Source: Sphingopyxis sp. 2PD (GTDB taxonomy: Bacteria; Pseudomonadota; Alphaproteobacteria; Sphingomonadales; Sphingomonadaceae). Taken from it: 64,000 nucleotides of DNA. The DNA lies in assembly GCF_005503695.1 (NCBI RefSeq), contig NZ_SCMU01000004.1:62001-126000 (forward strand), in the 5' to 3' direction. Position 1 is the stretch's first letter, and each line of letters starts with the position of its first letter. This document shows positions 1 to 64,000 of the stretch, in pieces. A model generated the notes under the pieces. That model did not search any database, was not told the DNA's origin, and saw only the letters and a program-made list of their open reading frames with translations. The position numbers were made by a program, and so were the translations under genes.

Positions 1-32
1 CGACGACCTTGCATCGCGCTATCGGCGGCGCG

Positions 33-1139
33 ATGAGCCTGTTTCCGCCCGCCGCCTGTCACCGCCTGATCGTCAAGATCGGGTCGGCGTTGCTCGTCGA
101 TCCCGCGGGCGCGGTGCGCCGCGATTGGCTGGTCGGGATCGCCGCCGACATCGCGGAGCGGACGCGCGCGGGGCAGCAGGTCGCGGTCGTCTCGTCGGGC
201 GCGATCGCGCTCGGGGCGCGGCGGCTCGGGCTGGCGAAGGGTGGGCGCGGGACGCTGGAGGATGCGCAGGCCGCCGCGGCCACCGGACAAATCGCATTGA
301 GCCAAGTATGGGCCGAGGTGCTGGCCGCCGAAGGGCTGACCGCGGCGCAGATGCTCGTGACGCTCGACGATCTGGAAGACCGGCGGCGCTATCTGAACGC
401 CGCCGCGACGCTCGACCGCTTGCTCACGCTGGGCGTGGTTCCGATCATCAACGAGAATGACAGCGTCGCGACCGAGGAAATCCGCTTTGGCGACAACGAC
501 CGCCTCGCCGCGCGCGTCGCACAGGCGGCGGGCGCGGGCGGGGTCATATTGCTGTCCGACATCGACGGGCTGTACGACCGTAATCCGGCGCTGCCCGGCG
601 CCACCCATATCGCGCGCATCGAGCGCATCGACGCGGGCGTCGAGGCGATGGCCGATACCGGGTCGGCATCGGGCATGGGATCGGGCGGCATGGTGTCGAA
701 AATCGCCGCGGCGCGCATCGCCAATGCCGCGGGCGCGCACCTCGCCATCGCCTCGGGAAGGATCGACCGGCCGCTGTCGACCGCGGCGCGGCACAGCCTG
801 TTCGTCGCCGAAAAGGGCGCCAGCGCTCGCAAGGCATGGCTGGCGGGCGGGCTGACCGCCAAAGGACGGCTGACCATCGACGCCGGAGCAGCAAAGGCGC
901 TGCGAAGCGGCGCGAGCCTGCTCGCAGCGGGAGTCAGCGGCGTCACGGGCAGCTTTGCCCGCGGCGACGTGCTCGACATTGTCGGCCCCGATGGCACGGT
1001 GATGGCGCGCGGCCTGTCCGAATATCCCGGCGCCGACGCCGCGGCGATCGTCGGCCTTGGCCGCGACGCGCAGGAGGCTGCGCTCGGCTATTCACCGCGC
1101 AGCGCGATGGTTCACCGCGACCATATGGTGCTGCTGTGA
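33..1139 (+). CDS. proB: Glutamate 5-kinase
   Basis: Catalyses the first step of proline synthesis, ATP-dependent phosphorylation of L-glutamate to glutamyl 5-phosphate, in the cytosol. The product is 368 residues, the usual ProB length. An amino-acid-kinase domain spans about 10-255, with the KIGSALL loop at 15-21 and the NENDSVATEEIRFGDNDRL block characteristic of ProB. A PUA domain follows at about 275-360. A TTG at 9 is in frame, but ATG 33 gives the family length. That ATG overlaps a TGA in another frame (34-36), possibly the end of an upstream gene cut by the window edge. The stop overlaps the next start as GTGA, so the two genes are probably translationally coupled. Confidence 0.96.
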   Translation: MSLFPPAACHRLIVKIGSALLVDPAGAVRRDWLVGIAADIAERTRAGQQVAVVSSGAIALGARRLGLAKGGRGTLEDAQAAAATGQIALSQVWAEVLAAEGLTAAQMLVTLDDLEDRRRYLNAAATLDRLLTLGVVPIINENDSVATEEIRFGDNDRLAARVAQAAGAGGVILLSDIDGLYDRNPALPGATHIARIERIDAGVEAMADTGSASGMGSGGMVSKIAAARIANAAGAHLAIASGRIDRPLSTAARHSLFVAEKGASARKAWLAGGLTAKGRLTIDAGAAKALRSGASLLAAGVSGVTGSFARGDVLDIVGPDGTVMARGLSEYPGADAAAIVGLGRDAQEAALGYSPRSAMVHRDHMVLL

Positions 1140-2056
1140 CGCGGCGCGTGCTGGCGATGACCGGCGCGACCGGCTTTGTCGGCGGCGCCACGATGCGGCA
1201 GGCGATCGACGCAGGGTGGCATGTCCGCGCCCTCACCCGCCGCCCGCAACCCGACCGCGAGGGCGTGACCTGGATCGCGGGCGCGCTCGACGACACGGAC
1301 AGCCTCAACGAAATAGCCGCGGGTAGCGACGTCGTCATGCACATCGCCGGGGTGGTCAATGTCCCGACGCGCGCGGCGTTCGAGGCAGGCAATGCCACAG
1401 CGACCGCCAACGTCGTCGCGGCGGCGCGCGGCGCCGGGGTGACGCGCTTCGTCCATGTCTCGTCGCTCTCGGCGCGCGAGCCCGGCCTGTCAGATTATGG
1501 CTGGTCGAAAGAACGCGCCGAGGCCGCCGTGACCGCAAGCGGGCTCGACTGGACGATCGTCCGCCCACCCGCAGTGTTCGGCCCCGGCGATACCGAAATG
1601 CTCGACCTGTTCCGCATGGCGCGTCGCGGCATCGCGCTGCTGCCGCCCAAGGGACGCATGTCGGCGATCTATGTCGATGATCTGGCGCGGCTGCTCGTCG
1701 CGCTCGCCGCCGATCGCAGCGCGAGCATCGGCGCGATCTACGAACCCGACGACGGCCAGGCGGGCGGATGGTCGCACCGGGGCTTTGCCCACGCGATCGG
1801 ACGCGCGGTGGGGCGCCGCCGGATCGCAACGCTGGCGGTTCCTGGCGCGGTGCTGAAGGCCGGAGGTCGGATCGACAAGCTGGTGCGCCGCGGCGGCGCC
1901 AAGCTGACCCCCGACCGCGCGCGCTATATTGCGCATCCCGACTGGGTCGCGGCACACGGCGCCCAGCCCCCCGCCGCGCTGTGGCAACCCGAATGGGCGA
2001 CCGACGACGCGCTCGCCGAAACGGTGCGCTGGTACCTGCGTGCCGGCTGGCTCTAA
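1136..2056 (+). CDS. NAD(P)-dependent epimerase/SDR-family protein
   Basis: Extended short-chain dehydrogenase of 306 residues. The N-terminal Rossmann motif TGATGFVGG (9-17) binds NAD(P), and the catalytic pair appears as YGWSK (Tyr121, Lys125) after the Ser-rich VHVSSLS strand. This is the NmrA/atypical extended SDR pattern also seen in complex-I assembly factors of the NDUFA9 type and in UDP-sugar epimerases; the substrate cannot be told. I place the start at GTG 1136, overlapping the proB stop by four bases. An upstream in-frame extension exists but is antisense-like Arg-rich shadow inside proB. ATG 1157 is an alternative that would cut into the first beta strand. Confidence 0.88.
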   Translation: MTRRVLAMTGATGFVGGATMRQAIDAGWHVRALTRRPQPDREGVTWIAGALDDTDSLNEIAAGSDVVMHIAGVVNVPTRAAFEAGNATATANVVAAARGAGVTRFVHVSSLSAREPGLSDYGWSKERAEAAVTASGLDWTIVRPPAVFGPGDTEMLDLFRMARRGIALLPPKGRMSAIYVDDLARLLVALAADRSASIGAIYEPDDGQAGGWSHRGFAHAIGRAVGRRRIATLAVPGAVLKAGGRIDKLVRRGGAKLTPDRARYIAHPDWVAAHGAQPPAALWQPEWATDDALAETVRWYLRAGWL

Positions 2057-2064
2057 CCCTGGTT

Positions 2065-2144
2065 CCGTTCGTGTCGAGCGAAGTCGAGACACCGCAAAGA
2101 CGCGCACAGCCGATAGGCATCTCGACTTCGCTCGATGCGAACGG
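2065..2144. repeat. REP-like inverted repeat, family A, copy 1
   Basis: An imperfect inverted repeat of about 26-base arms (left arm starts CCGTTCGTGTCGAGCGAAG, right arm ends in CGAACGG) around a short spacer. It lies between the SDR gene and sppA. A second full copy is at 46350-46432 and a half copy at 5341-5356. Confidence 0.85.
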
Positions 2145-2236
2145 GGACTTGGGGACGTAGTCGTCCATAGGACTGGGTTCCCCACCCGTCGAAGCGTGCA
2201 TTGCCAACGGCCAGCCGCATCCCTAGGTTTGCAGCC

Positions 2237-4219
2237 ATGACCGACACCACCGCCAACACCCCGAACGATCCCGCCGGCCCCTGGGCCATTCCGGTACGCC
2301 GCCCGCTACCCGGCGACGACAAGCCGAAATCGGGAACCAGCTTTCCGCGCAAAGTTTGGCGGCTGCTCGTCGCCATCAAGGACGGGCTCGCGCTGATTTT
2401 CCTGCTGCTGTTCTTCGTCGCGATTTTCGGCCTGCTCGCGGGCCGCCCCAACGCCGGCCTGCCGGTCAGCGAGGGCGCGCTGCTGATCGAACTCGATGGG
2501 GTAGTTAGCGAACAGCCCGCCGAGGTCGACACCGTCACCGCGCTGTCGGGCGGCGACCAGCTGCAGGAAATCCGCGTCCGCGACGTCGTCCATGCGCTGG
2601 AAACCGCCGCCGACGACAAGCGCGTGACCTCGGTCGTGCTGGACCTCGACCGTTTTCTGGGCGGCGGCCAGGTGTCGCTCGCCGAAATCGGCGCTGCGGT
2701 CGACAAGGTGCGCGCCAAGAAAAAGCCCGTACTGGCCTTTGCCACCGCCTACACCACCGACAGCTATCAGATCGCCTCGCACGCCAGTGAAATCTGGGCC
2801 GACAGCGTTGGCGGCGTCGCCATCGCGGGGCCGGGCGGGTCGCGCCTTTATTACAAGGGGTTGATGGACCGCCTTGGCATCACCGCGAACATCTACCGCG
2901 TCGGCACGTTCAAGAGCGCGGTCGAACCCTTCCTGCGCAGCGACCAGTCGCCCGAAGCGAAAGAGGCCAATCTCGCCTATGCCAGCGTGCTGTGGGACAA
3001 TTGGCTGGCCGACGTCAAAAAGGCGCGTCCGGCGGCCAAGATCGACGCCTATATCGCCGACACCGCGGGCGCGGTGCGCGCCGCGGGCAACGATCTGTCC
3101 AAGGCATCGCTCGACGCGGGGCTGGTCGACAAGCTCGGCAGCCGCATGGCGTTCAACACCCGCGTTGCCGAAATCAGCGGCGCCTATGACGACAGCAAGC
3201 CGTGGGAATATAATGCGATCCCGCTCGAAAACTGGGTCGCGGCCAACCCGCCCGCAACGAAGGGCAGCGCCATCGCGGTCGTTCCCGTCGTCGGCGAGAT
3301 CGTCGATGGCGAGGCGCCGACCGGGGTCGCAGGCGGCACCACCGTCGCGCAGCATATCCTCGACGCCGCGGCCGACGACAGCACGAAGGCGATCGTGCTT
3401 CGCGTCGATTCGCCCGGCGGATCGGTGCTGGCGTCCGAAGAGATCCGTCAGGCTTTGCTCGTCGCCAAGGCGAAAAAGCTGCCGATCGTCGTATCGATGG
3501 CGAATGTCGCGGCATCGGGCGGATACTGGATTTCGACCCCCGCCGACCGCATCTTTGCCGAACCCGAAACGATCACCGGATCGATCGGGGTGTTCGGCAT
3601 CCTGCCGAGCTTCGAGCAGGCGCTCGCCAAGATCGGGGTCACCGCCGACGGCATCGCGACGACGCCGTTGTCGGGTCAGCCCGACGTGGTCGGCGGCGTC
3701 AACGACGAGTTCAACGCGCTGGCGCAGGCGAGCGTCGAGGACGTCTATGCGCGCTTTACTGGGCTCGTCGCGAAAAGTCGCAAGCAGCCACTCGAAAAGG
3801 TGCAGGCGATTGCCGAAGGGCGCGTCTGGGCCGGGGGCACCGCGCGGCAGCTGGGGCTGGTCGACCAGTTCGGCGGTCTGCCCGACGCGCTGGCCGCGGC
3901 GGCGAAACTCGCCAAGGTCGAGGGCGATTTTCACGCGCAATATTATGAGGACGAACCGAGCGAATTCGCCAAGATGCTGGCCAATTGGGGCAAGAGCGAA
4001 GAGGAAGTCGCCGCCGCGCCGCGCGGCTGGTTCGGCATCGCGGCGATGAACCGCCAGCTGACCGAACGCCGGCTGATGCAGGATATGGCGCTGCTGACGC
4101 AGACGGGATCGGTACAGGCGGCGTGCCTCGACTGCCGCGGCTATCTGCCCGCCGTGCCGCGGTCGGGCGGTGCGGAGGCGAAGGGGTTCTTGGCGACGAT
4201 GGCGCTGCTGCTCAAATAA
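2237..4219 (+). CDS. sppA: Signal peptide peptidase SppA, 67K type
   Basis: Inner-membrane serine protease that degrades cleaved signal peptides. The product has 660 residues, so it is the long tandem-domain form. One N-terminal membrane segment lies at about 46-66, followed by two S49 peptidase domains. The expected Ser/Lys dyad is visible: Lys226 in GTFKSAVEP of the first domain and Ser427 in AASGGYW of the second (E. coli uses K209 and S409 in the equivalent places). I chose ATG 2237 over TTG 2201 because the intervening codons come from the repeat-rich leader. The gene is monocistronic between a family A repeat and the family D palindromes. Confidence 0.95.
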   Translation: MTDTTANTPNDPAGPWAIPVRRPLPGDDKPKSGTSFPRKVWRLLVAIKDGLALIFLLLFFVAIFGLLAGRPNAGLPVSEGALLIELDGVVSEQPAEVDTVTALSGGDQLQEIRVRDVVHALETAADDKRVTSVVLDLDRFLGGGQVSLAEIGAAVDKVRAKKKPVLAFATAYTTDSYQIASHASEIWADSVGGVAIAGPGGSRLYYKGLMDRLGITANIYRVGTFKSAVEPFLRSDQSPEAKEANLAYASVLWDNWLADVKKARPAAKIDAYIADTAGAVRAAGNDLSKASLDAGLVDKLGSRMAFNTRVAEISGAYDDSKPWEYNAIPLENWVAANPPATKGSAIAVVPVVGEIVDGEAPTGVAGGTTVAQHILDAAADDSTKAIVLRVDSPGGSVLASEEIRQALLVAKAKKLPIVVSMANVAASGGYWISTPADRIFAEPETITGSIGVFGILPSFEQALAKIGVTADGIATTPLSGQPDVVGGVNDEFNALAQASVEDVYARFTGLVAKSRKQPLEKVQAIAEGRVWAGGTARQLGLVDQFGGLPDALAAAAKLAKVEGDFHAQYYEDEPSEFAKMLANWGKSEEEVAAAPRGWFGIAAMNRQLTERRLMQDMALLTQTGSVQAACLDCRGYLPAVPRSGGAEAKGFLATMALLLK

Positions 4220-4220
4220 T

Positions 4221-4340
4221 CCCCCTCCCGCTCGCGGGAGGGGCAGCGAGACTTGCGAACTTGTTCGCTAGTCGCAGCGGGGTGGGCAACTGATCCGCTG
4301 CTGGCCCACCCCCGACCCCTCCCGCAAGCGGGAGGGGAGA
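4221..4340. repeat. Composite palindromic element, family D
   Basis: A 120-base element built from nested palindromes. It starts with CCCTCCCGCTCGCGGGAGGG, ends with CCCTCCCGCAAGCGGGAGGG, and has internal GC-rich inverted repeats (GGGTGGGC ... GCCCACCC). It fills the space between the convergent sppA and hydrolase genes and could act as a bidirectional terminator in RNA. Only this copy was seen in the window. Confidence 0.8.
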
Positions 4341-4345
4341 AGGAT

Positions 4346-5248
4346 TTACGCCGCCACGGCGACCCCCTTGGCATGGTCGGCAATGGCACCCGCCAGCGTA
4401 TCGACCAAGGCCAGCGGCAGGTCATGCCCCATTCCGGGGATCGTCAGCAGTCGCGCGCCCGCGATATTGTCGGCGGTGTCGCGCCCCGCAGCCAGCGGCA
4501 CTAGCGGGTCATCCTCGCCATGCACAACCAGCGTCGGCGCGGTGATCGTCTTCAGCAAGGGGCGCCGGTCGCCGTCGGCGACGATCGCCGCCATCTGGCG
4601 CGCGACCCCCTGCGGATACCAGCCGCGTTCGAAATCGGCGCGAACGCGGCGCTGCAGCCTCTCCTCCGCGGCCGGATAGGCCGGGCTGCCGATCACCCGC
4701 GCGGTGCGCACCGAATAGGCGATCAGATCCTCGGCATCGCCGCTCATCGGCCGGTTCGCCAGCGCCTGCATCGCTTCCTTGCGCGCCCGCGGCAGGCGGC
4801 GGTTGCCGCTGCTCGACATGATCGAGGTCAACGACAGGGTGCGATCGGGGTAGCGCGCGGCGATATGCTGCGAAATCATTCCGCCCATCGACGCACCGAC
4901 GATATGCGCGCGCTCGATCGCCAGATGATCGAGCAGCGCGACGCCGTCGGCGGCCATATCGGCGAGCGTGTAGGCCGAACGGACCGGAAGCCCCAACATC
5001 GATTTCACGACCATCCACTTGACGTTCGGCACCCCCGCCGCATCGAAGCGCGTCGACAGGCCGACGTCGCGATTGTCGTAACGGATGGTGCGGAATCCGT
5101 GGCCGTTCAGCGCATCGACGAACTCGTCGGGCCACAAGGTCAGCTGGCCGCCCAACCCCATGACGAGCAGGATCGCGGGTGCGTCCTTCGGCCCCTTGTC
5201 TTCATAGGTAATCGTTATGCCATTGGCGGTCGTCTGCGCGGTGGTCAT
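4346..5248 (-). CDS. Alpha/beta fold hydrolase
   Basis: Soluble serine hydrolase of 300 residues without a signal peptide. The nucleophile elbow GASMGG places the catalytic Ser at 120. The acid is probably Asp247 in HGEDDPLVP and the base His275 in GMGHDLP. The HGFRTIRYDNRDVGLS block near 50-65 is typical of the RdmC/aclacinomycin-esterase-like and haloperoxidase-like branches. The substrate is unknown. The gene stands alone, convergent with sppA across the family D repeat and in the same direction as the downstream channel gene. Confidence 0.9.
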   Translation of the reverse strand: MTTAQTTANGITITYEDKGPKDAPAILLVMGLGGQLTLWPDEFVDALNGHGFRTIRYDNRDVGLSTRFDAAGVPNVKWMVVKSMLGLPVRSAYTLADMAADGVALLDHLAIERAHIVGASMGGMISQHIAARYPDRTLSLTSIMSSSGNRRLPRARKEAMQALANRPMSGDAEDLIAYSVRTARVIGSPAYPAAEERLQRRVRADFERGWYPQGVARQMAAIVADGDRRPLLKTITAPTLVVHGEDDPLVPLAAGRDTADNIAGARLLTIPGMGHDLPLALVDTLAGAIADHAKGVAVAA

Positions 5249-5340
5249 GCTGCGGAAATCCTTCGGCCGGTTTTCCTTAGCATGGCGCAGTTGACGCGAA
5301 CGTCAAGTCGGGCATCCAGAACCTACGCGCCGCCTCTCGT

Positions 5341-5356
5341 CCGTTCGTGTCGAGCG
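5341..5356. repeat. Half copy of repeat family A
   Basis: The first 16 bases of family A (CCGTTCGTGTCGAGCG) without a matching right arm, in the 125-base gap between the hydrolase start and the TRIC-family gene. Confidence 0.6.
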
Positions 5357-5373
5357 GGGAGGTGGTCAGCGCC

Positions 5374-6006
5374 CTACGCCCCGGTTTTGGGATCGCGATA
5401 CGCTGGCAAAGCAAGCGACCAGCGGATCGCTGCGCCGCGCAGGATGAACCCGGCCACCGCGCCAATCACGGCGGCAACCGGCGTCCCGGCGCCGAGCCAC
5501 AGCAAGAGCAGGAACAGTCCCGACGCAAGCGCCGCCGCGGTAACGTAGATTTCAGGGCGCACGATGATCGACGGCACCCCCGCCAAGATGTCACGGATCG
5601 TGCCGCCGACGCAGCCGGTGATGACGCCCATCAGCAGCGCCGGAGCGGGCGGCACGCCCCACGCCAGCGCCTTGGCGGTACCGAACACCGCGTAGGCGGC
5701 GAGCCCGACGGCATCGGCCCATTCGAGCAATTGCCCCTGCCACCAGCGTTCGGGGGTGATCCACACGATCAACGCAATGGCGATGCACACCGCCGAAATC
5801 GCGCCATCCTGCACCCAGAACACCGGCGCGCCGATCAGCAGGTCGCGCACGCTGCCGCCACCAACCCCGGTGACCAGCGCAAAGAAGGCGGCGGTCACCA
5901 ACGTCTGGCGCAGCCGCACCGCCATCAGCGCGCCCGATAAAGCAAACACGCCAATCCCCGCCAGGTCGAGCAGCCGAACGATCAGCGCATTGTCGAAATC
6001 GAACAT
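5374..6006 (-). CDS. TRIC/UPF0126 family membrane protein (cation channel or glycine transporter type)
   Basis: Integral membrane protein of 210 residues with about six to seven hydrophobic helices. It carries the two internal repeats that define UPF0126: GGGSVRDLLIG at about 50-59 and GGTIRDILAG at about 134-143. Bacterial members form trimeric intracellular cation (TRIC) type channels, and some have been linked to glycine transport; sequence alone does not decide which applies here. It is followed at seven bases by the M20 amidohydrolase on the same strand (upstream in transcription), so the two may be cotranscribed. Confidence 0.9.
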   Translation of the reverse strand: MFDFDNALIVRLLDLAGIGVFALSGALMAVRLRQTLVTAAFFALVTGVGGGSVRDLLIGAPVFWVQDGAISAVCIAIALIVWITPERWWQGQLLEWADAVGLAAYAVFGTAKALAWGVPPAPALLMGVITGCVGGTIRDILAGVPSIIVRPEIYVTAAALASGLFLLLLWLGAGTPVAAVIGAVAGFILRGAAIRWSLALPAYRDPKTGA

Positions 6007-6012
6007 CGGCGC

Positions 6013-7350
6013 CTATTTCGCGCCCGGCCGCACCCCGCCGATGACCGACAGGACGATCGCCGAGACCGCGCCGCGGATCACCGGCTCGGCCTTAGGCGCA
6101 AAGAAGGGCGAGTGATTGGTCGGGATCGGCTGGCCCTTGGCCTTCAGGTCGGCGAGGACCGCGGGATCGTAACCGCCGATCGCAAAATAGAGCGACGGAA
6201 TTCCGGCATCGACAAATTCCGAATAATCCTCGCTCGCCGATACCGGCGCCGCGCTGGCGGGGGCGAACAGCAATTTGTCGCCGAACACCGGTTTCAGGAT
6301 TTCAAAGCCGTTGGCGGCCATCGACTCATTGTTCACCAGACTCGCGGTGCCGGTCAGATAGGTGATCGTCGGTTCGGGCGCGTTGCCCATCATCGCCGCC
6401 GCCTTCGCCGAACGCTCGGCGCCCGAGCGCAGCAGTTGGCGCACCTCGGGGGTGAGCGAGCGGATGTTGACCTTTACCTCGGCGCTGTCGGGGATGATGT
6501 TGGGCGCGCTCCCCGCGTTGATCGCGCCGATCGTCAGCACGCCGAACGCGTAGGGATCCTTTTCGCGGCTGATCACCGTCTGGACATCGGTCACAAAGCG
6601 CGCCGCGATCGGGATCGGGTCGAGCGTCGCCGACGGCATCGAGCCATGGCCGCCGCGGCCGTGGAAGGTAATCGAATAGCTGTCGGAGGCCGAGAAAGCG
6701 GTCCCCGCCTTGATCCCCACCGTCCCCGTCGGGCCGTTCAGCACATGCGCCGCGAAACCATAGTCGGGCTTGGGAAAGCGCGTCAGCAGCCCGTCGTCGA
6801 GCATCGCTTTTGCGCCCTTCAATATCTCCTCGGCGGGCTGGCCGATCAGGACGACCGTACCCGACCAGCTGTCGCGCATCGCGGCGAGCGCCTGCGCAAC
6901 CCCGACCAGATAGGCGACGTGGGTGTCGTGGCCGCAGGCGTGCATCACGGGCACATCCTTGCCTTCGTATGTCGCGCGCGCCTTGCTCGCCCAGGCGAGC
7001 CCGGTCTTTTCCTCCATCGGCAGCGCGTCCATGTCGGCGCGGATCAGGATGGTCGGACCGTCACCATTCTTCAGCACGCCGACGACGCCGGTGCCACCGA
7101 CCTTTTCGGTGACGGCGAAGCCCGCCTTGCGCAGATGCTGCGCGAGGATGCCCGCGGTGCGGACCTCCTGCATCCCGAGTTCGGGGTTCTGGTGCAGATC
7201 GCGATACAGCGCATCGAGCGCCGGGTAATTTTTATCGAGCAGCGCAGTCAGCCGGGCATTGGCGGCATTGAGGTCGGGGGCCGCCTGCGCGCTCGTTGCG
7301 GTGAGGGAGAGAGACAGCGAAGCCGCTACCCCGAGCCAATGCTTCGCCAT
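6013..7350 (-). CDS. M20 family amidohydrolase, exported
   Basis: Zinc-dependent metallopeptidase of 445 residues in the hippurate hydrolase/IAA-amino-acid hydrolase branch. A signal peptide (1-23, TSAQA before APD) predicts a periplasmic enzyme. Visible metal-site motifs are MHACGHDTH (Cys139, His141), QPAEE (Glu174-Glu175) and a His at about 202 in AAHVLNG. A dimerisation domain falls in the middle, as usual. The natural substrate is probably an N-acyl amino acid or small dipeptide, but this is family inference. A 25-base gap separates it from lpdA, which is read first on the same strand. Confidence 0.93.
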   Translation of the reverse strand: MAKHWLGVAASLSLSLTATSAQAAPDLNAANARLTALLDKNYPALDALYRDLHQNPELGMQEVRTAGILAQHLRKAGFAVTEKVGGTGVVGVLKNGDGPTILIRADMDALPMEEKTGLAWASKARATYEGKDVPVMHACGHDTHVAYLVGVAQALAAMRDSWSGTVVLIGQPAEEILKGAKAMLDDGLLTRFPKPDYGFAAHVLNGPTGTVGIKAGTAFSASDSYSITFHGRGGHGSMPSATLDPIPIAARFVTDVQTVISREKDPYAFGVLTIGAINAGSAPNIIPDSAEVKVNIRSLTPEVRQLLRSGAERSAKAAAMMGNAPEPTITYLTGTASLVNNESMAANGFEILKPVFGDKLLFAPASAAPVSASEDYSEFVDAGIPSLYFAIGGYDPAVLADLKAKGQPIPTNHSPFFAPKAEPVIRGAVSAIVLSVIGGVRPGAK

Positions 7351-7375
7351 AATTCTCTCCCCCTCGATATTCGTG

Positions 7376-8773
7376 TCAGACGTGGATCGGTTTGCCCGTC
7401 ACAGCCATCGCGGCTTCCTTCACCGCTTCGCTGTGCGTCGGATGTGCGTGGCAGGTGTAGGCGATGTCTTCCGACGTCGCGCCGAACTCCATCGCCTGCG
7501 CCGCCTGCGCGATCATCGTGCCCGCGACGCTGGCGATGCACCACACGCCGAGCACACGGTCGGTCTTGGCGTCGGCGATGATCTTCACGAAACCGTCGGG
7601 TTCGTGGTTGGTCTTGGCGCGGCTGTTGCCCGCCATCGGGAATTTGCCGACCTTGACCTCGCCCTTTTCCTTCGCCTGTTCTTCGGTCAGGCCGACCCCG
7701 GCGATTTCGGGCCAAGTGTACACGACCGACGGGATGACATCATGGTTCACGATGCCCGTCTGGCCCGCGATATTCTCGGCACAGGCGATGCCCTCGTCCT
7801 CGGCCTTGTGCGCCAGCATCGGACCGGGGATGACGTCGCCGATCGCCCAGATGCCGGGAACCTGCGTCGAAAAATCATGGTCGGTTTCGATCTGGCCGCG
7901 CGCATTGACGGCAAGGCCCGCCTTGTCGAGCGCCAGCCCGTCGGTATTCGGGCGCCGCCCGATCGACACCAGCACCACATCGGCTTCCAGCGTCTCCGCT
8001 TCGCCACCTGCCGCGGGTTCGAGTGTCAGGACGGCCTTCTTGCCCTTTACCACCGCGCCGGTAACCTTGGTCTTCAGCTTGAACTCGATGCCCTGTTTCT
8101 TGAAGATGCGGTTCGCATCCTTGCGAATGTCGGCGTCCATGCCGGGCAGGATCTGGTCGAGAAACTCGACGCAGGTGACCTTGGCGCCCAGGCGGCGCCA
8201 TACGCTGCCCAGCTCAAGCCCGATCACGCCGCCGCCGATGACGACCATATGGCCCGGCACCTTGGCGAGTTCGAGCGCGCCGGTCGAATCGACGATGACC
8301 TGCTTGTCATTGTCGACATCGACGCCGGGCAGCGGAGTGACCGACGATCCGGTGGCGATGATGATATTCTTCGCGCGATAGGTCTTGCCCGCAACCTCGA
8401 CGCTGTCCTTGCCGGTGAAGGCGGCATAGCCCTTCAGCCAGTCGACCTTGTTCTTCTTGAACAGGAATTCGATCCCTGCGGTCAGCCCCTTCACCGCATC
8501 GACGCGCTGCGCGTGCATCGCGGGCAGGTTCAGCTTGGGGGACACATCGATCCCCATCTTGGCCATCGCGCCGTTGGCGGCTGCGTCAAAATATTCCGAC
8601 GCATGCAGCATCGCCTTCGACGGAATACAACCGACGTTGAGGCAGGTCCCGCCCAGCGTCTCGCGCCCGTCGGCGCAGGCGGTCTTCAGCCCCAACTGCG
8701 CCGCGCGGATCGCCGCGACATAACCGCCGGGGCCGGCACCGATGACAAGGACGTCGTAGTCGTAATCAGCCAT
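7376..8773 (-). CDS. lpdA: Dihydrolipoyl dehydrogenase (E3)
   Basis: FAD-dependent E3 subunit that reoxidises dihydrolipoamide with NAD in 2-oxo-acid dehydrogenase complexes. The 465 residues show the FAD motif GAGPGG (12-17), the redox disulfide GGTCLNVGC (Cys44, Cys49), a second GGGVIGLELG motif for NAD near 180 and the C-terminal HPTHSE block (His444, Glu449) forming the active site across the dimer. It is the last gene of the minus-strand TCA block and is expected to serve the 2-oxoglutarate dehydrogenase whose E1 and E2 are just upstream. A GIY-YIG gene with palindromic repeats lies between odhB and lpdA. Confidence 0.97.
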   Translation of the reverse strand: MADYDYDVLVIGAGPGGYVAAIRAAQLGLKTACADGRETLGGTCLNVGCIPSKAMLHASEYFDAAANGAMAKMGIDVSPKLNLPAMHAQRVDAVKGLTAGIEFLFKKNKVDWLKGYAAFTGKDSVEVAGKTYRAKNIIIATGSSVTPLPGVDVDNDKQVIVDSTGALELAKVPGHMVVIGGGVIGLELGSVWRRLGAKVTCVEFLDQILPGMDADIRKDANRIFKKQGIEFKLKTKVTGAVVKGKKAVLTLEPAAGGEAETLEADVVLVSIGRRPNTDGLALDKAGLAVNARGQIETDHDFSTQVPGIWAIGDVIPGPMLAHKAEDEGIACAENIAGQTGIVNHDVIPSVVYTWPEIAGVGLTEEQAKEKGEVKVGKFPMAGNSRAKTNHEPDGFVKIIADAKTDRVLGVWCIASVAGTMIAQAAQAMEFGATSEDIAYTCHAHPTHSEAVKEAAMAVTGKPIHV

Positions 8774-8789
8774 AACTCACTCCGTTTGT

Positions 8790-8809
8790 GTTCCTGCGAA
8801 CGCAGGAAC
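8790..8809. repeat. Short palindrome, family E, copy 1
   Basis: GTTCCTGCG, AA spacer, CGCAGGAAC: nine-base perfect arms between lpdA and the 3' end of the GIY-YIG gene. Related palindromes lie on the other side of that gene. Confidence 0.8.
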
Positions 8810-8817
8810 CCAAGGCG

Positions 8818-9111
8818 TCAAGGCGAAAGCCTGTCGAACAAATCCAGCCATTGTGGATTCTCCCGTTCGATCAGTTCAACCTTCCACGCCCGTTTCCATT
8901 TCTTCATTTGCAGCTCGCGATGCCGAGCCTGCTGAATGTCATCAAACGCTTCGTACCAGACCAGCCTGTGGCACCCATATTTCTTGGTGAAACTTTCCAC
9001 CACCTCATTGCGATGCTGCCACACTCGTGCCAGCAGATCGCTGGTGACGCCAAGATACAATGTGCCGTTTCGCCCGCTTGCCATCAGATAGAGATAGCCG
9101 GGTCGGGCCAT
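8818..9111 (-). CDS. GIY-YIG nuclease superfamily protein (UPF0213-like)
   Basis: Small protein of 97 residues with a single GIY-YIG-type domain. It has GYLYLMASGRNGTLYLGVTS near the N terminus, standing for the GIY and YIG strands, followed by an Arg/His helix (LLARVWQHRNE) and a C-terminal Glu-containing helix (ELQMKKWKR). ATG 9111 follows a weak purine-rich site and removes 18 residues encoded by repeat sequence. The last codons (FDRLSP) come from the sequence TCGACAGGCT, which is also the core of repeat family B. Palindromes of family E flank the gene on both sides. Stand-alone proteins of this type are numerous in sphingomonads; their function is unknown, and nuclease activity has not been shown for most. 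Confidence 0.85.
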   Translation of the reverse strand: MARPGYLYLMASGRNGTLYLGVTSDLLARVWQHRNEVVESFTKKYGCHRLVWYEAFDDIQQARHRELQMKKWKRAWKVELIERENPQWLDLFDRLSP

Positions 9112-9122
9112 TCTATCTTCCG

Positions 9123-9230
9123 TTTTCCTGCGAATGCAGAAACCAGGGTGAGATTGCACCATCATTTCATTCCACCCTGGACTCCTGCGTTCGCAGGAGA
9201 ACAGCTAAATACCTCCTGCGTTCGCAGGAG
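9123..9230. repeat. Cluster of family E palindromes upstream of the GIY-YIG gene
   Basis: One degenerate copy (9123-9142) and two near-identical 18-base palindromes, CTCCTGCG-TT-CGCAGGAG, at 9182-9199 and 9213-9230. The segment between holds a second small inverted repeat (CCAGGGTG ... CACCCTGG). Together with the copy at 8790 they bracket the GIY-YIG gene inside the odhB-lpdA spacer. Confidence 0.8.
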
Positions 9231-9239
9231 CACAAACTC

Positions 9240-10466
9240 TTACAAATCGATCAACAACCGCGTCGGATCCTCGATCGCTTCCTTGATCGTCTTGAGGAAC
9301 GTCACCGCTTCGCGGCCGTCGATCAGACGGTGGTCATAGCTGAGCGCCAGATACATCATCGGACGGATGACGATCTCGCCGCCCCGCACGACCGGGCGAT
9401 CCTCGATGCGATGGAGGCCGAGCACCGCCGACTGCGGCGGGTTGATGATCGGGGTCGACATCAGGCCGCCGAACACACCGCCGTTCGAAATCGTGAAGGT
9501 GCCGCCGGTCATGTCGTCCATTGTCAGCGTGCCGTCCTTGGCGCGCTTGCCAAGGTCGGCGATCGCCTTTTCGATGTCGGCGAACGACAGGCTGTCGGCG
9601 TTGCGAACGACGGGGACGACCAGGCCGTTCGGCGCGCTGACCGCGACCGAGACGTCGAGATAGTCGTGATAAACGATCTCGTCGCCGTCGATGCGCGCGT
9701 TGACCGCCGGGATGTCGTGCGCGGCGAGCGCCACCGCCTTGGTGAAGAAGCTCATGAAGCCGAGGCGCACGCCATGCTTCTTTTCAAAGCTCTCGCGATA
9801 TTTGTCGCGCGTCGCAATCACCGCCGACATGTCGACGTCGTTGAACGTCGTCAGCATCGCCGCAGTGTCCTGGGCCGACTTGAGCCGCTTGGCGATCGTC
9901 TGGCGCATCCGCGTCATCTTGACGCGTTCTTCGCGGCGGCCCGATGCACCGCTGGCGGCGGAAGCGGGGGCGGGCGCGGCAGCCGGAGCCGGGGCGGCTG
10001 CGGGCGCAGCGCTCGCGGCGGCGAGTACGTCTTCCTTGGTCAGACGGCCGTCCTTGCCGCTGCCTTGGATCTTCGTCGGATCGAGGCCATGTTCGAGCAC
10101 GAGGCGGCGCACCGCGGGCGACATGGTCGTGACCGTGTCAACGCCTTCGCCCGCCGGAGCGGTCGCGGCGGGGGGCGGCGCGGCGGCTTCAGCCTTTGGC
10201 GCCGTGGCGGGCGCAGCAGCAGCGGCGCTACCGGCTTCGATCGTCGCGATCACCGCGCCGACATTGACGGTATCGCCAACCGCGACAACCTGCTGGCCCA
10301 TCACGCCCGCGACCGGCGAAGGCACTTCGACCGCGACCTTGTCGGTTTCAAGGCTCGCGATGGGCTCGTCGAGTGCAACGGCTTCGCCCGGCTGTTTCAG
10401 CCACTCGCCGATCGTCGCTTCGGTGACGCTTTCGCCCAGCGTGGGGACTTTGACTTCGGTGCTCAT
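9240..10466 (-). CDS. odhB: 2-oxoglutarate dehydrogenase E2, dihydrolipoyl succinyltransferase
   Basis: Core acyltransferase of the 2-oxoglutarate dehydrogenase complex, 408 residues. One lipoyl domain (1-75) carries the attachment Lys43 in LETDKVAVE. An Ala/Pro-rich linker, a peripheral-subunit-binding domain (about 113-150) and a second Ala/Pro linker follow. The catalytic domain ends with [11 protein letters not shown] (His379, Asp383). It lies 32 bases downstream of sucA on the same strand, so the E1-E2 pair is cotranscribed. Confidence 0.97.
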
Positions 10467-10498
10467 AGGTGCAGTTCCTTGGGGGTCTTGTGCCTGGC

Positions 10499-13333
10499 TC
10501 AGGCTTTATTCTTGCTGCGGCGAATTTCGGCACGGACGCTGAGGCCCAGTGCGTCGGCGACCAGCGCCGACTGCTCGGTCTGGTGGCGGCTCATCAGCCC
10601 CGTCGCGGGCGAAGCCGCGGCGGCGCGGCCCGCGTAGCGCGGGCGCATGCCCTTGTGGCCGGCTTCGTTCAGCGCCTCTTCGATGAAAGGCTCGACGAAG
10701 AACCAGCTGCCGTTGTTGCGCGGTTCTTCCTGCGCCCAGACGACCTCCTCTAGCTTCGGCATCCGCTTCAGACGGACGGCGAGCGGATCGCCCGGGAACG
10801 GATAGAGCTGTTCGATCCGGATCACCGTCGTGTCGGTCAGCCCCGCGGCATCGCGCGCTTCCATCAGGTCGTAACCGACCTTGCCCGAACACAGTACGAC
10901 GCGCTTGATGTCAGCGTCGGCGGGCGGGGTGCGGTCGGACATGATGCGGCGGAAATGCGCGTCGCCGATGAAATCGCTGCGCTGCGACACCGCCAGCTTG
11001 TGCCGGAGCAGCGATTTCGGCGTCATGATGATCAGCGGCTTGCGGAACGGGCGCAGCATCTGGCGGCGCAGGACGTGGAAATAGTTCGACGGGGTCGAAA
11101 TATTGCACACCTGGATATTGTCACCCGCGCACAGCTGCAGGAAGCGTTCGAGACGCGCCGAGCTATGCTCCGGCCCCTGTCCTTCATAACCGTGCGGGAG
11201 CAGCATCACGAGCCCGTTGGCGCGCAGCCATTTGGCTTCGCCCGACGCGATGAACTGGTCGATCATGATCTGCGCGCCGTTGGCGAAATCGCCGAACTGC
11301 GCTTCCCACAATACCAGCGATTTCGGATCGGCCATCGCATAGCCATATTCAAAGCCGAGCACGCCATATTCGGAGAGCGGGCTGTCGAGCACCTCGAACC
11401 GGCCGTGCGGCACGGTCGTCAGCGGCACATATTTCGCCTCGGTCTTTTGATCGACCCAGACGGCGTGACGCTGGCTGAAGGTACCGCGGCCCGAATCCTG
11501 CCCTGACAGGCGGACCTGATAGCCTTCGCTGAGCAAGGTGCCGAAGGCGAGGCTTTCGGCGGTCGCCCAGTCGAACACTTCCTTGTCGCTCTTGTCGGCA
11601 AACATTGCGCCGCGTGCGTCGATGACGCGGCGCAGCGTCTTGTGCACTTCGACGTCGGCGGGGACGGTCGTCAGGACGCGCCCGATCGAATCGAACAATT
11701 TGTCGCTGACCCCGGTCGAGATATTGCGGCGCGCGTTTTCGGGATCGGCGGGAGCGTGCAGCCCCGACCAGCGCCCGGCAAACCAGTCGGCCTTGTTCGG
11801 CTTGTAGCTTTTGGCGCCCTCGAAATCGTCTTCGAGCCGCGCGATGAACTCGGCGCGGCGGGCGTCGGCCCAACCGGCGTCGATCACGCCTTCGCTTTCC
11901 AGCTTGGCGGCGCAGAGCTGCGACACCGGCGGGTGCTTGCGGATGCGCTCGTACATCAAAGGCTGGGTGAACGAAGGTTCGTCGCCCTCGTTATGACCGA
12001 AGCGGCGATAGCACCACATGTCGATGACCACGTCGCGTTTGAACTGCTGGCGAAAATCGATCGCAAGCTTGCACGCAAAGGTCACGGCTTCGGGATCGTC
12101 GCCGTTGACGTGCAGGATCGGCGCCATCACGCCCTTCGCCACGTCCGACGGATAGGGCGACGAGCGCGCATATTGCGGGCTGGTTGTAAAACCGATCTGG
12201 TTGTTGACGATGAAGTGGATGCAGCCGCCGGTGTTGTAGCCGCGGATGCCCGAGAAGCCGAGGCATTCCCACACGATCCCCTGTCCCGCGAACGCCGCGT
12301 CGCCATGGATCAGCACCGGCAGCACCTGCTCATGCTTGGCGAGGTCGTCGCGCACCACCTGCTGCGCGCGCACCTTGCCGAGCACGACCGGGTCGACCGC
12401 TTCGAGGTGCGAAGGGTTGGGAACCAGCGACATATGCACCGACGCGCCGCCGAACTCGCGGTCGGTCGAGGTGCCGAGGTGATATTTGACGTCACCCGAA
12501 CCGCCGATGTCGTCGGGGTTCGCCGATCCGCCGGCAAATTCGTGGAAGATGATCTTGTACGGCTTCGCCATGACGTTGGCGAGCATGTTGAGGCGCCCGC
12601 GATGCGCCATGCCATAGACGATTTCCTTCACGCCGTACTGGCCGCCATATTTGATGATGGCTTCCATCGCGGGGATCATGCTCTCGCCGCCGTCGAGGCC
12701 GAAACGCTTGGTCCCGACATATTTCTTGGCGAGGAATTTCTCCCATTCCTCGGCCTCGATCACCTTGTTCAGGATGGCGCGTTTGCCCTCGACCGAAAAT
12801 TCGATGATCTTGTCGGCGCCTTCCATCCGCTCCTGCAGGAACTGGCGTTCCTTGAGGTCGGCGATGTGCATATATTCAAGGCCGACATTGCCGCAATAAT
12901 TGGCGCGCAGGATCGCCACGATCTCGCGGATCGTCGCTTTTTCAAGACCCAGCGTCCCGCCGATATAGACGGGGCGGTCCTGATCGGCGCCGACGAAACC
13001 ATGATATTCGGGGGTCAGGTCGGCTGGCAGCTCGCGCGTGCTGAGCCCCAGCGGATCGAGATTGGCGGCCAGATGCCCGCGCACGCGATAGGTGCGGATC
13101 AGCATCATCGCGCGGATCGAATCATTCGCGGCGCGCTCGACTTCGGCATTCGACAGCGGCGCACCCGCCTTGGCTGCGGCGGCCTTGACCGCGACCTGCA
13201 TCTGCTGCGGATCGAGCGCGGCGGTCAGGTCGTCGCTGTCGATCTGGGGCCAATTCTTCGGCGCCCAGCTGGGACCGGCCTGCGGCTCATCGATGTCAAA
13301 GCTTTGTCGTTCGAGGTTCATTGTCTTTTCCAT
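10499..13333 (-). CDS. sucA: 2-oxoglutarate dehydrogenase E1
   Basis: Thiamine-diphosphate-dependent decarboxylase of the TCA cycle, 944 residues, close to E. coli SucA (933). The thiamine-diphosphate region is clear ([10 protein letters not shown] ... VNNQIGFTT, about 325-385), as is the C-terminal transketolase-like domain with [17 protein letters not shown]. The second Met (codon at 13321) is an equally plausible start, because neither has a strong ribosome binding site; the first gives four extra residues. A 78-base spacer separates it from sucD upstream. Confidence 0.97.
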
Positions 13334-13411
13334 TCTCGAAAGAGAAATGGCTCCGGGGAGGATATGGGAGCGACGCCCGCTGACAACGGCTGTTGACAGC
13401 GGGCGCTTAAA

Positions 13412-14298
13412 TCAAACGCGTTCTTTCAGCACTTCGACCAGCGTGGTGCCGAGTTCGGACGGGCTCGCCGACATGGTGATGCCTGCGGCTTCCATCGCCG
13501 CGATCTTGCTTTCGGCGTCACCCTTGCCGCCCGACACGATCGCGCCGGCGTGGCCCATGCGGCGGCCCGGAGGGGCGGTGCGGCCCGCGATGAAGCCGGC
13601 CATCGGCTTTTTGCGGCCGCGCTTGGCTTCGTCGATCAGGAATTGCGCGGCCTGTTCCTCGGCGTCGCCGCCGATTTCGCCGATCATGATGATCGACTTG
13701 GTCGCTTCGTCGGCGAGGAACAGCTCGAGCACGTCGATGAAATTGGTGCCGTTGACCGGATCGCCGCCGATGCCGACCGCGGTCGTCTGACCGAGGCCCG
13801 CATTGCTCGTCTGGAACACGGCTTCATAGGTCAGCGTGCCCGAACGCGAGACGACGCCGACGCTGCCCTTCGAAAAGATGCTGCCGGGCATGATGCCGAT
13901 CTTGCATTCGCCCGGGGTCAGCACGCCGGGGCAGTTCGGGCCGATCAGGCGCGATTTCGAGCCGCTGAGGGCGCGCTTCACCTTGACCATGTCGAGCACC
14001 GGAATGCCCTCGGTGATGCAGACGATCAGCGGGATTTCGGCGTCGATCGCCTCGAGGATCGAGTCCGCGGCGAACGGCGGCGGCACATAGATGCAGCTCG
14101 CGGTCGCGCCGGTCACATCCTTGGCTTCGGCGACGGTGTCGAACATCGGCAGGCCGATGTGGGTCGTGCCGCCCTTGCCCGGCGTCACGCCGCCGACCAT
14201 CTGCGTGCCATAGGCGAGCGCCTGTTCGGTGTGGAAGGTGCCGGTGGCACCGGTCATCCCTTGCGTGATGACCTTGGTGTTCTTGTCGATGAGGATGC

Positions 14299-14302
<4 letters not shown>
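13412..14302 (-). CDS. sucD: Succinyl-CoA synthetase alpha subunit
   Basis: The ADP/GDP-forming succinate-CoA ligase alpha subunit, 296 residues. It has the CoA-binding N-terminal domain ([17 protein letters not shown]), the [16 protein letters not shown] block (121-136) and the phosphorylated His251 in [12 protein letters not shown]. Its ATG overlaps the stop of the small upstream membrane-protein gene as ATGA. The partner beta subunit gene sucC, usually directly upstream of sucD, is not present in the window. Confidence 0.97.
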
Positions 14303-15893
<1,591 letters not shown>

Positions 15894-16937
15894 ATGACGC
15901 GGGCAATCATCAGTTTCGATACCGAGCTGTCCGCCGGGCTATACCAGCGCGGCGTCGATGCGCGCGCCAATTTCGAAAGCTCGATCCTGGGGCGCTGCCG
16001 CGAAGGCGATTTCGGCATCCATTTCCAGATGGACATGCTCGAACGCCACGGCCTGACCGGGGTGTTCTTTATCGACCCGATGCCGGCGCTGGTTTACGGC
16101 CCCGAAGTCATCGATGCGATCGTCCGCCCGGTGCTGGACCGTGGGCACGAGGTGCAGGTCCATATCCACACCGAATGGCTCGCCTTCGCCCGTTTCAACC
16201 CGGTTGGGCGATTGACCGGACGGAACATCGGCGACTTTCCGCTGGCGGCACAGAAAAAGCTCATCGCGCTCGCGCGCGACATTTTGGTCGGCGCGGGGGC
16301 GCCCCGACCGACCGCGTTTCGGGCCGGAAATTTCGGCGCCAACGACGATACGCTGCGCGCGCTCGCCGCGCTGGGCTTTCGTTTCGACAGCAGTTTCAAC
16401 GCCGCCTATCTGGGGCATGGCTGCGCCATCTCGCTTGATGCGGGAAACCAGGGCATGCGCGAGCATCATGGCGTGATCGAGGTACCGGTCAGCGGGCTGA
16501 TGGACCGCGCCAACCGTTTTCGCCCGGCGCAGCTGTGCGCGATGTCCGAAGAGGAAATGCACGACGCGCTCGATCACAACGCCGCCAGCGGCGCGATCCA
16601 GTTTTCCGCGTTCAGCCATAGCTTCGAATTGCTGAGCCGCGACCGCAAGGTCGCCAACCGGCTGGCGATTTCGCGGATGGAGGCGCTGTGCCGCGCCGTT
16701 GCCGACGATGCCCGCGTGACCAGCGGCGGGCTGACCACCCTGCCCGCACCGCCCGCGCGTCCCCGCCGTATCCACGTTCCCGCGCCGCGCCCGTTTCGCA
16801 CGCTGCGCCGGGTCGTTCAGCAAGGGGTGGGCCACCTCGCGCATGAAGTGCGCTATGTCCGCGACGTCATCGCGGTGACGATCAATTCGTCACGCTGGGG
16901 CAAAATTGCCACCGGCGTCCTGCTCGCCATGGCTTGA
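15894..16937 (+). CDS. Polysaccharide deacetylase family protein
   Basis: A NodB-fold carbohydrate esterase-like protein of 347 residues. The first strand carries the metal/catalytic acid as SFDTE (Asp9), and the metal-ligand His pair appears in VQVHIHTEW (His90, His92). The RAGNFGANDDTLRALAALGF block (about 143-162) is typical of the WalW/DUF2334-like deacetylases acting on cell-surface glycans. No signal peptide is visible. The C-terminal 40-50 residues are basic with a weakly hydrophobic tail. I use ATG 15894, since the upstream extension from 15825 has no similarity to the family and includes promoter sequence. The gene stands alone. Confidence 0.85.
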   Translation: MTRAIISFDTELSAGLYQRGVDARANFESSILGRCREGDFGIHFQMDMLERHGLTGVFFIDPMPALVYGPEVIDAIVRPVLDRGHEVQVHIHTEWLAFARFNPVGRLTGRNIGDFPLAAQKKLIALARDILVGAGAPRPTAFRAGNFGANDDTLRALAALGFRFDSSFNAAYLGHGCAISLDAGNQGMREHHGVIEVPVSGLMDRANRFRPAQLCAMSEEEMHDALDHNAASGAIQFSAFSHSFELLSRDRKVANRLAISRMEALCRAVADDARVTSGGLTTLPAPPARPRRIHVPAPRPFRTLRRVVQQGVGHLAHEVRYVRDVIAVTINSSRWGKIATGVLLAMA

Positions 16938-16963
16938 GCCTACTTCGGGCGGGCCGACTCTAA

Positions 16964-17030
16964 CCGTAGCCCTGAGCCTGTCGAAGGGCGCTTGTCCGAG
17001 AAGCGCCCTTCGACAGGCTCAGGGCTACGG
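16964..17030. repeat. Long perfect inverted repeat, family B, copy 1
   Basis: Two perfect 30-base arms (16964-16993 and 17001-17030) separated by GTCCGAG. The arms contain the core CTTCGACAGGCTCAGGG. The right arm recurs exactly at 47954-47983. The hairpin lies between the convergent deacetylase and zapE genes and could end transcription in both directions. Confidence 0.9.
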
Positions 17031-17053
17031 CTCAGATTGGCCGGAGCAATATG

Positions 17054-18175
17054 CTAAACGGTGGCGTCCTGCTCGCCATGGCCTAGCGCGAGGTAGTCGT
17101 CCGACTGCATTTCGGACAGGCGGCTCGCGGTGCGTTCGAATTCGAACGCGCCGTCGCCCGCGACATACAGATCATCGGGCATCGCCGCGGCGCTCGCCAG
17201 CAACTTGACCTTATATTCGTACATCGCATCGACCAGCGTCACGAAGCGCGCCGCCTCGTTGCGATTTTCCGGCCCCATGCGCGGAATGCCGACGATGATG
17301 ACGGTATGAAAATGCCGCGCGACCGCCAGATAGTCCGATGCGCCGCGCGCCTCGGCGCACAGCCGCTTGAACGAGAAGACCGCGACGCCCTTCAGCGCCT
17401 TTGGCACGTGCAGCGTCCGCCCACCGCCAAGGTCGAGATCGAGCGTCGGGACATGCGCGCGATCCTCCGGCGGATAGTCGGTGAGGCGAAAGAAGGCCGC
17501 CGACAGCGCGGCGCTCGCCGCCTCGTCGGCGGGGACGAACCAGCGCGCACCATCGCCCAGCCGGTCGCGGCGGTAATCGGTCGGCCCGTTCAATCCCATC
17601 ACGTCGAGTTTCGCCTCGATCAGCGCGATGAAGGGCAGGAAATGCTCGCGGTTCAGCCCGTCCTTGTACAGGTCCGACGGCGGGCGGTTCGAAGTCGCGA
17701 CCACCGTCACCCCGCGATCGATCAGCGCGGTGAACAGCCGCGACAGGATCATCGCATCGGCGCTGTTGTTCACCACCATCTCATCGAACGCCAGGCAGCG
17801 GACATTTTCGACCAGCGCGTCAGCCACGAGCGGGATCGGGTCGCCCGCCTCGCTTTTCCGCACCTCGCGCATCCGCGCATGGACGTCCAGCATGAAGGCG
17901 TGGAAATGGACGCGGTGTTTGCGCTGGATGTGCAGCTGGTCGTAAAACAGGTCCATCAGCATCGATTTGCCGCGCCCGACCGCGCCCCACAGATAGACGC
18001 CGCGCGGGCTTTCGGGCTTGCGCCCGGTCAGCCTCCAGAGCAGGCTGCCACGCGGCGGCACCGCCTCGAGTTCCGACTGCAACAGGTTCAGCCGCTCAGC
18101 GGCGGCGCGCTGTTCGGGATCGGGGCGGAGTTCGCCGCCGGCGACGAGCGCGTCATAGGCCGCGAGCACCGACAT
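17054..18175 (-). CDS. zapE: Cell division protein ZapE (AFG1-like ATPase)
   Basis: P-loop ATPase of the AFG1/ZapE family, 373 residues, the family's usual size. It has Walker A GAVGRGKS (64-71), Walker B LAFDEM near 133, and the VATSNRPPSDLYKDGLNR sensor region. Bacterial ZapE associates with the FtsZ ring; mitochondrial AFG1 acts in respiratory-complex quality control. The adjacency to sdhB is consistent with either role. The ATG at 18175 overlaps the upstream thioesterase stop (TGATG). The operon reads sdhB, thioesterase, zapE. Confidence 0.94.
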   Translation of the reverse strand: MSVLAAYDALVAGGELRPDPEQRAAAERLNLLQSELEAVPPRGSLLWRLTGRKPESPRGVYLWGAVGRGKSMLMDLFYDQLHIQRKHRVHFHAFMLDVHARMREVRKSEAGDPIPLVADALVENVRCLAFDEMVVNNSADAMILSRLFTALIDRGVTVVATSNRPPSDLYKDGLNREHFLPFIALIEAKLDVMGLNGPTDYRRDRLGDGARWFVPADEAASAALSAAFFRLTDYPPEDRAHVPTLDLDLGGGRTLHVPKALKGVAVFSFKRLCAEARGASDYLAVARHFHTVIIVGIPRMGPENRNEAARFVTLVDAMYEYKVKLLASAAAMPDDLYVAGDGAFEFERTASRLSEMQSDDYLALGHGEQDATV

Positions 18176-18672
18176 CAACCGCGATCCTTGCTCGCCTTGC
18201 GAATGGTGCCCGAAAAGCTGAGCACGATATGACTGTCGCTGTCGCCCTGCACCACCAGTCCGCGCAGGAAGATCAGGCGACCGGTCTCGCGGACCAGCTC
18301 GACGACCGCGTCCAATGGCTCGCCGAGCCGACCCGCGCCGACGAACTGGGTCGACAGGTCGAGCGTCACCGAATGGCCTGCGTTGAGCGCTCCGAACTGA
18401 TGCGCCGCCGCAAACAGCGCGATGTCGACCAGCGCCAGCGTGACTGCGCCATGGACATTATCGCCCAGATTGCTGTGCTTACGCTCCGGGATCATGCGCA
18501 CCCGCGCGCAAGGGCGACCGTCGGACGTCGGTGGTTCGACCCGCACCGTCAGCGGCTCGATAAAGCTGTTGAAACGGCTTGCGTCCTTGAGGTCCCAGCT
18601 CAGCCAGCCGTCGTCGAGTGCCTCGGCGCTGAAATGGTCACGCCGCTTCGGTTCCTCGATGCCGTCGTTCAC
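18175..18672 (-). CDS. PaaI-family thioesterase
   Basis: Hotdog-fold acyl-CoA thioesterase of 165 residues. The hotdog signature is visible as [16 protein letters not shown], where a His-Gly-Gly-like turn precedes the long helix, followed by [10 protein letters not shown] strands. The substrate is unknown. GTG 18672 is chosen because it overlaps the sdhB stop as GTGA and gives the normal family length; the longer in-frame extension lies entirely in sdhB antisense frame. It is translationally coupled between sdhB and zapE. Confidence 0.87.
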
Positions 18673-19451
18673 ACCTGCCGCTCGGCTTCCATTTTCTTGA
18701 TCTCGGCGATCGCGCGCGCGGGGCTCAGTCCCTTGGGGCAGGCGTTTGAGCAGTTCATGATCGTATGGCAGCGATAGAGGCGGAACGGATCCTCGAGTTC
18801 GTCGAGCCGCTCGCCGGTCATTTCGTCGCGGCTGTCTGCGAGCCAGCGATACGCCTGAAGCAGGATCGCGGGGCCCAGGAATTTGTCGCTGTTCCACCAA
18901 TAGCTGGGACAGCTGGTCGAGCAACAGGCGCACAGGATGCACTCATAAAGCCCGTCGAGCTTTTCGCGTTCGGCGGGCGATTGCAGCCGTTCCTTGCCGC
19001 TCGGCGTTGTCGTCTTGGTCTTTAGCCAAGGTTCGATCGACGCATATTGCGCATAGAAATGGGTGAAGTCGGGAACGAGGTCCTTGATCACATCCATCGC
19101 GGGCAGCGGCGTGATCGTGATGTCGCCCTTCAGATCCTCGATTGCGGTGGTGCAGGCGAGGCCGTTCTTGCCGTTCATGTTCATCGAACAGCTGCCGCAA
19201 ATCCCCTCGCGGCAGGAGCGGCGGAAGGTCAGCGAACTGTCCTGCTCGCTTTTCATCTTGATCAGCGCATCAAGCACCATCGGGCCGCATTTCTGGGTAT
19301 CGATCTCGAACGTATCGAACCGGGGATTCTGGCCGCTGTCGGGGTCGTAGCGATACACCTTGAATTTTTTGACCGCGGCCGCGCCTTCGGCCTTGTGGAC
19401 CTTGCCCGTCTTTTGCGGGCGGCTGTTCTTGGGCAGACGGAATTCGGCCAT
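18669..19451 (-). CDS. sdhB: Succinate dehydrogenase iron-sulfur subunit
   Basis: Electron-transfer subunit of complex II at the inner membrane, 260 residues. All three clusters can be assigned: 2Fe-2S by Cys80, Cys85, Cys88 and Cys100; 4Fe-4S by Cys171, Cys174, Cys177 and Cys238; 3Fe-4S by Cys181, Cys228 and Cys234. The start ATG 19451 gives the normal length. No sdhC, sdhD or sdhA lies upstream: the preceding 309 bases are repeat-rich spacer and then divergent envelope genes. The catalytic and anchor subunits must therefore be encoded elsewhere. Confidence 0.97.
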
Positions 19452-19760
19452 GTCGCGGGCTCCCTGTGCAATTGCGGGCTGACTAGACCCGATTGGCAGG
19501 GACGACAAGGGGTTGGATAGGGTGAAATCGCCCTGAAATTGCCTTCCCCCTTGATGGGCGAAGGATACGCAGCCTTGCCGCAAAGCGGCTAGGCGAAGTT
19601 GGATGGGGGTGACGGTGCGTCCATGCACTGCCATTCCAGGCCGAAAACGCACCCCGTCCGCTGCGACTAAGCCAGCAAGCTGGCAAGTCTCGCTGCCCCC
19701 CCATCAAGGGGGAGGGAAGATTGCTTTATTCGTCAGCCAACAAACGCTACGTGCGCAGCG
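19452..19760. repeat. Repeat-bearing intergenic region upstream of sdhB (family F)
   Basis: A 309-base spacer between divergent sdhB and the flippase gene. It holds an outer inverted repeat, CTTCCCCCTTGATGGG near 19543-19557 against CCCCATCAAGGGGGAGG at about 19699-19715, enclosing an imperfect, internally palindromic interior. Promoters for both sides must lie outside or within it, and none was identified. Confidence 0.75.
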
Positions 19761-21305
19761 ATGAGCGAAAGCGCCGCCCAACCCGCCGTCACCAGCCGCA
19801 GCGTCGCGCGCGGGCTGGGTACCACGGTGCTCGCGCGGCTAGGCGCAGTCGTCGAGATCGTCGCACAGCCGCTGTATGTGCTGATGTTCGGGCTCGCGGG
19901 CTATGGCCTGTATGCGGTGCTCTGGGCGGCGATCAACCTGCTCGAAAACATCTTCGACCTAGGGATGACCAGCGCGATGCAGCGCACGGTGCCACAATCG
20001 GCGAGCGACGCCGAAGCGGCCGCAGCGCTGCGCACTGCGATGATCTTTGGCGTAGGGCCATGCATTGTGGTCGCGGCGCTGATTGCGGTCTTCGCCGCCG
20101 ACCTTGGACCGTTGCTCAATGTTGCCGCAAAGGACCGCGAACTCGTCACCCCGGCGATCCAGATTTTCGTCTGGGCGCTGCCGCTCTGGGCCTTTGTCGA
20201 GATTGCGACGTCGGCGCTGCGCGCGCGGATGGTGTTCGGCGCCGAAATCCGGCTGCGGATCGTTTGGGAACAGGTGCTGCGACTGGTGTTTGCCGGGATG
20301 TTTTTTGCGGGCGGGCTCGGGCTGAAAGGTTTGTTCATCGCGCACCTCTGCTCGCTGGCGATCACAGCGATCCTGTGCGTGCGGCTGCTTTCCCGACATT
20401 ACGACCTGAAGGGGTTCTGGCGCGGCCCCCGCGGCACCGAAACCGCGCGCAATACCTTTTGGGCCGGGCTGTCGATCCTGCCGTCGAACATCATCGCGCG
20501 CCTGTTCGGGGACGCCCCTGCACTGATCCTGAACCTGTTGCTGCCGGGCGCGGCGGGCGCCGCGGCGGCGGGGCTGTTCACCATCGCGCGCAAGCTGTCG
20601 AGCGTCGTCCAGCTCGTTCGCATCGCCTTCGTCTATGTGATGGCGCCGCTCGCGGCCAGCGCCGAGCGCCGGGATCGGGCGCAAGTCGCTGATATTTACG
20701 CCTATGCGACCCGGCTGATCTCGGCGATCGCGCTGCCGCTCGCCGCCGTCCTCGCAGCGGGCAGCGCGTCGCTGCTCAGCCTGTTCGGCGCGCAAGCCCA
20801 GTCGGCACAGGCCGCACTGGTCATCCTGCTGTTCGCACGCGCCGCCGAAGCGGTGCTCGGCATTTCGTCGCCGGTGTTGCAGGTGGTCTCGGCCTTTCGC
20901 CACCAACTGACCGCGAGCATCTTTGGCGTCGGCGTCGCGATCGGCGCCGGGTGGCTGATCGTCGATCATATGGATGCGCTGACCGGGGTCACGCTCGCCA
21001 CGTCGATCGGTTTGGTGGTGATGGCGGGTATTCCGACCCTGCAACTGGCCATGAACGAAAAGCTGCACCCGTTCGACCATCAGTTCCCGGTCGTTGCGAT
21101 GCGCGGCATGGCGCTGACCTTGGTCGCGGGCGCCGCGGCGCTGCTCGCCGACCGATTGCCCGATCCGGTTGCGCTGCCGCTGATCGTGATCATCGCGCTG
21201 GGATCGATATGGGCCGCGATCCGTTTCGCGCTGCCCTATGCCGACCGCGCCTCGCTCGGCAAAGCGGGACGGAAATTGCGGCTGATCGAGGATGAGACCC
21301 CATGA
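19761..21305 (+). CDS. Oligosaccharide flippase-type membrane protein (MOP superfamily)
   Basis: Polytopic membrane protein of 514 residues with about 12-14 predicted helices, in the pattern of Wzx-like polysaccharide transporters. It begins TTVLARLGAVVEIVAQPLYV and has a long conserved cytoplasmic segment in the first half. It probably flips a lipid-linked glycan or lipid across the inner membrane. It opens a five-gene operon in which each start overlaps the previous stop, here ATGA with the HAD gene. Its neighbours handle CDP-alcohols and polyol-phosphate transfer, so the cargo may be a phospho-alcohol-modified glycan. Confidence 0.86.
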   Translation: MSESAAQPAVTSRSVARGLGTTVLARLGAVVEIVAQPLYVLMFGLAGYGLYAVLWAAINLLENIFDLGMTSAMQRTVPQSASDAEAAAALRTAMIFGVGPCIVVAALIAVFAADLGPLLNVAAKDRELVTPAIQIFVWALPLWAFVEIATSALRARMVFGAEIRLRIVWEQVLRLVFAGMFFAGGLGLKGLFIAHLCSLAITAILCVRLLSRHYDLKGFWRGPRGTETARNTFWAGLSILPSNIIARLFGDAPALILNLLLPGAAGAAAAGLFTIARKLSSVVQLVRIAFVYVMAPLAASAERRDRAQVADIYAYATRLISAIALPLAAVLAAGSASLLSLFGAQAQSAQAALVILLFARAAEAVLGISSPVLQVVSAFRHQLTASIFGVGVAIGAGWLIVDHMDALTGVTLATSIGLVVMAGIPTLQLAMNEKLHPFDHQFPVVAMRGMALTLVAGAAALLADRLPDPVALPLIVIIALGSIWAAIRFALPYADRASLGKAGRKLRLIEDETP

Positions 21306-22012
21306 CCGGCTCCCCCGCGCGCATCGCCATTTACGATCTTGACCGCACCGTGCTGCGCAAGCCGACCTTCACCCTGTTCCTCTTGTGGGCGGCGGCGCGC
21401 GAGGCGCCGTGGCGCCTGTTGCTGCTCCCGCTGCTCGCCGCGCTGATGATCGGTTACGCGCTGCGCCTTTACGGTCGCGACCGGTTCAAGCCCGCCGCCA
21501 TCCACCTGATGCTCGGATCGCATTTGACACCCGCGCGCGCAGCGCGGCTTGCTACCCGTTTTGCCACCTGGCGCGTTCCGCGCGATGTGCCGCCGGGTGC
21601 CCGAGCCTGCATCGCGCGCGATCGGGCCGAGGGCTACCAACTGCTGATGGCGACCGCGGCGCCCGAATTTTACGCGGGCGCGATTGCCGACGCGCTGAAC
21701 TTCGACGCGATCGTCGCCTCGCGCCACCAGCGCGACGCCGACGGCAACTGGCTGCCCGCACTCGACGGCCCCAATTGCTACGGCGCCGAAAAGGCGCGGC
21801 GGGTCGCCGAATGGATCGAAGCCCATGCGGCTGGCGCAACGCATATTCGCGCCTATTCCGACCATGTCAGCGACGCGCCGACCTTTGCCCTCGCGAACGA
21901 AGCGTGGCTGGTCGGGCGCGGCGAAAAATTTGTCCGGCGGGCGGCGCGGCACGGCTGGCAGGTAGCCGACTTTGAAGACGAGGCGGCGGGCGCCGCTGCC
22001 AAGGTGCGGTAA
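21302..22012 (+). CDS. HAD-IB family phosphatase
   Basis: Haloacid-dehalogenase-fold hydrolase of 236 residues, phosphoserine-phosphatase-like subfamily IB. It shows motif I YDLDRT (nucleophile Asp12, Asp14), motif II MATAA (Thr118), motif III Lys164 in GAEKARR and motif IV YSDHVSD (Asp187, Asp191). An amphipathic to hydrophobic segment (33-56) after motif I may contact the membrane. Within the cluster it could dephosphorylate a polyol phosphate or lipid phosphate; the substrate is not evident. It overlaps both neighbours (ATGA before, TAATG after). Confidence 0.9.
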   Translation: MTGSPARIAIYDLDRTVLRKPTFTLFLLWAAAREAPWRLLLLPLLAALMIGYALRLYGRDRFKPAAIHLMLGSHLTPARAARLATRFATWRVPRDVPPGARACIARDRAEGYQLLMATAAPEFYAGAIADALNFDAIVASRHQRDADGNWLPALDGPNCYGAEKARRVAEWIEAHAAGATHIRAYSDHVSDAPTFALANEAWLVGRGEKFVRRAARHGWQVADFEDEAAGAAAKVR

Positions 22013-23151
22013 TGCGCACCCTGTTCCTGTTCATCGGCGAACCGCACCAGATTTTCCACGCGCTGCCGATCGCCGCCGAAATGGCGGCGGCGGGCAGCGA
22101 TGTCGAGGTCGCGGTCGCCAGCGCCGGACATCTGCCGGTGGTCGAACAGGTGATGGCGGCCTATCCCGGCTTTTCGCCCCGGATCAGGCTGCTCGGGCAG
22201 CGCGGGATCAGCCACTGGCTGCGCGCGCGCGCGATCATTCGCCATCCGCGCCTGCCGATCCTGTTCGGCGCGCTGCGCTTTTTGCGCCAGTTCGACGCGA
22301 TCGTCGTACCCGAACGGACGACGACCGCGATCCGCCATTTTTTGCCCCGCCGCACCCGGCTGATCTTTACCCCGCACGGCGCGGGCGACCGCGCGATCAT
22401 GCTCGACCCGCGCGACCGCCATTTCGATTTTGTGCTGGTCGCGGGCGAAAAGAGCGAACAGCGCCTGCTCGATGCCGGAACGATCCGACCGGGCCATTAC
22501 GCACTCAACGGTTATGTGAAGCTCGACCTGATGACGCGTCTGGACAAGACGCGCGCGCGGCTGTTCGACAATGATCGCCCGACCGTTCTCTATGCGCCGC
22601 ATTTCCATCGCGGGCTGTCGTCGTGGGATCGCTTCGGGCGCGACATCATCGACTGGTTCGCGGCGCAGAACCGGTATAACCTGGTCGTTGCGCCGCACAT
22701 CCGCCTGTTTGCCGAGGCCAGCGATGGCGATCGCGCGGCGATCAAGACGCTGGCTATTCCGGGCAAGATTCTGATCGATCTGGATTCCGACCGGCTGTTC
22801 GACATGAGCTACACCAGCGGCTCCGACCTCTATCTGGGCGATGTCAGCAGCCAGGTTTACGAATTTCTGGCAACCCCGCGCCCTTGCCTGTTTCTCAACG
22901 CCCATGACGCCCAATGGGTCGGTGATCCCGACTATCTGTTCTGGACGCTGGGCGACGTCATCGACGATGTGGCAGACCTTCCCAATGCGCTCGATCAGGC
23001 GGGCGCGCGTCATTCGCGCTATATCGACGCGCAGCGCGAGCGGCTGGCCGAATCGATCGGCGGCGATCCGGCGGGCGCGGCGCGGCGTGGGGCCGAAGCC
23101 ATTGCGCGCTTCCTTGCAAAGGATGCTGCACAGGATAAGAGCGGCGGATGA
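22012..23151 (+). CDS. CDP-glycerol glycerophosphotransferase-like protein
   Basis: A 379-residue protein of the TagB/TagF-like fold, a GT-B enzyme that transfers alditol phosphate from a CDP-activated donor. The diagnostic blocks are FTPHGAGDRA (His122 region) and SDLYLGDVSSQVYEFL (Asp277, Ser279, Ser280). APHFH at 195-199 and APHIRL at 227-232 are further matches to the fold. In Gram-positive bacteria such enzymes build teichoic acids. In a Gram-negative a phosphate-linked decoration of a surface glycan is the more likely product. It overlaps the next gene as ATGA. Confidence 0.8.
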   Translation: MRTLFLFIGEPHQIFHALPIAAEMAAAGSDVEVAVASAGHLPVVEQVMAAYPGFSPRIRLLGQRGISHWLRARAIIRHPRLPILFGALRFLRQFDAIVVPERTTTAIRHFLPRRTRLIFTPHGAGDRAIMLDPRDRHFDFVLVAGEKSEQRLLDAGTIRPGHYALNGYVKLDLMTRLDKTRARLFDNDRPTVLYAPHFHRGLSSWDRFGRDIIDWFAAQNRYNLVVAPHIRLFAEASDGDRAAIKTLAIPGKILIDLDSDRLFDMSYTSGSDLYLGDVSSQVYEFLATPRPCLFLNAHDAQWVGDPDYLFWTLGDVIDDVADLPNALDQAGARHSRYIDAQRERLAESIGGDPAGAARRGAEAIARFLAKDAAQDKSGG

Positions 23152-24251
23152 GCGAACCAACGACCCTGCCCGCGCTGGCACTGATCGGCGACAATTCGAC
23201 CCTGCTGTGGGGAATGACCAACGCCGAGCGGCTGCGCCGGATGGCGCGTGCCGAAGGATTGCTCGACACGCCGCCTGCGTCGGGGGCGCGGCTGTTCGTC
23301 AACCTCGACTATGTGTTCGACCCGGTGTGGCTGCGGCATATCGTGACGCTGCCCGGCACCGTCGTGATGGACGGCGACGCGCTGGTGATGGCGCACCTTA
23401 CCGGCGGCCTCGGTCCCGATGACATCGCGGCGCATCGGGATGCGCTCACGATCATCGATTACCGCGACAATCCGCAAATCTACAACCGCCAGCTGCGCAA
23501 GCTCGATACGCCGTTCATCCAGCGGCTGACCCCCGAAACGCGGCGCGAAATCGAGCGCAAAAGCTATTTCGGAGCCTATAAGGGCGTCACCGACGCGCTG
23601 ACCAAATATCTCTGGCCCGAACTCGCGCTGTGGCTGACGCGGATCGCCGCCAGCATCGGCATGACGCCGAATATGGTCACCGCGATCGGTGCGGCGCTGT
23701 GCGTTTATGCGACCTATTTGTTTGCCCATGGCCAATATTGGACCGGGATGCTCGCCGCTTTCATCTTCATGGTACTCGACACCGTCGATGGCAAGCTGGC
23801 GCGCTGCACGATCACCTCGTCGAAATGGGGCAATGTTGCCGATCATGGCGTCGATCTGATCCACCCGCCCTTCTGGTGGTATTTCTGGGGCGTCGGGCTT
23901 GGCGCCTGGGGGCTCGCGCTGTCCGACCAGACCTTCCTGCTGGTGATGATCGCACTCGTCGCGGGCTATGTGCTGCAACGCGTGATCGAGGGGATGTTCA
24001 TCAAGGACTTTGGGATGGACGTCCATGTCTGGCGCCGGTTCGACAGCCAGTTCCGCCTGATCACCGCGCGGCGCAACCCGAATATCGCGATCCTGTTCTT
24101 CGCCACGCTTGCCGGGCGCCCCGACATCGGGCTGATCGCCGTCGCCTGGTGGACGGTCATCTCGCTGATCGTTCATGCTGTGCAACTGGCGCAGGCCTAT
24201 GCCCAGCGGCGCGCGGGGCGCCCGATTGTCAGCTGGATGGAGGAAGCATGA
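23148..24251 (+). CDS. CDP-alcohol phosphotransferase with N-terminal nucleotidyltransferase-like domain
   Basis: A 367-residue fusion-type protein. Residues 1-140 are soluble and resemble the degenerate sugar-nucleotidyltransferase half of inositol-phosphate cytidylyltransferase/DIPP-synthase proteins (WGMTNAERLRR, then VVMDGDALV). Residues 145-355 are a membrane CDP-alcohol phosphatidyltransferase domain with the complete signature: Asp211, Asp214, Gly215, Ala218, Arg219, Gly228, Asp232 and Asp236. It should join a CDP-activated alcohol to a second alcohol or lipid. The CDP donor may be made by the cytidylyltransferase-like gene at 24664-25428. It overlaps the HIT gene as ATGA. Confidence 0.85.
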   Translation: MSEPTTLPALALIGDNSTLLWGMTNAERLRRMARAEGLLDTPPASGARLFVNLDYVFDPVWLRHIVTLPGTVVMDGDALVMAHLTGGLGPDDIAAHRDALTIIDYRDNPQIYNRQLRKLDTPFIQRLTPETRREIERKSYFGAYKGVTDALTKYLWPELALWLTRIAASIGMTPNMVTAIGAALCVYATYLFAHGQYWTGMLAAFIFMVLDTVDGKLARCTITSSKWGNVADHGVDLIHPPFWWYFWGVGLGAWGLALSDQTFLLVMIALVAGYVLQRVIEGMFIKDFGMDVHVWRRFDSQFRLITARRNPNIAILFFATLAGRPDIGLIAVAWWTVISLIVHAVQLAQAYAQRRAGRPIVSWMEEA

Positions 24252-24676
24252 ACGACACCATCGCGAAATTCGGCCACCCCGCGACGCTGATCGCTGAATA
24301 TGACCATTGGGTCGTATTACTGCGCCCCGCCCAACCGACCCTCGGCGCGCTGGTGCTCGCCGCGAAGTCGGATGCGACGGCGTTCGGCGATTTGCCCGCG
24401 GCGGCGCACGCAGAACTCAAGGTCGCGACGTCGGCGATCGAGGCCGCGCTGAGTCAGGCGGTCGGCTATACCCGGATCAATTATCTGATGCTGATGATGG
24501 TCGATCCGCACGTCCATTTCCACGTCCTGCCGCGCTATGACGGCGAACGGATGGGCGCGGGCCTTGCGGTCACCGATACCGGTTGGCCGGGGCCGCCCGA
24601 TCTGGCGCAGGCGGTCAAGCTGGGCGATGCACAGATCGCCGCGCTCACCGGCTGGCTCAAACCCTATTTCGCGTAA
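24248..24676 (+). CDS. HIT family protein
   Basis: A histidine-triad nucleotide hydrolase or transferase of 142 residues with HVHFHVLPR (His88, His90, His92). HIT proteins split or transfer nucleoside monophosphates. In an operon of CDP-alcohol enzymes it might recycle or clear nucleotide-linked intermediates. This is the last gene of the five-gene plus-strand operon, starting in an ATGA overlap. Its 3' end overlaps by 13 bases with the 3' end of the convergent nucleotidyltransferase gene. Confidence 0.9.
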   Translation: MNDTIAKFGHPATLIAEYDHWVVLLRPAQPTLGALVLAAKSDATAFGDLPAAAHAELKVATSAIEAALSQAVGYTRINYLMLMMVDPHVHFHVLPRYDGERMGAGLAVTDTGWPGPPDLAQAVKLGDAQIAALTGWLKPYFA

Positions 24677-25428
24677 CGGCCTTCCGCGGCCCATTTCGCG
24701 GTAAGCGCATCGGCGGCTTCGACGTCCTGCGGGAAGTCGACTTCCTGCCAGTCCAGCCCCTCGATCGACACGGTGCCGACGCGGTTGCCCTTGGCGATCA
24801 CGTCGATCGCGCGCAGATACCAGCGCTCGACGCCTTCGGGGGTGCGCATCATCTGGTCGATCTGGCTGCGGAAAATTGACGGCCCGTCGCCGACGAATGC
24901 CAGCATGCCGATCGATTCGGCATTGGTATCGGGGGGCAGCAGCCGCTTGCCGATATGGTGTAGGCGGCCGTCGGCGTCGCGGTTCACCTTCATATCGTCG
25001 TCGTCATAGTCGGCCTTGACGTCGACGGTGACGGTGATCGGCTCGTGCGCGCCCGCGATAAGTTTGGCGACGATCTCTTCCGAAACGATGGTGTCGCCGT
25101 TGAGGATGATGAAATCGCGGTCCATCTCCTCGCGCGCGATCCAGCAGGTGCCAAGATTGTCGGCAACCTGAAAGAAGGGGTTGAACAGGGTGCGGATGCG
25201 TACCCCGGTGTCGCGGTACAGCTGCAATGCATGATCCTCGACACGCTCGGTACGAAAGCCCGTGACGACGACGATGTCCTTGATCCCGTTCGCGGCCAGC
25301 GCCGCGACCTGCCACCCGATCAGCGTGCGACCGTTGAGGTCGATCAGGCATTTGGGAATGTCGCGGGTCAGCGGCAACAGGCGCGAACCCTGCCCGGCCG
25401 ACAGGATGATGGCTTTTTCGATGGTCAT
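24664..25428 (-). CDS. Nucleotidyltransferase, LicC/phosphocholine cytidylyltransferase-like
   Basis: GT-A fold nucleotidyltransferase of 254 residues. It has the N-terminal nucleotide loop SAGQGSRLLPLT (10-21), Lys26 in IPKCL, and LNGDTI for metal binding. This resembles enzymes that activate phosphocholine, inositol phosphate or sugar phosphates as CDP or NDP derivatives. The neighbouring CDP-alcohol phosphotransferase suggests that the product is a CDP-alcohol. ATG 25428 overlaps the upstream gene's stop as ATGA; a longer in-frame start at 25515 lies inside that gene. Confidence 0.88.
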   Translation of the reverse strand: MTIEKAIILSAGQGSRLLPLTRDIPKCLIDLNGRTLIGWQVAALAANGIKDIVVVTGFRTERVEDHALQLYRDTGVRIRTLFNPFFQVADNLGTCWIAREEMDRDFIILNGDTIVSEEIVAKLIAGAHEPITVTVDVKADYDDDDMKVNRDADGRLHHIGKRLLPPDTNAESIGMLAFVGDGPSIFRSQIDQMMRTPEGVERWYLRAIDVIAKGNRVGTVSIEGLDWQEVDFPQDVEAADALTAKWAAEGRYAK

Positions 25429-26210
25429 AGCGGCTGCCCTATAGCGGCTTGCCGCCGCGCGGCAAAGATTCGCTCGATCAGCACAATATCGGCAGGCTTG
25501 TCTGCATCGATGCACGCCTCAGCCTCGGACATCGGCACGATCCTGGCCTTGAGCCCGAAGCGCCGTCCGGCGCGCGCGACCCCCTGCTGGATGGTGAACA
25601 GCCGCAGCAACGCGCCGATCAGCAGCCACGGGCCGAACGCCGCGATGATCTTCAGTCCCTTTTTGCGGTCGCGTTCGATCCGTCCCCAGAAATCGAGCAG
25701 CGGCAGCACCCGCCGCCCGCGCAGGTAGAATAGGTTCGCGCCTGACCACCAGCCGCCACGAAACTTCAGCCAGGTGCGTTTCGATTCCGGGTAGCGCGCG
25801 AGCAGCACCGCGCGTTCGACCATCGCCACTGCAACATCGCTATCCTCGGCGCCGCGCAGGAATTCGGCGATCATCGTCGGCGTCAGCAACACATTGTCGG
25901 CGGTCGTCACCAGCAGCGGTTCTTCACCGGCGGGGAGCGCCGCGGCGAGCGAGCTGCTGATCCCCTGCCCCGAGTCCGCAAAATGCAGGTCGGCGAAGCC
26001 TGTCAATTCTGGCTCGGCCGCCAGTTCGGCGCTGTTCTGCGCCAGGATCGTGATCGGCCCGACCAGCGGAGACGCGCGCAGCGCGCGCACGACATGGACC
26101 AGCATCGCGTCGCCCGTGATCGGCAACAATGCCTTGGTCGATACGCCGCTCCCGGTCAGCAGCGGGTCGGGACCGGGACGGCTGCCCGCGAGGATGATCG
26201 CGGGGATCAT
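25425..26210 (-). CDS. MobA-like NTP transferase domain protein
   Basis: A second GT-A nucleotidyltransferase-like protein, 261 residues, beginning AIILAGSRPG with Lys26 in STKALLP and a TADNVLL motif in place of the usual acid-containing metal loop. The central part is rich in Arg and Trp and has a hydrophobic stretch (FGPWLLIGALLRLF) that may touch the membrane. The substrate is unknown. It is coupled at both ends by ATGA overlaps, to the esterase upstream and the cytidylyltransferase-like gene downstream. Confidence 0.85.
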   Translation of the reverse strand: MIPAIILAGSRPGPDPLLTGSGVSTKALLPITGDAMLVHVVRALRASPLVGPITILAQNSAELAAEPELTGFADLHFADSGQGISSSLAAALPAGEEPLLVTTADNVLLTPTMIAEFLRGAEDSDVAVAMVERAVLLARYPESKRTWLKFRGGWWSGANLFYLRGRRVLPLLDFWGRIERDRKKGLKIIAAFGPWLLIGALLRLFTIQQGVARAGRRFGLKARIVPMSEAEACIDADKPADIVLIERIFAARRQAAIGQPL

Positions 26211-27160
26211 TGCGCGAGCGGCGCCGGAGCGATGCGACGCGCCGTCGCACCGCGCAGGAAATCGGTCATATCGGGCAGGACCGGCCCCTTGTACGCCAGC
26301 GGTTTGGTCAGCGCCATGACGAGGTCGTTGTGACTGAGCCCGTCATATTCGCGCAGCTTCGCCGAACCGCCGACCTTGTGCATCGCGGCAGCCAGTCGCT
26401 GGCTGTTGCGCACCCGCACCATCGTGTCGGCGGTGCCGTGCCCCAGCCACAGCGGCGGCGCGTCGCCGCGCACGAAACGGATCGGCTGCGTCCGTTCGAT
26501 GGGGCGAATGTCGCCCATCGCCACATCGGCCCGGCCACCCTTTTCGAAAGGCGCAAAATCATAGGGGCCGGCGAGCGCCGCGACGCCGCGGATCACCGAC
26601 GTATCGCTGCCCGCCGCGCGCAGCCATTGCGGGTCGAGCGCCAGCATCACGGCATTATAGGCGCCCGCCGAATGGCCCGCCAGTGCGATGCGATCGGGAT
26701 CGCCGCCATAATTGCCGATATGCGCGTCGGTCCACGCCACCGCGGCGGCGCTGTCGTGCAGGAAGTCGGGCCAATGCCCCTCGGGGACGATGCGGTAATC
26801 GGGGATGACAACGACAAAGCCCCGTTTGGCAAAGGCGCGACCGGCAAAACCATAGTCATCGCGCGCGCCGCTGTACCAGCCGCCGCCATAGAGGAAGATG
26901 AGGACCGGCAGCCTGTCGGTCTTTTTGGTTCCCGTCGGCACCCAGATATTGAGCTTGTTGCGCGCGCCTGCGCCATAGGGCTGCCCCGCCACCTGCAACG
27001 TCGCGCCGTCACCGTCGCCCAGCAGCCGGTCGCCGAGGTTGAGCGACTTTGCCCCGCCCGCGACGATCACCCGCGCCGCGCCGCCGAACAACAGCACCAC
27101 CAGCACGGCCACCAACAGATATTTGATCAATCGCCGTCCTTTGGAAATCGGTGCTGCCAT
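26207..27160 (-). CDS. Membrane-anchored alpha/beta hydrolase (esterase, HSL/BD-FAE-like)
   Basis: Esterase of 317 residues with an N-terminal membrane anchor (about 12-34), so the catalytic domain probably faces the periplasm. The oxyanion loop reads YGGGW (the HGGG equivalent) at about 91-95 and the nucleophile is Ser164 in GHSAG. His in LSHNDLV completes the triad. I take ATG 27160, with GTG 27166 six bases upstream as alternative. It heads the three-gene minus-strand operon that converges on the flippase operon, and may acylate or deacylate the same product. Confidence 0.87.
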   Translation of the reverse strand: MAAPISKGRRLIKYLLVAVLVVLLFGGAARVIVAGGAKSLNLGDRLLGDGDGATLQVAGQPYGAGARNKLNIWVPTGTKKTDRLPVLIFLYGGGWYSGARDDYGFAGRAFAKRGFVVVIPDYRIVPEGHWPDFLHDSAAAVAWTDAHIGNYGGDPDRIALAGHSAGAYNAVMLALDPQWLRAAGSDTSVIRGVAALAGPYDFAPFEKGGRADVAMGDIRPIERTQPIRFVRGDAPPLWLGHGTADTMVRVRNSQRLAAAMHKVGGSAKLREYDGLSHNDLVMALTKPLAYKGPVLPDMTDFLRGATARRIAPAPLAQ

Positions 27161-27288
27161 CGTCACGCCCTATCGCGCGGCGAAGCGGGGAACAAGCGGC
27201 GGACGAACCGCGCATCTGTGATCAGGGAGGCGCCGGGAGGACGAAATTCAGTGGCCACCTTTTTCGTCCTCATGCGTAGGACAGCGCG

Positions 27289-28119
27289 ATGACCAGTCCC
27301 TTCACTCGCCCCGCCCTGATCTGCAACACCCAAAGCGGCAGCCATGACGAGGCTGTCCGCGACCAGATCGCCGAACTGTGCCGCACGCATGGCGCGCCGC
27401 TGGTGGCGACCTTTGCGTTGCCCGACGGCGACATTCCCGATGCCGCCGCGCTGAAGGCGCAAGGCATCGACCTGCTGCTGGTGTGGACCGGCGACGGCAC
27501 GATCAACGCCGCGGCGACCAAGGCAACCGGATGGGACGGCGCGGTCCTGGTGCTACCCGGCGGGACACTCAACCTGCTGTCCAAGGAATTGCACGGTGAT
27601 CGCCCGGTAGCCGACATTCTGGCCGACGCTTTGAAAGGCGAGGTCCGGCGCAGCGCGATCCCGACGGTGGTGTCGGACGCCCGGACTGCTTTCATCACTA
27701 TCATCGCCGGACCCGCGACGCGCTGGGCCGAGGTGCGCGAGACGATGCGGCAGGATGGCTTGATCGAAGCAAGCCGCGCTGCTCCCGACGCGCTCGACGA
27801 GATGATGAATGCGCCGGGCGTGCGGATCGGCGCCGATGGCAAAACCTATCCCGCCGTCATCCTGACCCCGACCACCGCGGGGATCCGCGCCGATGGCATA
27901 TTGACCGATGGCACCGGCGACGTGCTGCGCCACGGCCTCGCATGGCTGGGCGGCGACTTTCGCGAGGGGCCGAGCGAACCGATCGCAACCTGCGATACGA
28001 TCGTGCTGGAAAGCGACAAGCCGATCAGTCTGGAGTTTGACGGCGAGCTGAATGAGGTAGCATCCCCAGCAATCTTCCGCCTTGGCACCAGCGCGGTCGA
28101 TTTCATCGCCACGGCATGA
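27289..28119 (+). CDS. Diacylglycerol/lipid kinase family protein
   Basis: A 276-residue protein with the lipid-kinase (DAGK catalytic) fold. The nucleotide-binding signature is TGDGTINAA at 67-75, with Thr in place of the first Gly of the usual GGDGT. LPGGTLNLLSKEL follows about 20 residues later, as in YegS-like kinases. It may phosphorylate diacylglycerol or another lipid alcohol. The start is ATG 27289, and the stop overlaps the metallophosphoesterase start (ATGA), so a kinase and a phosphoesterase are translationally coupled. Confidence 0.87.
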   Translation: MTSPFTRPALICNTQSGSHDEAVRDQIAELCRTHGAPLVATFALPDGDIPDAAALKAQGIDLLLVWTGDGTINAAATKATGWDGAVLVLPGGTLNLLSKELHGDRPVADILADALKGEVRRSAIPTVVSDARTAFITIIAGPATRWAEVRETMRQDGLIEASRAAPDALDEMMNAPGVRIGADGKTYPAVILTPTTAGIRADGILTDGTGDVLRHGLAWLGGDFREGPSEPIATCDTIVLESDKPISLEFDGELNEVASPAIFRLGTSAVDFIATA

Positions 28120-28964
28120 CGCGACTGTTCCATATCAGCGACCTGCATTTCGGGCTGGAGGATCGCACCGCGCTCGACTGGTTCCGCGATTGTGTGCGCC
28201 GCGAACAGCCCGATGCGGTGCTGATTACCGGCGACCTCACGATGCGCGCGCGGAGCCATGAATTTGCCGCCGCATGCGACTGGATCGAGGCGCTTGATGT
28301 GCCGGTGACGGTTGAGGTCGGCAACCATGACCTGCCCTATTTCAATCCGCTCGCGCGCTTCTTCTGGCCCTATCGCCGGATCCGGCGGATCGAGCGACTG
28401 GTCGAGCGCGAGCTGAACCTCGCTAGGGTCGCCGTCGTGCCGCTCAAAACCACCGCGCGCGCGCAGTGGCGGCTCGACTGGTCGAAAGGCTGGGTGACGC
28501 GCGATGCGCTCGCCAAGACGCTGGCGGCGATCGACGCACTGCCGGGCGGCACCACCGCGCTGGTCACCGCGCATCATCCCCTCGTCGAAGCCGGGACGAA
28601 AGGCCGCGCGCTCACCCGCGGCGGCGCGCGCGCGCTCGAAGCACTCGCAGCGCGCGGCGTCGCGGCGGTGCTGACCGGCCATGTCCATGACGCATTCGAT
28701 CTGGTTACCCCGACCGCCGCGGGACCAATCCGCATGATCGGCGCGGGGACCCTGTCGCAACGTATCCGGTCGACCCCGCCCAGCTTCAACGAGCTCCGCA
28801 TCCGGGATGGCGAAGTCGCGGTTCGGGTCCGCAACAGCGCCGCGGTGCCGACCCCCGACATGCTCATCGACGCGATCCCGCCCGACGCCCTGCCCCCGCG
28901 CGCACCGGGCGAGCCGGTGGCACCGATCCACGCCGTCCCTCCGGTCGATCCACCGGTGCATTGA
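28116..28964 (+). CDS. Calcineurin-like metallophosphoesterase
   Basis: A 282-residue metallophosphoesterase with the full set of metal motifs: ISDLHFG (Asp9, His11), ITGDLT, GNHD, TAHHP and GHVH. No signal peptide is visible, so it should act in the cytosol. The basic FWPYRRIRRIERLVERELN segment after GNHD could bind phospholipid or membrane. The C-terminal 30 residues are Pro-rich. It is coupled to the lipid kinase by an ATGA overlap. Family members hydrolyse cyclic nucleotides, UDP-diacylglucosamine or other phosphodiesters; none can be chosen here. Confidence 0.9.
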   Translation: MTRLFHISDLHFGLEDRTALDWFRDCVRREQPDAVLITGDLTMRARSHEFAAACDWIEALDVPVTVEVGNHDLPYFNPLARFFWPYRRIRRIERLVERELNLARVAVVPLKTTARAQWRLDWSKGWVTRDALAKTLAAIDALPGGTTALVTAHHPLVEAGTKGRALTRGGARALEALAARGVAAVLTGHVHDAFDLVTPTAAGPIRMIGAGTLSQRIRSTPPSFNELRIRDGEVAVRVRNSAAVPTPDMLIDAIPPDALPPRAPGEPVAPIHAVPPVDPPVH

Positions 28965-29016
28965 CGCCGCGCCGCATCGCGTTAGGTTGCAAGAAAAAAC
29001 GGGATGAGGAAAAGCG

Positions 29017-30105
29017 ATGCTGACCAAGGGCGACGATTTCCCGCTGCACCAGAGCGCCGAGCCGATCGCGTTCGCGGGTACCGACCGCAATTTTTACGAC
29101 CGCTATTTCTTCAACGGCTACGCCCCCGACGGCTCGGTCTTCTTTGCCGCCGCGATGGGATTTTATCCGCAGCTCGGCATCGTCGATGCGGCGTTCTGTG
29201 TGCTGGTCGGCGGGGTGCAGCATAATCTGCGCGCCAGCCGCCGCTCGGCGGGCGAGCGGCTCGATCTGGCGGTCGGGCCGATCGCTATCCGCATCGACGA
29301 GCCGCTGGAGCGGCTGACGCTGACGATTGCCGCCAACGACGGGCCGCTGGCGGGAGAGCTGCATTTCACGGCGCGCCATTTTCCGATCGAAGAGCCGCGC
29401 TTTACCCGCCGCAACGGCACCCGCCTGTTCATGGATTATACCCGCATGACCCAGAACGGCCACTGGTCAGGATGGCTGGCGGTCGATGGGGCGCGGGTCG
29501 AGATCGGCGCTGACTGGGCCGGGACGCGGGACCGCAGCTGGGGCATTCGCCCGGTCGGCGCCGCCGAACCGCAACCGCCGCCGCAAGGCAATTTTCACCA
29601 ATTCTTCTGGCTGTGGACGCCGTGCAATTTCGCCGATCGCTCGCTGTTTTTCCACAGCAACGACGATGGCGAAGGTGCACCATGGAACCGCCGCGCAGTG
29701 CTGGTGGGCGGAAACGGCGGTGAGCGCCATTTCGCCGATCCGGCCTTCGCCGCCGAATGGCAGCAGGGTACGCGGCGACTGACCAAGTTGACCGCCGATT
29801 TCGACCGCAGCACGCGCCTAACGCTCACCCCCGACGGCCCTTTGTTCGCGATGAGCGGGCTTGGGTACACCCATCCTATTTGGGGTCATGGCTTCGACCA
29901 TGGCGATCTGGAGGTCGCGCACGACAGCCTGTCCGCAGCCGAGCGGGCGTGGGGCAATCCACTGGCGATGCATGTGCAGGCGCTGGTTCGCGCCGAACTC
30001 GTCGATGGCGACGCGGTGCATCATGGCGTCGGCGTGCTCGAACAATTGTTCGTCGGCCCGCACGCGCCCACCGGCCTGACCGGGTTGATGGACCCCGCTG
30101 CATGA
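29017..30105 (+). CDS. Uncharacterised protein with lipocalin-like DRSWG motif
   Basis: A 362-residue soluble protein that I do not recognise with certainty. It is rich in beta-strand-like Trp/Phe motifs, and GTRDRSWGIRPVG near 165-177 resembles the motif of AttH/CrtC-type tandem lipocalin proteins. No signal peptide is visible. The gene's stop overlaps the following phosphotransferase start (ATGA), so the two probably act together on one small molecule or lipid. Such pairs occur in aromatic or steroid catabolic neighbourhoods of actinobacteria and sphingomonads, but that is recollection, not proof. Confidence 0.75.
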   Translation: MLTKGDDFPLHQSAEPIAFAGTDRNFYDRYFFNGYAPDGSVFFAAAMGFYPQLGIVDAAFCVLVGGVQHNLRASRRSAGERLDLAVGPIAIRIDEPLERLTLTIAANDGPLAGELHFTARHFPIEEPRFTRRNGTRLFMDYTRMTQNGHWSGWLAVDGARVEIGADWAGTRDRSWGIRPVGAAEPQPPPQGNFHQFFWLWTPCNFADRSLFFHSNDDGEGAPWNRRAVLVGGNGGERHFADPAFAAEWQQGTRRLTKLTADFDRSTRLTLTPDGPLFAMSGLGYTHPIWGHGFDHGDLEVAHDSLSAAERAWGNPLAMHVQALVRAELVDGDAVHHGVGVLEQLFVGPHAPTGLTGLMDPAA

Positions 30106-31142
30106 GCTTTCCGACCTCGCCCGAGGCGATGACTGCCGAATGGCTCGGCGCCGTGCTGGGGCAGCCGGGTAAACTCAAGGCATTTGCCGCGGCCAAGGTC
30201 GGCACCGGGCAGATGTGCGACAGCTATCGCCTGACGCTCGACTGGCAGGGCGACACCGACGCGCCCCCAACCGTCATCGCCAAATGCCCCAGCCACGACG
30301 CGGCGAGCCGTAACATCGCCAAGCTCACCGGCACCTATGTCAAGGAAGTCAGCTGGTACCGCGAACTTGCCGCCGCGAGCGGCGTTCCCGCACCGCATTG
30401 CCACCATCACGCCATCGCCGATGACGAGGTCGATTTCATCCTCATCCTGTCCGACCTTGCCCCGGCGCGGCAGGGCGACCAGCTTGCCGGGCTCGGCCTT
30501 GCGGGGCTGGTGCCGTGCATCGCGGCGGCGGCCAGCCTTCATGCCCATCTGTGGGACGATCCGCAGCTGGCGCAAATGCCCTGGCTCGCGCGCGACAATG
30601 GCGAACTGGTCCGCGCGCTGTTCCCTCAGCTCTATCTGGGATTTCGCGAGCGCTACGCCGCGCGCCTAGCCCCCGAAATCCTCGACATCGGCGCGGGGAT
30701 CGTCGCCAAGCTCGACGTTTATCTGGCGCGCGAACCCGCGGCGCGGACGCTGGTCCATGGCGACCTGCGCATCGACAATATCCTGTTCGCGCCCGACGGA
30801 GATGCGTGCTGGCTGGTCGACTGGCAGACGCTGGGGGGCGGGAGCGGTGCCGCCGACCTTGCCTATCTGGTCGGTACCAGCATCGCCGACCCCTTCGAGC
30901 GCGCCGCCGCTGATCGCCCGGCGTTCGACCACTGGATCGCGGCGCTGCGCCGACACGGGGTCGATCCCGACCCGACGCCCCTGTGGGACGATTACCGGGT
31001 CGGGGCGCTTAGCGGATATTTCATGGCCGTCTTTGCCTCGATGAACGTCGAGCGCACCGATCGCGGCGACGAAATGTTCGCGGTGATGGCCGAACGCCCG
31101 GCGCGTCAGGCATTGGCGCTGGGGAGCCTGGAGCTGCTGTAG
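30102..31142 (+). CDS. Aminoglycoside phosphotransferase-family kinase
   Basis: A 346-residue protein with an APH/CHK-type kinase fold. It has the ATP-binding Lys61 (VIAK), the catalytic loop LVHGDLRIDNILF (His219, Asp221, Asn226) and metal-binding Asp240 in VDWQTLGGG. Related proteins phosphorylate ecdysteroids, choline-like or unknown small molecules; an antibiotic resistance role is not implied. ATG 30102 overlaps the preceding gene. A longer in-frame start inside that gene is antisense-like shadow. Confidence 0.87.
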   Translation: MSFPTSPEAMTAEWLGAVLGQPGKLKAFAAAKVGTGQMCDSYRLTLDWQGDTDAPPTVIAKCPSHDAASRNIAKLTGTYVKEVSWYRELAAASGVPAPHCHHHAIADDEVDFILILSDLAPARQGDQLAGLGLAGLVPCIAAAASLHAHLWDDPQLAQMPWLARDNGELVRALFPQLYLGFRERYAARLAPEILDIGAGIVAKLDVYLAREPAARTLVHGDLRIDNILFAPDGDACWLVDWQTLGGGSGAADLAYLVGTSIADPFERAAADRPAFDHWIAALRRHGVDPDPTPLWDDYRVGALSGYFMAVFASMNVERTDRGDEMFAVMAERPARQALALGSLELL

Positions 31143-31151
31143 CCGGCGACT

Positions 31152-31709
31152 TCAGGAAATCAGCGCGATGCCGATAAAGGCCGCCAATCCGGCTGCGGAG
31201 GCCAGAATTGCGGGGCGCTTCATGGCGCGGACGCGCCACGCCATCAACAGGCCCGACACCACCAGAAACAGCAACCCCAGCGCCAGCACCACCGCATAGA
31301 TTTTGAACGCGATGCCGCCCTTCGCCTTGTGCATCTGGACCAGCCAGCGGTGCCAGCCGGTATCCTTCACGGTCAGCTTCGCGGTCAGGGCTTCGTCGGT
31401 GGGGTCGAGCAGCACGTCGCGGCGCGTACCCGTCCACTCCAGCTGAAAGGCATCGCCCATCGACTTCACCGATGCGGCGCCGGACGGCAGGTCGATCTGG
31501 CGGCGCTTCAGTTCGGCGGCGGCGACGGCCTGCAACGCATCCTTGTCTTTGGTCAGGGGCGCGGCGAGCACCACATCATATTCGGCCGACGCGTAGTCGC
31601 CCTTGATCCCCCAGGTGTACAGCGCACCCGTCGCCAGAAAGAGCAGAATGGCGGGAAACAGAAATGCCGCGGTCAGCATATGCCACCGGATCAGCGTTGC
31701 ATGGGTCAT
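31152..31709 (-). CDS. PepSY-associated transmembrane protein
   Basis: A 185-residue membrane protein with an N-terminal helix (about 12-34), a periplasmic PepSY-like domain of about 95 residues and two C-terminal helices (about 135-158 and 166-184). The GWHRWLVQMHKAKGG segment before the second helix is typical of PepSY-TM/iron-regulated membrane proteins. It may assist ferric reduction or be a remnant type of such a reductase, shorter than the usual 350-500 residues. It is convergent with the phosphotransferase, nine bases apart. Confidence 0.75.
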   Translation of the reverse strand: MTHATLIRWHMLTAAFLFPAILLFLATGALYTWGIKGDYASAEYDVVLAAPLTKDKDALQAVAAAELKRRQIDLPSGAASVKSMGDAFQLEWTGTRRDVLLDPTDEALTAKLTVKDTGWHRWLVQMHKAKGGIAFKIYAVVLALGLLFLVVSGLLMAWRVRAMKRPAILASAAGLAAFIGIALIS

Positions 31710-31791
31710 GAGGGGCTTTCGATAGGAGGAGGCTGCACATCGCCATGTCCGTCGCGCGATGTCAACGCCGTGACCCGGCGCCCTGACGAAA

Positions 31792-31819
31792 AAGGGCGGC
31801 CCGTTTCCGGACCGCCCTT
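31792..31819 (-). terminator. Rho-independent terminator of the autotransporter gene
   Basis: A 12-base-pair GC-rich stem (AAGGGCGGCCCG / CGGACCGCCCTT) with a four-base loop. Read on the minus strand it follows the autotransporter stop by about 24 bases and is followed by a T-run. It is almost identical to the terminator downstream of rpsI. Confidence 0.85.
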
Positions 31820-31842
31820 CCCCCTTTTTGGTCAGGGTTCGA

Positions 31843-34800
31843 TCAGAAGTGGAAGGTCACCGAACCGCGATAGCTCTGGTTCGACACATCCTTGCGTCCG
31901 ATCGTCGTGTCGGCGCCGATCGACAGGTCGACATTGCCCGTCTTGAACGTGACGCCGCCGCCGACTTCGAACCAGTCCTTGTCGGTCCCGGCGAGGCCGA
32001 AGATCGCATTGGGTCCGGGGCCACCGACGAATGTCGCACCGAACGATGCCGGGGCGTCTTCGAATTCATGGACATAGTCGGCGCTGAGGTGCGGCTGGAA
32101 GCTGCTGCCGCGCTTGCCCGACAGCGCGAGGCCGAGGCGTGCCTGCAGGCTGTTGAAGCTCGACCGGTCGAGCTGTAGCGCGGGCCCGCCGCCATTTTCC
32201 TTGATGTCGGAAAAGCCGATATGGCTCGCCCGCAGCGCAGCCCGCGGCCCGAATTCGACCGAACCCAGGTCAAAATTCTTGGCCAGGCTGACTTCGCCGG
32301 TGAAGACCAGCGCGCTGTCTTCGCCAGTCAGCGTATAGGGCGTGCCAACCAGATCGGCGACCCGCGTCGTACGCGAATCGAACGCACCGGCGCTAACCTG
32401 CGTCGCGAGTTCGAGCCCGCCGCCCAGCATCGCCTTGCCGTAAAGCGTACCCTGGTACAGGCTACCGCTGGCCTTTTGGCCCGCAATCGGGGTGGTGCCG
32501 TCGACGTCGGTGTAGCTGAGTGCGAAGCCGATCACGCTACCTTCATCAAGCGCCTTTTCGATGCCGCCCGCCAGGTAGAAGCCGTCGAACTGGTCGCGGC
32601 CCCCGCCCGGCAGCGCGCTCGCCATCGGGCGGCTGTCGCCGTCGAGATAGCCGCCAGCCAGGAAGGCGCTGGTGTCGTCGGGCAAGCGGCCCTGCTGCAC
32701 CGTCACCGCATCGCTGTCCGACCGCACCGCCATCGTGTCGGCGCCGACTGCGGTCATGTTGAGCTGCGCGAGTTGCACCGGACGGCCGATCATCGACAGG
32801 GTACCGCCCATGTCGCCGTCGTCGAGCTGGAGCAGGCGATCGCGAGTGAAGCGCGACATATTGTCGACCGCCACCGTCGCGAGCGAACCGCGCAGCGTTT
32901 CGGTGCGCGGTGCCCAGCTTTCGAGTGTCGCGCGGATCGTCGCGGCGTTCTGGAGGTCGAGCGGACCATAGACGCTGGCAAGCCCGGCGGTGCCGCGCGA
33001 CTGGTCGAGCAGCTGAGCATAGGCGCCCTGCACAGCGGTGGCGGCGACGACGTCGCGGTAGAGACCGGCCTGGATTTCGACCGACACGCTGTTCGGACCA
33101 TAGGTCAGACGCGGGGTCAGGATCGCCGACAGCGCATTGGCCGAACTGAAGGTGCCCGTCACCCCGCCCGCGGCGGTCAGGAAGGTGTAGCGATTGCCTG
33201 CCGTGACCTGCGTCCCCGCCACCGGCGAGAAGCTCACCGCGCCGCCCAGCGTCGCCGATCCGGCCGACGTGCCGTTCGCGACGACCGCGAGCACGTCCGA
33301 CGTGCCGTTGGGGCCAAAGTTGATGAATAGGTTGCTGCCCGAGGACAGCACCAGATTGCCGCCCACGGTCAACGTGCCGATCGTCGTCGGGGTGCCCGGT
33401 GCGATCTGGCCGAGGACGCTGGTCAGGAAGGGCGCGTTGATCCGGCCCGACCCCATCAGGCCGCCACCGAACAGGCTATAGTCACCGACCGAGCTCAGCG
33501 TGCCGTTGACCGTCACCATCCCCGCGAGCTGGTTGACGTTGATCAGCGACGACAGCGATGCGCCCGAGTCGATCTGCAGCGCCGCGCCGGCGGTGCCGAT
33601 CGTCAGCCGGTCGATCGTGATATTCGCGCCCGACAGCGTCGTGAGCCCGGTCGCGCTGAGCGTCACGTCGAAATAGCGCGGCGGCGTCCCCGTGGTGCGG
33701 ACCGGTTCGACATTGTTCGGAACAAAGTTGGTGGCGCCGGGCAGACCATTGGCGAGCGTCGCGGCGGGCAACGGGGTCGCCGCTGCCTGTGCCTCCGGCT
33801 GCGCACCGGGCATCAACGCATCGCGCGAGGCGGTCGCGCCGCCCGTAATGTCGGCGATCGAGGCCGAACCGGCGTTGTCGCCCGAGGTACCGATCGGCCG
33901 GTTTTCGACGACCTCAACCCCGGTGCGGGTGTCGAGGCAATCGCTGACCCCGCCGCTCTGGAAACAGATTTGGCCGAAATCGCCGCTGGTGCCGGTCTTC
34001 TGTTCGCCGGTCAGCGCCGGGATGCCGTTGACGAGCTGCCCGCCCGATTCGATCATGTACGACGGGTCGATCGTCGACACCCAATGATTGGGGTCGGTCC
34101 ACGACCCGTTGCCCGCCTTCGCCGACACATAATGATAGGGATTGTTCGCTGCGATCCAGTCCCAATAGAGATAGAGCGGCTGGTAAAAGGACACCGTGCC
34201 ATAACCATTGGCCGGCTGTCCGGTGAAGAAGCGGGTATAGCCGCCCGAAAGCACCCCGATGACGACCTGGCGTGCAAAGGCGTTCTGCAGGATCAGCGGT
34301 CCACCCGAATCGCCCTGCGACGTGATACCCTCCAGCGAGGCACCGTTCGGATTGGTGCGCGCGTTGTCGCGGAACGCGTTGAAATCGAAGGGGCTCGCGC
34401 CGGTCATCCCGCGCCGCGGATCATCGAAGTCGAGGAAATAGAGATTCTGGGTCAGACCGTTGGGCGCGCCGCCGAACAGAAAGCCTTCGAAGGTCTGCAA
34501 GTCGGTCAGTGCGCCGAGGATATTTTCGGCCGCGCGGCGGCGGAAGTCGCTGCCCGAGGCGCCGCTGGTGCCGGTGCCATTGTTGCCATAACCGACGATG
34601 CCGACGTCATAGCCGGTCCCCGAAGCACCGATGGTGCCGGTGTTGGTGAGCGGCGAGAACAGCAGCGCCCATGTCGGGATATTCGCCGCCGGGGTATCCA
34701 GCGAAGCGACCGCGACGTCACCGTAAAGGAAGCTGCGCGCCGCGGGTTCGAGCGACAGCGGGTTATAGGCCAGCCAGTTCGAATTGTAGAACGCCTGCGC

Positions 34801-35346
34801 GGTGTTGGTCTGATATTTGCCGGCACCACCGGCGCCGCCGAGCAGCCAGCGCACCAGTTCGTCGGTCTGCCCCGCCGCGTTCGCGCGGGTGTTGGTTTCA
34901 AAACCGAAGCCGATCGCGGTTCCGCCCGAATTGGCGCCATAAGCCGTCGCGGCGCGGGTGTTCACGCAATGCGCCGCCAGCAGCACGGTGCGCGGATTGA
35001 TCAGCGTGCCGGTGCACAGGCCGACAAAGCCGCCGCCATTGTCGATGATCATCTGGCCGACGCCGGTGATGTTCACCGGGTCACGCGCCGTCGTCGGGGT
35101 CCCGGGATTGGCGATCAGGATTTCGGGTTCGGGGGTGATCTGCTGGATCGTCGGCCCAGGGGTTACCGGGACCAGATTGGCCTGCGGTTCGGGTATCGTG
35201 ACCGTGATATGGCCTTCGCCGCCAGTCGGCGCGATGCCCGCATCAGCCTCGGCGAGCGCGGGTGCCGCCTGCAGCAGGCCCGCGACGCAGACCGACGTGA
35301 GCAACGCTCCGCGGCGCATGCGCCGCGAATCAAAACAAAAATTCAT
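31843..35346 (-). CDS. Autotransporter serine protease
   Basis: A 1167-residue secreted protein with three parts. A signal peptide ends near residue 32 (APALA before EAD). A trypsin-fold protease domain (about 85-400) has the complete triad: His126 in LLAAHC, Asp210 in YGDVAVA and Ser347 in QGDSGGP. A beta-helix-type passenger (about 560-770) and an outer-membrane autotransporter barrel (about 890-1167) end in the expected terminal Phe of GSVTFHF. The Pro-rich segment after the signal may be a linker. A second Met at codon 10 would shorten the n-region. The gene is monocistronic with its own terminator. Confidence 0.93.
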   Translation of the reverse strand: MNFCFDSRRMRRGALLTSVCVAGLLQAAPALAEADAGIAPTGGEGHITVTIPEPQANLVPVTPGPTIQQITPEPEILIANPGTPTTARDPVNITGVGQMIIDNGGGFVGLCTGTLINPRTVLLAAHCVNTRAATAYGANSGGTAIGFGFETNTRANAAGQTDELVRWLLGGAGGAGKYQTNTAQAFYNSNWLAYNPLSLEPAARSFLYGDVAVASLDTPAANIPTWALLFSPLTNTGTIGASGTGYDVGIVGYGNNGTGTSGASGSDFRRRAAENILGALTDLQTFEGFLFGGAPNGLTQNLYFLDFDDPRRGMTGASPFDFNAFRDNARTNPNGASLEGITSQGDSGGPLILQNAFARQVVIGVLSGGYTRFFTGQPANGYGTVSFYQPLYLYWDWIAANNPYHYVSAKAGNGSWTDPNHWVSTIDPSYMIESGGQLVNGIPALTGEQKTGTSGDFGQICFQSGGVSDCLDTRTGVEVVENRPIGTSGDNAGSASIADITGGATASRDALMPGAQPEAQAAATPLPAATLANGLPGATNFVPNNVEPVRTTGTPPRYFDVTLSATGLTTLSGANITIDRLTIGTAGAALQIDSGASLSSLINVNQLAGMVTVNGTLSSVGDYSLFGGGLMGSGRINAPFLTSVLGQIAPGTPTTIGTLTVGGNLVLSSGSNLFINFGPNGTSDVLAVVANGTSAGSATLGGAVSFSPVAGTQVTAGNRYTFLTAAGGVTGTFSSANALSAILTPRLTYGPNSVSVEIQAGLYRDVVAATAVQGAYAQLLDQSRGTAGLASVYGPLDLQNAATIRATLESWAPRTETLRGSLATVAVDNMSRFTRDRLLQLDDGDMGGTLSMIGRPVQLAQLNMTAVGADTMAVRSDSDAVTVQQGRLPDDTSAFLAGGYLDGDSRPMASALPGGGRDQFDGFYLAGGIEKALDEGSVIGFALSYTDVDGTTPIAGQKASGSLYQGTLYGKAMLGGGLELATQVSAGAFDSRTTRVADLVGTPYTLTGEDSALVFTGEVSLAKNFDLGSVEFGPRAALRASHIGFSDIKENGGGPALQLDRSSFNSLQARLGLALSGKRGSSFQPHLSADYVHEFEDAPASFGATFVGGPGPNAIFGLAGTDKDWFEVGGGVTFKTGNVDLSIGADTTIGRKDVSNQSYRGSVTFHF

Positions 35347-35487
35347 AAACTACCCCCAAAGTATAAGTGTACACCTCCTCCGGGTCAGAGAGTCGGCGCA
35401 TAGGGGTAGCTTAGCTGCGCGCGGCCAATAGACAATGGCCTATTTACCGTCGCTTAACTCTGTTCATCGCGTTGCCGCCCGAACGAG

Positions 35488-35516
35488 AAAGGGCGGCCCG
35501 TTGCCGGACCGCCCTT
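35488..35516 (-). terminator. Rho-independent terminator of the rplM-rpsI operon
   Basis: GC-rich stem (GGGCGGCCCG / CGGACCGCCC, one G-U pair) with a TTGC loop and flanking A and T runs, about 29 bases after the rpsI stop on the minus strand. Its stem is nearly the same as the autotransporter terminator. Confidence 0.85.
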
Positions 35517-35544
35517 CCTTTCTCCACCCGTCGGCGGAGGAAAC

Positions 35545-36042
35545 TTAGCGCTTCGAGAACTGGAAGCTGCGGCGGGCCTTCGCCTTGCCATACTTCTTAC
35601 GCTCGACCGCGCGGCTGTCGCGGGTCAGGAAGCCGGCCGCCTTGACCGGGCTGCGCAGCGCCGGTTCGAAACGGGTCAGCGCCTGCGCGATGCCGTGCAG
35701 CACGGCGCCCGCCTGGCCCGAAAGGCCGCCGCCCTTGACGGTCGCGACAATGTCATAGCTGCCAACGCGATCGGTCAGGCCGAACGGCTGGTTGATGACG
35801 AGGCGCAGCGTCGGACGTGCGAAATAAACTTCCTGGTCGCGGCCGTTGATCGTGATCTTGCCCGTGCCGGGCTTCAGCCACACGCGGGCGACGGCGTCCT
35901 TGCGGCGGCCGGTCGCATAAGCGCGGCCCTGCTTGTCGACGATCTTTTCACGAAGCGGAGCGGCCGGAGCGGCCGGGGTCGCGGTGCCTTCGACGGCGCC
36001 GGCGAGATCCTTGAGATCGGTCATGGTCTGTTCGTCAGCCAT
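35545..36042 (-). CDS. rpsI: 30S ribosomal protein S9
   Basis: Ribosomal protein uS9, 165 residues. The conserved domain starts near residue 38 ([17 protein letters not shown]) and ends with the typical basic tail [17 protein letters not shown] that reaches the decoding centre. The first 35 residues, Ala/Pro-rich, are an extension relative to E. coli S9 (130 residues) and are common in sphingomonads. Its ATG overlaps the rplM stop by one base (TAATG). Confidence 0.97.
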
Positions 36043-36521
36043 TATGCACCCACCTTGTTCTTGCGGTTCATCGACGCAACGTCGATCACTTCGGGGTTCT
36101 GCCCGTCATGCGGATGTTCGCTGCCGGCGAAGATACGCAGGTTGCGCATCTGCTGGCGGCCGAGCGGGCCGCGCGGGATCATACGTTCGACGGCCTTTTC
36201 GAGCACGCGCTCGGGGAAACGGCCTTCGAGGATCTTCGCGGGGCTGGTTTCCTTGATGCCGCCGGCATAGCCGGTGTGCTTGTAGTACCGCTTGTCCTGC
36301 AGCTTGTTGCCGGTGAACGCCACCTTTTCGGCGTTGATGACGATGACATTGTCACCGCAATCGACGTGCGGGGTGAACGACGGCTTGTGCTTGCCGCGCA
36401 GGATGTTGGCGATGATCGAGGCAACGCGGCCCACGACGAGACCTTCGGCGTCGATCAGCACCCATTTCTTTTCGACCGTGGCGGCATTCGCCGAAACGGT
36501 CGTCTTGGTCAGCGCCTTCAT
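36042..36521 (-). CDS. rplM: 50S ribosomal protein L13
   Basis: Ribosomal protein uL13, 159 residues, with [16 protein letters not shown] at the start of the domain and [13 protein letters not shown] ([12 protein letters not shown]) and HPHDGQNPE motifs near the C terminus. ATG 36521 is preceded by AAGGAG at seven bases; the in-frame codon at 36554 lies upstream of that site and is rejected. It forms the classical rplM-rpsI pair. Confidence 0.97.
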
Positions 36522-36687
36522 GGCACGCTCCTTGACAGATATGGACCGGAGCAACAGCGCCCCGAAACAGTTGCGCCGCGTGTCCAGGGCGGACGCAGCG
36601 GCGCTTCGGAGCGGGCCAATGGCTGTATGCAGCTAAAAAGTCAAGCAGGGAGCGGCTTTGCTGACAGGTATCATGATACCTTGCGAT

Positions 36688-37485
36688 TCACGAGGCAGGC
36701 TCGACCGCCCTCACCCGTTCCTCGACCAGCGTCCGTGCCGCGCCGTCCGGTTCGACGATCCAGCTCTGGCGACGTTCCTCCATCACCAATCCCGTGGCGG
36801 TATCGACGGTCCACAACTGGTCGATGTGCAACGGCGCCCCACCCGTGCCGCCGACGACGGCGGTGTCGGCGGTCGCGATCGTCCGCAGCGTTCCGCCATG
36901 CCGCGTCGAGATGCTTGCACCCTCGGTCGTTGCGGCGGTGGTGATCGCATCATTGGCCGCCGCAACAAGAGCGCGCGCGTCGGCGGTCGCCAGCCGGTCG
37001 CGTTCGGCCGCGGGAAGTGCCGCGATCAACTGCGCCAGCCGCCTGGCCTCGGCGCGGTCACCCTCGGCTGCCGCAGCCTCGACCCGCGCGGTCGCGCGGT
37101 CCCACAGGCCGTCGGGATCGACCAGTTCGACGCGGCTGCCGTCAGGCGCTACCAGATAGGCCAGTTCTTCACCGACCAGCGGCTGAAGCATCAAGGTCAG
37201 CGCGCGCGTGACCGCGGGCGGCGCATCGGAATCGATGCGTTGCAGCACCGATCGCAACTGATAGCCGCGCCCCATTCGTTGCCATTGCAAAGCATAGACC
37301 AGCGAAAAACTGATCAACGAGCCGTCGCGCCCGATGCGACGCGTGGTCACGCGATAGGTCATCGGGCGATCGACGGGCGGGGCAAATTGGAACGCCGGGG
37401 CGGCCGCGACCGACACACCGGCCGGCGGGGGCACGGGCTGAGCGACCAGCAGCAGCGCGCTGCCCAGGCCGGCGAGCAAGCTCAT
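36688..37485 (-). CDS. Secreted protein of unknown function coupled to heme A synthase
   Basis: A 265-residue protein with a likely signal peptide (1-20, SALLLVAQP) and a Pro-rich stretch before the mature domain. The domain holds beta-rich segments (YRVTTRRIGRDGS, LVYALQWQRMG) and a central Ala-rich helical part. I do not recognise the family. Its start ATG overlaps the cox15 stop (ATGA), and the long in-frame extension upstream is a shadow of cox15. The coupling suggests a role at the membrane or in oxidase assembly, but this is only context. Confidence 0.7.
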   Translation of the reverse strand: MSLLAGLGSALLLVAQPVPPPAGVSVAAAPAFQFAPPVDRPMTYRVTTRRIGRDGSLISFSLVYALQWQRMGRGYQLRSVLQRIDSDAPPAVTRALTLMLQPLVGEELAYLVAPDGSRVELVDPDGLWDRATARVEAAAAEGDRAEARRLAQLIAALPAAERDRLATADARALVAAANDAITTAATTEGASISTRHGGTLRTIATADTAVVGGTGGAPLHIDQLWTVDTATGLVMEERRQSWIVEPDGAARTLVEERVRAVEPAS

Positions 37486-38531
37486 GCCGCCGCGCGGCCC
37501 TGCCGGTGCAAGGCGGCGGCGGCGATGGCGACGAGGATCGCCCCGACCACCTGATGCGCGACCGCAACCCACATCGACACCCCCGATATGACGGTCCAGA
37601 TGCCGAGCAGCATCTGCACCGCGACGACCGCGACCAGCAGCCGCGCCTCGCGCCCCGCGCCGCGCTGCGCCAGATTGCGTGCAAGCAGCAGCAGGGCCAG
37701 CGCCGCGATCCATGACCACCAGCGATGCAGGAAATGGATCAGAAACGGATCATTGGTGAGCGCGAGCCAAGCTCCGCCCGCCCAATCGATCCCCTCCGGC
37801 ACGAGATGGTCGTTCATCAGCGGCCAGGTGTTGGCGACGAAGCCGGCGTTCAGTCCGGCGACCCATGCGCCGAGCAGCAGCTGGACGAACAGGATCGCGA
37901 TCACCGCGATGCCGCCGCCGGTCAGCCGCGCGGGCCGTGCCGACGGATCGCGTGCCAACGCATCGAGATCGCGCGCCGTCCAGACGAGGCCTGCGAGCAA
38001 CAACAATGCGGTCAGCAAATGCGCGGCGAGCCGGAAATGGCTGACGTCGGTACGATATTCGAGCCCCGATGCGACCATCCACCAGCCGAGCGCGCCCTGC
38101 AGCCCGACGAGCGATGTCAGCGCAAGCAGGCGCCCGGCATAACCCGCCGGGATCGCGCGGCGCCATGCGTACCAGGCCAGCGGCAGGATCATCGCCATGC
38201 CGACGACGCGGCCCAGAATGCGGTGCAGCCATTCCCAGAAAAAGATCGCCTTGAACCCGGCCAGCGACATGCCGCGGTTGATTTCCTTATATTCCGGGAT
38301 CTGCTTATATTTCTCGAATTCCTTGACCCAATCGGCCTCGTTCAGCGGCGGCAGCACGCCCGATACCGGCCGCCATTCGGTGATCGACAGCCCCGATTCG
38401 GTGAGGCGCGTAATTCCGCCGACACCGACCACGATAACCACCAGCAACGCGACCGCCCACAGCCAGCGCGCGAGCGCGGCGGGGCGGGGTTGGCGAGCGG
38501 CGGGCGAAGACAGGGAGGCGGCGTTCGTCAT
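37482..38531 (-). CDS. ctaA: Heme A synthase (COX15/CtaA)
   Basis: Inner-membrane heme O monooxygenase that makes heme A for cytochrome aa3 oxidase. The 349 residues hold about eight transmembrane helices. The four conserved heme-ligand histidines are recognisable in EWLHRILGR, HFRLAAHL, FLHRWW and VAHQVVGA. The ITRLTESGLSITEWRPVSG loop after helix 1 is diagnostic for the alphaproteobacterial/mitochondrial COX15 type. It is coupled to the downstream secreted protein. Confidence 0.96.
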   Translation of the reverse strand: MTNAASLSSPAARQPRPAALARWLWAVALLVVIVVGVGGITRLTESGLSITEWRPVSGVLPPLNEADWVKEFEKYKQIPEYKEINRGMSLAGFKAIFFWEWLHRILGRVVGMAMILPLAWYAWRRAIPAGYAGRLLALTSLVGLQGALGWWMVASGLEYRTDVSHFRLAAHLLTALLLLAGLVWTARDLDALARDPSARPARLTGGGIAVIAILFVQLLLGAWVAGLNAGFVANTWPLMNDHLVPEGIDWAGGAWLALTNDPFLIHFLHRWWSWIAALALLLLARNLAQRGAGREARLLVAVVAVQMLLGIWTVISGVSMWVAVAHQVVGAILVAIAAAALHRQGRAAA

Positions 38532-38635
38532 CGCCCCGCCCTATCGGCGCTTGTCGGGCGATAGGCAAGAGGTGGGCAGCGGCGTGGACGGGGAAATTCA
38601 TGGCCGCGACAGGCGCGCGTTGATAAGCGGGGCCG

Positions 38636-39628
38636 ATGCCGCATCGTGCCTCCGCCCTTGTCGTCGCCCTGTCGCTGCTCGCCGCCGTGCCCGCGGGTGC
38701 CGCAGCGCCCGCCGATCCGTCGCCCTATGCGGCGCTGGCCGCGATCGAGGCGCGCGTCGCGGCGATCGGTTTTCGGCTGACCACTGCCAATGCCGCCTGG
38801 TGCCCGGTGCAGCAGCCGCAGTTCGGTTGGATCTGGGGCGATCCGCGGCTCTATGATGCGGATCGGCGGGCCGAGGCGCTTGCGGTCTATGATGCAGCCG
38901 AACGCGACGCGCCCTTTGTTGCGGCGATCGCGCCCTCGTCGCCTGCGACCGCCGTGGGCCTGCGCGTCGGCGCGGCGATCACCGGGATACAGGGCAGCGC
39001 GGTCCCCGATGGCGCCGACGCGCATCCCTTTGCGCGGATCACCGCGATCGAAACATGGCTCGCGGCGCTGCCGCCCACCGCACCGCTCGCACTCGACGCG
39101 GGAAATGCGGGGCCGCTGACGCTGACCCCCGTTGCGGGATGTGTCAGCGATTTCCGCGTTGAGGCGAGCGAAAAGGCGGGCGCCGTCGCCGACGGCCGGA
39201 TGGTGCTGGTCAACCAGGGGCTGGCGCAATTTGCCGCCGATGATGACGAGCTCGCCGCGGCGATCGCGCACGAGCTGGCGCATAACATCCTCCGCCACCG
39301 CGCCCGGCTCGACGCCGCCGGGGTCGATCGCGGGCTCGGCAAGCAGTTTGGCCGCAGCGCCCGGCTGTTCAAGCAGACCGAGATCGAGGCCGACCGGCTG
39401 TCGGTGTGGCTGCTCGCCGGGGCCGGATATGATCCGGCGGCGGCAGCGCGGTTCTGGACGCGCTTCGGCCAGCGCAAGGGGCGCCCGCTGATCCAGGCGG
39501 GAACGCATCCGCCTTGGCGCGACCGCGTCGCGTCGCTTGAGGCCGAGGCCGCGCTGATCGCCGCGGCGCGGGCGGCAGGCCGGCCGCTGCGCCCGCCGTT
39601 GATCGACGCACCGCCGCCCTTGGAATAG
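38636..39628 (+). CDS. M48 family metallopeptidase, exported
   Basis: Zinc protease of 330 residues with an N-terminal signal peptide (cleavage near 23, AGAAA). The zinc site is [11 protein letters not shown] (His212, Glu213, His216) with the third ligand in EIEAD (Glu249). The region around 95-165 ([15 protein letters not shown]) looks like a PDZ-type substrate module in front of the protease, an unusual order compared with HtpX or LoiP. It probably acts in periplasmic protein quality control. Confidence 0.88.
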
Positions 39629-39683
39629 CCGCCGCCGCTCCCTATCTGGGCAACTCTCCCTCCCCCGACCAAGGACCGATCCG

Positions 39684-40217
39684 ATGACGCATGAGACCGC
39701 CATTTTTGCCGGAGGCTGCTTTTGGTGTACTGAAGCCGTGTTCCAGTCGCTCGCCGGGGTCGAGACGGTCGAAAGCGGCTATATCGGCGGGCATGTCGCG
39801 AACCCGACCTACAAGCAGGTGTGCGGCGGCGATACGGGCCATGCCGAGGCGATCCGCATCACCTTTGACCCCGCGGTCATTAGCTATGACGATCTGCTCG
39901 ACGTCCATTTCGCGACGCATGATCCGACGACGCTGAACCGCCAGGGCAATGATGTCGGCACGCAGTATCGCAGCGCATTGTTCCCGCTCGACGCCGCGCA
40001 GGGCGACGCGGCGCGCGCGGGCATCGAACGCGCCGCAGCCGATTGGCCCTCACCAATCGTTACCACCATCGAGCCTGCCGCCGACTGGTATCCGGCCGAG
40101 GATTATCATCAGTCCTATTGGGACGGCGAAGGCCAGCGCAATCCCTATTGCATGGCGGTCATTCCTCCCAAGCTCGCGAAATTGCGCAAGGGGTTTGCCG
40201 ACCGGCTGCGCGCCTAA
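39684..40217 (+). CDS. msrA: Peptide methionine sulfoxide reductase A
   Basis: Repairs methionine-S-sulfoxide in proteins. The 177 residues have the active-site GGCFWC with catalytic Cys12, followed by [12 protein letters not shown] and the [15 protein letters not shown] motifs. No signal peptide is seen, so this is the cytosolic form. The only remaining cysteines are in CGGD and NPYC; a resolving Cys is thus available. A family C repeat follows the gene. Confidence 0.97.
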
Positions 40218-40227
40218 GTTATCAGGT

Positions 40228-40305
40228 CGTCATCCCGGCGAAGGCCGCGATCTCAACGTGGCATCATGTTGCACCGGCGAGATCCCGGCCTTCGCCGGGA
40301 TGACG
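40228..40305. repeat. REP-like inverted repeat, family C, copy 1
   Basis: Inverted repeat of about 26 bases per arm (CGTCATCCCGGCGAAGGCCG on the left, mirror on the right ending CGCCGGGATGACG) with a spacer of about 24. It lies directly after msrA. A diverged copy is at 56873-56976. Confidence 0.88.
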
Positions 40306-40460
40306 AGATATGGGCATGATCGCTCGCCATTCGGGTCCGGCGCACTGTTGCCAAATGGCCGCATGACGTCACTTTTCATTGACTTTCCAATCCTTTTGAC
40401 TAGCGGACGCCCCCGCGCTGGGGCAGACTGGGGTCGAGCGCAGTTGGGGGTCGCTGCAAG

Positions 40461-41006
40461 GTGTTGGCATCGCTGTTTCTGATTGGCGCGTCGCTGACGA
40501 CGCCACAGATGTCGGTTCAGGCCGCAAGCCAGACGATTGTCGAGGACAGCGACGGCGGCATGAGCCGGGCGGTCAACCGCATGGTCGGCGGCATCGTCAG
40601 CTATGCGCGCTGGCCCGACGGAACGGCGGACACTCCGCGCGTGATGTGCGTGATCGGAACCCCGCGGCTGACCAATCGCATGGCGCCCGACGTGCCTGGC
40701 ACCGGGTCGGTCACGGTACGCCGGTTGAGCGCCGGGACCGTGGCGGGCCGGTCGGATTGCGACATCCTGTTCCTGGGCCGCATGGCGATCGCCGATCGAC
40801 GACAACTGATCGCCTGGGTCCGGGGCCGCCCGATCCTGACCATCACCGACGACGATGCCGCGTGCATTTATGGCGCGATGTTCTGCCTGAGCAATCGCAC
40901 GGCGAGCCTCAGCTTTTCGGTCAATCTTGACGCGATCGGGCGCGGGCCGCTGCGCATCGACCCGCGGGTGCTGAGCATCGGACGCAGCGCCGGAGGCCCG
41001 CCATGA
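40461..41006 (+). CDS. yfiR: YfiR-family periplasmic regulator
   Basis: A 181-residue DUF4154/YfiR protein with an N-terminal signal peptide (to about 21). YfiR binds the periplasmic domain of the cyclase YfiN and keeps it inactive. Four cysteines (63, 100, 135, 142) have spacings like the two disulfides of Pseudomonas YfiR. The C-terminal FSVNLDAIGRGPLRIDPRV block is the family signature. I use GTG 40461; TTG 40464 is next to it. The stop overlaps the cyclase start as ATGA. Confidence 0.87.
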   Translation: MLASLFLIGASLTTPQMSVQAASQTIVEDSDGGMSRAVNRMVGGIVSYARWPDGTADTPRVMCVIGTPRLTNRMAPDVPGTGSVTVRRLSAGTVAGRSDCDILFLGRMAIADRRQLIAWVRGRPILTITDDDAACIYGAMFCLSNRTASLSFSVNLDAIGRGPLRIDPRVLSIGRSAGGPP

Positions 41007-42220
41007 CGGGCCAGACCCCCGAACGGATCGGCGCCCGCACGACGCTGCAAAAGCTGTTGTCGCGCTTCCATTTCGGCATCACCCTGTTCGCGGTCGCGCT
41101 GTCGGGGCTGACCATCCTGCTTGCCGGGGTGTCGGCGCTGCGCGGCTATGCCGATCGCAACATGGAACTGGCGGCGCAGCTTGGTGCCTATGGTGTTGAA
41201 CCAGCGCTGGTATTCAATGACCCGCAGGCGGCGCGCGAAGGGCTGGAGCCGCTGACCCGCATTCCCGGGATCGCCCGGCTGCGCGTACTGAACGATCGCG
41301 GCCAGCCGCTCACCCAATGGTCGTCGCCGATGGCCGACCCGGCGCCGCTGTTGACCCGGATGTTTTTCCCGCGACCCTTTGCGGTGCCGATCGAGCGCAA
41401 CGGATCGGCGATCGGAACGATCGAGGTCTGGGGCGATAGCTCCACCTTGATCGATTATGTCCGCATCGGCCTGCTCGCCGGTCTCGGCTGTTTGCTGATT
41501 ACCGCGTTCGGCACGATCTTCCTGGCGCGGCGGTTCGAATATGAACTGGTCAAGCCGCTCAACGAGATTGCGACGGTCACGCATGACGTGCGCCTGCATC
41601 GCCGGTTCGACAAGCGCGTCAAACCGCTGGGCATTGCCGAGCTCGACCGGCTGGGCGGCGATATCAACAATTTGCTCGACGAACTTCAGGGCTGGCAGGG
41701 GCATATGGAAAGCGAGCGCGCCATGCTCGCCCACCGCGCCTCGCACGACACGCTGACCGCCATGCCGAACCGCCACGCGTTCGACGAGCAACTGGCGCAG
41801 CGCATCGCATCGGCCGATGCGCGCGGCGACCGCTTTGCGTTGCTGTTCATCGACGCCGACAATTTCAAGGCGGCGAATGACAGCTTTGGCCATGCCGCGG
41901 GCGACGCGGTGCTGGTCGCGCTGTCGGCCTGTATCAAGGACACGCTGCGCAAGGGCGATTTCGCGGCGCGCATCGGCGGCGACGAGTTCATCGTCATCGT
42001 CGACCCGCTCGACGCCGACACCGTCCCCGCCGACCTCGCCAACAGCATTCGGGCCTGCGTTGCCCAGCCCGTCAAGCTGCCCGGCGGCGAGAGCTACCAT
42101 GTGTCGGTCAGCGTCGGTGTGGCGGTTTACCCCGACGGCGGGCGGGACGCGACCGCGCTGCTCACCACCGCCGATGCCGCAATGTATGCCGACAAATTGC
42201 GCAACCGTTCCCGTGTATGA
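41003..42220 (+). CDS. yfiN: Membrane diguanylate cyclase, YfiN/TpbB-like
   Basis: A 405-residue inner-membrane enzyme making cyclic di-GMP from two GTP. Two transmembrane helices (about 24-46 and 153-175) bracket a periplasmic CHASE8-type sensor. A HAMP-like segment (176-230) and a GGDEF domain follow, with intact GGDEF at 325-329. An inhibitory I-site RKGD (316-319) sits exactly five residues before it, so product inhibition is expected. No EAL domain is present. It is coupled to yfiR upstream, and yfiB follows after 16 bases. Confidence 0.93.
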   Translation: MTGQTPERIGARTTLQKLLSRFHFGITLFAVALSGLTILLAGVSALRGYADRNMELAAQLGAYGVEPALVFNDPQAAREGLEPLTRIPGIARLRVLNDRGQPLTQWSSPMADPAPLLTRMFFPRPFAVPIERNGSAIGTIEVWGDSSTLIDYVRIGLLAGLGCLLITAFGTIFLARRFEYELVKPLNEIATVTHDVRLHRRFDKRVKPLGIAELDRLGGDINNLLDELQGWQGHMESERAMLAHRASHDTLTAMPNRHAFDEQLAQRIASADARGDRFALLFIDADNFKAANDSFGHAAGDAVLVALSACIKDTLRKGDFAARIGGDEFIVIVDPLDADTVPADLANSIRACVAQPVKLPGGESYHVSVSVGVAVYPDGGRDATALLTTADAAMYADKLRNRSRV

Positions 42221-42236
42221 CCATCGGAGTATCGCC

Positions 42237-42737
42237 GTGACCCAGACTATCCCCCAATCGATCCGAAGCGTGCTTCTCATCGTCTGCGCCGCGCTGCTGG
42301 CCGCATGCCAGAGCGTACCGTCGCCGACCGGCTTCACGCCCGAGCAGGTCGCCGTGCTGAAGGCCGAAGGCTTTGTCGACCAGGGTTTCGACTGGTCGCT
42401 CAGCATGCCCGAACGGCTCTTGTTCGAGACCAACGAGAGCGCGATCTCGGCCGAGCAGCAGGCGCAGATCGCCCGCATCGCCTCGCGTCTCGTCGGGGTG
42501 GGTATTACGACGGCACGCGTCGAGGGACATACCGATTCGGTGGGAACCGCAGCCTATAATCTGACGCTGTCGCAGGCACGCGCGGCCGCGGTCGCGGCAC
42601 CGATGCAGACGGCGGGCATGCAGCTTTCGCCTGACCAGATCATCGGACGCGGCGAAGCCGTGCCGATGTCGAGCAACGATACCGACGAGGGTCGCCAGGA
42701 CAATCGCCGGGTGGTGGTGATCGTGACGCCGCAATAA
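42237..42737 (+). CDS. yfiB: YfiB-like OmpA-family lipoprotein
   Basis: A 166-residue outer-membrane lipoprotein with a lipobox ending LLAAC (lipidated Cys24) and a peptidoglycan-binding OmpA-like domain (about 60-166). The domain is recognised by VEGHTDSVGTAAYNLTLSQAR and DNRRVVVIV. In the Pseudomonas system YfiB takes up YfiR under envelope stress and releases the cyclase. The start is GTG 42237 behind GGAG at eight bases; the longer in-frame ORF that runs through yfiN is a shadow. This completes a three-gene YfiR-YfiN-YfiB operon. Confidence 0.87.
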   Translation: MTQTIPQSIRSVLLIVCAALLAACQSVPSPTGFTPEQVAVLKAEGFVDQGFDWSLSMPERLLFETNESAISAEQQAQIARIASRLVGVGITTARVEGHTDSVGTAAYNLTLSQARAAAVAAPMQTAGMQLSPDQIIGRGEAVPMSSNDTDEGRQDNRRVVVIVTPQ

Positions 42738-42798
42738 TCGGGCGGACCATGACCGACCCGCCTTTTCTTGTTCCGCTATCGCCGCTAAGCCCCCGCCC

Positions 42799-43662
42799 AT
42801 GAAACCGATCCGCAAAGCTGTTTTTCCCGTCGCCGGTCTCGGCACGCGCTTTCTGCCCGCGACCAAGGCGATCCCGAAGGAGATGCTACCGGTCGTCGAT
42901 CGGCCGCTGATCCAATATGCGGTGGACGAGGCGCGCGAGGCGGGGATCGAGCAGATGATCTTTGTCACCGGGCGCGGCAAGAGCGCGATCGAGGATCATT
43001 TCGACATCGCGTTCGAGCTGGAAAAGACGATGTCCGAACGCGGCAAGGATTTGTCGGTGCTCGAGGCGACGCGGCTGGGCCCCGGCGCCTGCGCCTATGT
43101 CCGCCAGCAGGAGCCGATGGGGCTGGGCCACGCCATCTGGTGCGCGCGCGACATCGTCGGCGACGAGCCCTTTGCCATCTTCCTGCCCGACGAGTTCATG
43201 CACGGCTCGCCCGGCTGCATGAAACAGATGGTCGATGCCTATCACATGGTTGGCGGCAATCTGATCTCGGTGCTCGAAGTGCCGCGCGAGCAGGTCTCCT
43301 CCTATGGCGTGATCGCCCCCGGCGCGCGCGACGGGGCGCTGACCGAGGTCAGAGGTCTTGTCGAAAAGCCCAAGGTCGCGGATGCGCCGTCGAACCTGAT
43401 CATCTCTGGCCGCTATATCCTCCAACCCGAAGTGATGCGGGTGCTCGAGGGGCAGGAGAAGGGCGCGGGCGGCGAGATCCAGTTGACCGACGCGATGGCA
43501 TCGATGATCGGCAGCCAGCCGTTCCACGCCGTCACCTTCGATGGCGCGCGTTACGACTGCGGGTCGAAGGCGGGCTATATCCAGGCCAATCTGGCGGTCG
43601 CGCTGGAACGCCCCGACATGGCCGACGAAGTGCGCGCCTTTGCGATTGACCTGTTGAAGTAA
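42799..43662 (+). CDS. galU: UTP-glucose-1-phosphate uridylyltransferase
   Basis: Makes UDP-glucose for surface polysaccharides. The 287 residues have the nucleotidyl loop GLGTRFLPATKAIPKEMLP (14-32) and the internal VEKPKVADAPSNL block of GalU. It comes 61 bases after yfiB and may be on the same transcript or have its own promoter. A GC-rich hairpin follows its stop. Confidence 0.97.
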   Translation: MKPIRKAVFPVAGLGTRFLPATKAIPKEMLPVVDRPLIQYAVDEAREAGIEQMIFVTGRGKSAIEDHFDIAFELEKTMSERGKDLSVLEATRLGPGACAYVRQQEPMGLGHAIWCARDIVGDEPFAIFLPDEFMHGSPGCMKQMVDAYHMVGGNLISVLEVPREQVSSYGVIAPGARDGALTEVRGLVEKPKVADAPSNLIISGRYILQPEVMRVLEGQEKGAGGEIQLTDAMASMIGSQPFHAVTFDGARYDCGSKAGYIQANLAVALERPDMADEVRAFAIDLLK

Positions 43663-43664
43663 GG

Positions 43665-43691
43665 CCGGCGGAGGCGCCCCGCCCCCGCCGG
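43665..43691. terminator. GC-rich hairpin between convergent galU and aqpZ
   Basis: Twelve-base arms with one mismatch (CCGGCGGAGGCG / CGCCCCCGCCGG) and a three-base loop, two bases after the galU stop and just beyond the aqpZ stop on the other strand. There is no T-run, so intrinsic termination is uncertain. Confidence 0.5.
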
Positions 43692-43699
43692 ATCAATGC

Positions 43700-44425
43700 T
43701 TATTCGCCCTCGATATTCGGTTTCGGGAAGGTGTCGGCGCCCAGCGTCTTGTAGAGCAGGCCGCCCACGGCGCCGCCGATCAAGGGCGCGATCCAGAACA
43801 GCCAGAGTTGCTGGATCGCAAGCCCGCCGACGACGAGCGCCGGGCCGGTGCTGCGCGCCGGATTGACCGAGGTGTTGGTGACCGGGATCGAGATCAGGTG
43901 GATGAGCACCAGCGCGAGGCCGATCGCGAGCGGCGCGAAGCCTGCCGGCGCGCGGCCGTCGGTCGATCCCATGATGATCCACAGGAAGAAGGCGGTCAGC
44001 ACAATTTCGATCAGGAACGCCGACCAGATGTCGTAGCCGCCCGGCGAACCCGTGTCGAAGCCATTGGCGGCGAGCCCGTTGGTCGCAAGGTCATAGGCCG
44101 GACTGCCGCTGGCGATGTAGAACAGCAGGAACGCCGCGATGACCGCGCCGACCACCTGCGCCCCGACATAGAGCGGGATGTCGCGCGCGTCGAAGCGCCC
44201 GCCCGCCCACAGGCCGACGGTGACCGCAGGGTTGAGATGGCAGCCCGAGATATGGCCGATCGCATAGGCCATGGTGACGACCGTCAGACCGAACGCCAGC
44301 GATACGCCGAGCAGGCCGATGCCGACATCGGGGAATGCCGCCGCCAGCACCGCGCTGCCGCAGCCGCCGAAGACAAGCCAGAATGTGCCGATCAGCTCGG
44401 CCAAGCCCTTTTGCATATTCGTCAT
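43700..44425 (-). CDS. aqpZ: Aquaporin Z-type water channel
   Basis: MIP-family channel of 241 residues with six membrane helices and both NPA motifs, HLNPAVTVG and VNPARSTGP. The second is followed by the Arg of the selectivity filter. The pattern is that of water-selective AqpZ rather than a glycerol facilitator. ATG 44425 is preceded by GGAGGAGGG at six bases, so I reject the start nine codons upstream. Confidence 0.94.
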
Positions 44426-44523
44426 GTGACCCTCCTCCCCACCGGCGGCCATCGACGCCCCCGGCGCCGCACCATCCTATCAGGGCTGGGCGGGCGAGCA
44501 AGTCTTTGCGGGGGCGCCGAATT

Positions 44524-45801
44524 TCAGGCGGCGGCGACGGTTTCGACAAAATGGCGCGCGCGTTGGTCGAGCGATCGGGCCGCCGCGGTGAGGCCGGCCG
44601 ACAATTGGCCCAACGCCTGCGCGCCGTCGCCGACCGCACTCGCGCCATGGCCGATTTGCTGGACGCGATGGTCGATCTCGCGGCCCGCCGACACCGCCTG
44701 TTCGACATAGCTCGCAATCATCAGCGTCGTCGCGCTCTGGCCGTCGACGGCGCGGTCGATCGCGTCGGAGAAGCCGTTGTTGGCGTCGATCGCCCGTTCC
44801 ACCTCGGCAAAGCCCGCGGCGACCTGGCCGACGATATCGCGGATCCGGTCGACATATTGGGCGATGTCGCCCGCCGCCGAGCGGGTCTGGCCGGCGAGCG
44901 TTTTCACTTCGGCGGCGACCACGGCAAAGCCGCGCCCGGCTTCTCCCGCGTGCGCGGCCTCGATCCCGGCGTTGAGCGCGAGCATGTTGGTGCGGCTCGC
45001 CATGTCGATGATCAGCGCCAGCATCTGTTCGATCGACTGGCTGGCCGCCTTGAGCGCCGCGGCGCGTTCGCCCGCCTGCTGGACCTTGCGATGCGCCTCG
45101 CCGCGAATGGCGCGGGCGCGCGAACCATCATCGACGATCTTTGCCATCGTCGCCGCCAGCGCATGGCCGCGATGGCCGAGTTCATCGAGCCCCGCCAAGG
45201 TCTGCGCCGTCGCGCCCGCAACGGTCACTGCGTCGTGTCCGGTACGCCGCGCGCGATCGGAGAGGCCGTCCGCGACGGTTTCGACCGTCCGCGCCATATC
45301 CGCCAGCGCCGTAGTCAGCGCCGCGATGTCCTGTTGAAACGCCTGCCCGGCTTCGTCGACGCGCGTCGCCCGTTCGACGCGTTCCTGCGCCAGTTCGACA
45401 TCGCGCAGCATCGCCAGCCGCGCGAGCTGGCCGCTGTCGAGCGTTTCGACAAAGCGCCCGCGGTCGACGAGGATCAACTCGCCCTTGCCGCGCCCCGATG
45501 CCGCGATGCGGAGCAGGTCGGTGGTCGGTTTCGCAATATCGGCGACCGGGCAAGGATCGATCATCGACGCGATCGAGCCGCCGATCGTCGGGTTCTGCAT
45601 CAGCGAGAACCAGAAGGGGCAAAACAGCAGCTCGCGCACCCGCTGTTCGCGGATGACCCCGACCGGGCGCGCGTTGGCGTCGAGAACCGCAACGGCGCGC
45701 AGTTCGGAATCGGCGCGAAACAGGTCGATCACGTCGGACATATGGGCATCGACGGCGACCGCGGCGGCGTGGCCCGATGAGGGTGACAAAATGGTGTCCA
45801 T
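44524..45801 (-). CDS. Soluble methyl-accepting chemotaxis-type receptor
   Basis: A 425-residue cytoplasmic receptor without transmembrane helices. Residues 1-130 form an unusual sensory part ([23 protein letters not shown], resembling a CBS-like module). A long coiled coil and the MCP signalling tip follow, with [19 protein letters not shown] near 285-303. Such receptors can couple to CheA/CheW or to non-flagellar Che-like pathways. No che gene is nearby. Two in-frame Met codons exist; the first fits the length of the N-terminal module. Confidence 0.88.
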
Positions 45802-46005
45802 GACGGGCGTGGTCTCTCTTCGCGCTGCGGCTATCGCTTCACGGCTCGACCTAAGGGGCGTTGGTAAACACGACTTTAACCATTTGTTTCAATGGTGTGA
45901 CACAGGGCCGCACGATGGCGGCGATCCATCGCAATATCCTGTTCAGATCACGCCCGCTATGCGATGAGGCGGCGAGCGACCGAGTAGCGGGGCGAGGAGA
46001 AGATC

Positions 46006-46311
46006 ATGCGTGCCATCATCATCGTCGTTGCGGCGCTGCCGCTGCTCACCGGCTGTGTCAGCGCCGTAAAAACCGTGGTGACCGCGCCGGTCAAAGCGGT
46101 CGGGCAGGTCGCCGACTGGACGACGACCAGCCAGGACGAGGCCGACCGCAACCGCGGCCGCGAGATGCGCAAACGCGAGGAGCAGCTGGGCAAGCTGGCG
46201 CGCGAGCGCGACAAGGCGGCGGAGAAATGCCGCGACGGCAAGGCCGAGCAGTGTGAGCGCGCTGAAGTACTAGACCATGAAATCGAAGCGGTGATGGCGG
46301 AGCCTCGTTGA
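46006..46311 (+). CDS. Small predicted lipoprotein
   Basis: A 101-residue protein with a lipobox (LLTGC, Cys17) followed by a Lys/Glu/Arg-rich helical tail (EADRNRGREMRKREEQLGKL), likely a coiled coil. Similar short lipoproteins are common in sphingomonads, with unknown function. The gene is preceded by an AGGAGAAG-type site at about eight bases. Confidence 0.75.
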   Translation: MRAIIIVVAALPLLTGCVSAVKTVVTAPVKAVGQVADWTTTSQDEADRNRGREMRKREEQLGKLARERDKAAEKCRDGKAEQCERAEVLDHEIEAVMAEPR

Positions 46312-46349
46312 TTTGAAGGTAGCCGTGGCTCTCAGCCACTCCGTAAATT

Positions 46350-46432
46350 CCGTTCGTGTCGAGCGAAGTCGAGACACCTTTCGACGCCGTGCCTGGCCCG
46401 AAGGGTGTCTCGACTTCGCTCGACACGAACGG
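46350..46432. repeat. REP-like inverted repeat, family A, copy 2
   Basis: The most symmetric copy of family A: about 28-base arms (CCGTTCGTGTCGAGCGAAG... and its mirror) with a 26-base spacer. It lies between the small lipoprotein and the repressor gene, which are convergent. Confidence 0.88.
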
Positions 46433-46459
46433 GAATAGGGGGTCCGCCCCAACGCGCCC

Positions 46460-47128
46460 CTACCGCACCCGGCGCCCCGTCCACACGACGCGGCCGACCA
46501 GCCGGACCGACGCCATCGGCAGGTCGTCCCAGCTGCGGTAATGCGGATTGTCGCTGATCACCGAAATCCGGCCCGGTCCCGGCGCGCGCGCGACGCGTTT
46601 GACCATCAGCACATCGTCCATGCGCAGCACATAGATGCCGTCGCGCAGCCGCGCCGCCGCATCGCCGCCATCGACCAATATGTCGTCGCCGTCGTTCAGC
46701 GTCGGCGCCATCGAATCGCCCTCGACCCGGATTATGCTGAGCGCGCGGGGGTCGGCGCCGAGGTCGCGCAGCCATTTGGGATCGAACGCGACCTCGCCCT
46801 CGATCGCTTCGCCCTCGACGCTGGCGCCCGCGCCCGCGGAGGCGCCGATCGCCAATTTGGGGACGAGGATCATGCCGGGACCGCGCATCCGCGCCGGGGT
46901 CGCGACGCGTTGCACCGGACCGCCGAGCAACGCTTCGGATACCCCCAGATAAGCCGCGATCCGGGCCCGGTCCTGTTCGGCGAGCCGCCGCGGCGAACCG
47001 CGTTTGATATATTGCTGGATATAGGCGGGGTTGCGCCCGATCACCTGCGACAGGCGCGCGTAATCGATGCCCTTGTCGGTCAACAGGCGGTCCAGCGCAG
47101 CGCGCGGATCGGCAACATGGTCGCTCAT
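46460..47128 (-). CDS. S24/LexA-like transcriptional repressor with HTH
   Basis: A 222-residue repressor of the cI/LexA architecture. An N-terminal helix-turn-helix (about 20-65, RLSQVIGRNPAYIQQYIKRG) precedes a C-terminal S24 self-cleaving peptidase domain. The dyad is Ser139 in EGDSMAPTL and Lys177 in LMVKRV. The likely cleavage site is an Ala-Gly in IGASAGAGA (94-102). It is divergent from two small genes, and the shared spacer has two clear palindromes, so autoregulation and DNA-damage or stress-induced release are plausible. Confidence 0.9.
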   Translation of the reverse strand: MSDHVADPRAALDRLLTDKGIDYARLSQVIGRNPAYIQQYIKRGSPRRLAEQDRARIAAYLGVSEALLGGPVQRVATPARMRGPGMILVPKLAIGASAGAGASVEGEAIEGEVAFDPKWLRDLGADPRALSIIRVEGDSMAPTLNDGDDILVDGGDAAARLRDGIYVLRMDDVLMVKRVARAPGPGRISVISDNPHYRSWDDLPMASVRLVGRVVWTGRRVR

Positions 47129-47165
47129 GGACTAGTCCTTCCTATTTCGTCTCTAGCAAGCGGAT

Positions 47166-47187
47166 TTTTCCTAGACAAGTAGGAAAA
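47166..47187. promoter_or_regulatory. Operator-like palindrome 1
   Basis: Perfect eight-base arms TTTTCCTA / TAGGAAAA around a six-base spacer, midway between the divergent S24 repressor and the small gene at 47256. Contains the half-site TCCTA/TAGGA shared with palindrome 2. Confidence 0.7.
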
Positions 47188-47197
47188 CGACGTTCAA

Positions 47198-47213
47198 ATA
47201 GGATTTATCCTAT
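47198..47213. promoter_or_regulatory. Operator-like palindrome 2
   Basis: Perfect seven-base arms ATAGGAT / ATCCTAT with a TT centre, eleven bases after palindrome 1. The same TAGGA half-site recurs, so one regulator, most simply the adjacent S24 repressor, may bind both. Confidence 0.65.
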
Positions 47214-47255
47214 CGGGTGAGTCGCCCGGTTGTCGACGCGGTCAGGGAGGAAGCT

Positions 47256-47519
47256 ATGGAGCGCACATTGTTGCAACGGATCGACGCGTTTCTGAAGGAA
47301 TCGGCGATGCCGCCGACCGTGTTCGGGCGCGCGGCGGTGCGCGATCCGCGGCTGGTCAGCGATTTGCGCGAGGGGCGCGAGCCCGGCCGCCAGCTGATCT
47401 GCCGCGTGGAACATTTCATGAACATATGGCGTGCCGAGCGCCATGCGGGACGTGTCGCGCCGCAGGGCGACCGGCGGACGCGGGGCTATCGCCGGGTGGC
47501 GAAGGGAGCCGAGGCATGA
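47256..47519 (+). CDS. Small protein of unknown function divergent from the S24 repressor
   Basis: An 87-residue basic protein (about one Arg in six residues) with a predicted helical core (MERTLLQRIDAFLKESAMPP, then FGRAAVRDPRLVSDLREGR). This reads like a short DNA-binding or toxin/antitoxin-sized regulator, but I do not recognise it. ATG 47256 follows GGGAGGAAGCT, a good ribosome binding site. GTG 47217 upstream would start inside the operator region and is less likely. Its stop overlaps the next gene (ATGA). Confidence 0.72.
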   Translation: MERTLLQRIDAFLKESAMPPTVFGRAAVRDPRLVSDLREGREPGRQLICRVEHFMNIWRAERHAGRVAPQGDRRTRGYRRVAKGAEA

Positions 47520-47842
47520 CGCGCTGGTCTCCCGTGCAGGCGCGCCGTCCCGGCTGTCCGCACCGCCGGTTGCGCCACCTGTTGGGCGAAGCCCTGCCGC
47601 CGGGGCTGACGATCGGTGCGTCGACGTTCCGGCCATGGGCGAGCGCAAATTTCGTCGGCGCGCGTCACCTGTTTCCGTGCGACCTGGCGGCGGGTGAAGT
47701 CGCGGCGGTCAGCGCCGCGTTGCAGGGGGCGTTGAGCGCGACTGAATGGGCGCTGCCGGGCCATGTCATCGCCGATGTCGCGGTCGAATGCGGGGCCGCG
47801 CCGGACGCGTTGCGGATCGAGATCTTGACGGTGGAGGATTGA
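47516..47842 (+). CDS. Small protein of unknown function, coupled to the preceding gene
   Basis: A 108-residue protein beginning MTRWSPVQARRPGCPHRRLR with a Cys/His/Arg-rich start. The remainder (ALPPGLTIGASTFRPWASANF and so on) is Ala-rich. No family is recognised. The ATGA overlap with the upstream small gene and the shared operator region make the pair a likely target of the S24 repressor. Confidence 0.65.
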   Translation: MTRWSPVQARRPGCPHRRLRHLLGEALPPGLTIGASTFRPWASANFVGARHLFPCDLAAGEVAAVSAALQGALSATEWALPGHVIADVAVECGAAPDALRIEILTVED

Positions 47843-47953
47843 GGGGTGGGCGATGGAGCGGCGCGCGCCCGGATTTTCTCCAGATTTGCCCCGACCTTGC
47901 CGAAGCCTGTCCTGAGCGCCTGCAAGGCAGTCAAAGGGGACGTCTATTCCGAG

Positions 47954-47983
47954 AAGCGCCCTTCGACAGGCTCAGGGCTACGG
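47954..47983. repeat. Repeat family B, second copy (right arm)
   Basis: An exact copy of the 30-base arm found at 17001-17030 (core CTTCGACAGGCTCAGGG). The matching left arm is only partly recognisable at 47900-47935. It lies between the small gene pair and the convergent membrane-protein gene. Confidence 0.85.
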
Positions 47984-48007
47984 TTCAACCGGAGCGGAGC
48001 AATGTCC

Positions 48008-48844
48008 CTAACCCACCGACTGGCGGGTCATTCGTTGCAGGGTGCTGAGCGCGGCTTCGAGGGCGAAATCGACCTCGGGCTCGACCGCAAGTGCCGGTTC
48101 ATCGGGCGCATCGACCGCGGCGGCCGCGGTCGGTTCGCGGCGGCGCGCCAGCCCCGCCTCGAGCCGCGCGACCATGGCGCCGAGCGAATTGTCGGTGGGC
48201 GCCGGCAGCGGCGGCGCCTTCATATCGGCGGGTTGCAGCCAGGGCTCGTCGCCCGTGGGCTCGTCCTCGGTCGGCGCGAGATCGGCGAGCACCAGCTCGT
48301 CGGCATTTTGTTCGGCAAATTCGCCGAGCCACAGGTCGGCTTCGGCGCTGCGGTCGGCGGCATCGCGGTCGGCGGTCAACGGTCCCAGCCCGCCCGCGGG
48401 CAGATCGCGGCCGGCGCGGATCGGCGGGCGCAGCGAATCGTCGGGGTGGAGATCGACGCGGCGGCGGCGGGTCCAAAAGGCGTCGCCATCCTCGTCGGCG
48501 TCCGCCGCGGGCGCGCGGCGGAAGCGGCCGCGCAGCGAGGTCAATCCCGCCGCTTCGGGCTGCGCGATCAGCAGCGCGACCAGCCCGGCGATCAGCGACG
48601 CGATCGCCGCCATGCCGAGTGCCAGGATCAGCCGAGCAGCATTGCCGACCGGCGGAACAAAATAGTCCGACAGGCGATCAAGATAGAGGTTCCAGCTGAT
48701 TGCGGCGACCCACGACATCGGCATCACGGCAGCGAACAGGAAGGTCAGCGCGGCAGCGCCGATCGCCGCCGGAAGCGCGGGACGCAGCGCGCGGAGGAGC
48801 GCATCTGATTTGCCCGGAACGGGGTTGTCGCTGCTATCGTCCAT
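48008..48844 (-). CDS. Membrane protein of unknown function with acidic tail
   Basis: A 278-residue protein with two N-terminal membrane helices (about 26-50 and 70-92) and a long acidic, low-complexity cytoplasmic tail (about 100-278) with many Ala, Asp and Pro. This is a disordered-linker type. I do not recognise the family. ATG 48844 is taken because the eleven residues before it look like spacer translation. It lies downstream of the exosortase-associated glycosyltransferase on the same strand, 57 bases away. Confidence 0.65.
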   Translation of the reverse strand: MDDSSDNPVPGKSDALLRALRPALPAAIGAAALTFLFAAVMPMSWVAAISWNLYLDRLSDYFVPPVGNAARLILALGMAAIASLIAGLVALLIAQPEAAGLTSLRGRFRRAPAADADEDGDAFWTRRRRVDLHPDDSLRPPIRAGRDLPAGGLGPLTADRDAADRSAEADLWLGEFAEQNADELVLADLAPTEDEPTGDEPWLQPADMKAPPLPAPTDNSLGAMVARLEAGLARRREPTAAAAVDAPDEPALAVEPEVDFALEAALSTLQRMTRQSVG

Positions 48845-48901
48845 ATCGTCCAATTCCGTGCGGCCGCTGGGGCCCAAATCTCGTCTTGCCTGGCGACGCG
48901 C

Positions 48902-50110
48902 TCAAGCGCCGCCGCGCAGCAATCGCTGGTAAACCGGCTCGTAACGTAAAATGTTTGATGACCAGTTACGATGGGTTTCGACAAAAATACGCGCAATCCG
49001 TCGGCGTTCCGCCCAAATGGCCTGATTTTCGAGCAGCTTCGCAAGCGCATCGGCGATCGCTTTGGGGTCGTCGGGCGCGAACAGCGTGCCGGTGACGCCA
49101 TCCTCGATCAGTTCGCGGTGGCCGCCGACATCGGACGCGGCGACCAGCTTGCCCTGCGCCATGGCTTCCAATGGCTTGAGCGGGGTGACGAGGTCGGTGA
49201 GCCGCATTTTCTTGCGCGGATAGGCGAGGATATCGATGAGCGAATAATAGCGCTCGACCTCATCGTGCGGGACGCGGCCGACGAAATGGATTTGCGCCGC
49301 CGCTGACGACGCCGCGGCCTGTGCCTTCAGCGCCGCCTCCATCGGACCGCCGCCGACGAGCAGCAAGCGCGCGCGGGGCTGCACCGCAACCAGCGCGGGC
49401 ATCGCGGCGATCAGATCGTCGATCCCTTCATAGTCGTAAAAGCTGCCAATGTAGCCGATGACGGCATCGTCCGCGGCGATCCCCAGCGTGTCCGCCAGCG
49501 CATCGTCGCGCGGCGGCGGGTCGCCGAACAGGTCCAAATCGACGCCGTTCGGGGACACGGTGATCTTGGCAGGATCGATCCCGCGCGCGACCAGGTCGCC
49601 GCGCAAGCCTTCGCAGATCACCGCAACGGCGTCCGCGGCCTTCACCGCGTAGGTTTCGAGCATCTTGGTCAGCCGATAGCGCAAGCTGCCTTCGCGCCCG
49701 GTGCCATTGCCGACCGAGGCATCCTCCCAAAAGGCGCGGATTTCATAGATGACGGGGATGCCGAGCTGTTTGCCGACGCGCAGTGCCGCGAGCCCGTCCA
49801 GCACCGGCGAATGCGCGTGGAGTACGTCAGGTTTCCATGTCTGCGCCAGCGCCTCGACCCGCCGCGCCAGCGCGCCGATTTCGCGCCATTCGTTGATGAC
49901 TGGCATTCCGGGCGCGATCGGCGCGGTGCGGTAAAAGGTCAAACCATCGACGGTCTCGCCATCCGGGCCGGGTTCGGGGTGCCGCACCCCGGTCACCCCT
50001 GCAACCTCCCACCCCTTTGCAACCTGCGCCTTCATCAAGGCGCGGGTGCGAAAGGTGTAGCCGCTGTGCGTGGGCAGGCTATGATCGAGGACGTGAAGGA
50101 TGCGGGTCAT
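48902..50110 (-). CDS. Exosortase-A-associated glycosyltransferase, GT4-like
   Basis: A GT-B glycosyltransferase of 402 residues. It opens with RILHVLDHSLPTHSGYTFRTRA, whose HSLP...SGYTFR pattern is the hallmark of the PEP-CTERM/exosortase-A-associated GT4 family. GYIGSFYDYEGIDDL (about 230-245) and the donor-site block (LVTPLKPLEAMAQGKLV) support this. It likely builds part of the glycan used with the exosortase system. It is divergent from the O-glycosylation ligase gene. Confidence 0.9.
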   Translation of the reverse strand: MTRILHVLDHSLPTHSGYTFRTRALMKAQVAKGWEVAGVTGVRHPEPGPDGETVDGLTFYRTAPIAPGMPVINEWREIGALARRVEALAQTWKPDVLHAHSPVLDGLAALRVGKQLGIPVIYEIRAFWEDASVGNGTGREGSLRYRLTKMLETYAVKAADAVAVICEGLRGDLVARGIDPAKITVSPNGVDLDLFGDPPPRDDALADTLGIAADDAVIGYIGSFYDYEGIDDLIAAMPALVAVQPRARLLLVGGGPMEAALKAQAAASSAAAQIHFVGRVPHDEVERYYSLIDILAYPRKKMRLTDLVTPLKPLEAMAQGKLVAASDVGGHRELIEDGVTGTLFAPDDPKAIADALAKLLENQAIWAERRRIARIFVETHRNWSSNILRYEPVYQRLLRGGA

Positions 50111-50175
50111 GGGCTAGCGCTTTGACATACTAGCCTTAACGCAGCGTCAACCCCGATCGCGTAGCGGGAGCGGAC

Positions 50176-50331
50176 ATGGTCGACAATTTTTCCATCGGGT
50201 TGACGCACGTCTTGATGGCGATCGCGTTATGGCGCCTGCTGCACCGCGACGATCTCGACCGCGAGGTCAGCCCCCGCCTGCAGTGGCAGCAGCGCCGCGA
50301 CGCCGAAACGGACGACCGCGCCGATGCGTGA
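50176..50331 (+). CDS. Small membrane peptide in front of the O-glycosylation ligase
   Basis: A 51-residue ORF (ATG 50176, TGA 50329). It begins MVDNFSIGLTHVLMAIALW with one hydrophobic helix and ends in a charged Arg/Asp/Gln-rich tail. A GGGAGCGG site precedes it. It overlaps the ligase start by eight bases, which supports translation coupling. No function can be assigned. Confidence 0.6.
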   Translation: MVDNFSIGLTHVLMAIALWRLLHRDDLDREVSPRLQWQQRRDAETDDRADA

Positions 50332-51706
50332 CATTGCGTTCGTCGCCTTTCTGTTCGCGTTCATCGGGATCGGGTTCCGCAAGCCGTTCCTGTTCGTGCT
50401 GTGCTTTTGCTACATCGACATCGTCGCGCCGCAGCGGCTGAGCTATTTCCTGATCAATTCGATCCCGATCTCGCTGATCGTGTTCGGGCTGGCGATCGTG
50501 GGCTGGCTGACAATCGACGACAAGCGCGACACGCGCTGGTCGGGGCGGCAGACGTTGCTGGTCGTGTTGCTCGCCTATTGCGGGATGACGACGATGTCGG
50601 CCGATTTCCCGGTCGAGGCTGCCGACAAATGGAGCTGGGTGTGGAAGGCGCTGGTGTGGGCGATTTTCCTGCCGCTGACGCTGCGCACCAAGCTCAGGAT
50701 CGAATCGCTGGCGCTGATCATGCTGCTTTCGGCGGCGTCGATCGCGATTGCGGGCGGGCTCAAGACCGCGGCAGGCGGTGGTGGGTACGGATCGCTGCAA
50801 TTGCTGCTCAACGAGAATTTCGGGCTGTACGAAGGGTCGATCATGTCGACCGTCGGCATCGCGATCATCCCGTTGATCCTGTGGTATCGCCGCCATGGCA
50901 CGATTTTCCCGCCCGACTGGCGGGTTTCGCTATTCTGTTTCGCGCTATGCTTTGCCTGCATGCTGCTGCCGGTGGGGACGCAGGCCCGCACCGGGCTCGT
51001 CTGTCTTGCCGTGCTGGCGGTGCTGTCGCTGCGCGCGGTCAAACATCGCCTGCTCTATATGGCAGGCGCCGGGTTGCTGGCGATCGCGGCGGTGCCCTTC
51101 CTGCCGCAAAGCTTTACCGAGCGGATGGAAACGATCCAGGGTTACAAGTCCGACCAGTCGGCATCGACGCGCGTCGCGGTGTGGGCGTGGACATGGGATT
51201 ACGCCAAGGAAAACCCGTTCGGCGGCGGCTTCAACGCCTATATCCAGAACCGCCTGCGCGTCGAGACGGCGGGATCGGATTATGACCCCGACCGCGCGCA
51301 ACCCGGCGGTCCGATGGTGCACGAAGATGCGGGGCGCGCTTATCATTCGAGCTATTTCGAGATGCTGGGTGAGCAAGGCTATCCGGGGCTGGCGCTGTGG
51401 CTGTTGCTGCACATCGTCGGGATCGCGCAGATGGAGCGGCTGAGGCGGCGCTATCTGAAGACGCGGCGCGGCGAGGAGCAATGGATTGCGCCGCTGGCGA
51501 CCGCGCTCCAGCACGGCCATATCATCTATATGGTCGGGTCGCTGTTCGTCGGCATCGCGTTTCAGCCATTTATTTACATGATGCTGGCGCTGGAAATCGG
51601 GCTGTCGACTTATTGCCGCCGCCGCGAGCAGGAGGCCGGATGGCGCCCACTGATGGCCCGCCCGGCCGAAGTGCCGGCGCGGCATCTGACCAACGGGGCG
51701 CGCTGA
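50324..51706 (+). CDS. Putative O-glycosylation ligase, exosortase A-associated
   Basis: A polytopic membrane protein of 460 residues with about 11 helices and one large periplasmic loop, the O-antigen ligase/Wzy topology. The N terminus (RDIAFVAFLFAFIGIGFRKPF) and APQRLSYFLI segment match the TIGR03097-type ligase of the exosortase-A system. AYHSSYFEMLGEQGYPGLALW near 340-360 is the conserved loop end. It may transfer polysaccharide to PEP-CTERM proteins or polymerise repeat units. The exosortase itself is not in the window. Confidence 0.9.
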   Translation: MRDIAFVAFLFAFIGIGFRKPFLFVLCFCYIDIVAPQRLSYFLINSIPISLIVFGLAIVGWLTIDDKRDTRWSGRQTLLVVLLAYCGMTTMSADFPVEAADKWSWVWKALVWAIFLPLTLRTKLRIESLALIMLLSAASIAIAGGLKTAAGGGGYGSLQLLLNENFGLYEGSIMSTVGIAIIPLILWYRRHGTIFPPDWRVSLFCFALCFACMLLPVGTQARTGLVCLAVLAVLSLRAVKHRLLYMAGAGLLAIAAVPFLPQSFTERMETIQGYKSDQSASTRVAVWAWTWDYAKENPFGGGFNAYIQNRLRVETAGSDYDPDRAQPGGPMVHEDAGRAYHSSYFEMLGEQGYPGLALWLLLHIVGIAQMERLRRRYLKTRRGEEQWIAPLATALQHGHIIYMVGSLFVGIAFQPFIYMMLALEIGLSTYCRRREQEAGWRPLMARPAEVPARHLTNGAR

Positions 51707-51743
51707 AGCGGAACCAAAGGGCAAGGCGGCGCGCTATTGCGCC

Positions 51744-52754
51744 ATGCCCTCCCCGCGCCTGATCCATGTCGACGACGGCCTGCCCGGTATCTCGCGCGAG
51801 CGCGTTGGCGAGGGTTGGCGGTACCGCGATGCGAAGGGCCAGATCATCCGCGATCGCGAGGAAATCGCCCGGCTGAACGCGATCGCCCTGCCCCCGGCGT
51901 ATGAAGACGCCTGGTATTGCCCCGCCGCCAACGGTCATATCCTGGCGACCGGTTATGACGCGCGCGGGCGCAAGCAATATCGCTATCACCCCGATTTCCG
52001 GCTGGCGCAGGAAGCCGACAAATATGACCGCTGCGCCGCGTTCGGCCATGCGCTGCCGCTGCTCCGCGCCCGGCTCGAAAGCGATCTGGCGCGGCGGACG
52101 CTGTGCCAGGAGCGCGTCGTCGGCGCGGTCGTCCGCTTGCTCGATCTCGCCGCGCTGCGCGTCGGCAACGAACAATATGTCGCGGCGAACAAGAGTTTCG
52201 GCGCAACCACACTGCGCCGCCGCCACGCCAAACTGACCGGTCAGACGCTGCGCCTGAGCTACCGCGCCAAGGGCGGTGCGCAGCGCGAGGTGGCGATCAG
52301 CGACCGCAATATCACGACGCTGGTGCGGCGATTGCAGGACCTGCCGGGGCAGCATCTGTTCCAATATCGCGACGACAGCGGCGTCTGCGCGGTCGCGTCG
52401 GACGACGTCAACGCCTATATCCGCGAGGCGATGGGCGGCGACTTCAGCGCCAAGCATTTCCGCACCTGGACCGCGAGCGTCGAGGCCTACGCCTATCTGT
52501 TCGACGCGCCCGAGCCGCCGACCCTGAAAGCGATGGTCGAACATGTCGCCGACCGGCTGGGCAACACCCCGGCGATCGCGCGTAAATCCTATGTCCACCC
52601 CGCGATGATCGCGGCGGCGCAGGCGCGCGGCGATTTTGCTGGCGCGACGGGCGCGCTGCCCCGTGCGACCAAATATCTTTCGCGTTACGAGCGCGGGTTT
52701 TTGACCTATCTGGAGCGGGCGCCCGATGCCGCGGCGCTGCTTCGTTCCGCCTGA
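51744..52754 (+). CDS. DNA topoisomerase IB (poxvirus-like)
   Basis: A 336-residue type IB topoisomerase of the bacterial poxvirus-like family. The catalytic set is complete: Arg139 (LRVGNEQY), Lys176 (RAKGG), Arg240 (KHFRTW) and nucleophile Tyr283 (ARKSYVHP). These enzymes relax supercoils through a 3'-phosphotyrosyl intermediate. The gene stands on its own 37 bases after the ligase, in the same direction. Confidence 0.95.
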   Translation: MPSPRLIHVDDGLPGISRERVGEGWRYRDAKGQIIRDREEIARLNAIALPPAYEDAWYCPAANGHILATGYDARGRKQYRYHPDFRLAQEADKYDRCAAFGHALPLLRARLESDLARRTLCQERVVGAVVRLLDLAALRVGNEQYVAANKSFGATTLRRRHAKLTGQTLRLSYRAKGGAQREVAISDRNITTLVRRLQDLPGQHLFQYRDDSGVCAVASDDVNAYIREAMGGDFSAKHFRTWTASVEAYAYLFDAPEPPTLKAMVEHVADRLGNTPAIARKSYVHPAMIAAAQARGDFAGATGALPRATKYLSRYERGFLTYLERAPDAAALLRSA

Positions 52755-52775
52755 TTCACACGCAAGAGGACCGAT

Positions 52776-53981
52776 TTGACCTTTTCAATCCTTGCGGCCG
52801 CCACCGCCGCCGCCAAGCCCGCATCGACCCGCCCCGCCGCCGCGACCAACCCGATCGAGGACATCCGCCTGTGGTGGGACAGCAGCATCGCGTGGGTGAA
52901 CAGCCACTGGCTGCAGATCGGCATCGCGATCGCCGCCGGGCTCGCCATCTATTTCCTGCTGTCAATGCTGCGCGGCTTTGCGCTGAAGCGCGCGCAGGCG
53001 ACGCCGGGCGAGTTCACCCTGACCCACATCGTCGGGCGGGTGATCCACAAGACCAAGTCGTTCGTGCTGGCAATCGTCGCGGTGCGGCTGGTCGCCGGTT
53101 ATGCGCAGCCGCCCGCGGTGATCATGCAGATCATCCAGCTGGTGTTCACCGTCGCCGTCGTGCTGCAGGTCGCGATCTGGGCGCGCGAGGTCATATTGGG
53201 GCTGATCCAGCGCCGCGCGTCGGACGGGCATAACGAGACACTGGCGAATGCGATGGGAATCATCCGCCTGTTGATCAGCGTCGCGCTGTTTGCGATCGCG
53301 GCGATCGTCATCCTCGACAATATGGGGGTCAATGTCACTGGGCTGGTCGCCGGGCTTGGCATCGGCGGCATCGCGATCGGCTTGGCCGCGCAGGGTATCT
53401 TCTCCGACCTCTTCGCGTCGCTGTCGATCATTTTCGACCGCCCTTTCCGCGTCGGCGAGACGATCAAATATGACACGAGCACCGCGACGGTCGAACGCAT
53501 CGGGCTGAAAAGCACGCGGCTGCGCTCGATCAACGGTGAGCTGCTCGTCGTCTCGAACACCAATTTGCTGGCGAAAGAGATTACCAACTTTGCCCATCTG
53601 CACCGCCGCCGTGTGACCTTTGCGATCGGGGTCATCTACCAGACCAGCCCCGCGATGCTGCGCGAGCTGCCCGCGTTGCTGGAGGAACAGGTGCGCGCGG
53701 CGGGGCATGAGTTCATCCGGTCGAGCTTCGTCACCTTCGGGCCGTCGAGCCTGGATTTCGAACTGCTGTTCGACGTGTACAGCGAGGATTTCGACGTCGT
53801 GACCGCGGCGCGAACCGAGGTCGGAATCCGGGTGTTCGACGCAATGGCGAAGGCGGGGTATGAATTCGCCTATCCGACCCAGACGACCTTTACCGCGGCG
53901 CCCGACGGGACGATGATCATGCCCTATGCCGAGTCCCCGAAACCCAAGGCGGCGGCGGCAAAGGCGGCCAAGCCAAGCTGA
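52776..53981 (+). CDS. Mechanosensitive ion channel, MscS family
   Basis: A 401-residue channel with about four to five helices before the pore helix (GLGIGGIAIGLAAQGIFSDL, about 190-209). The MscS beta domain (FDRPFRVGETIKY) and a C-terminal cytoplasmic cage follow. The Ala/Lys-rich tail is extra. The start is TTG 52776, supported by AGAGGA six bases upstream; no ATG offers the complete first helix. Confidence 0.93.
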   Translation: MTFSILAAATAAAKPASTRPAAATNPIEDIRLWWDSSIAWVNSHWLQIGIAIAAGLAIYFLLSMLRGFALKRAQATPGEFTLTHIVGRVIHKTKSFVLAIVAVRLVAGYAQPPAVIMQIIQLVFTVAVVLQVAIWAREVILGLIQRRASDGHNETLANAMGIIRLLISVALFAIAAIVILDNMGVNVTGLVAGLGIGGIAIGLAAQGIFSDLFASLSIIFDRPFRVGETIKYDTSTATVERIGLKSTRLRSINGELLVVSNTNLLAKEITNFAHLHRRRVTFAIGVIYQTSPAMLRELPALLEEQVRAAGHEFIRSSFVTFGPSSLDFELLFDVYSEDFDVVTAARTEVGIRVFDAMAKAGYEFAYPTQTTFTAAPDGTMIMPYAESPKPKAAAAKAAKPS

Positions 53982-54075
53982 CGCTACGGCGCCTTGGGAT
54001 GACCGCATGGCCCTTGTGCAACGCGTCCCGACAGGCCTAGAACGCGCCCCGAACCAATGATCGAGGGGATAAGCC

Positions 54076-54534
54076 ATGGCCACAATCACGCCGCAGGAAT
54101 TGCAGACCAAGGTCGGTGAGCATCTGGGCACGTCGGATTGGGTGCTGGTCGATCAAGAGATGATCAACAAGTTCGCCGACGCGACCGGCGACCACCAGTT
54201 CATCCATATTGACGAGGAAAAGGCGAAGCTCACGCCGTTCGGCGGCACCATCGCGCACGGCTTTTTGACCCTGTCGCTGATGCCGATGCTCGGCCAGAGC
54301 ACCGACGGCCCGAAGGTTGGCGGCGTCAAGATGGGCGTCAATTACGGCTGCAACAAAGTCCGCTTCCTGTCGCCCGTCCGCTCGGGCAAGCGCGTGCGCA
54401 GCCACATCAAGCTGCTCGAGCTGGAGGAAAAGCGCCCCGGCCAGTGGCAACAGACCAATGAAGTGACCGTCGAGATCGAAGGCGAGGAAAAACCCGCCCT
54501 GATCGCCGAATGGATCAGCCAGTTTTTCGTTTGA
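54076..54534 (+). CDS. MaoC-family (R)-hydratase
   Basis: A 152-residue hotdog-fold hydratase with the family motif FADATGDHQFIHID (Asp and His of the active site) and GTIAHGFLTLSL. It is of the NodN type. It probably hydrates short enoyl-CoA thioesters. Together with the thiolase 54 bases downstream it suggests a short-chain acyl-CoA module. Confidence 0.93.
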   Translation: MATITPQELQTKVGEHLGTSDWVLVDQEMINKFADATGDHQFIHIDEEKAKLTPFGGTIAHGFLTLSLMPMLGQSTDGPKVGGVKMGVNYGCNKVRFLSPVRSGKRVRSHIKLLELEEKRPGQWQQTNEVTVEIEGEEKPALIAEWISQFFV

Positions 54535-54588
54535 GCATAGCCCTCCCCGGCAAAGATTCAGCCAAACTCTTCGAAGAGGAAAATTATC

Positions 54589-55770
54589 ATGCGTGACGCC
54601 GTCATCGTTTCCACCGCCCGCACCCCGCTGACCAAAGCGGGTCGCGGTTCGTTCAACAACACGCTGGCGCCGACGCTCGGCTCCTTCTCGGTCAAGGCCG
54701 CGGTCGAGCGCGCGGGCCTGGAAGGCGGCGAGATCGACGATGTCGTGTTCGGCGCCGCAATGCAGCAGGGGTCGCAGACGATGAACGTCGCGCGCCTGAT
54801 CGCGCTGCGTTCGGGCCTGCCCGTCACCGTCCCCGGCATGTCGATCGACCGCCAGTGCTCGTCGGGCCTGATGACGATCGCGACGGCCGCGAAGCAGATC
54901 ATCGTCGATCGCCAAGACATTTGCGTCGCCGGCGGCATCGAAAGCATCTCGAAAGTCAGCGGCAGCGGCAAGGTCTTCATCGAAACCGACGCCGAGCTGA
55001 TCGCGATGCACAAGGACACCTATATGCCGATGATCGGCACCGCCGAGGTCGTCGCCAAGCGTTACAACATCAGCCGCGAAGCGCAGGACGAATATTCGCT
55101 CCAGTCGCAGCAGCGCACCGCCGCGGCGCAGGCCGCGGGCCTCTATGCCGATGAAATCATCGCTTGCAAGGCGACGATGGCGGTGATGGACAAGGAAACC
55201 AAGGAAGTCTCGTTCAAAGAAGTCACCGCCGACAAGGACGAGTGCAACCGCGCCGATACCACGCTCGAAGGCCTGTCGAGCCTGAAGCCGGTGATGGGCG
55301 AAGGCCACATGATCACCGCGGGCAACGCCAGCCAGCTCGCCGACGGATCGTCGGCGTGCGTCGTCATGGAAGCCAAGGTTGCCGAAAAGCGCGGGCTCCA
55401 GCCGTTGGGGCGCTATGTCGGCATGGCGGTTGCGGGCACCGAACCCGACGAAATGGGCATCGGCCCCGTCTTCGCGATCCCCAAGCTGCTCGAACGCTTC
55501 GAGCTCAAGATGGACGACATTGGCCTCTGGGAACTCAACGAAGCGTTCGCGGTGCAGGTGCTCTATTGCCGCGACAAGCTCGGCATTCCGAACGAGCTGC
55601 TCAACGTCAACGGCGGCTCGATCTCGATCGGCCACCCGTTCGGCATGACCGGCGCGCGCTGCGTCGGCCACGCGCTACTCGAAGGCAAGCGCCGCGGCGT
55701 CAAATATGCCGTCGTCACGATGTGCATCGGCGGCGGCCAGGGCGCAGCGGGCCTGTTCGAGGTCTTCTGA
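54589..55770 (+). CDS. Acetyl-CoA acyltransferase (thiolase)
   Basis: A thiolase of 393 residues, the standard length. It has the nucleophilic Cys90 in DRQCSSGL, NGGSISIGHPFGMTGAR with the catalytic His, and the second Cys in CIGGGQG near 380. It cleaves or condenses acyl-CoA in beta-oxidation or acetoacetyl-CoA synthesis; the direction cannot be told. An AGAGGAAAA site precedes the ATG. The next gene starts one base after the stop. Confidence 0.95.
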   Translation: MRDAVIVSTARTPLTKAGRGSFNNTLAPTLGSFSVKAAVERAGLEGGEIDDVVFGAAMQQGSQTMNVARLIALRSGLPVTVPGMSIDRQCSSGLMTIATAAKQIIVDRQDICVAGGIESISKVSGSGKVFIETDAELIAMHKDTYMPMIGTAEVVAKRYNISREAQDEYSLQSQQRTAAAQAAGLYADEIIACKATMAVMDKETKEVSFKEVTADKDECNRADTTLEGLSSLKPVMGEGHMITAGNASQLADGSSACVVMEAKVAEKRGLQPLGRYVGMAVAGTEPDEMGIGPVFAIPKLLERFELKMDDIGLWELNEAFAVQVLYCRDKLGIPNELLNVNGGSISIGHPFGMTGARCVGHALLEGKRRGVKYAVVTMCIGGGQGAAGLFEVF

Positions 55771-55771
55771 T

Positions 55772-56356
55772 TTGCGCCTGAACGCTCCGCGTATCGAGCC
55801 GGTCAACTTGGACCGGCTCGATGCCGACCAGCGCGCCGCGCTCGAACCCTTCCTTGCCTCCGACGGGGGCAAGGTCGGGGGCGGCAAGATTCTCAACATC
55901 TTCCGTACCCTCGCCCATGCGCCGAAGGCGCTCACCGCCTTCCTCGGCTGGGGCAATTATATCCTGTCGAAGCGCAACGCACTGAGCCCGCGCGACCGCG
56001 AGCTCGTGATCCTGCGCACCGGCTATAATTGCCGTTCGGGCTATGAATGGACGCAGCACAAGCGGATCGGACTCGACTGCGGGCTGACCGCGGACGAGAT
56101 CGCGCGGATCAAAGCGGGGCCGGATGCGGATGGCTGGAGCGCGATCGACCAAGCGATGCTGCGCGCAACCGACGAGCTGACCAGCGACCATTTCGTCACC
56201 GATGCGACCTGGACGGCGCTCGCGCCGCTCGGCGACAAGGGGCGCATGGACCTGGTGATGACCGTCGGCCAGTACACGCAGGTTTCGATGATCCTGAACA
56301 GCTTCGGTATCCAGGTCGAGGACGGCTGGGAGGTCGATCCCGATCTTCGCAAATAG
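55772..56356 (+). CDS. Carboxymuconolactone decarboxylase-like protein
   Basis: A 194-residue AhpD/CMD-superfamily protein, recognised by LSPRDRELVILRTGYNCRSGYEWTQH, with a single Cys instead of the CxxC of AhpD. It is therefore more like gamma-carboxymuconolactone decarboxylase than a peroxidase. The start is TTG 55772, one base after the thiolase stop, with GAGG inside the thiolase end. A longer frame inside the thiolase is less likely. The substrate is unknown. Confidence 0.83.
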   Translation: MRLNAPRIEPVNLDRLDADQRAALEPFLASDGGKVGGGKILNIFRTLAHAPKALTAFLGWGNYILSKRNALSPRDRELVILRTGYNCRSGYEWTQHKRIGLDCGLTADEIARIKAGPDADGWSAIDQAMLRATDELTSDHFVTDATWTALAPLGDKGRMDLVMTVGQYTQVSMILNSFGIQVEDGWEVDPDLRK

Positions 56357-56373
56357 AACAAGGAGAGAGAAAC

Positions 56374-56661
56374 ATGGCCATCGGCATCATCGCCACGCTG
56401 CGCGTGCAGCCCGGCAAGGAAGCAGAATTCGAGGGCGTGTTCGCCGAACTGGCGCCCGCGGTCGCCGCGAACGAGCCCGGAAACAGCTACTACCGATTGT
56501 TCCGCACGGGCGAGGCGGGCGTGTACAAGGTGCTGGAATGTTATGACGACGAAGCGGCGGTCGAAGCCCACCGCGCGTCGGACCATTTCCGCAGCCTGGG
56601 CGCGAAGCTGGGGCCGTGCTTGGCGGGGGCGCCGGAGATCGAAAAGCTGAGCGCTGCGTAA
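56374..56661 (+). CDS. Antibiotic biosynthesis monooxygenase-like (ABM) protein
   Basis: A 95-residue ferredoxin-like-fold protein of the ABM/YgiN type, with IIATLRVQPGKEAEFE and YYRLFRT strands. A clean AAGGAG site precedes ATG 56374. It lies 17 bases after the CMD-like gene and probably belongs to the same operon. Family members modify quinones or remain unassigned. Confidence 0.85.
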   Translation: MAIGIIATLRVQPGKEAEFEGVFAELAPAVAANEPGNSYYRLFRTGEAGVYKVLECYDDEAAVEAHRASDHFRSLGAKLGPCLAGAPEIEKLSAA

Positions 56662-57055
56662 GAGCCGGATGGCGTGACGGGATACGAGCGATTGCGGTCA
56701 TCGATCCTCCCTGTCGCGTAGCGATGGGGAGGTGGCAGCGCGGAGCGCTGACGGAGGGGCCATGGCACTACCGTCGCCGCCCCTCCACCATTCGCTTCGC
56801 GAACGATCCCGTTGGCGCTGCGCGCCGTCTGCGACTCCCCCATGGCTTCGCCACAGGGAGGATCTGTAGCATCGTCATCCCGGCGAAGGGCGTTGAGAGG
56901 CGCGTGACTCTGAAACACGATCTCGCCGCTGCGGTAGTCTGATCGGGCGAGACCGCGGCCTTCGCCGGGGTGACGATAAAAATTGACCGTCAGCTCCCCA
57001 CCCCCCAAGCCGACCTCACCCGACCTCACCCGACCTCACCCGACCTCACCCGACC
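56662..57055. other. Repeat-filled intergenic region (families G and C)
   Basis: A 394-base gap between convergent ABM and soxR genes. It contains an element (56703-56864) bounded by perfect 12-base arms GATCCTCCCTGT / ACAGGGAGGATC with internal GC-rich palindromes. A family C inverted repeat (56873-56976) follows, then the start of the tandem repeat described separately. No gene was found. Confidence 0.8.
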
Positions 57056-57070
57056 TCACCCGACCTCGGC
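57011..57070. repeat. Ten-base tandem repeat
   Basis: Five exact direct units of CGACCTCACC followed by a sixth variant unit CGACCTCGGC. The fifth unit includes the soxR stop codon (TCA at 57056-57058 on the plus strand). Confidence 0.95.
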
Positions 57071-57526
57071 AATCTCTCCCGCGCGATCCCCCAGCACATA
57101 ACGCGGCCCCGCCCCGCGCTGCGCGGCCTTGTCGGCGCGGTTGTACAGCCCGCATTTCTTCAGGCTCAGGCAGCCGCAACCGATGCAATTGCCCAAAAGC
57201 TCCTGCGTGCGTTCGAGCGCCGCAATCTGCTCGGCGATCCGCGCGTGCAAGCCGGCGCTGATCCGTGCCCAGTCGGCGGCGTTGGGCGTGCGGCCCGCAG
57301 GCAGGCGCGCCAGTTCGGCTGCGATCTCTTCGAGGCTCAATCCCAATTGCTGCGCGATCAGGATGAACGACACACGGCGAATGTCGGCGCGCAGGAAGCG
57401 GCGCTGACCGCCGCGCGTGCGCAGCGCCGCGAGCAGCCCCCTCGCTTCGTAGAAACGGATCGCCGACACCGCGACCCCGGTGCGCGCGGCAAGGTCGCCG
57501 ATCGGTATCAGGTCGGTGCGGTGCAT
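57056..57526 (-). CDS. soxR: Redox-sensitive MerR-type regulator SoxR
   Basis: A 156-residue MerR-family activator. The N-terminal HTH begins at IGDLAARTGVAVSAIRFYEA, with a dimerisation helix in the middle. The Cys cluster CIGCGCLSLKKC (about 113-124) binds a 2Fe-2S centre. ATG 57526 is preceded by GGAGGAG at five bases. The reading frame ends inside a ten-base tandem repeat. The divergent VOC gene has a MerR-spaced promoter and is its obvious target. Confidence 0.94.
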   Translation of the reverse strand: MHRTDLIPIGDLAARTGVAVSAIRFYEARGLLAALRTRGGQRRFLRADIRRVSFILIAQQLGLSLEEIAAELARLPAGRTPNAADWARISAGLHARIAEQIAALERTQELLGNCIGCGCLSLKKCGLYNRADKAAQRGAGPRYVLGDRAGEIAEVG

Positions 57527-57549
57527 CGTGGCTCCTCCGGCAAATGGGC

Positions 57550-57580
57550 TTGACCTAAACCTCAGTTGAGCTTGCAATAC
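57550..57580 (+). promoter_or_regulatory. SoxR-type promoter and operator in front of the VOC gene
   Basis: A -35 box TTGACC (57550-57555) and a weak -10 (CAATAC, 57575-57580) are 19 bases apart, the overlong spacing typical of MerR-family promoters. The spacer holds the near-palindrome AACCTCAGTTGAGCTT (57558-57573), close to the CCTCAA/TTGAGG arms of the SoxR box. Confidence 0.7.
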
Positions 57581-57612
57581 CCGCCGCGTCAACCCGAATC
57601 AGGAGCAACCGC

Positions 57613-58008
57613 GTGACGCATTCCTTTATCGAGCATGTCAATGTGACGGTCAGCGACCCCGACCGCACCGCTACCCTGCTGTCCGCCATCTTCGGCTGGC
57701 ACGAACGCTGGCGCGGCCCGGCCCGCGACGGCGGGCGGACGATCCACCTCGGCAGCGATGCCGCCTATGTCGCGCTTTACACCGGCCCCGACGGTCAGCA
57801 CGCCGACGCGCGCTATCCAAAGGGCGAACCGCTCAATCATCTTGGCATCGAGGTCGATGACCTCGACATGGTCGAGGCGCGGGTCAAGGCGGCCGGACTG
57901 GTCCCTTTCAACCACGGCGATTACGCACCCGGCCGCCGCTTCTATTTCCTCGACCCCGACGGCATCGAATATGAAGTCGTGAGCTATGCCGAGGCCGACG
58001 CGGGTTGA
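57613..58008 (+). CDS. VOC-family glyoxalase/dioxygenase-like protein
   Basis: A 131-residue vicinal-oxygen-chelate protein with the first metal His in FIEHVNVTVSD, NHLGIEVDDLD for the second and YFLDPDGIEYEVVSY for the third ligand Glu. The start is GTG 57613 with AGGAG seven bases upstream. Next to SoxR it probably detoxifies a redox-active compound or its product. The substrate is unknown. Confidence 0.88.
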   Translation: MTHSFIEHVNVTVSDPDRTATLLSAIFGWHERWRGPARDGGRTIHLGSDAAYVALYTGPDGQHADARYPKGEPLNHLGIEVDDLDMVEARVKAAGLVPFNHGDYAPGRRFYFLDPDGIEYEVVSYAEADAG

Positions 58009-58225
58009 AACGGCGGCTTGACGCCCCGAATGAAAGCGAGGGATGTCACGCCGAGGCGCGCCTGTCGCGCCGGTATCGCCTGCGCAGGAAATGGCGCGCC
58101 ACGCTCGGCGAAGATGAGCAATACGTCTTGGAGATCGTGCGCTAGAATATTCTGATCGTAAGAAAGGCGGCCTTAGTTCGTATCGCTTGGACGAGAGGAC
58201 CCTGTCGGCGACGCCTTCCAGCATA
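58009..58225. other. Left flank of the recombinase island
   Basis: About 217 bases without a supported gene, AT-richer than the neighbourhood near 58130-58180. No copy of the tRNA-Arg 3' end was seen, so the left boundary of the island could not be fixed. Confidence 0.5.
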
Positions 58226-60190
58226 TCAGGCCGCCTCCCACACTCGGTTCAAAATCAGCGCCGCGAGCGCAGCCTTATCTTGCGGCAGAAAGCGGCCGTA
58301 GTGCTTCGCCACGGTCTCCGGCGTATCCTGAATTGCATAGCTCGCCTGTTCATAGGAACCAGTCTGCTTGAGAATATGCGTCGCCAATACGTCGCGCACG
58401 TTGTGCGGCCCGTGCGGCAGCAGCCCTTTAATTGCTCCCCGGCCGGTGTACGGGTTTTGGATGCCGTAACGCTGGGTAATCAGCCGCCATGCTTCGTAGA
58501 ACGTATTTTGGTTGTAGGCGGCATCGCGGCTGGTGGCCTTCACCGTCTTCACCAAGAATGTGCCCGGATCCGGCGCACCATTGATCAGCAATGCCCGCTG
58601 CCCGTTGATGTAGGACTCGATGTAACGGTAGAGTCCGCCAAGATCCGGCAACACCAACCGGAATGGCTTGTTTCCGAAAAAGGAGGAAGTGGAGTTTTTG
58701 AAAGCGCACGCGGGAATCAGCACCTCCCAACCTTGATCGCGCTCACTCCATCGCAACTCACCTCGGCGGCGTGATTCCAAAATCCGCTCCGCCGTCGGGG
58801 GGCGACCGCGCGGGCAGAAGAGAAGTTCTCGCAAGTTTTTCTGACGAAGCCCAAGATGGAGAGCTAGCCGAACCATTAAAAACGACCGGACAGATTCAGC
58901 CGCTTGGCGCGGATATCGCCGGGCATCGGGCATGAGCCGCAATATCTCTTCTGTGATCCGGCGATACTCAGCGACAGGGCTATCGGCTTCCAACACCGGC
59001 AAGATCGGTTCGAACGGATCGCGATGAACGCGCGCCACGCGCTGTATCTCTTTTGCTCGTGCGAGCCCATGCTTGTAGAAGCGCTCGCAGGTGCCCTCCC
59101 AATCGGCGCGCGCAGCCTCAATATCGGCAGACGATATTAGCCCAGGGATTATTCGAAGGCGTGCGCTCAGTTGCGGATTTTGCCTCAGCCAGCCGGTTTC
59201 GATGCGCGTGAGGGATAGGCCGAGTTGGATCATGTTCACTTCCCAGCTCGTGTAGAAGCCACGTCTGCGTTCGCGCCACTGGACATACCAATCCCACACG
59301 GCCGGGAAGACAAGCATACCGAAAGCCAAGTTTCTGTGGGGAACCCCGAACCCTTTGATCTCGCTCCGAGGCGAGGCGGCTAATGCTCCAAATAGTAAGC
59401 CAAGGTGCTCGATTTTTTGCGCACCTGTGACGGAGTTCCAAACGCCGTTTCGTTGGAAACCGATTTCGGTAAGAGTCGCGGTTTTAAACCGAAGCAAATC
59501 GGCCATTTCATCTGCCAGCCGGGGCGGCGCATCCACGGCAGCAGCCGTGAGGTCCATTTCGACGTCGGCGAGAAACTGAATATCCTCGTCATCTTCCAAA
59601 TCTATTTCCCCAATCGGCCTGCGATCGGTCAGATCAGGAAAACGGATGCCAAATCGCTGTTTCACGGCTTCTGCTTGATAGCGACGATATTCGGTCGAGC
59701 CTGAAATGACGACGGTTCGAACCCAATTGAGAATTTCCTCGCGCTCTTTGGCGGGCCGACGATCAAAATCGTCCGGCAAATGCCATGCCAAGCGCCTGCG
59801 TTCAGATGGGGAAACACCCTTCAAACCCTTATGCCCCGTTGGCGCACGCACATTATTGAACAGCTTGGCCCTGAAATAGCCCGATGGAAGGCGATAGCGC
59901 CGTTCGATCCGGGCTAAGATAATCATGCTAGCAACTGAGGAGGGCGCTTTCTTTCCCGCCGCCCATTGCAGGAGCGTGGATCGAGCGATCTCGTCTCCCT
60001 GACACGCTAACGACCGGTGAAGGTGGCCCCGGTGCTTTCGCCCTACAATGTCTGGCGCAACCCTGACATCGATGGATCGCGGCCCCCCATCCCCAAGTCG
60101 CTGCCGGACATTCCAGCCCTGCTCCGGGAATTGCTCGATCATGTGCGAGCGGTGACGGGACACACGCGTCCACGGCGGAGGAAAGCTCAT
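58226..60190 (-). CDS. Tyrosine recombinase/integrase-like protein
   Basis: A 654-residue protein, much longer than a typical integrase. The N terminus carries a short HTH-like or core-binding segment (STLLQWAAGKKAPSS). A long middle region (about 120-400) has no recognised domain. The C-terminal part has the catalytic layout of phage integrases: RQKNLREL (first Arg), HNVRDVLATH (His596, Arg599) and the nucleophile Tyr631 in VAKHYGRF. ATG 60190 overlaps head to head with ATG 60189 of the plus-strand gene. The longer frame upstream of it is shadow. GC is lower than in neighbouring genes, consistent with transfer. Confidence 0.8.
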   Translation of the reverse strand: MSFPPPWTRVSRHRSHMIEQFPEQGWNVRQRLGDGGPRSIDVRVAPDIVGRKHRGHLHRSLACQGDEIARSTLLQWAAGKKAPSSVASMIILARIERRYRLPSGYFRAKLFNNVRAPTGHKGLKGVSPSERRRLAWHLPDDFDRRPAKEREEILNWVRTVVISGSTEYRRYQAEAVKQRFGIRFPDLTDRRPIGEIDLEDDEDIQFLADVEMDLTAAAVDAPPRLADEMADLLRFKTATLTEIGFQRNGVWNSVTGAQKIEHLGLLFGALAASPRSEIKGFGVPHRNLAFGMLVFPAVWDWYVQWRERRRGFYTSWEVNMIQLGLSLTRIETGWLRQNPQLSARLRIIPGLISSADIEAARADWEGTCERFYKHGLARAKEIQRVARVHRDPFEPILPVLEADSPVAEYRRITEEILRLMPDARRYPRQAAESVRSFLMVRLALHLGLRQKNLRELLFCPRGRPPTAERILESRRRGELRWSERDQGWEVLIPACAFKNSTSSFFGNKPFRLVLPDLGGLYRYIESYINGQRALLINGAPDPGTFLVKTVKATSRDAAYNQNTFYEAWRLITQRYGIQNPYTGRGAIKGLLPHGPHNVRDVLATHILKQTGSYEQASYAIQDTPETVAKHYGRFLPQDKAALAALILNRVWEAA

Positions 60191-60494
60191 GGCTGACGAC
60201 AACCTCGCCGCCCGCTTCGCGCGCACAATCCGAGACCTCCTTGCCCCACCGCCGGTCGTTCCCAGCTTCGATGAAAATGTCGACCCGGAGATTAGCCGGA
60301 TTGAGTGGGCCATTGCCCGCCTGCCAAAGCGAACCCGCGATGTGTTTTTGATGCACCGCTTCGACGATCTTCCCTACGACCGCATCGCGCATCGGCTGGG
60401 CATCAGCGAAAGGGCGGTCGAGCGGGAAATAGCTAGGGTGCTGCGCGCCATTCGGAAGGCGAGGGAAGAACATGCCCGCGAGCTTTCCAAGTAG
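60189..60494 (+). CDS. Small sigma-70 region-4-like protein
   Basis: A 101-residue protein whose second half is a helix-turn-helix of the sigma region 4 type (LPKRTRDVFLMHRFDDLPYDRIAHRLGISERAVEREIARVL is the domain, about 50-90). Region 2 is missing, so it is not a full sigma factor. It may be a DNA-binding regulator of the island, perhaps of the divergent recombinase or of the serine recombinase. GGAGGAAAGCTC precedes the ATG. Its start codon overlaps the minus-strand start (CATG). Confidence 0.82.
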   Translation: MADDNLAARFARTIRDLLAPPPVVPSFDENVDPEISRIEWAIARLPKRTRDVFLMHRFDDLPYDRIAHRLGISERAVEREIARVLRAIRKAREEHARELSK

Positions 60495-60629
60495 CTGGCT
60501 GACAACGGACGCTAGGGTGGCGATTCGCGGTGCGACGCGGGACGGACGCGGCAAAAGCGCACCAGCGCCGGAATCCGATCTTTCCTGTAGGTTCTTTTTC
60601 TTCTCCATTAATGGATACGCGCCGAGGAA

Positions 60630-60902
60630 GTGCGGATTGTTGTTCCATTGCGCGAGTTACTGCGCGACCGTTGCAGCGTGGCCCGCCCCTCCCCCAAGCG
60701 AGCGCCCAGCGCATCGGAGCAGCTTGAAGCGCTGCTCGGCAAGCCGTGGCCCATTCCGGGTCGCCCTCCCAAGCATGACCTCTCGACATGGCGCGTCACC
60801 GATGATTGGCCCGATCCCGTTCCGGTCAGTTTGGCGGAAATCGAAGTGTTCGAGCGCTGGTTCGGCGATCTTTTCGACGAACTGTTTTCCCCGCCCTTTT
60901 GA
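60630..60902 (+). CDS. Small protein of unknown function upstream of the serine recombinase
   Basis: A 90-residue ORF from GTG 60630 with a Pro- and Trp-containing middle (LLGKPWPIPGRPPKHDLSTW) and an acidic C terminus (EIEVFERWFGDLFDELF). It ends 21 bases before the recombinase start and is in the same direction, so cotranscription is likely. No family is recognised and the start is uncertain: the GAGGAA site touches it. Confidence 0.6.
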   Translation: MRIVVPLRELLRDRCSVARPSPKRAPSASEQLEALLGKPWPIPGRPPKHDLSTWRVTDDWPDPVPVSLAEIEVFERWFGDLFDELFSPPF

Positions 60903-60923
60903 GCCGACCTTTTGGAGACTGCC

Positions 60924-62579
60924 ATGACCGCGCCGCAGACCATTACGGGGGCGCGCGCTGCCCTCTATCTTCGCGTCTCGACCGCGCGGCAAGCCGAGCA
61001 TGATGTGTCGATCCCCGATCAGCGGCGGCAGGGCGAAGGCTGGTGCGCATCGCGCGGGCTCAAGGTCGTGGACACCTATATCGAGTCCGGCGCCTCGGCG
61101 ACCAATGATCGCCGCCCGGAGTTCCAAAGACTAATTGAGGCCGGGACATCAAAACCGGCGCCGTTCGACCTTGTGGTGGTCCACAGCTTCTCCCGCTTCT
61201 TCCGCGATCATTTCGAGCTGGAGTTCTATATCCGCAAACTCGCCAAGAATGGGGTGAAGCTCGTCTCCATTACGCAGGAAATGGGCGACGATCCCATGCA
61301 CGTTATGATGCGCCAGATTATGGCGCTGTTCGACGAGTATCAGTCGAAGGAGACTGCTAAACACGTCCTGCGCGCGATGCGCGAGAATGCGCGGCAAGGC
61401 TTCTGGAATGGATCGCTTCCGCCGATCGGCTACCGCGTCGTTGCTGCCGAGCAGCGCGGCGCGAAGGTCAAGAAGCGGTTGGAGATAGACCCCTTCCATG
61501 CCGAGACCGTGCGCTCGATATTTCGGCTTGCCCTAGCGGGCGACGGTGTATCGGGTCCGATGGGGGTCAAGGCAATCGCCGCGTGGCTCAACGAGAGGTC
61601 CATTCGCACTCGCGACGGCGGGCGCTGGGGTCTCGGAGCCGTCCACCAGATACTGACCCGCTCGACCTATACCGGGCGCCACGAGTTCAACCGCCGGGGC
61701 AAGGATAGGAAGCTTAAACCGAAGTCAGAGGCGGTAGTGGTCGATGTGCCCCCGATCATCGATCTGGAGATCTATGAGGCGGTGCAGGCACACTTGCAGG
61801 CCCGCAACCCCAAGAAGATGCCGCCTCGCGTCGTGAGCGGCCCCACGCTCCTTACCGGCCTCATTCATTGCGCGAAGTGTAGCGGGGCCATGACCATACG
61901 CACCGGCAAAGGTGGCCGCTATCGCTATTACGCCTGTTCGACCAAGGCGCGGCAGGGAGCGACCGCCTGCGCTGGCATGACGGTGCCAATGGCGAAGCTG
62001 GACGATCTGGTTGCAAAACATTTGGAGGACCGGCTTCTTCAACCCGACCGGCTGGAAGTCATTCTGTCAGCCGTTCTGGATCGGCGGCAAGAACAGGCGA
62101 CCCGCAAGCGCGCCCATGTGGCCGATCTCAACAAGCGAGCCACAGAGGCCGACCTGCGGCTAAAGCGGCTCTTCGACGCAATCGAGAACGGCATTGCCGA
62201 TGTGAACGATTCTGACCTCAAAGAGCGCATCGCAACGCTCAAGGCGACGCGCGATCAGGCTAAGGCCGACGCGGAGCGCGTGACCGCCTCGCTCGGTGCT
62301 GCGGGCCAAAAGGCGGTCCAGCCCGAAATGCTGGCGAAGTTCGCGAGCGCCGCGCGCCAAAGAATGAGAATTGAGGGTGGCGGCTATCGCCGCGATCATG
62401 TCCGCGCGCTTGCGCAGCGGGTTGAAGTCGATGTTGGAGAGGTTCGGATTCTCGGCTCGAAAAGCAATCTGCTGCAAGCGCTGATCGCGGGGGCCGCCGA
62501 AACAAAGCCGGGCGCAGTGCCCAGCTTTGTTCCGAAGTGGTGCGCCCGGCAGGATTCGAACCTGCGACCACCCGCTTAG
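60924..62579 (+). CDS. Large serine recombinase
   Basis: A 551-residue large serine recombinase. The resolvase domain (about 10-160) has the nucleophile Ser19 in LYLRVSTARQ. The recombinase domain (about 185-290), a zinc ribbon with CAKC ... YYAC ... ACAG cysteines (about 315-350) and a coiled-coil region (about 390-460) follow in family order. ATG 60924 follows GGAG; TTG 60912 would add four residues. The last dozen codons (ending CARQDSNLRPPA) are antisense to the tRNA-Arg gene and so probably not ancestral. It should integrate or excise the island in one strand-exchange step without host factors. Confidence 0.93.
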   Translation: MTAPQTITGARAALYLRVSTARQAEHDVSIPDQRRQGEGWCASRGLKVVDTYIESGASATNDRRPEFQRLIEAGTSKPAPFDLVVVHSFSRFFRDHFELEFYIRKLAKNGVKLVSITQEMGDDPMHVMMRQIMALFDEYQSKETAKHVLRAMRENARQGFWNGSLPPIGYRVVAAEQRGAKVKKRLEIDPFHAETVRSIFRLALAGDGVSGPMGVKAIAAWLNERSIRTRDGGRWGLGAVHQILTRSTYTGRHEFNRRGKDRKLKPKSEAVVVDVPPIIDLEIYEAVQAHLQARNPKKMPPRVVSGPTLLTGLIHCAKCSGAMTIRTGKGGRYRYYACSTKARQGATACAGMTVPMAKLDDLVAKHLEDRLLQPDRLEVILSAVLDRRQEQATRKRAHVADLNKRATEADLRLKRLFDAIENGIADVNDSDLKERIATLKATRDQAKADAERVTASLGAAGQKAVQPEMLAKFASAARQRMRIEGGGYRRDHVRALAQRVEVDVGEVRILGSKSNLLQALIAGAAETKPGAVPSFVPKWCARQDSNLRPPA

Positions 62580-62614
62580 AAGGCGGGTGCTCTATCCAGC
62601 TGAGCTACGGGCGC
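62538..62614 (-). tRNA. tRNA-Arg, anticodon TCT
   Basis: Cloverleaf of 74 bases plus encoded CCA (77). The acceptor stem is GCGCCCG/CGGGCGC, the anticodon stem CCCGC/GCGGG and the loop CTTCTAA, giving anticodon TCT (Arg, AGA). The T loop TTCGAAT is standard. The 3' end faces the serine recombinase, whose last 42 bases lie within the tRNA on the opposite strand. The tRNA is intact. Confidence 0.95.
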
Positions 62615-62673
62615 TTGGTTCGCGCGAATAGCGTGGTTTGCGCGGGCTGCAAAGCAGGTTAAGCAGCGTCCCG

Positions 62674-63462
62674 ATGACCGAGCCCGCCGCTTTCCCCAAC
62701 CGACCCGCAGCCGTCAGCGCGTCCAGCGTTCGCCACTTTCGCTATTATGACCTGGTCATGGCGGCGTTCGTCACGGTGCTGCTGCTGTCCAACATCATCG
62801 GCGCGTCGAAGCTGTCGACGCTCGGCGGGCTGACCTTTGGCGCCGGGATCCTGTTTTTCCCGATTGGTTATGTCATCGGCGACGTGCTGACCGAAGTCTA
62901 TGGCTATGCGCACGCGCGGCGCGTGATCTGGACGGGTTTCGGGGCGCTTATCTTTATGGCGGTGATGAGCTGGGTCGTGCTGGCGATGCCCCCGGCGCAG
63001 GATTGGTGGTGCAGCGGCACCGAAAGCCTGACCTTGAAATCGGGCGAGGCGAGCGGCAGCGGCGCGGTGTGCCAGGCGACGTATGAAAGCGTGTTCGGCA
63101 GCGCGTGGCGGATCGTGCTGGCGTCGATCGCGGCCTTTTGGGCGGGCGAGTTTGTGAATTCCTATGTCCTGGCGCGGATGAAGATCGCGACCGGCGGGCG
63201 CTTTTTGTGGATGCGCACGATCGGGTCGACGATCGTCGGCCAGGGGATCGACAGCCTGATCTTTTACCCGATCGCCTTCCTCGGCATCTGGGAAACCGAA
63301 CAGGTGCTGCTGGTGATGGTGACGAACTGGGCGATGAAGGTCGCCTGGGAAGCCGCGCTGACCCCCGCAACCTATGTGGTGGTGGGGGCGTTGAAACGCC
63401 GCGAAGGTGTCGACGTATTCGACGAAGGCACCAATTTTACCCCGTTCGCGGCCAAGGTCTGA
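62674..63462 (+). CDS. yhhQ: Queuosine precursor transporter YhhQ
   Basis: A 262-residue inner-membrane protein with about six helices of the VUT/YhhQ family, which imports 7-cyano-7-deazaguanine or related queuosine precursors. Signature parts are LLLSNIIGASKL, GDVLTEVYGYAHARRVIW and AFWAGEFVNSYVLARMK. ATG 62674 gives the normal length; the TTG 62638 extension covers spacer next to the tRNA. It is followed at three bases by a small membrane protein gene. Confidence 0.92.
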   Translation: MTEPAAFPNRPAAVSASSVRHFRYYDLVMAAFVTVLLLSNIIGASKLSTLGGLTFGAGILFFPIGYVIGDVLTEVYGYAHARRVIWTGFGALIFMAVMSWVVLAMPPAQDWWCSGTESLTLKSGEASGSGAVCQATYESVFGSAWRIVLASIAAFWAGEFVNSYVLARMKIATGGRFLWMRTIGSTIVGQGIDSLIFYPIAFLGIWETEQVLLVMVTNWAMKVAWEAALTPATYVVVGALKRREGVDVFDEGTNFTPFAAKV

Positions 63463-63465
63463 TCG

Positions 63466-63861
63466 ATGACGCTGATTGAAATTGCCTCGCTGTTTGGCGA
63501 GCGGAAGGCCTCGCTGGTCGAATTGAGCGGGTTGGACAAGGACGCGCTGCACATCTATTTCGGGCTGTCGCTGTTCCTGATCATTCGCCTGTTCTGGCGC
63601 TGGCGCGGCGGCTGGCTGGTTGCGTGGCTGGCGGTTCTGGTGATGGCGATCGGGGGCGAATGGCTCGACATGACGCGCGAGATGGGTGATGCGACCATCC
63701 AGCCCGACGCGGCGCATTGGCACGACATCTGGAACACGATCTTCTGGCCGACGGTGCTGCTGCTCGTCGGACGCTGGTTACAACCGCGCACAAAGGATGC
63801 GGCGGTTATGGCGAGCGAAATGTCAGGCGAGGACACCGAGCGCCGCCTCGAACAGGCGTAG
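63466..63861 (+). CDS. Small membrane protein of unknown function
   Basis: A 131-residue protein with two to three hydrophobic helices (about 28-44, 49-64 and 92-103) and a conserved-looking polar segment between them ([28 protein letters not shown]). The His/Trp/Asp pattern resembles VanZ-like membrane proteins, but this is not certain. It is coupled in close spacing to yhhQ. Its 3' end overlaps the convergent purQ gene by 39 bases. Confidence 0.72.
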
Positions 63862-64000
63862 CCCGTCGGTGCCGCCGTGGGCGCGGTCGATCGCGCGTTC
63901 GGGGTGCGGCATCATGCCGAGCACATTGCCCGCATCATTGAGCACGCCCGCGATGTCGCGCGCCGACCCGTTGACGCTGTCGGCATAACGGAACGCAACG
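63823..64000 (-). CDS. purQ: Phosphoribosylformylglycinamidine synthase, glutaminase subunit (3' part)
   Basis: The last 58 codons of purQ, cut by the window edge. The class I glutaminase C terminus is clear: [11 protein letters not shown] and [11 protein letters not shown], where the His and Glu of PHPE belong to the catalytic triad, then [13 protein letters not shown]. It supplies ammonia for purine synthesis. The stop is TGA at 63825-63823. Confidence 0.92.

Follow-up and report, generated by a model that had tools for sequence, protein, structure and literature searches.

Gene organization of the locus

The window analyzed here, a stretch of 64,000 nucleotides from one contig of Sphingopyxis sp. 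2PD, carries two operons that meet tail to tail. The first, on the forward strand, encodes a MOP-type flippase (19761-21305; Pfam Polysacc_synt_3, 44.3 bits), a HAD-IB type phosphatase (21302-22012; Pfam HAD, 106.1 bits; TIGR01490, 93.4 bits, slightly below the cut-off of 98.3), a TagF-like transferase (GPT; 22012-23151), a CDP-alcohol phosphotransferase (CAP; 23148-24251), and a HIT-family protein (24248-24676; PF01230, 22.2 bits), the last three genes overlapping within the operon. The second, on the reverse strand, encodes a LicC-like cytidylyltransferase (24664-25428), a CofC/MobA-like nucleotidyltransferase (25425-26210; NTP_transf_3, 53.3 bits), and an alpha/beta hydrolase of the esterase type with an N-terminal hydrophobic stretch (26207-27166; BD-FAE, 104.8 bits), regarded as accessory. 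This layout, overlaps included, agrees with the one given in the earlier note on this DNA. No glycosyltransferase was found by Pfam among the eight genes of both operons.

Similarity to enzymes of ceramide phosphoglycerate synthesis

In Caulobacter crescentus, the pathway for the ceramide phosphoglycerates CPG and CPG2, acidic sphingolipids rich in phosphate, is encoded by CC_1152-CC_1168, which include cpgA-D, and CpgD is a CTP:phosphoglycerate cytidylyltransferase. The Cpg names used here follow the order of the genes, descriptions in the literature, and residues published for the enzymes. None of the 80 loci from the CAP-alignment scan of named genomes was labelled Caulobacter, a published cpgD primer occurred in none of the loci compared, and none of 360 proteins had the start or end predicted from the primers of that paper. 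The main point of comparison was locus L191 of another alphaproteobacterium (genome G479), in which relatives of CpgD, the CofC-like enzyme, cerS, LptG, LptF, a phosphoesterase, CpgA, and CpgC lie within 20 kb, together with relatives of spt, acpR, cerR, and aasR and a flippase.

The CAP shares 43% identity with the CpgA-position protein of L191 and 37% with its paralogue, matches PF01066 with 41.5 bits (cut-off 22), and carries D211, D214, G215, A218, R219, G228, D232, and D236. These residues make up the CDP-alcohol phosphotransferase signature, which we take to be D-x2-DG-x2-AR-x8-G-x3-D-x3-D; it is nearly invariant, R219 alone varying among 17 aligned rows. In the tree, the CAP falls in a clade with CpgA-position proteins, with a support of 94/97, just below the 95/80 mark of that tree. 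Its N-terminal half had been suggested to be nucleotidyltransferase-like, and the predicted fold agrees with this. It shares with AF2299 and IPCT-DIPPS of Archaeoglobus the combination of a CDP-alcohol phosphotransferase with a nucleotidyltransferase domain, but the identity is only 13-14%, and the CAP stands in a bacterial context with ceramide genes. The CofC/MobA-like protein is 38% identical to its L191 counterpart, and its best NCBIfam model is CofC (E 2e-5), a match well below the cut-off of that model. Identity, and for the CAP also the position in the tree, places the CAP with the CpgA type and the CofC/MobA-like protein with the CC_1153 type. The HIT protein, being 54% identical to one inside the CPG locus of genome G468, also has, at the level of sequence, a counterpart in CPG loci.

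The LicC-like protein is 53% identical to that of L191. The residues given for CpgD in PMC13228409 (Arg16, Lys26, Asp112, Asn90, Thr93, Asn110, Gly111, Met147, Lys161, Ser170, and Trp201) are present in it as R16, K26, D112, N91, T94, N110, G111, M146, K161, S172, and W203, in a register set by local motifs. The protein, hereafter called CpgD-like, is predicted to make CDP-glycerate.

The earlier note was right in proposing, for an alphaproteobacterium, that an alcohol phosphate is activated with CDP and transferred, and that a flippase takes part. It knew of no characterized pathway with such a composition, a view that does not hold: the Caulobacter ceramide phosphoglycerate pathway (PMC11324152, PMC12275187, PMC13228409) has counterparts of the LicC-like, MobA-like, and CDP-alcohol enzymes. 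The note had conceded that assignment of the proteins to a known lipid pathway would tell against it; this applies to those three enzymes. In the note's favor, the TagF-like protein lies outside the Caulobacter model and could lengthen the head group; the interpretation as a whole is partly supported.

Ceramide-related genes elsewhere in the genome

Relatives of spt, acpR, cerS, CpgB, CpgC, LptF2, and LptG2 are encoded on the same contig, about 70-81 kb from the window cluster (C44:0.9-12 kb). The spt profile matched with 518.5 bits. Profiles for CpgC and CpgB, built from loci other than those of Caulobacter, identified a CpgC-type protein (C44:4567-5427; E 3.7e-79) and a CpgB-type kinase (C44:5438-6412; 157.5 bits), the latter with a weak pairwise identity of 26-29%. 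A Tam41-type identity, considered for CpgC, is not supported by its sequence: Pfam gave nothing at the thresholds applied, and the best PDB match was a nucleotidyltransferase-domain protein with an E value of 0.53. For cerR, there is a tentative candidate in the window (1148-2056, forward strand), a member of the NAD-binding/epimerase family that shares 34% identity with the protein in the CerR position of L191. For aasR, the compared stretches of this genome (the window and L210-L213) gave no match.

This Sphingopyxis genome shares with Caulobacter CpgD-, CofC-, CpgA-, CpgB-, and CpgC-like genes, the ceramide genes spt, acpR, and cerS, and both LptF2/LptG2 and a gene of the flippase type; in Caulobacter, CC_1166 is named as a potential flippase (PMC11324152). 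In Sphingopyxis, however, the genes are split between two sites of the contig, and the TagF-like and HAD genes are additional to those named in the Caulobacter scheme. The genomes also differ in LpxC, for which no match was found in the Sphingopyxis genome, whereas the Caulobacter vibrioides control has it.

Distribution of the genes across genomes

Across 296 genomes (raw counts, shared ancestry included), CpgC was found in 208, comprising 58 of the 62 genomes with a CAP (E < 1e-25, weaker matches left out) versus 150 of the 234 others. The CofC/MobA-like enzyme was present in all 208 and in 210 in total, tracking CpgC even where CpgA is missing. In Caulobacter, loss of CC_1153 abolishes CPG2 but not CPG (PMC11324152); the company that the CofC-like gene keeps here with CpgC, even without CpgA, contrasts with this phenotype and counts against the parallel.

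A LicC-type match (E <= 1e-25), searched for in the 62 CAP genomes, was obtained in 55, with 45 at 5.2e-95 or better and nine weaker ones between 7e-64 and 2e-54; the two of these examined (G056 and G269) belong to a subtype, LicC-b. The match in G023 was split over two contigs. The seven CAP genomes without a match at this threshold all belong to genus g12.

The earlier note had named a lack of linkage in relatives as an argument against its reading; linkage is conserved in the Sphingomonadales, so this argument fails. Among 50 mapped genomes (L068 mapped by tblastn), 13 have relatives of CpgB and CpgC next to the cluster genes, 25 have a MOP-type gene within 8 kb of the CAP, and 30 have a HAD gene near it. 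Outside the Sphingomonadales, TagF-like, flippase, and HIT genes likewise occur within a CPG locus (L194 and L195).

The TagF-like transferase

The TagF-like protein is a probable relative of TagF, TarL, and Cps3D, the CDP-glycerol- or CDP-ribitol-using polymerases of the Pfam family Glyphos_transf (PF04464). Since the window protein scores 13.5 bits, below the curated 22.1, it was named TagF-like and not filed as a member of that family. Within its own family, 38 of 44 proteins hit PF04464 with E <= 0.1, the best value being 2.6e-6, and the family profile matches Cps3D (E 7.5e-4) and TarL (E 4.3e-3). The predicted model is of the GT-B type (pLDDT 91.3), but the fold was rejected as proof of the donor, as UDP-GlcNAc 2-epimerases ranked first in Foldseek, with TagF at rank 36, and tied with it in a second comparison. 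A TagF-like protein was not named for the CPG pathway in the titles and abstract openings of the open-licence literature found, and the accessible parts of the three CPG papers make no mention of a relative of teichoic polymerases next to genes for a sphingolipid head group.

A proposed head-group pathway

We consider it probable that the two operons encode the head-group half of a CPG/CPG2-type pathway, in a variant that would also employ a TagF-like enzyme and a HAD phosphatase. Gene content, linkage, families, predicted folds, and profiles were observed; all substrates, and the sequence of the reactions, are inferred. Ceramide would be phosphorylated by the CpgB-like kinase and then converted with CpgC to ceramide phosphoglycerate, while the CpgD-like enzyme would form CDP-glycerate from CTP and 2-phosphoglycerate. 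The CpgA-like enzyme would transfer phosphoglycerate from CDP-glycerate to ceramide phosphoglycerate, giving CPG2, and the CofC/MobA-like enzyme may activate a phosphoglycerate or phospholipid intermediate. The HAD enzyme is predicted to remove a terminal phosphate, and the TagF-like protein would probably lengthen the head group, possibly into a polymer, by further transfer from CDP-glycerate or another nucleotide-activated alcohol. The flippase probably flips the lipid across the inner membrane, for export by LptF2/LptG2. Given the match to the ceramide phosphoglycerate pathway, the acceptor is most likely ceramide phosphate; the predicted product carries at least two phosphoglycerates on ceramide and may extend to a longer polymer.

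A bolder version, which we put forward only tentatively, is a ceramide-anchored poly(phosphoglycerate) that covers the outer membrane of sphingomonads without lipid A. CDP-glycerate from the CpgD-like enzyme would be used by CpgA to start the chain on ceramide phosphoglycerate and by the TagF-like protein to polymerize it; without CpgA, the TagF-like, CofC-like, and HAD proteins would carry out the extension alone, so that CpgA and the TagF-like protein would be alternative transferases of one pathway. If true, lipoteichoic acid would have a sphingolipid-based equivalent in Gram-negative bacteria.

Alternatively, the genome may make plain CPG2 as in Caulobacter, with the TagF-like and HAD proteins serving a parallel product, for example, phospho-alcohol groups placed on a glycosphingolipid or on a glycan of the surface, through a common CofC-like enzyme. 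Caulobacter makes CPG2, and no TagF-like gene is named among its 17 genes in the available part of PMC11324152. TagF-like relatives were present in 100 of the 296 genomes, 61 of which lack a CAP, and in three CAP genomes (L226-L228) the TagF-like gene is found at another site, next to LicC-b, a subtype that may have a different substrate. Against a parallel product, all 100 genomes have a CofC-like gene, none of them being one of the two that carry this gene without CpgC, and the TagF-like gene overlaps with those for the CAP and HIT proteins in the window. Where CpgA is missing, the TagF-like and CofC-like genes often adjoin (position available for 98 of the 100 genomes among the matches listed). 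We regard this alternative as rather unlikely.

A polymer of glycerol or ribitol phosphate, capsular or teichoic-like and with no tie to sphingolipids, which the co-occurrence of the TagF-like protein with a nucleotidyltransferase and a MOP flippase could suggest, is highly improbable given the lack of a glycosyltransferase and the position of the same genes inside ceramide loci elsewhere and beside CpgB and CpgC relatives. Least credible is the use of CDP-inositol to make an inositol lipid or di-inositol phosphate, raised by PIP synthase and DIPPS being among the named models nearest the CAP, as inositol-phosphate synthase had no match in this genome (present in 13 of the 62 CAP genomes) and the CAP relatives linked to it group in a clade of their own (4 rows, 100/100).

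The CPG/CPG2-type pathway bears on the question of a negatively charged outer leaflet in Gram-negative bacteria without LPS; in Caulobacter, CPG2 partly supports survival without LPS (PMC12275187). The profiles across the 296 genomes split the pathway into modules, namely CpgC with the CofC-like enzyme (208/208), CpgA with the CpgD-like and HIT proteins, and the TagF-like protein with the CofC-like and HAD proteins, and the locus points to partners lacking an assigned role (TagF-like, HAD, HIT, and DUF2141).

Phosphatases and flanking genes

One idea was that the HAD gene cleanly replaces the CC_1158 phosphoesterase, which contributes to the Caulobacter pathway without being essential. Within 9 kb of the CAP in 144 loci (excluding L068, L196, L197, L199, L201, and L202, with no or few called genes), 34 had only the HAD gene, 12 only the phosphoesterase, 15 both, and 83 neither; therefore, there is no clean exclusion, and the idea was rejected. 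The HAD gene was also found in 9 of 14 chosen loci without a CAP. In G118, a member of the same genus, the 20 kb examined include esterase, CofC-like, TagF-like, and HAD genes but none for a CAP, a LicC-like, or a HIT protein.

Adjoining the cluster are forward-strand genes for a DAG-kinase-like protein and a metallophosphoesterase (27289-28964), whose membership is uncertain. The DAG kinase (27289-28119) was rejected as a candidate for the lipid kinase step, since the CpgB profile picks C44:5450-6409, and a weak match on C51, instead. The metallophosphoesterase (28116-28964) is 28% identical to the CC_1158-position protein of L191. The esterase belongs to a cluster with nine members across 60 loci, the window copy included.

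Probable CPG-type gene content of the cluster

Both operons described in the earlier note are present, one on each strand, in the gene map of the window (C44:62001-126000 of genome G000, 3.58 Mb in 53 contigs). The plus-strand operon encodes, in order, a flippase (19761..21305), a HAD phosphatase (21302..22012), a TagF-like transferase (GPT, 22012..23151), a CDP-alcohol phosphotransferase (CAP, 23148..24251) and a HIT protein (24248..24676); the minus-strand operon comprises genes for a LicC-like cytidylyltransferase (24664..25428), a MobA-like, CofC-like protein (25425..26210) and an esterase (26207..27166). Neighbouring genes share 1-4 bases inside each operon, which suggests translational coupling. 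The best named relatives of CAP and GPT come from Sphingopyxis.

Judged from sequence, the cluster most likely encodes a variant of the ceramide phosphoglycerate (CPG/CPG2) pathway, with predicted product, donors and step order. In Caulobacter crescentus, conversion of ceramide to CPG and CPG2 is described as involving six genes, encoding the ceramide kinase CpgB (CC_1160), CpgC with a CDP-DAG-synthase-type domain (CC_1161), the CDP-alcohol-type enzyme CpgA (CC_1159), a phosphoesterase (CC_1158), a CofC-like protein (CC_1153) and the later CpgD (CC_1152), in a region that also holds spt, acpR, cerR, aasR and cerS, together with a further copy each of LptC, LptF and LptG and a candidate flippase gene (PMC11324152). 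CpgD forms CDP-glycerate from CTP and phosphoglycerate (PMC12275187), and its structures are described in a preprint (PMC13228409). CPG2 genes in Sphingomonadales are not new in themselves, since orthologues spread over six regions are reported for Sphingomonas wittichii (PMC11324152). The window variant adds two proteins that the Caulobacter scheme does not name, the TagF-like transferase and the HAD phosphatase, and its product may have a head group extended to a longer poly(phosphoglycerate). Because LpxC had no match in G000, in a search whose controls, E. coli and Caulobacter vibrioides included, did show it, an anionic sphingolipid would be a plausible lipid A substitute.

Comparison with CPG loci

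One 20-kb locus outside the order (L191, genome G479) contains relatives of CpgD, CofC-like, cerS, LptG, LptF, phosphoesterase, CpgA, CpgC, spt, acpR, cerR, aasR and flippase genes, names in such compared loci being assigned here from sequence and gene order. The window LicC-like protein matches its CpgD at 53%, the MobA-like protein its CofC-like protein at 38%, and CAP its CpgA at 43% and the paralogue beside LptG at 37%; the HIT protein matches that of a G468 locus at 54%. The residues named for CpgD, Arg16, Lys26, Asp112, Asn90, Thr93, Gly111, Asn110, Ser170, Met147, Lys161 and Trp201 (PMC12275187, PMC13228409), correspond in order to R16, K26, D112, N91, T94, G111, N110, S172, M146, K161 and W203 in a register set by local motifs, CpgD being compared by description rather than sequence. 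A second subtype, LicC-b (L043, L051), has Ser and His at the Asn90 and Trp201 positions, so its substrate may differ.

The contig itself encodes relatives of acpR (C44:887-1123), spt (C44:1234-2436), CpgC (C44:4567-5427), CpgB (C44:5438-6412), LptF2 (C44:7061-8281), LptG2 (C44:8283-9383) and cerS (C44:10860-12029), the last of these ceramide/CPG genes; the cluster starts ~70 kb further on, at C44:81761. aasR was not found in the own-genome stretches compared (window, L210-L213). A DUF2141 protein on this contig (L210:6420-6926) adjoins the CpgB-like gene, and members of its protein cluster, which covers 8 loci, lie near CAP, CpgB and CpgC relatives in related loci (e.g. L044:5691-6227); it may be an unrecognised pathway partner.

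In CPG loci from beyond the order (L185:8127-9338, L186:9975-11189, L189, L190, L191:5028-6335), LptG and a desaturase-like gene flank an additional CDP-alcohol paralogue, which forms a separate clade in the tree. Longer CAP relatives adjoin inositol-phosphate synthase in L088, L090, L091 and L092, and in L090-L092 they are accompanied by a LicC-type gene and by a further CDP-alcohol enzyme; these loci are probably a separate inositol system.

Linkage and proposed modules in Sphingomonadales

Conserved linkage, which the earlier note had left to be checked, was found: CAP partners recur across 50 mapped genomes (53 loci) of the 62 CAP-bearing ones in the order. Within 8 kb of CAP lay MobA-like (41 genomes), LicC-like (33), HAD (30), HIT (28), flippase (25), GPT (20), CpgB-type kinase (13) and CpgC-type (13) genes, and LicC-like genes shared that interval in 18 of the 20 genomes with GPT. 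The three partner-less loci (L058, L071, L072) are extra copies in genomes whose other CAP locus has partners. Within the genus, 9/16 genomes have a CAP match (E < 1e-25). CAP, CofC-like and HAD relatives adjoin genes judged by eye to resemble Mla-type lipid transporter genes in L055, L056, L059-L064 and L084-L087.

Profiles were surveyed over 296 genomes of the order, in counts uncorrected for shared ancestry. CpgC occurred in 208 and the CofC-like gene (E <= 1e-10) in 210, with 208 shared; of the two genomes with the CofC-like gene alone, one has its match at 1.8e-11 and the other is 64% complete. Among the 62 CAP genomes, 58 have CpgC, and the four others likewise lack the CofC-like gene. 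LicC matched at E <= 1e-25 in 55: 45 of these matches reached 5.2e-95 or lower, nine were weaker and one was divided between two contigs. Seven genomes, all of genus g12, had no match at that threshold. GPT relatives occurred in 100 genomes, all with a CofC-like gene, 39 with and 61 without CAP. Where its place was listed in CAP-less genomes, GPT and the CofC-like gene were at most 10 kb apart in 45/59 and at most 2 kb apart in 40/59; HAD matched in 9 of 14 CAP-less loci read (L214-L225, L230, L231), mostly selected for GPT near the CofC-like gene.

We read CpgC and the CofC-like protein as a core, with CpgA plus CpgD-like (and HIT) as one add-on module and GPT plus HAD as another, both present in the window. 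The two proposed modules are separate in L225 (G118, same genus): genes for an esterase, a phosphoesterase and the CofC-like, TagF-like and HAD proteins are retained there, and no CAP, LicC-like or HIT gene was found in the 20 kb covered. Deletion of CC_1153 in Caulobacter is reported to abolish CPG2 and leave CPG (PMC11324152), whereas in the order the CofC-like gene tracks CpgC even without CpgA; the enzyme may work with GPT in CpgA-less genomes, or its role may vary between groups.

Other features of the window

An autotransporter with a trypsin-type domain is encoded at 31843-35346. At 60924-62579 lies a gene for a serine recombinase with Resolvase/Recombinase domains; it ends inside a tRNA-Arg(tct) gene (62538-62614) on the opposite strand, and this arrangement (60924-62614) resembles the boundary of an element inserted at the tRNA.
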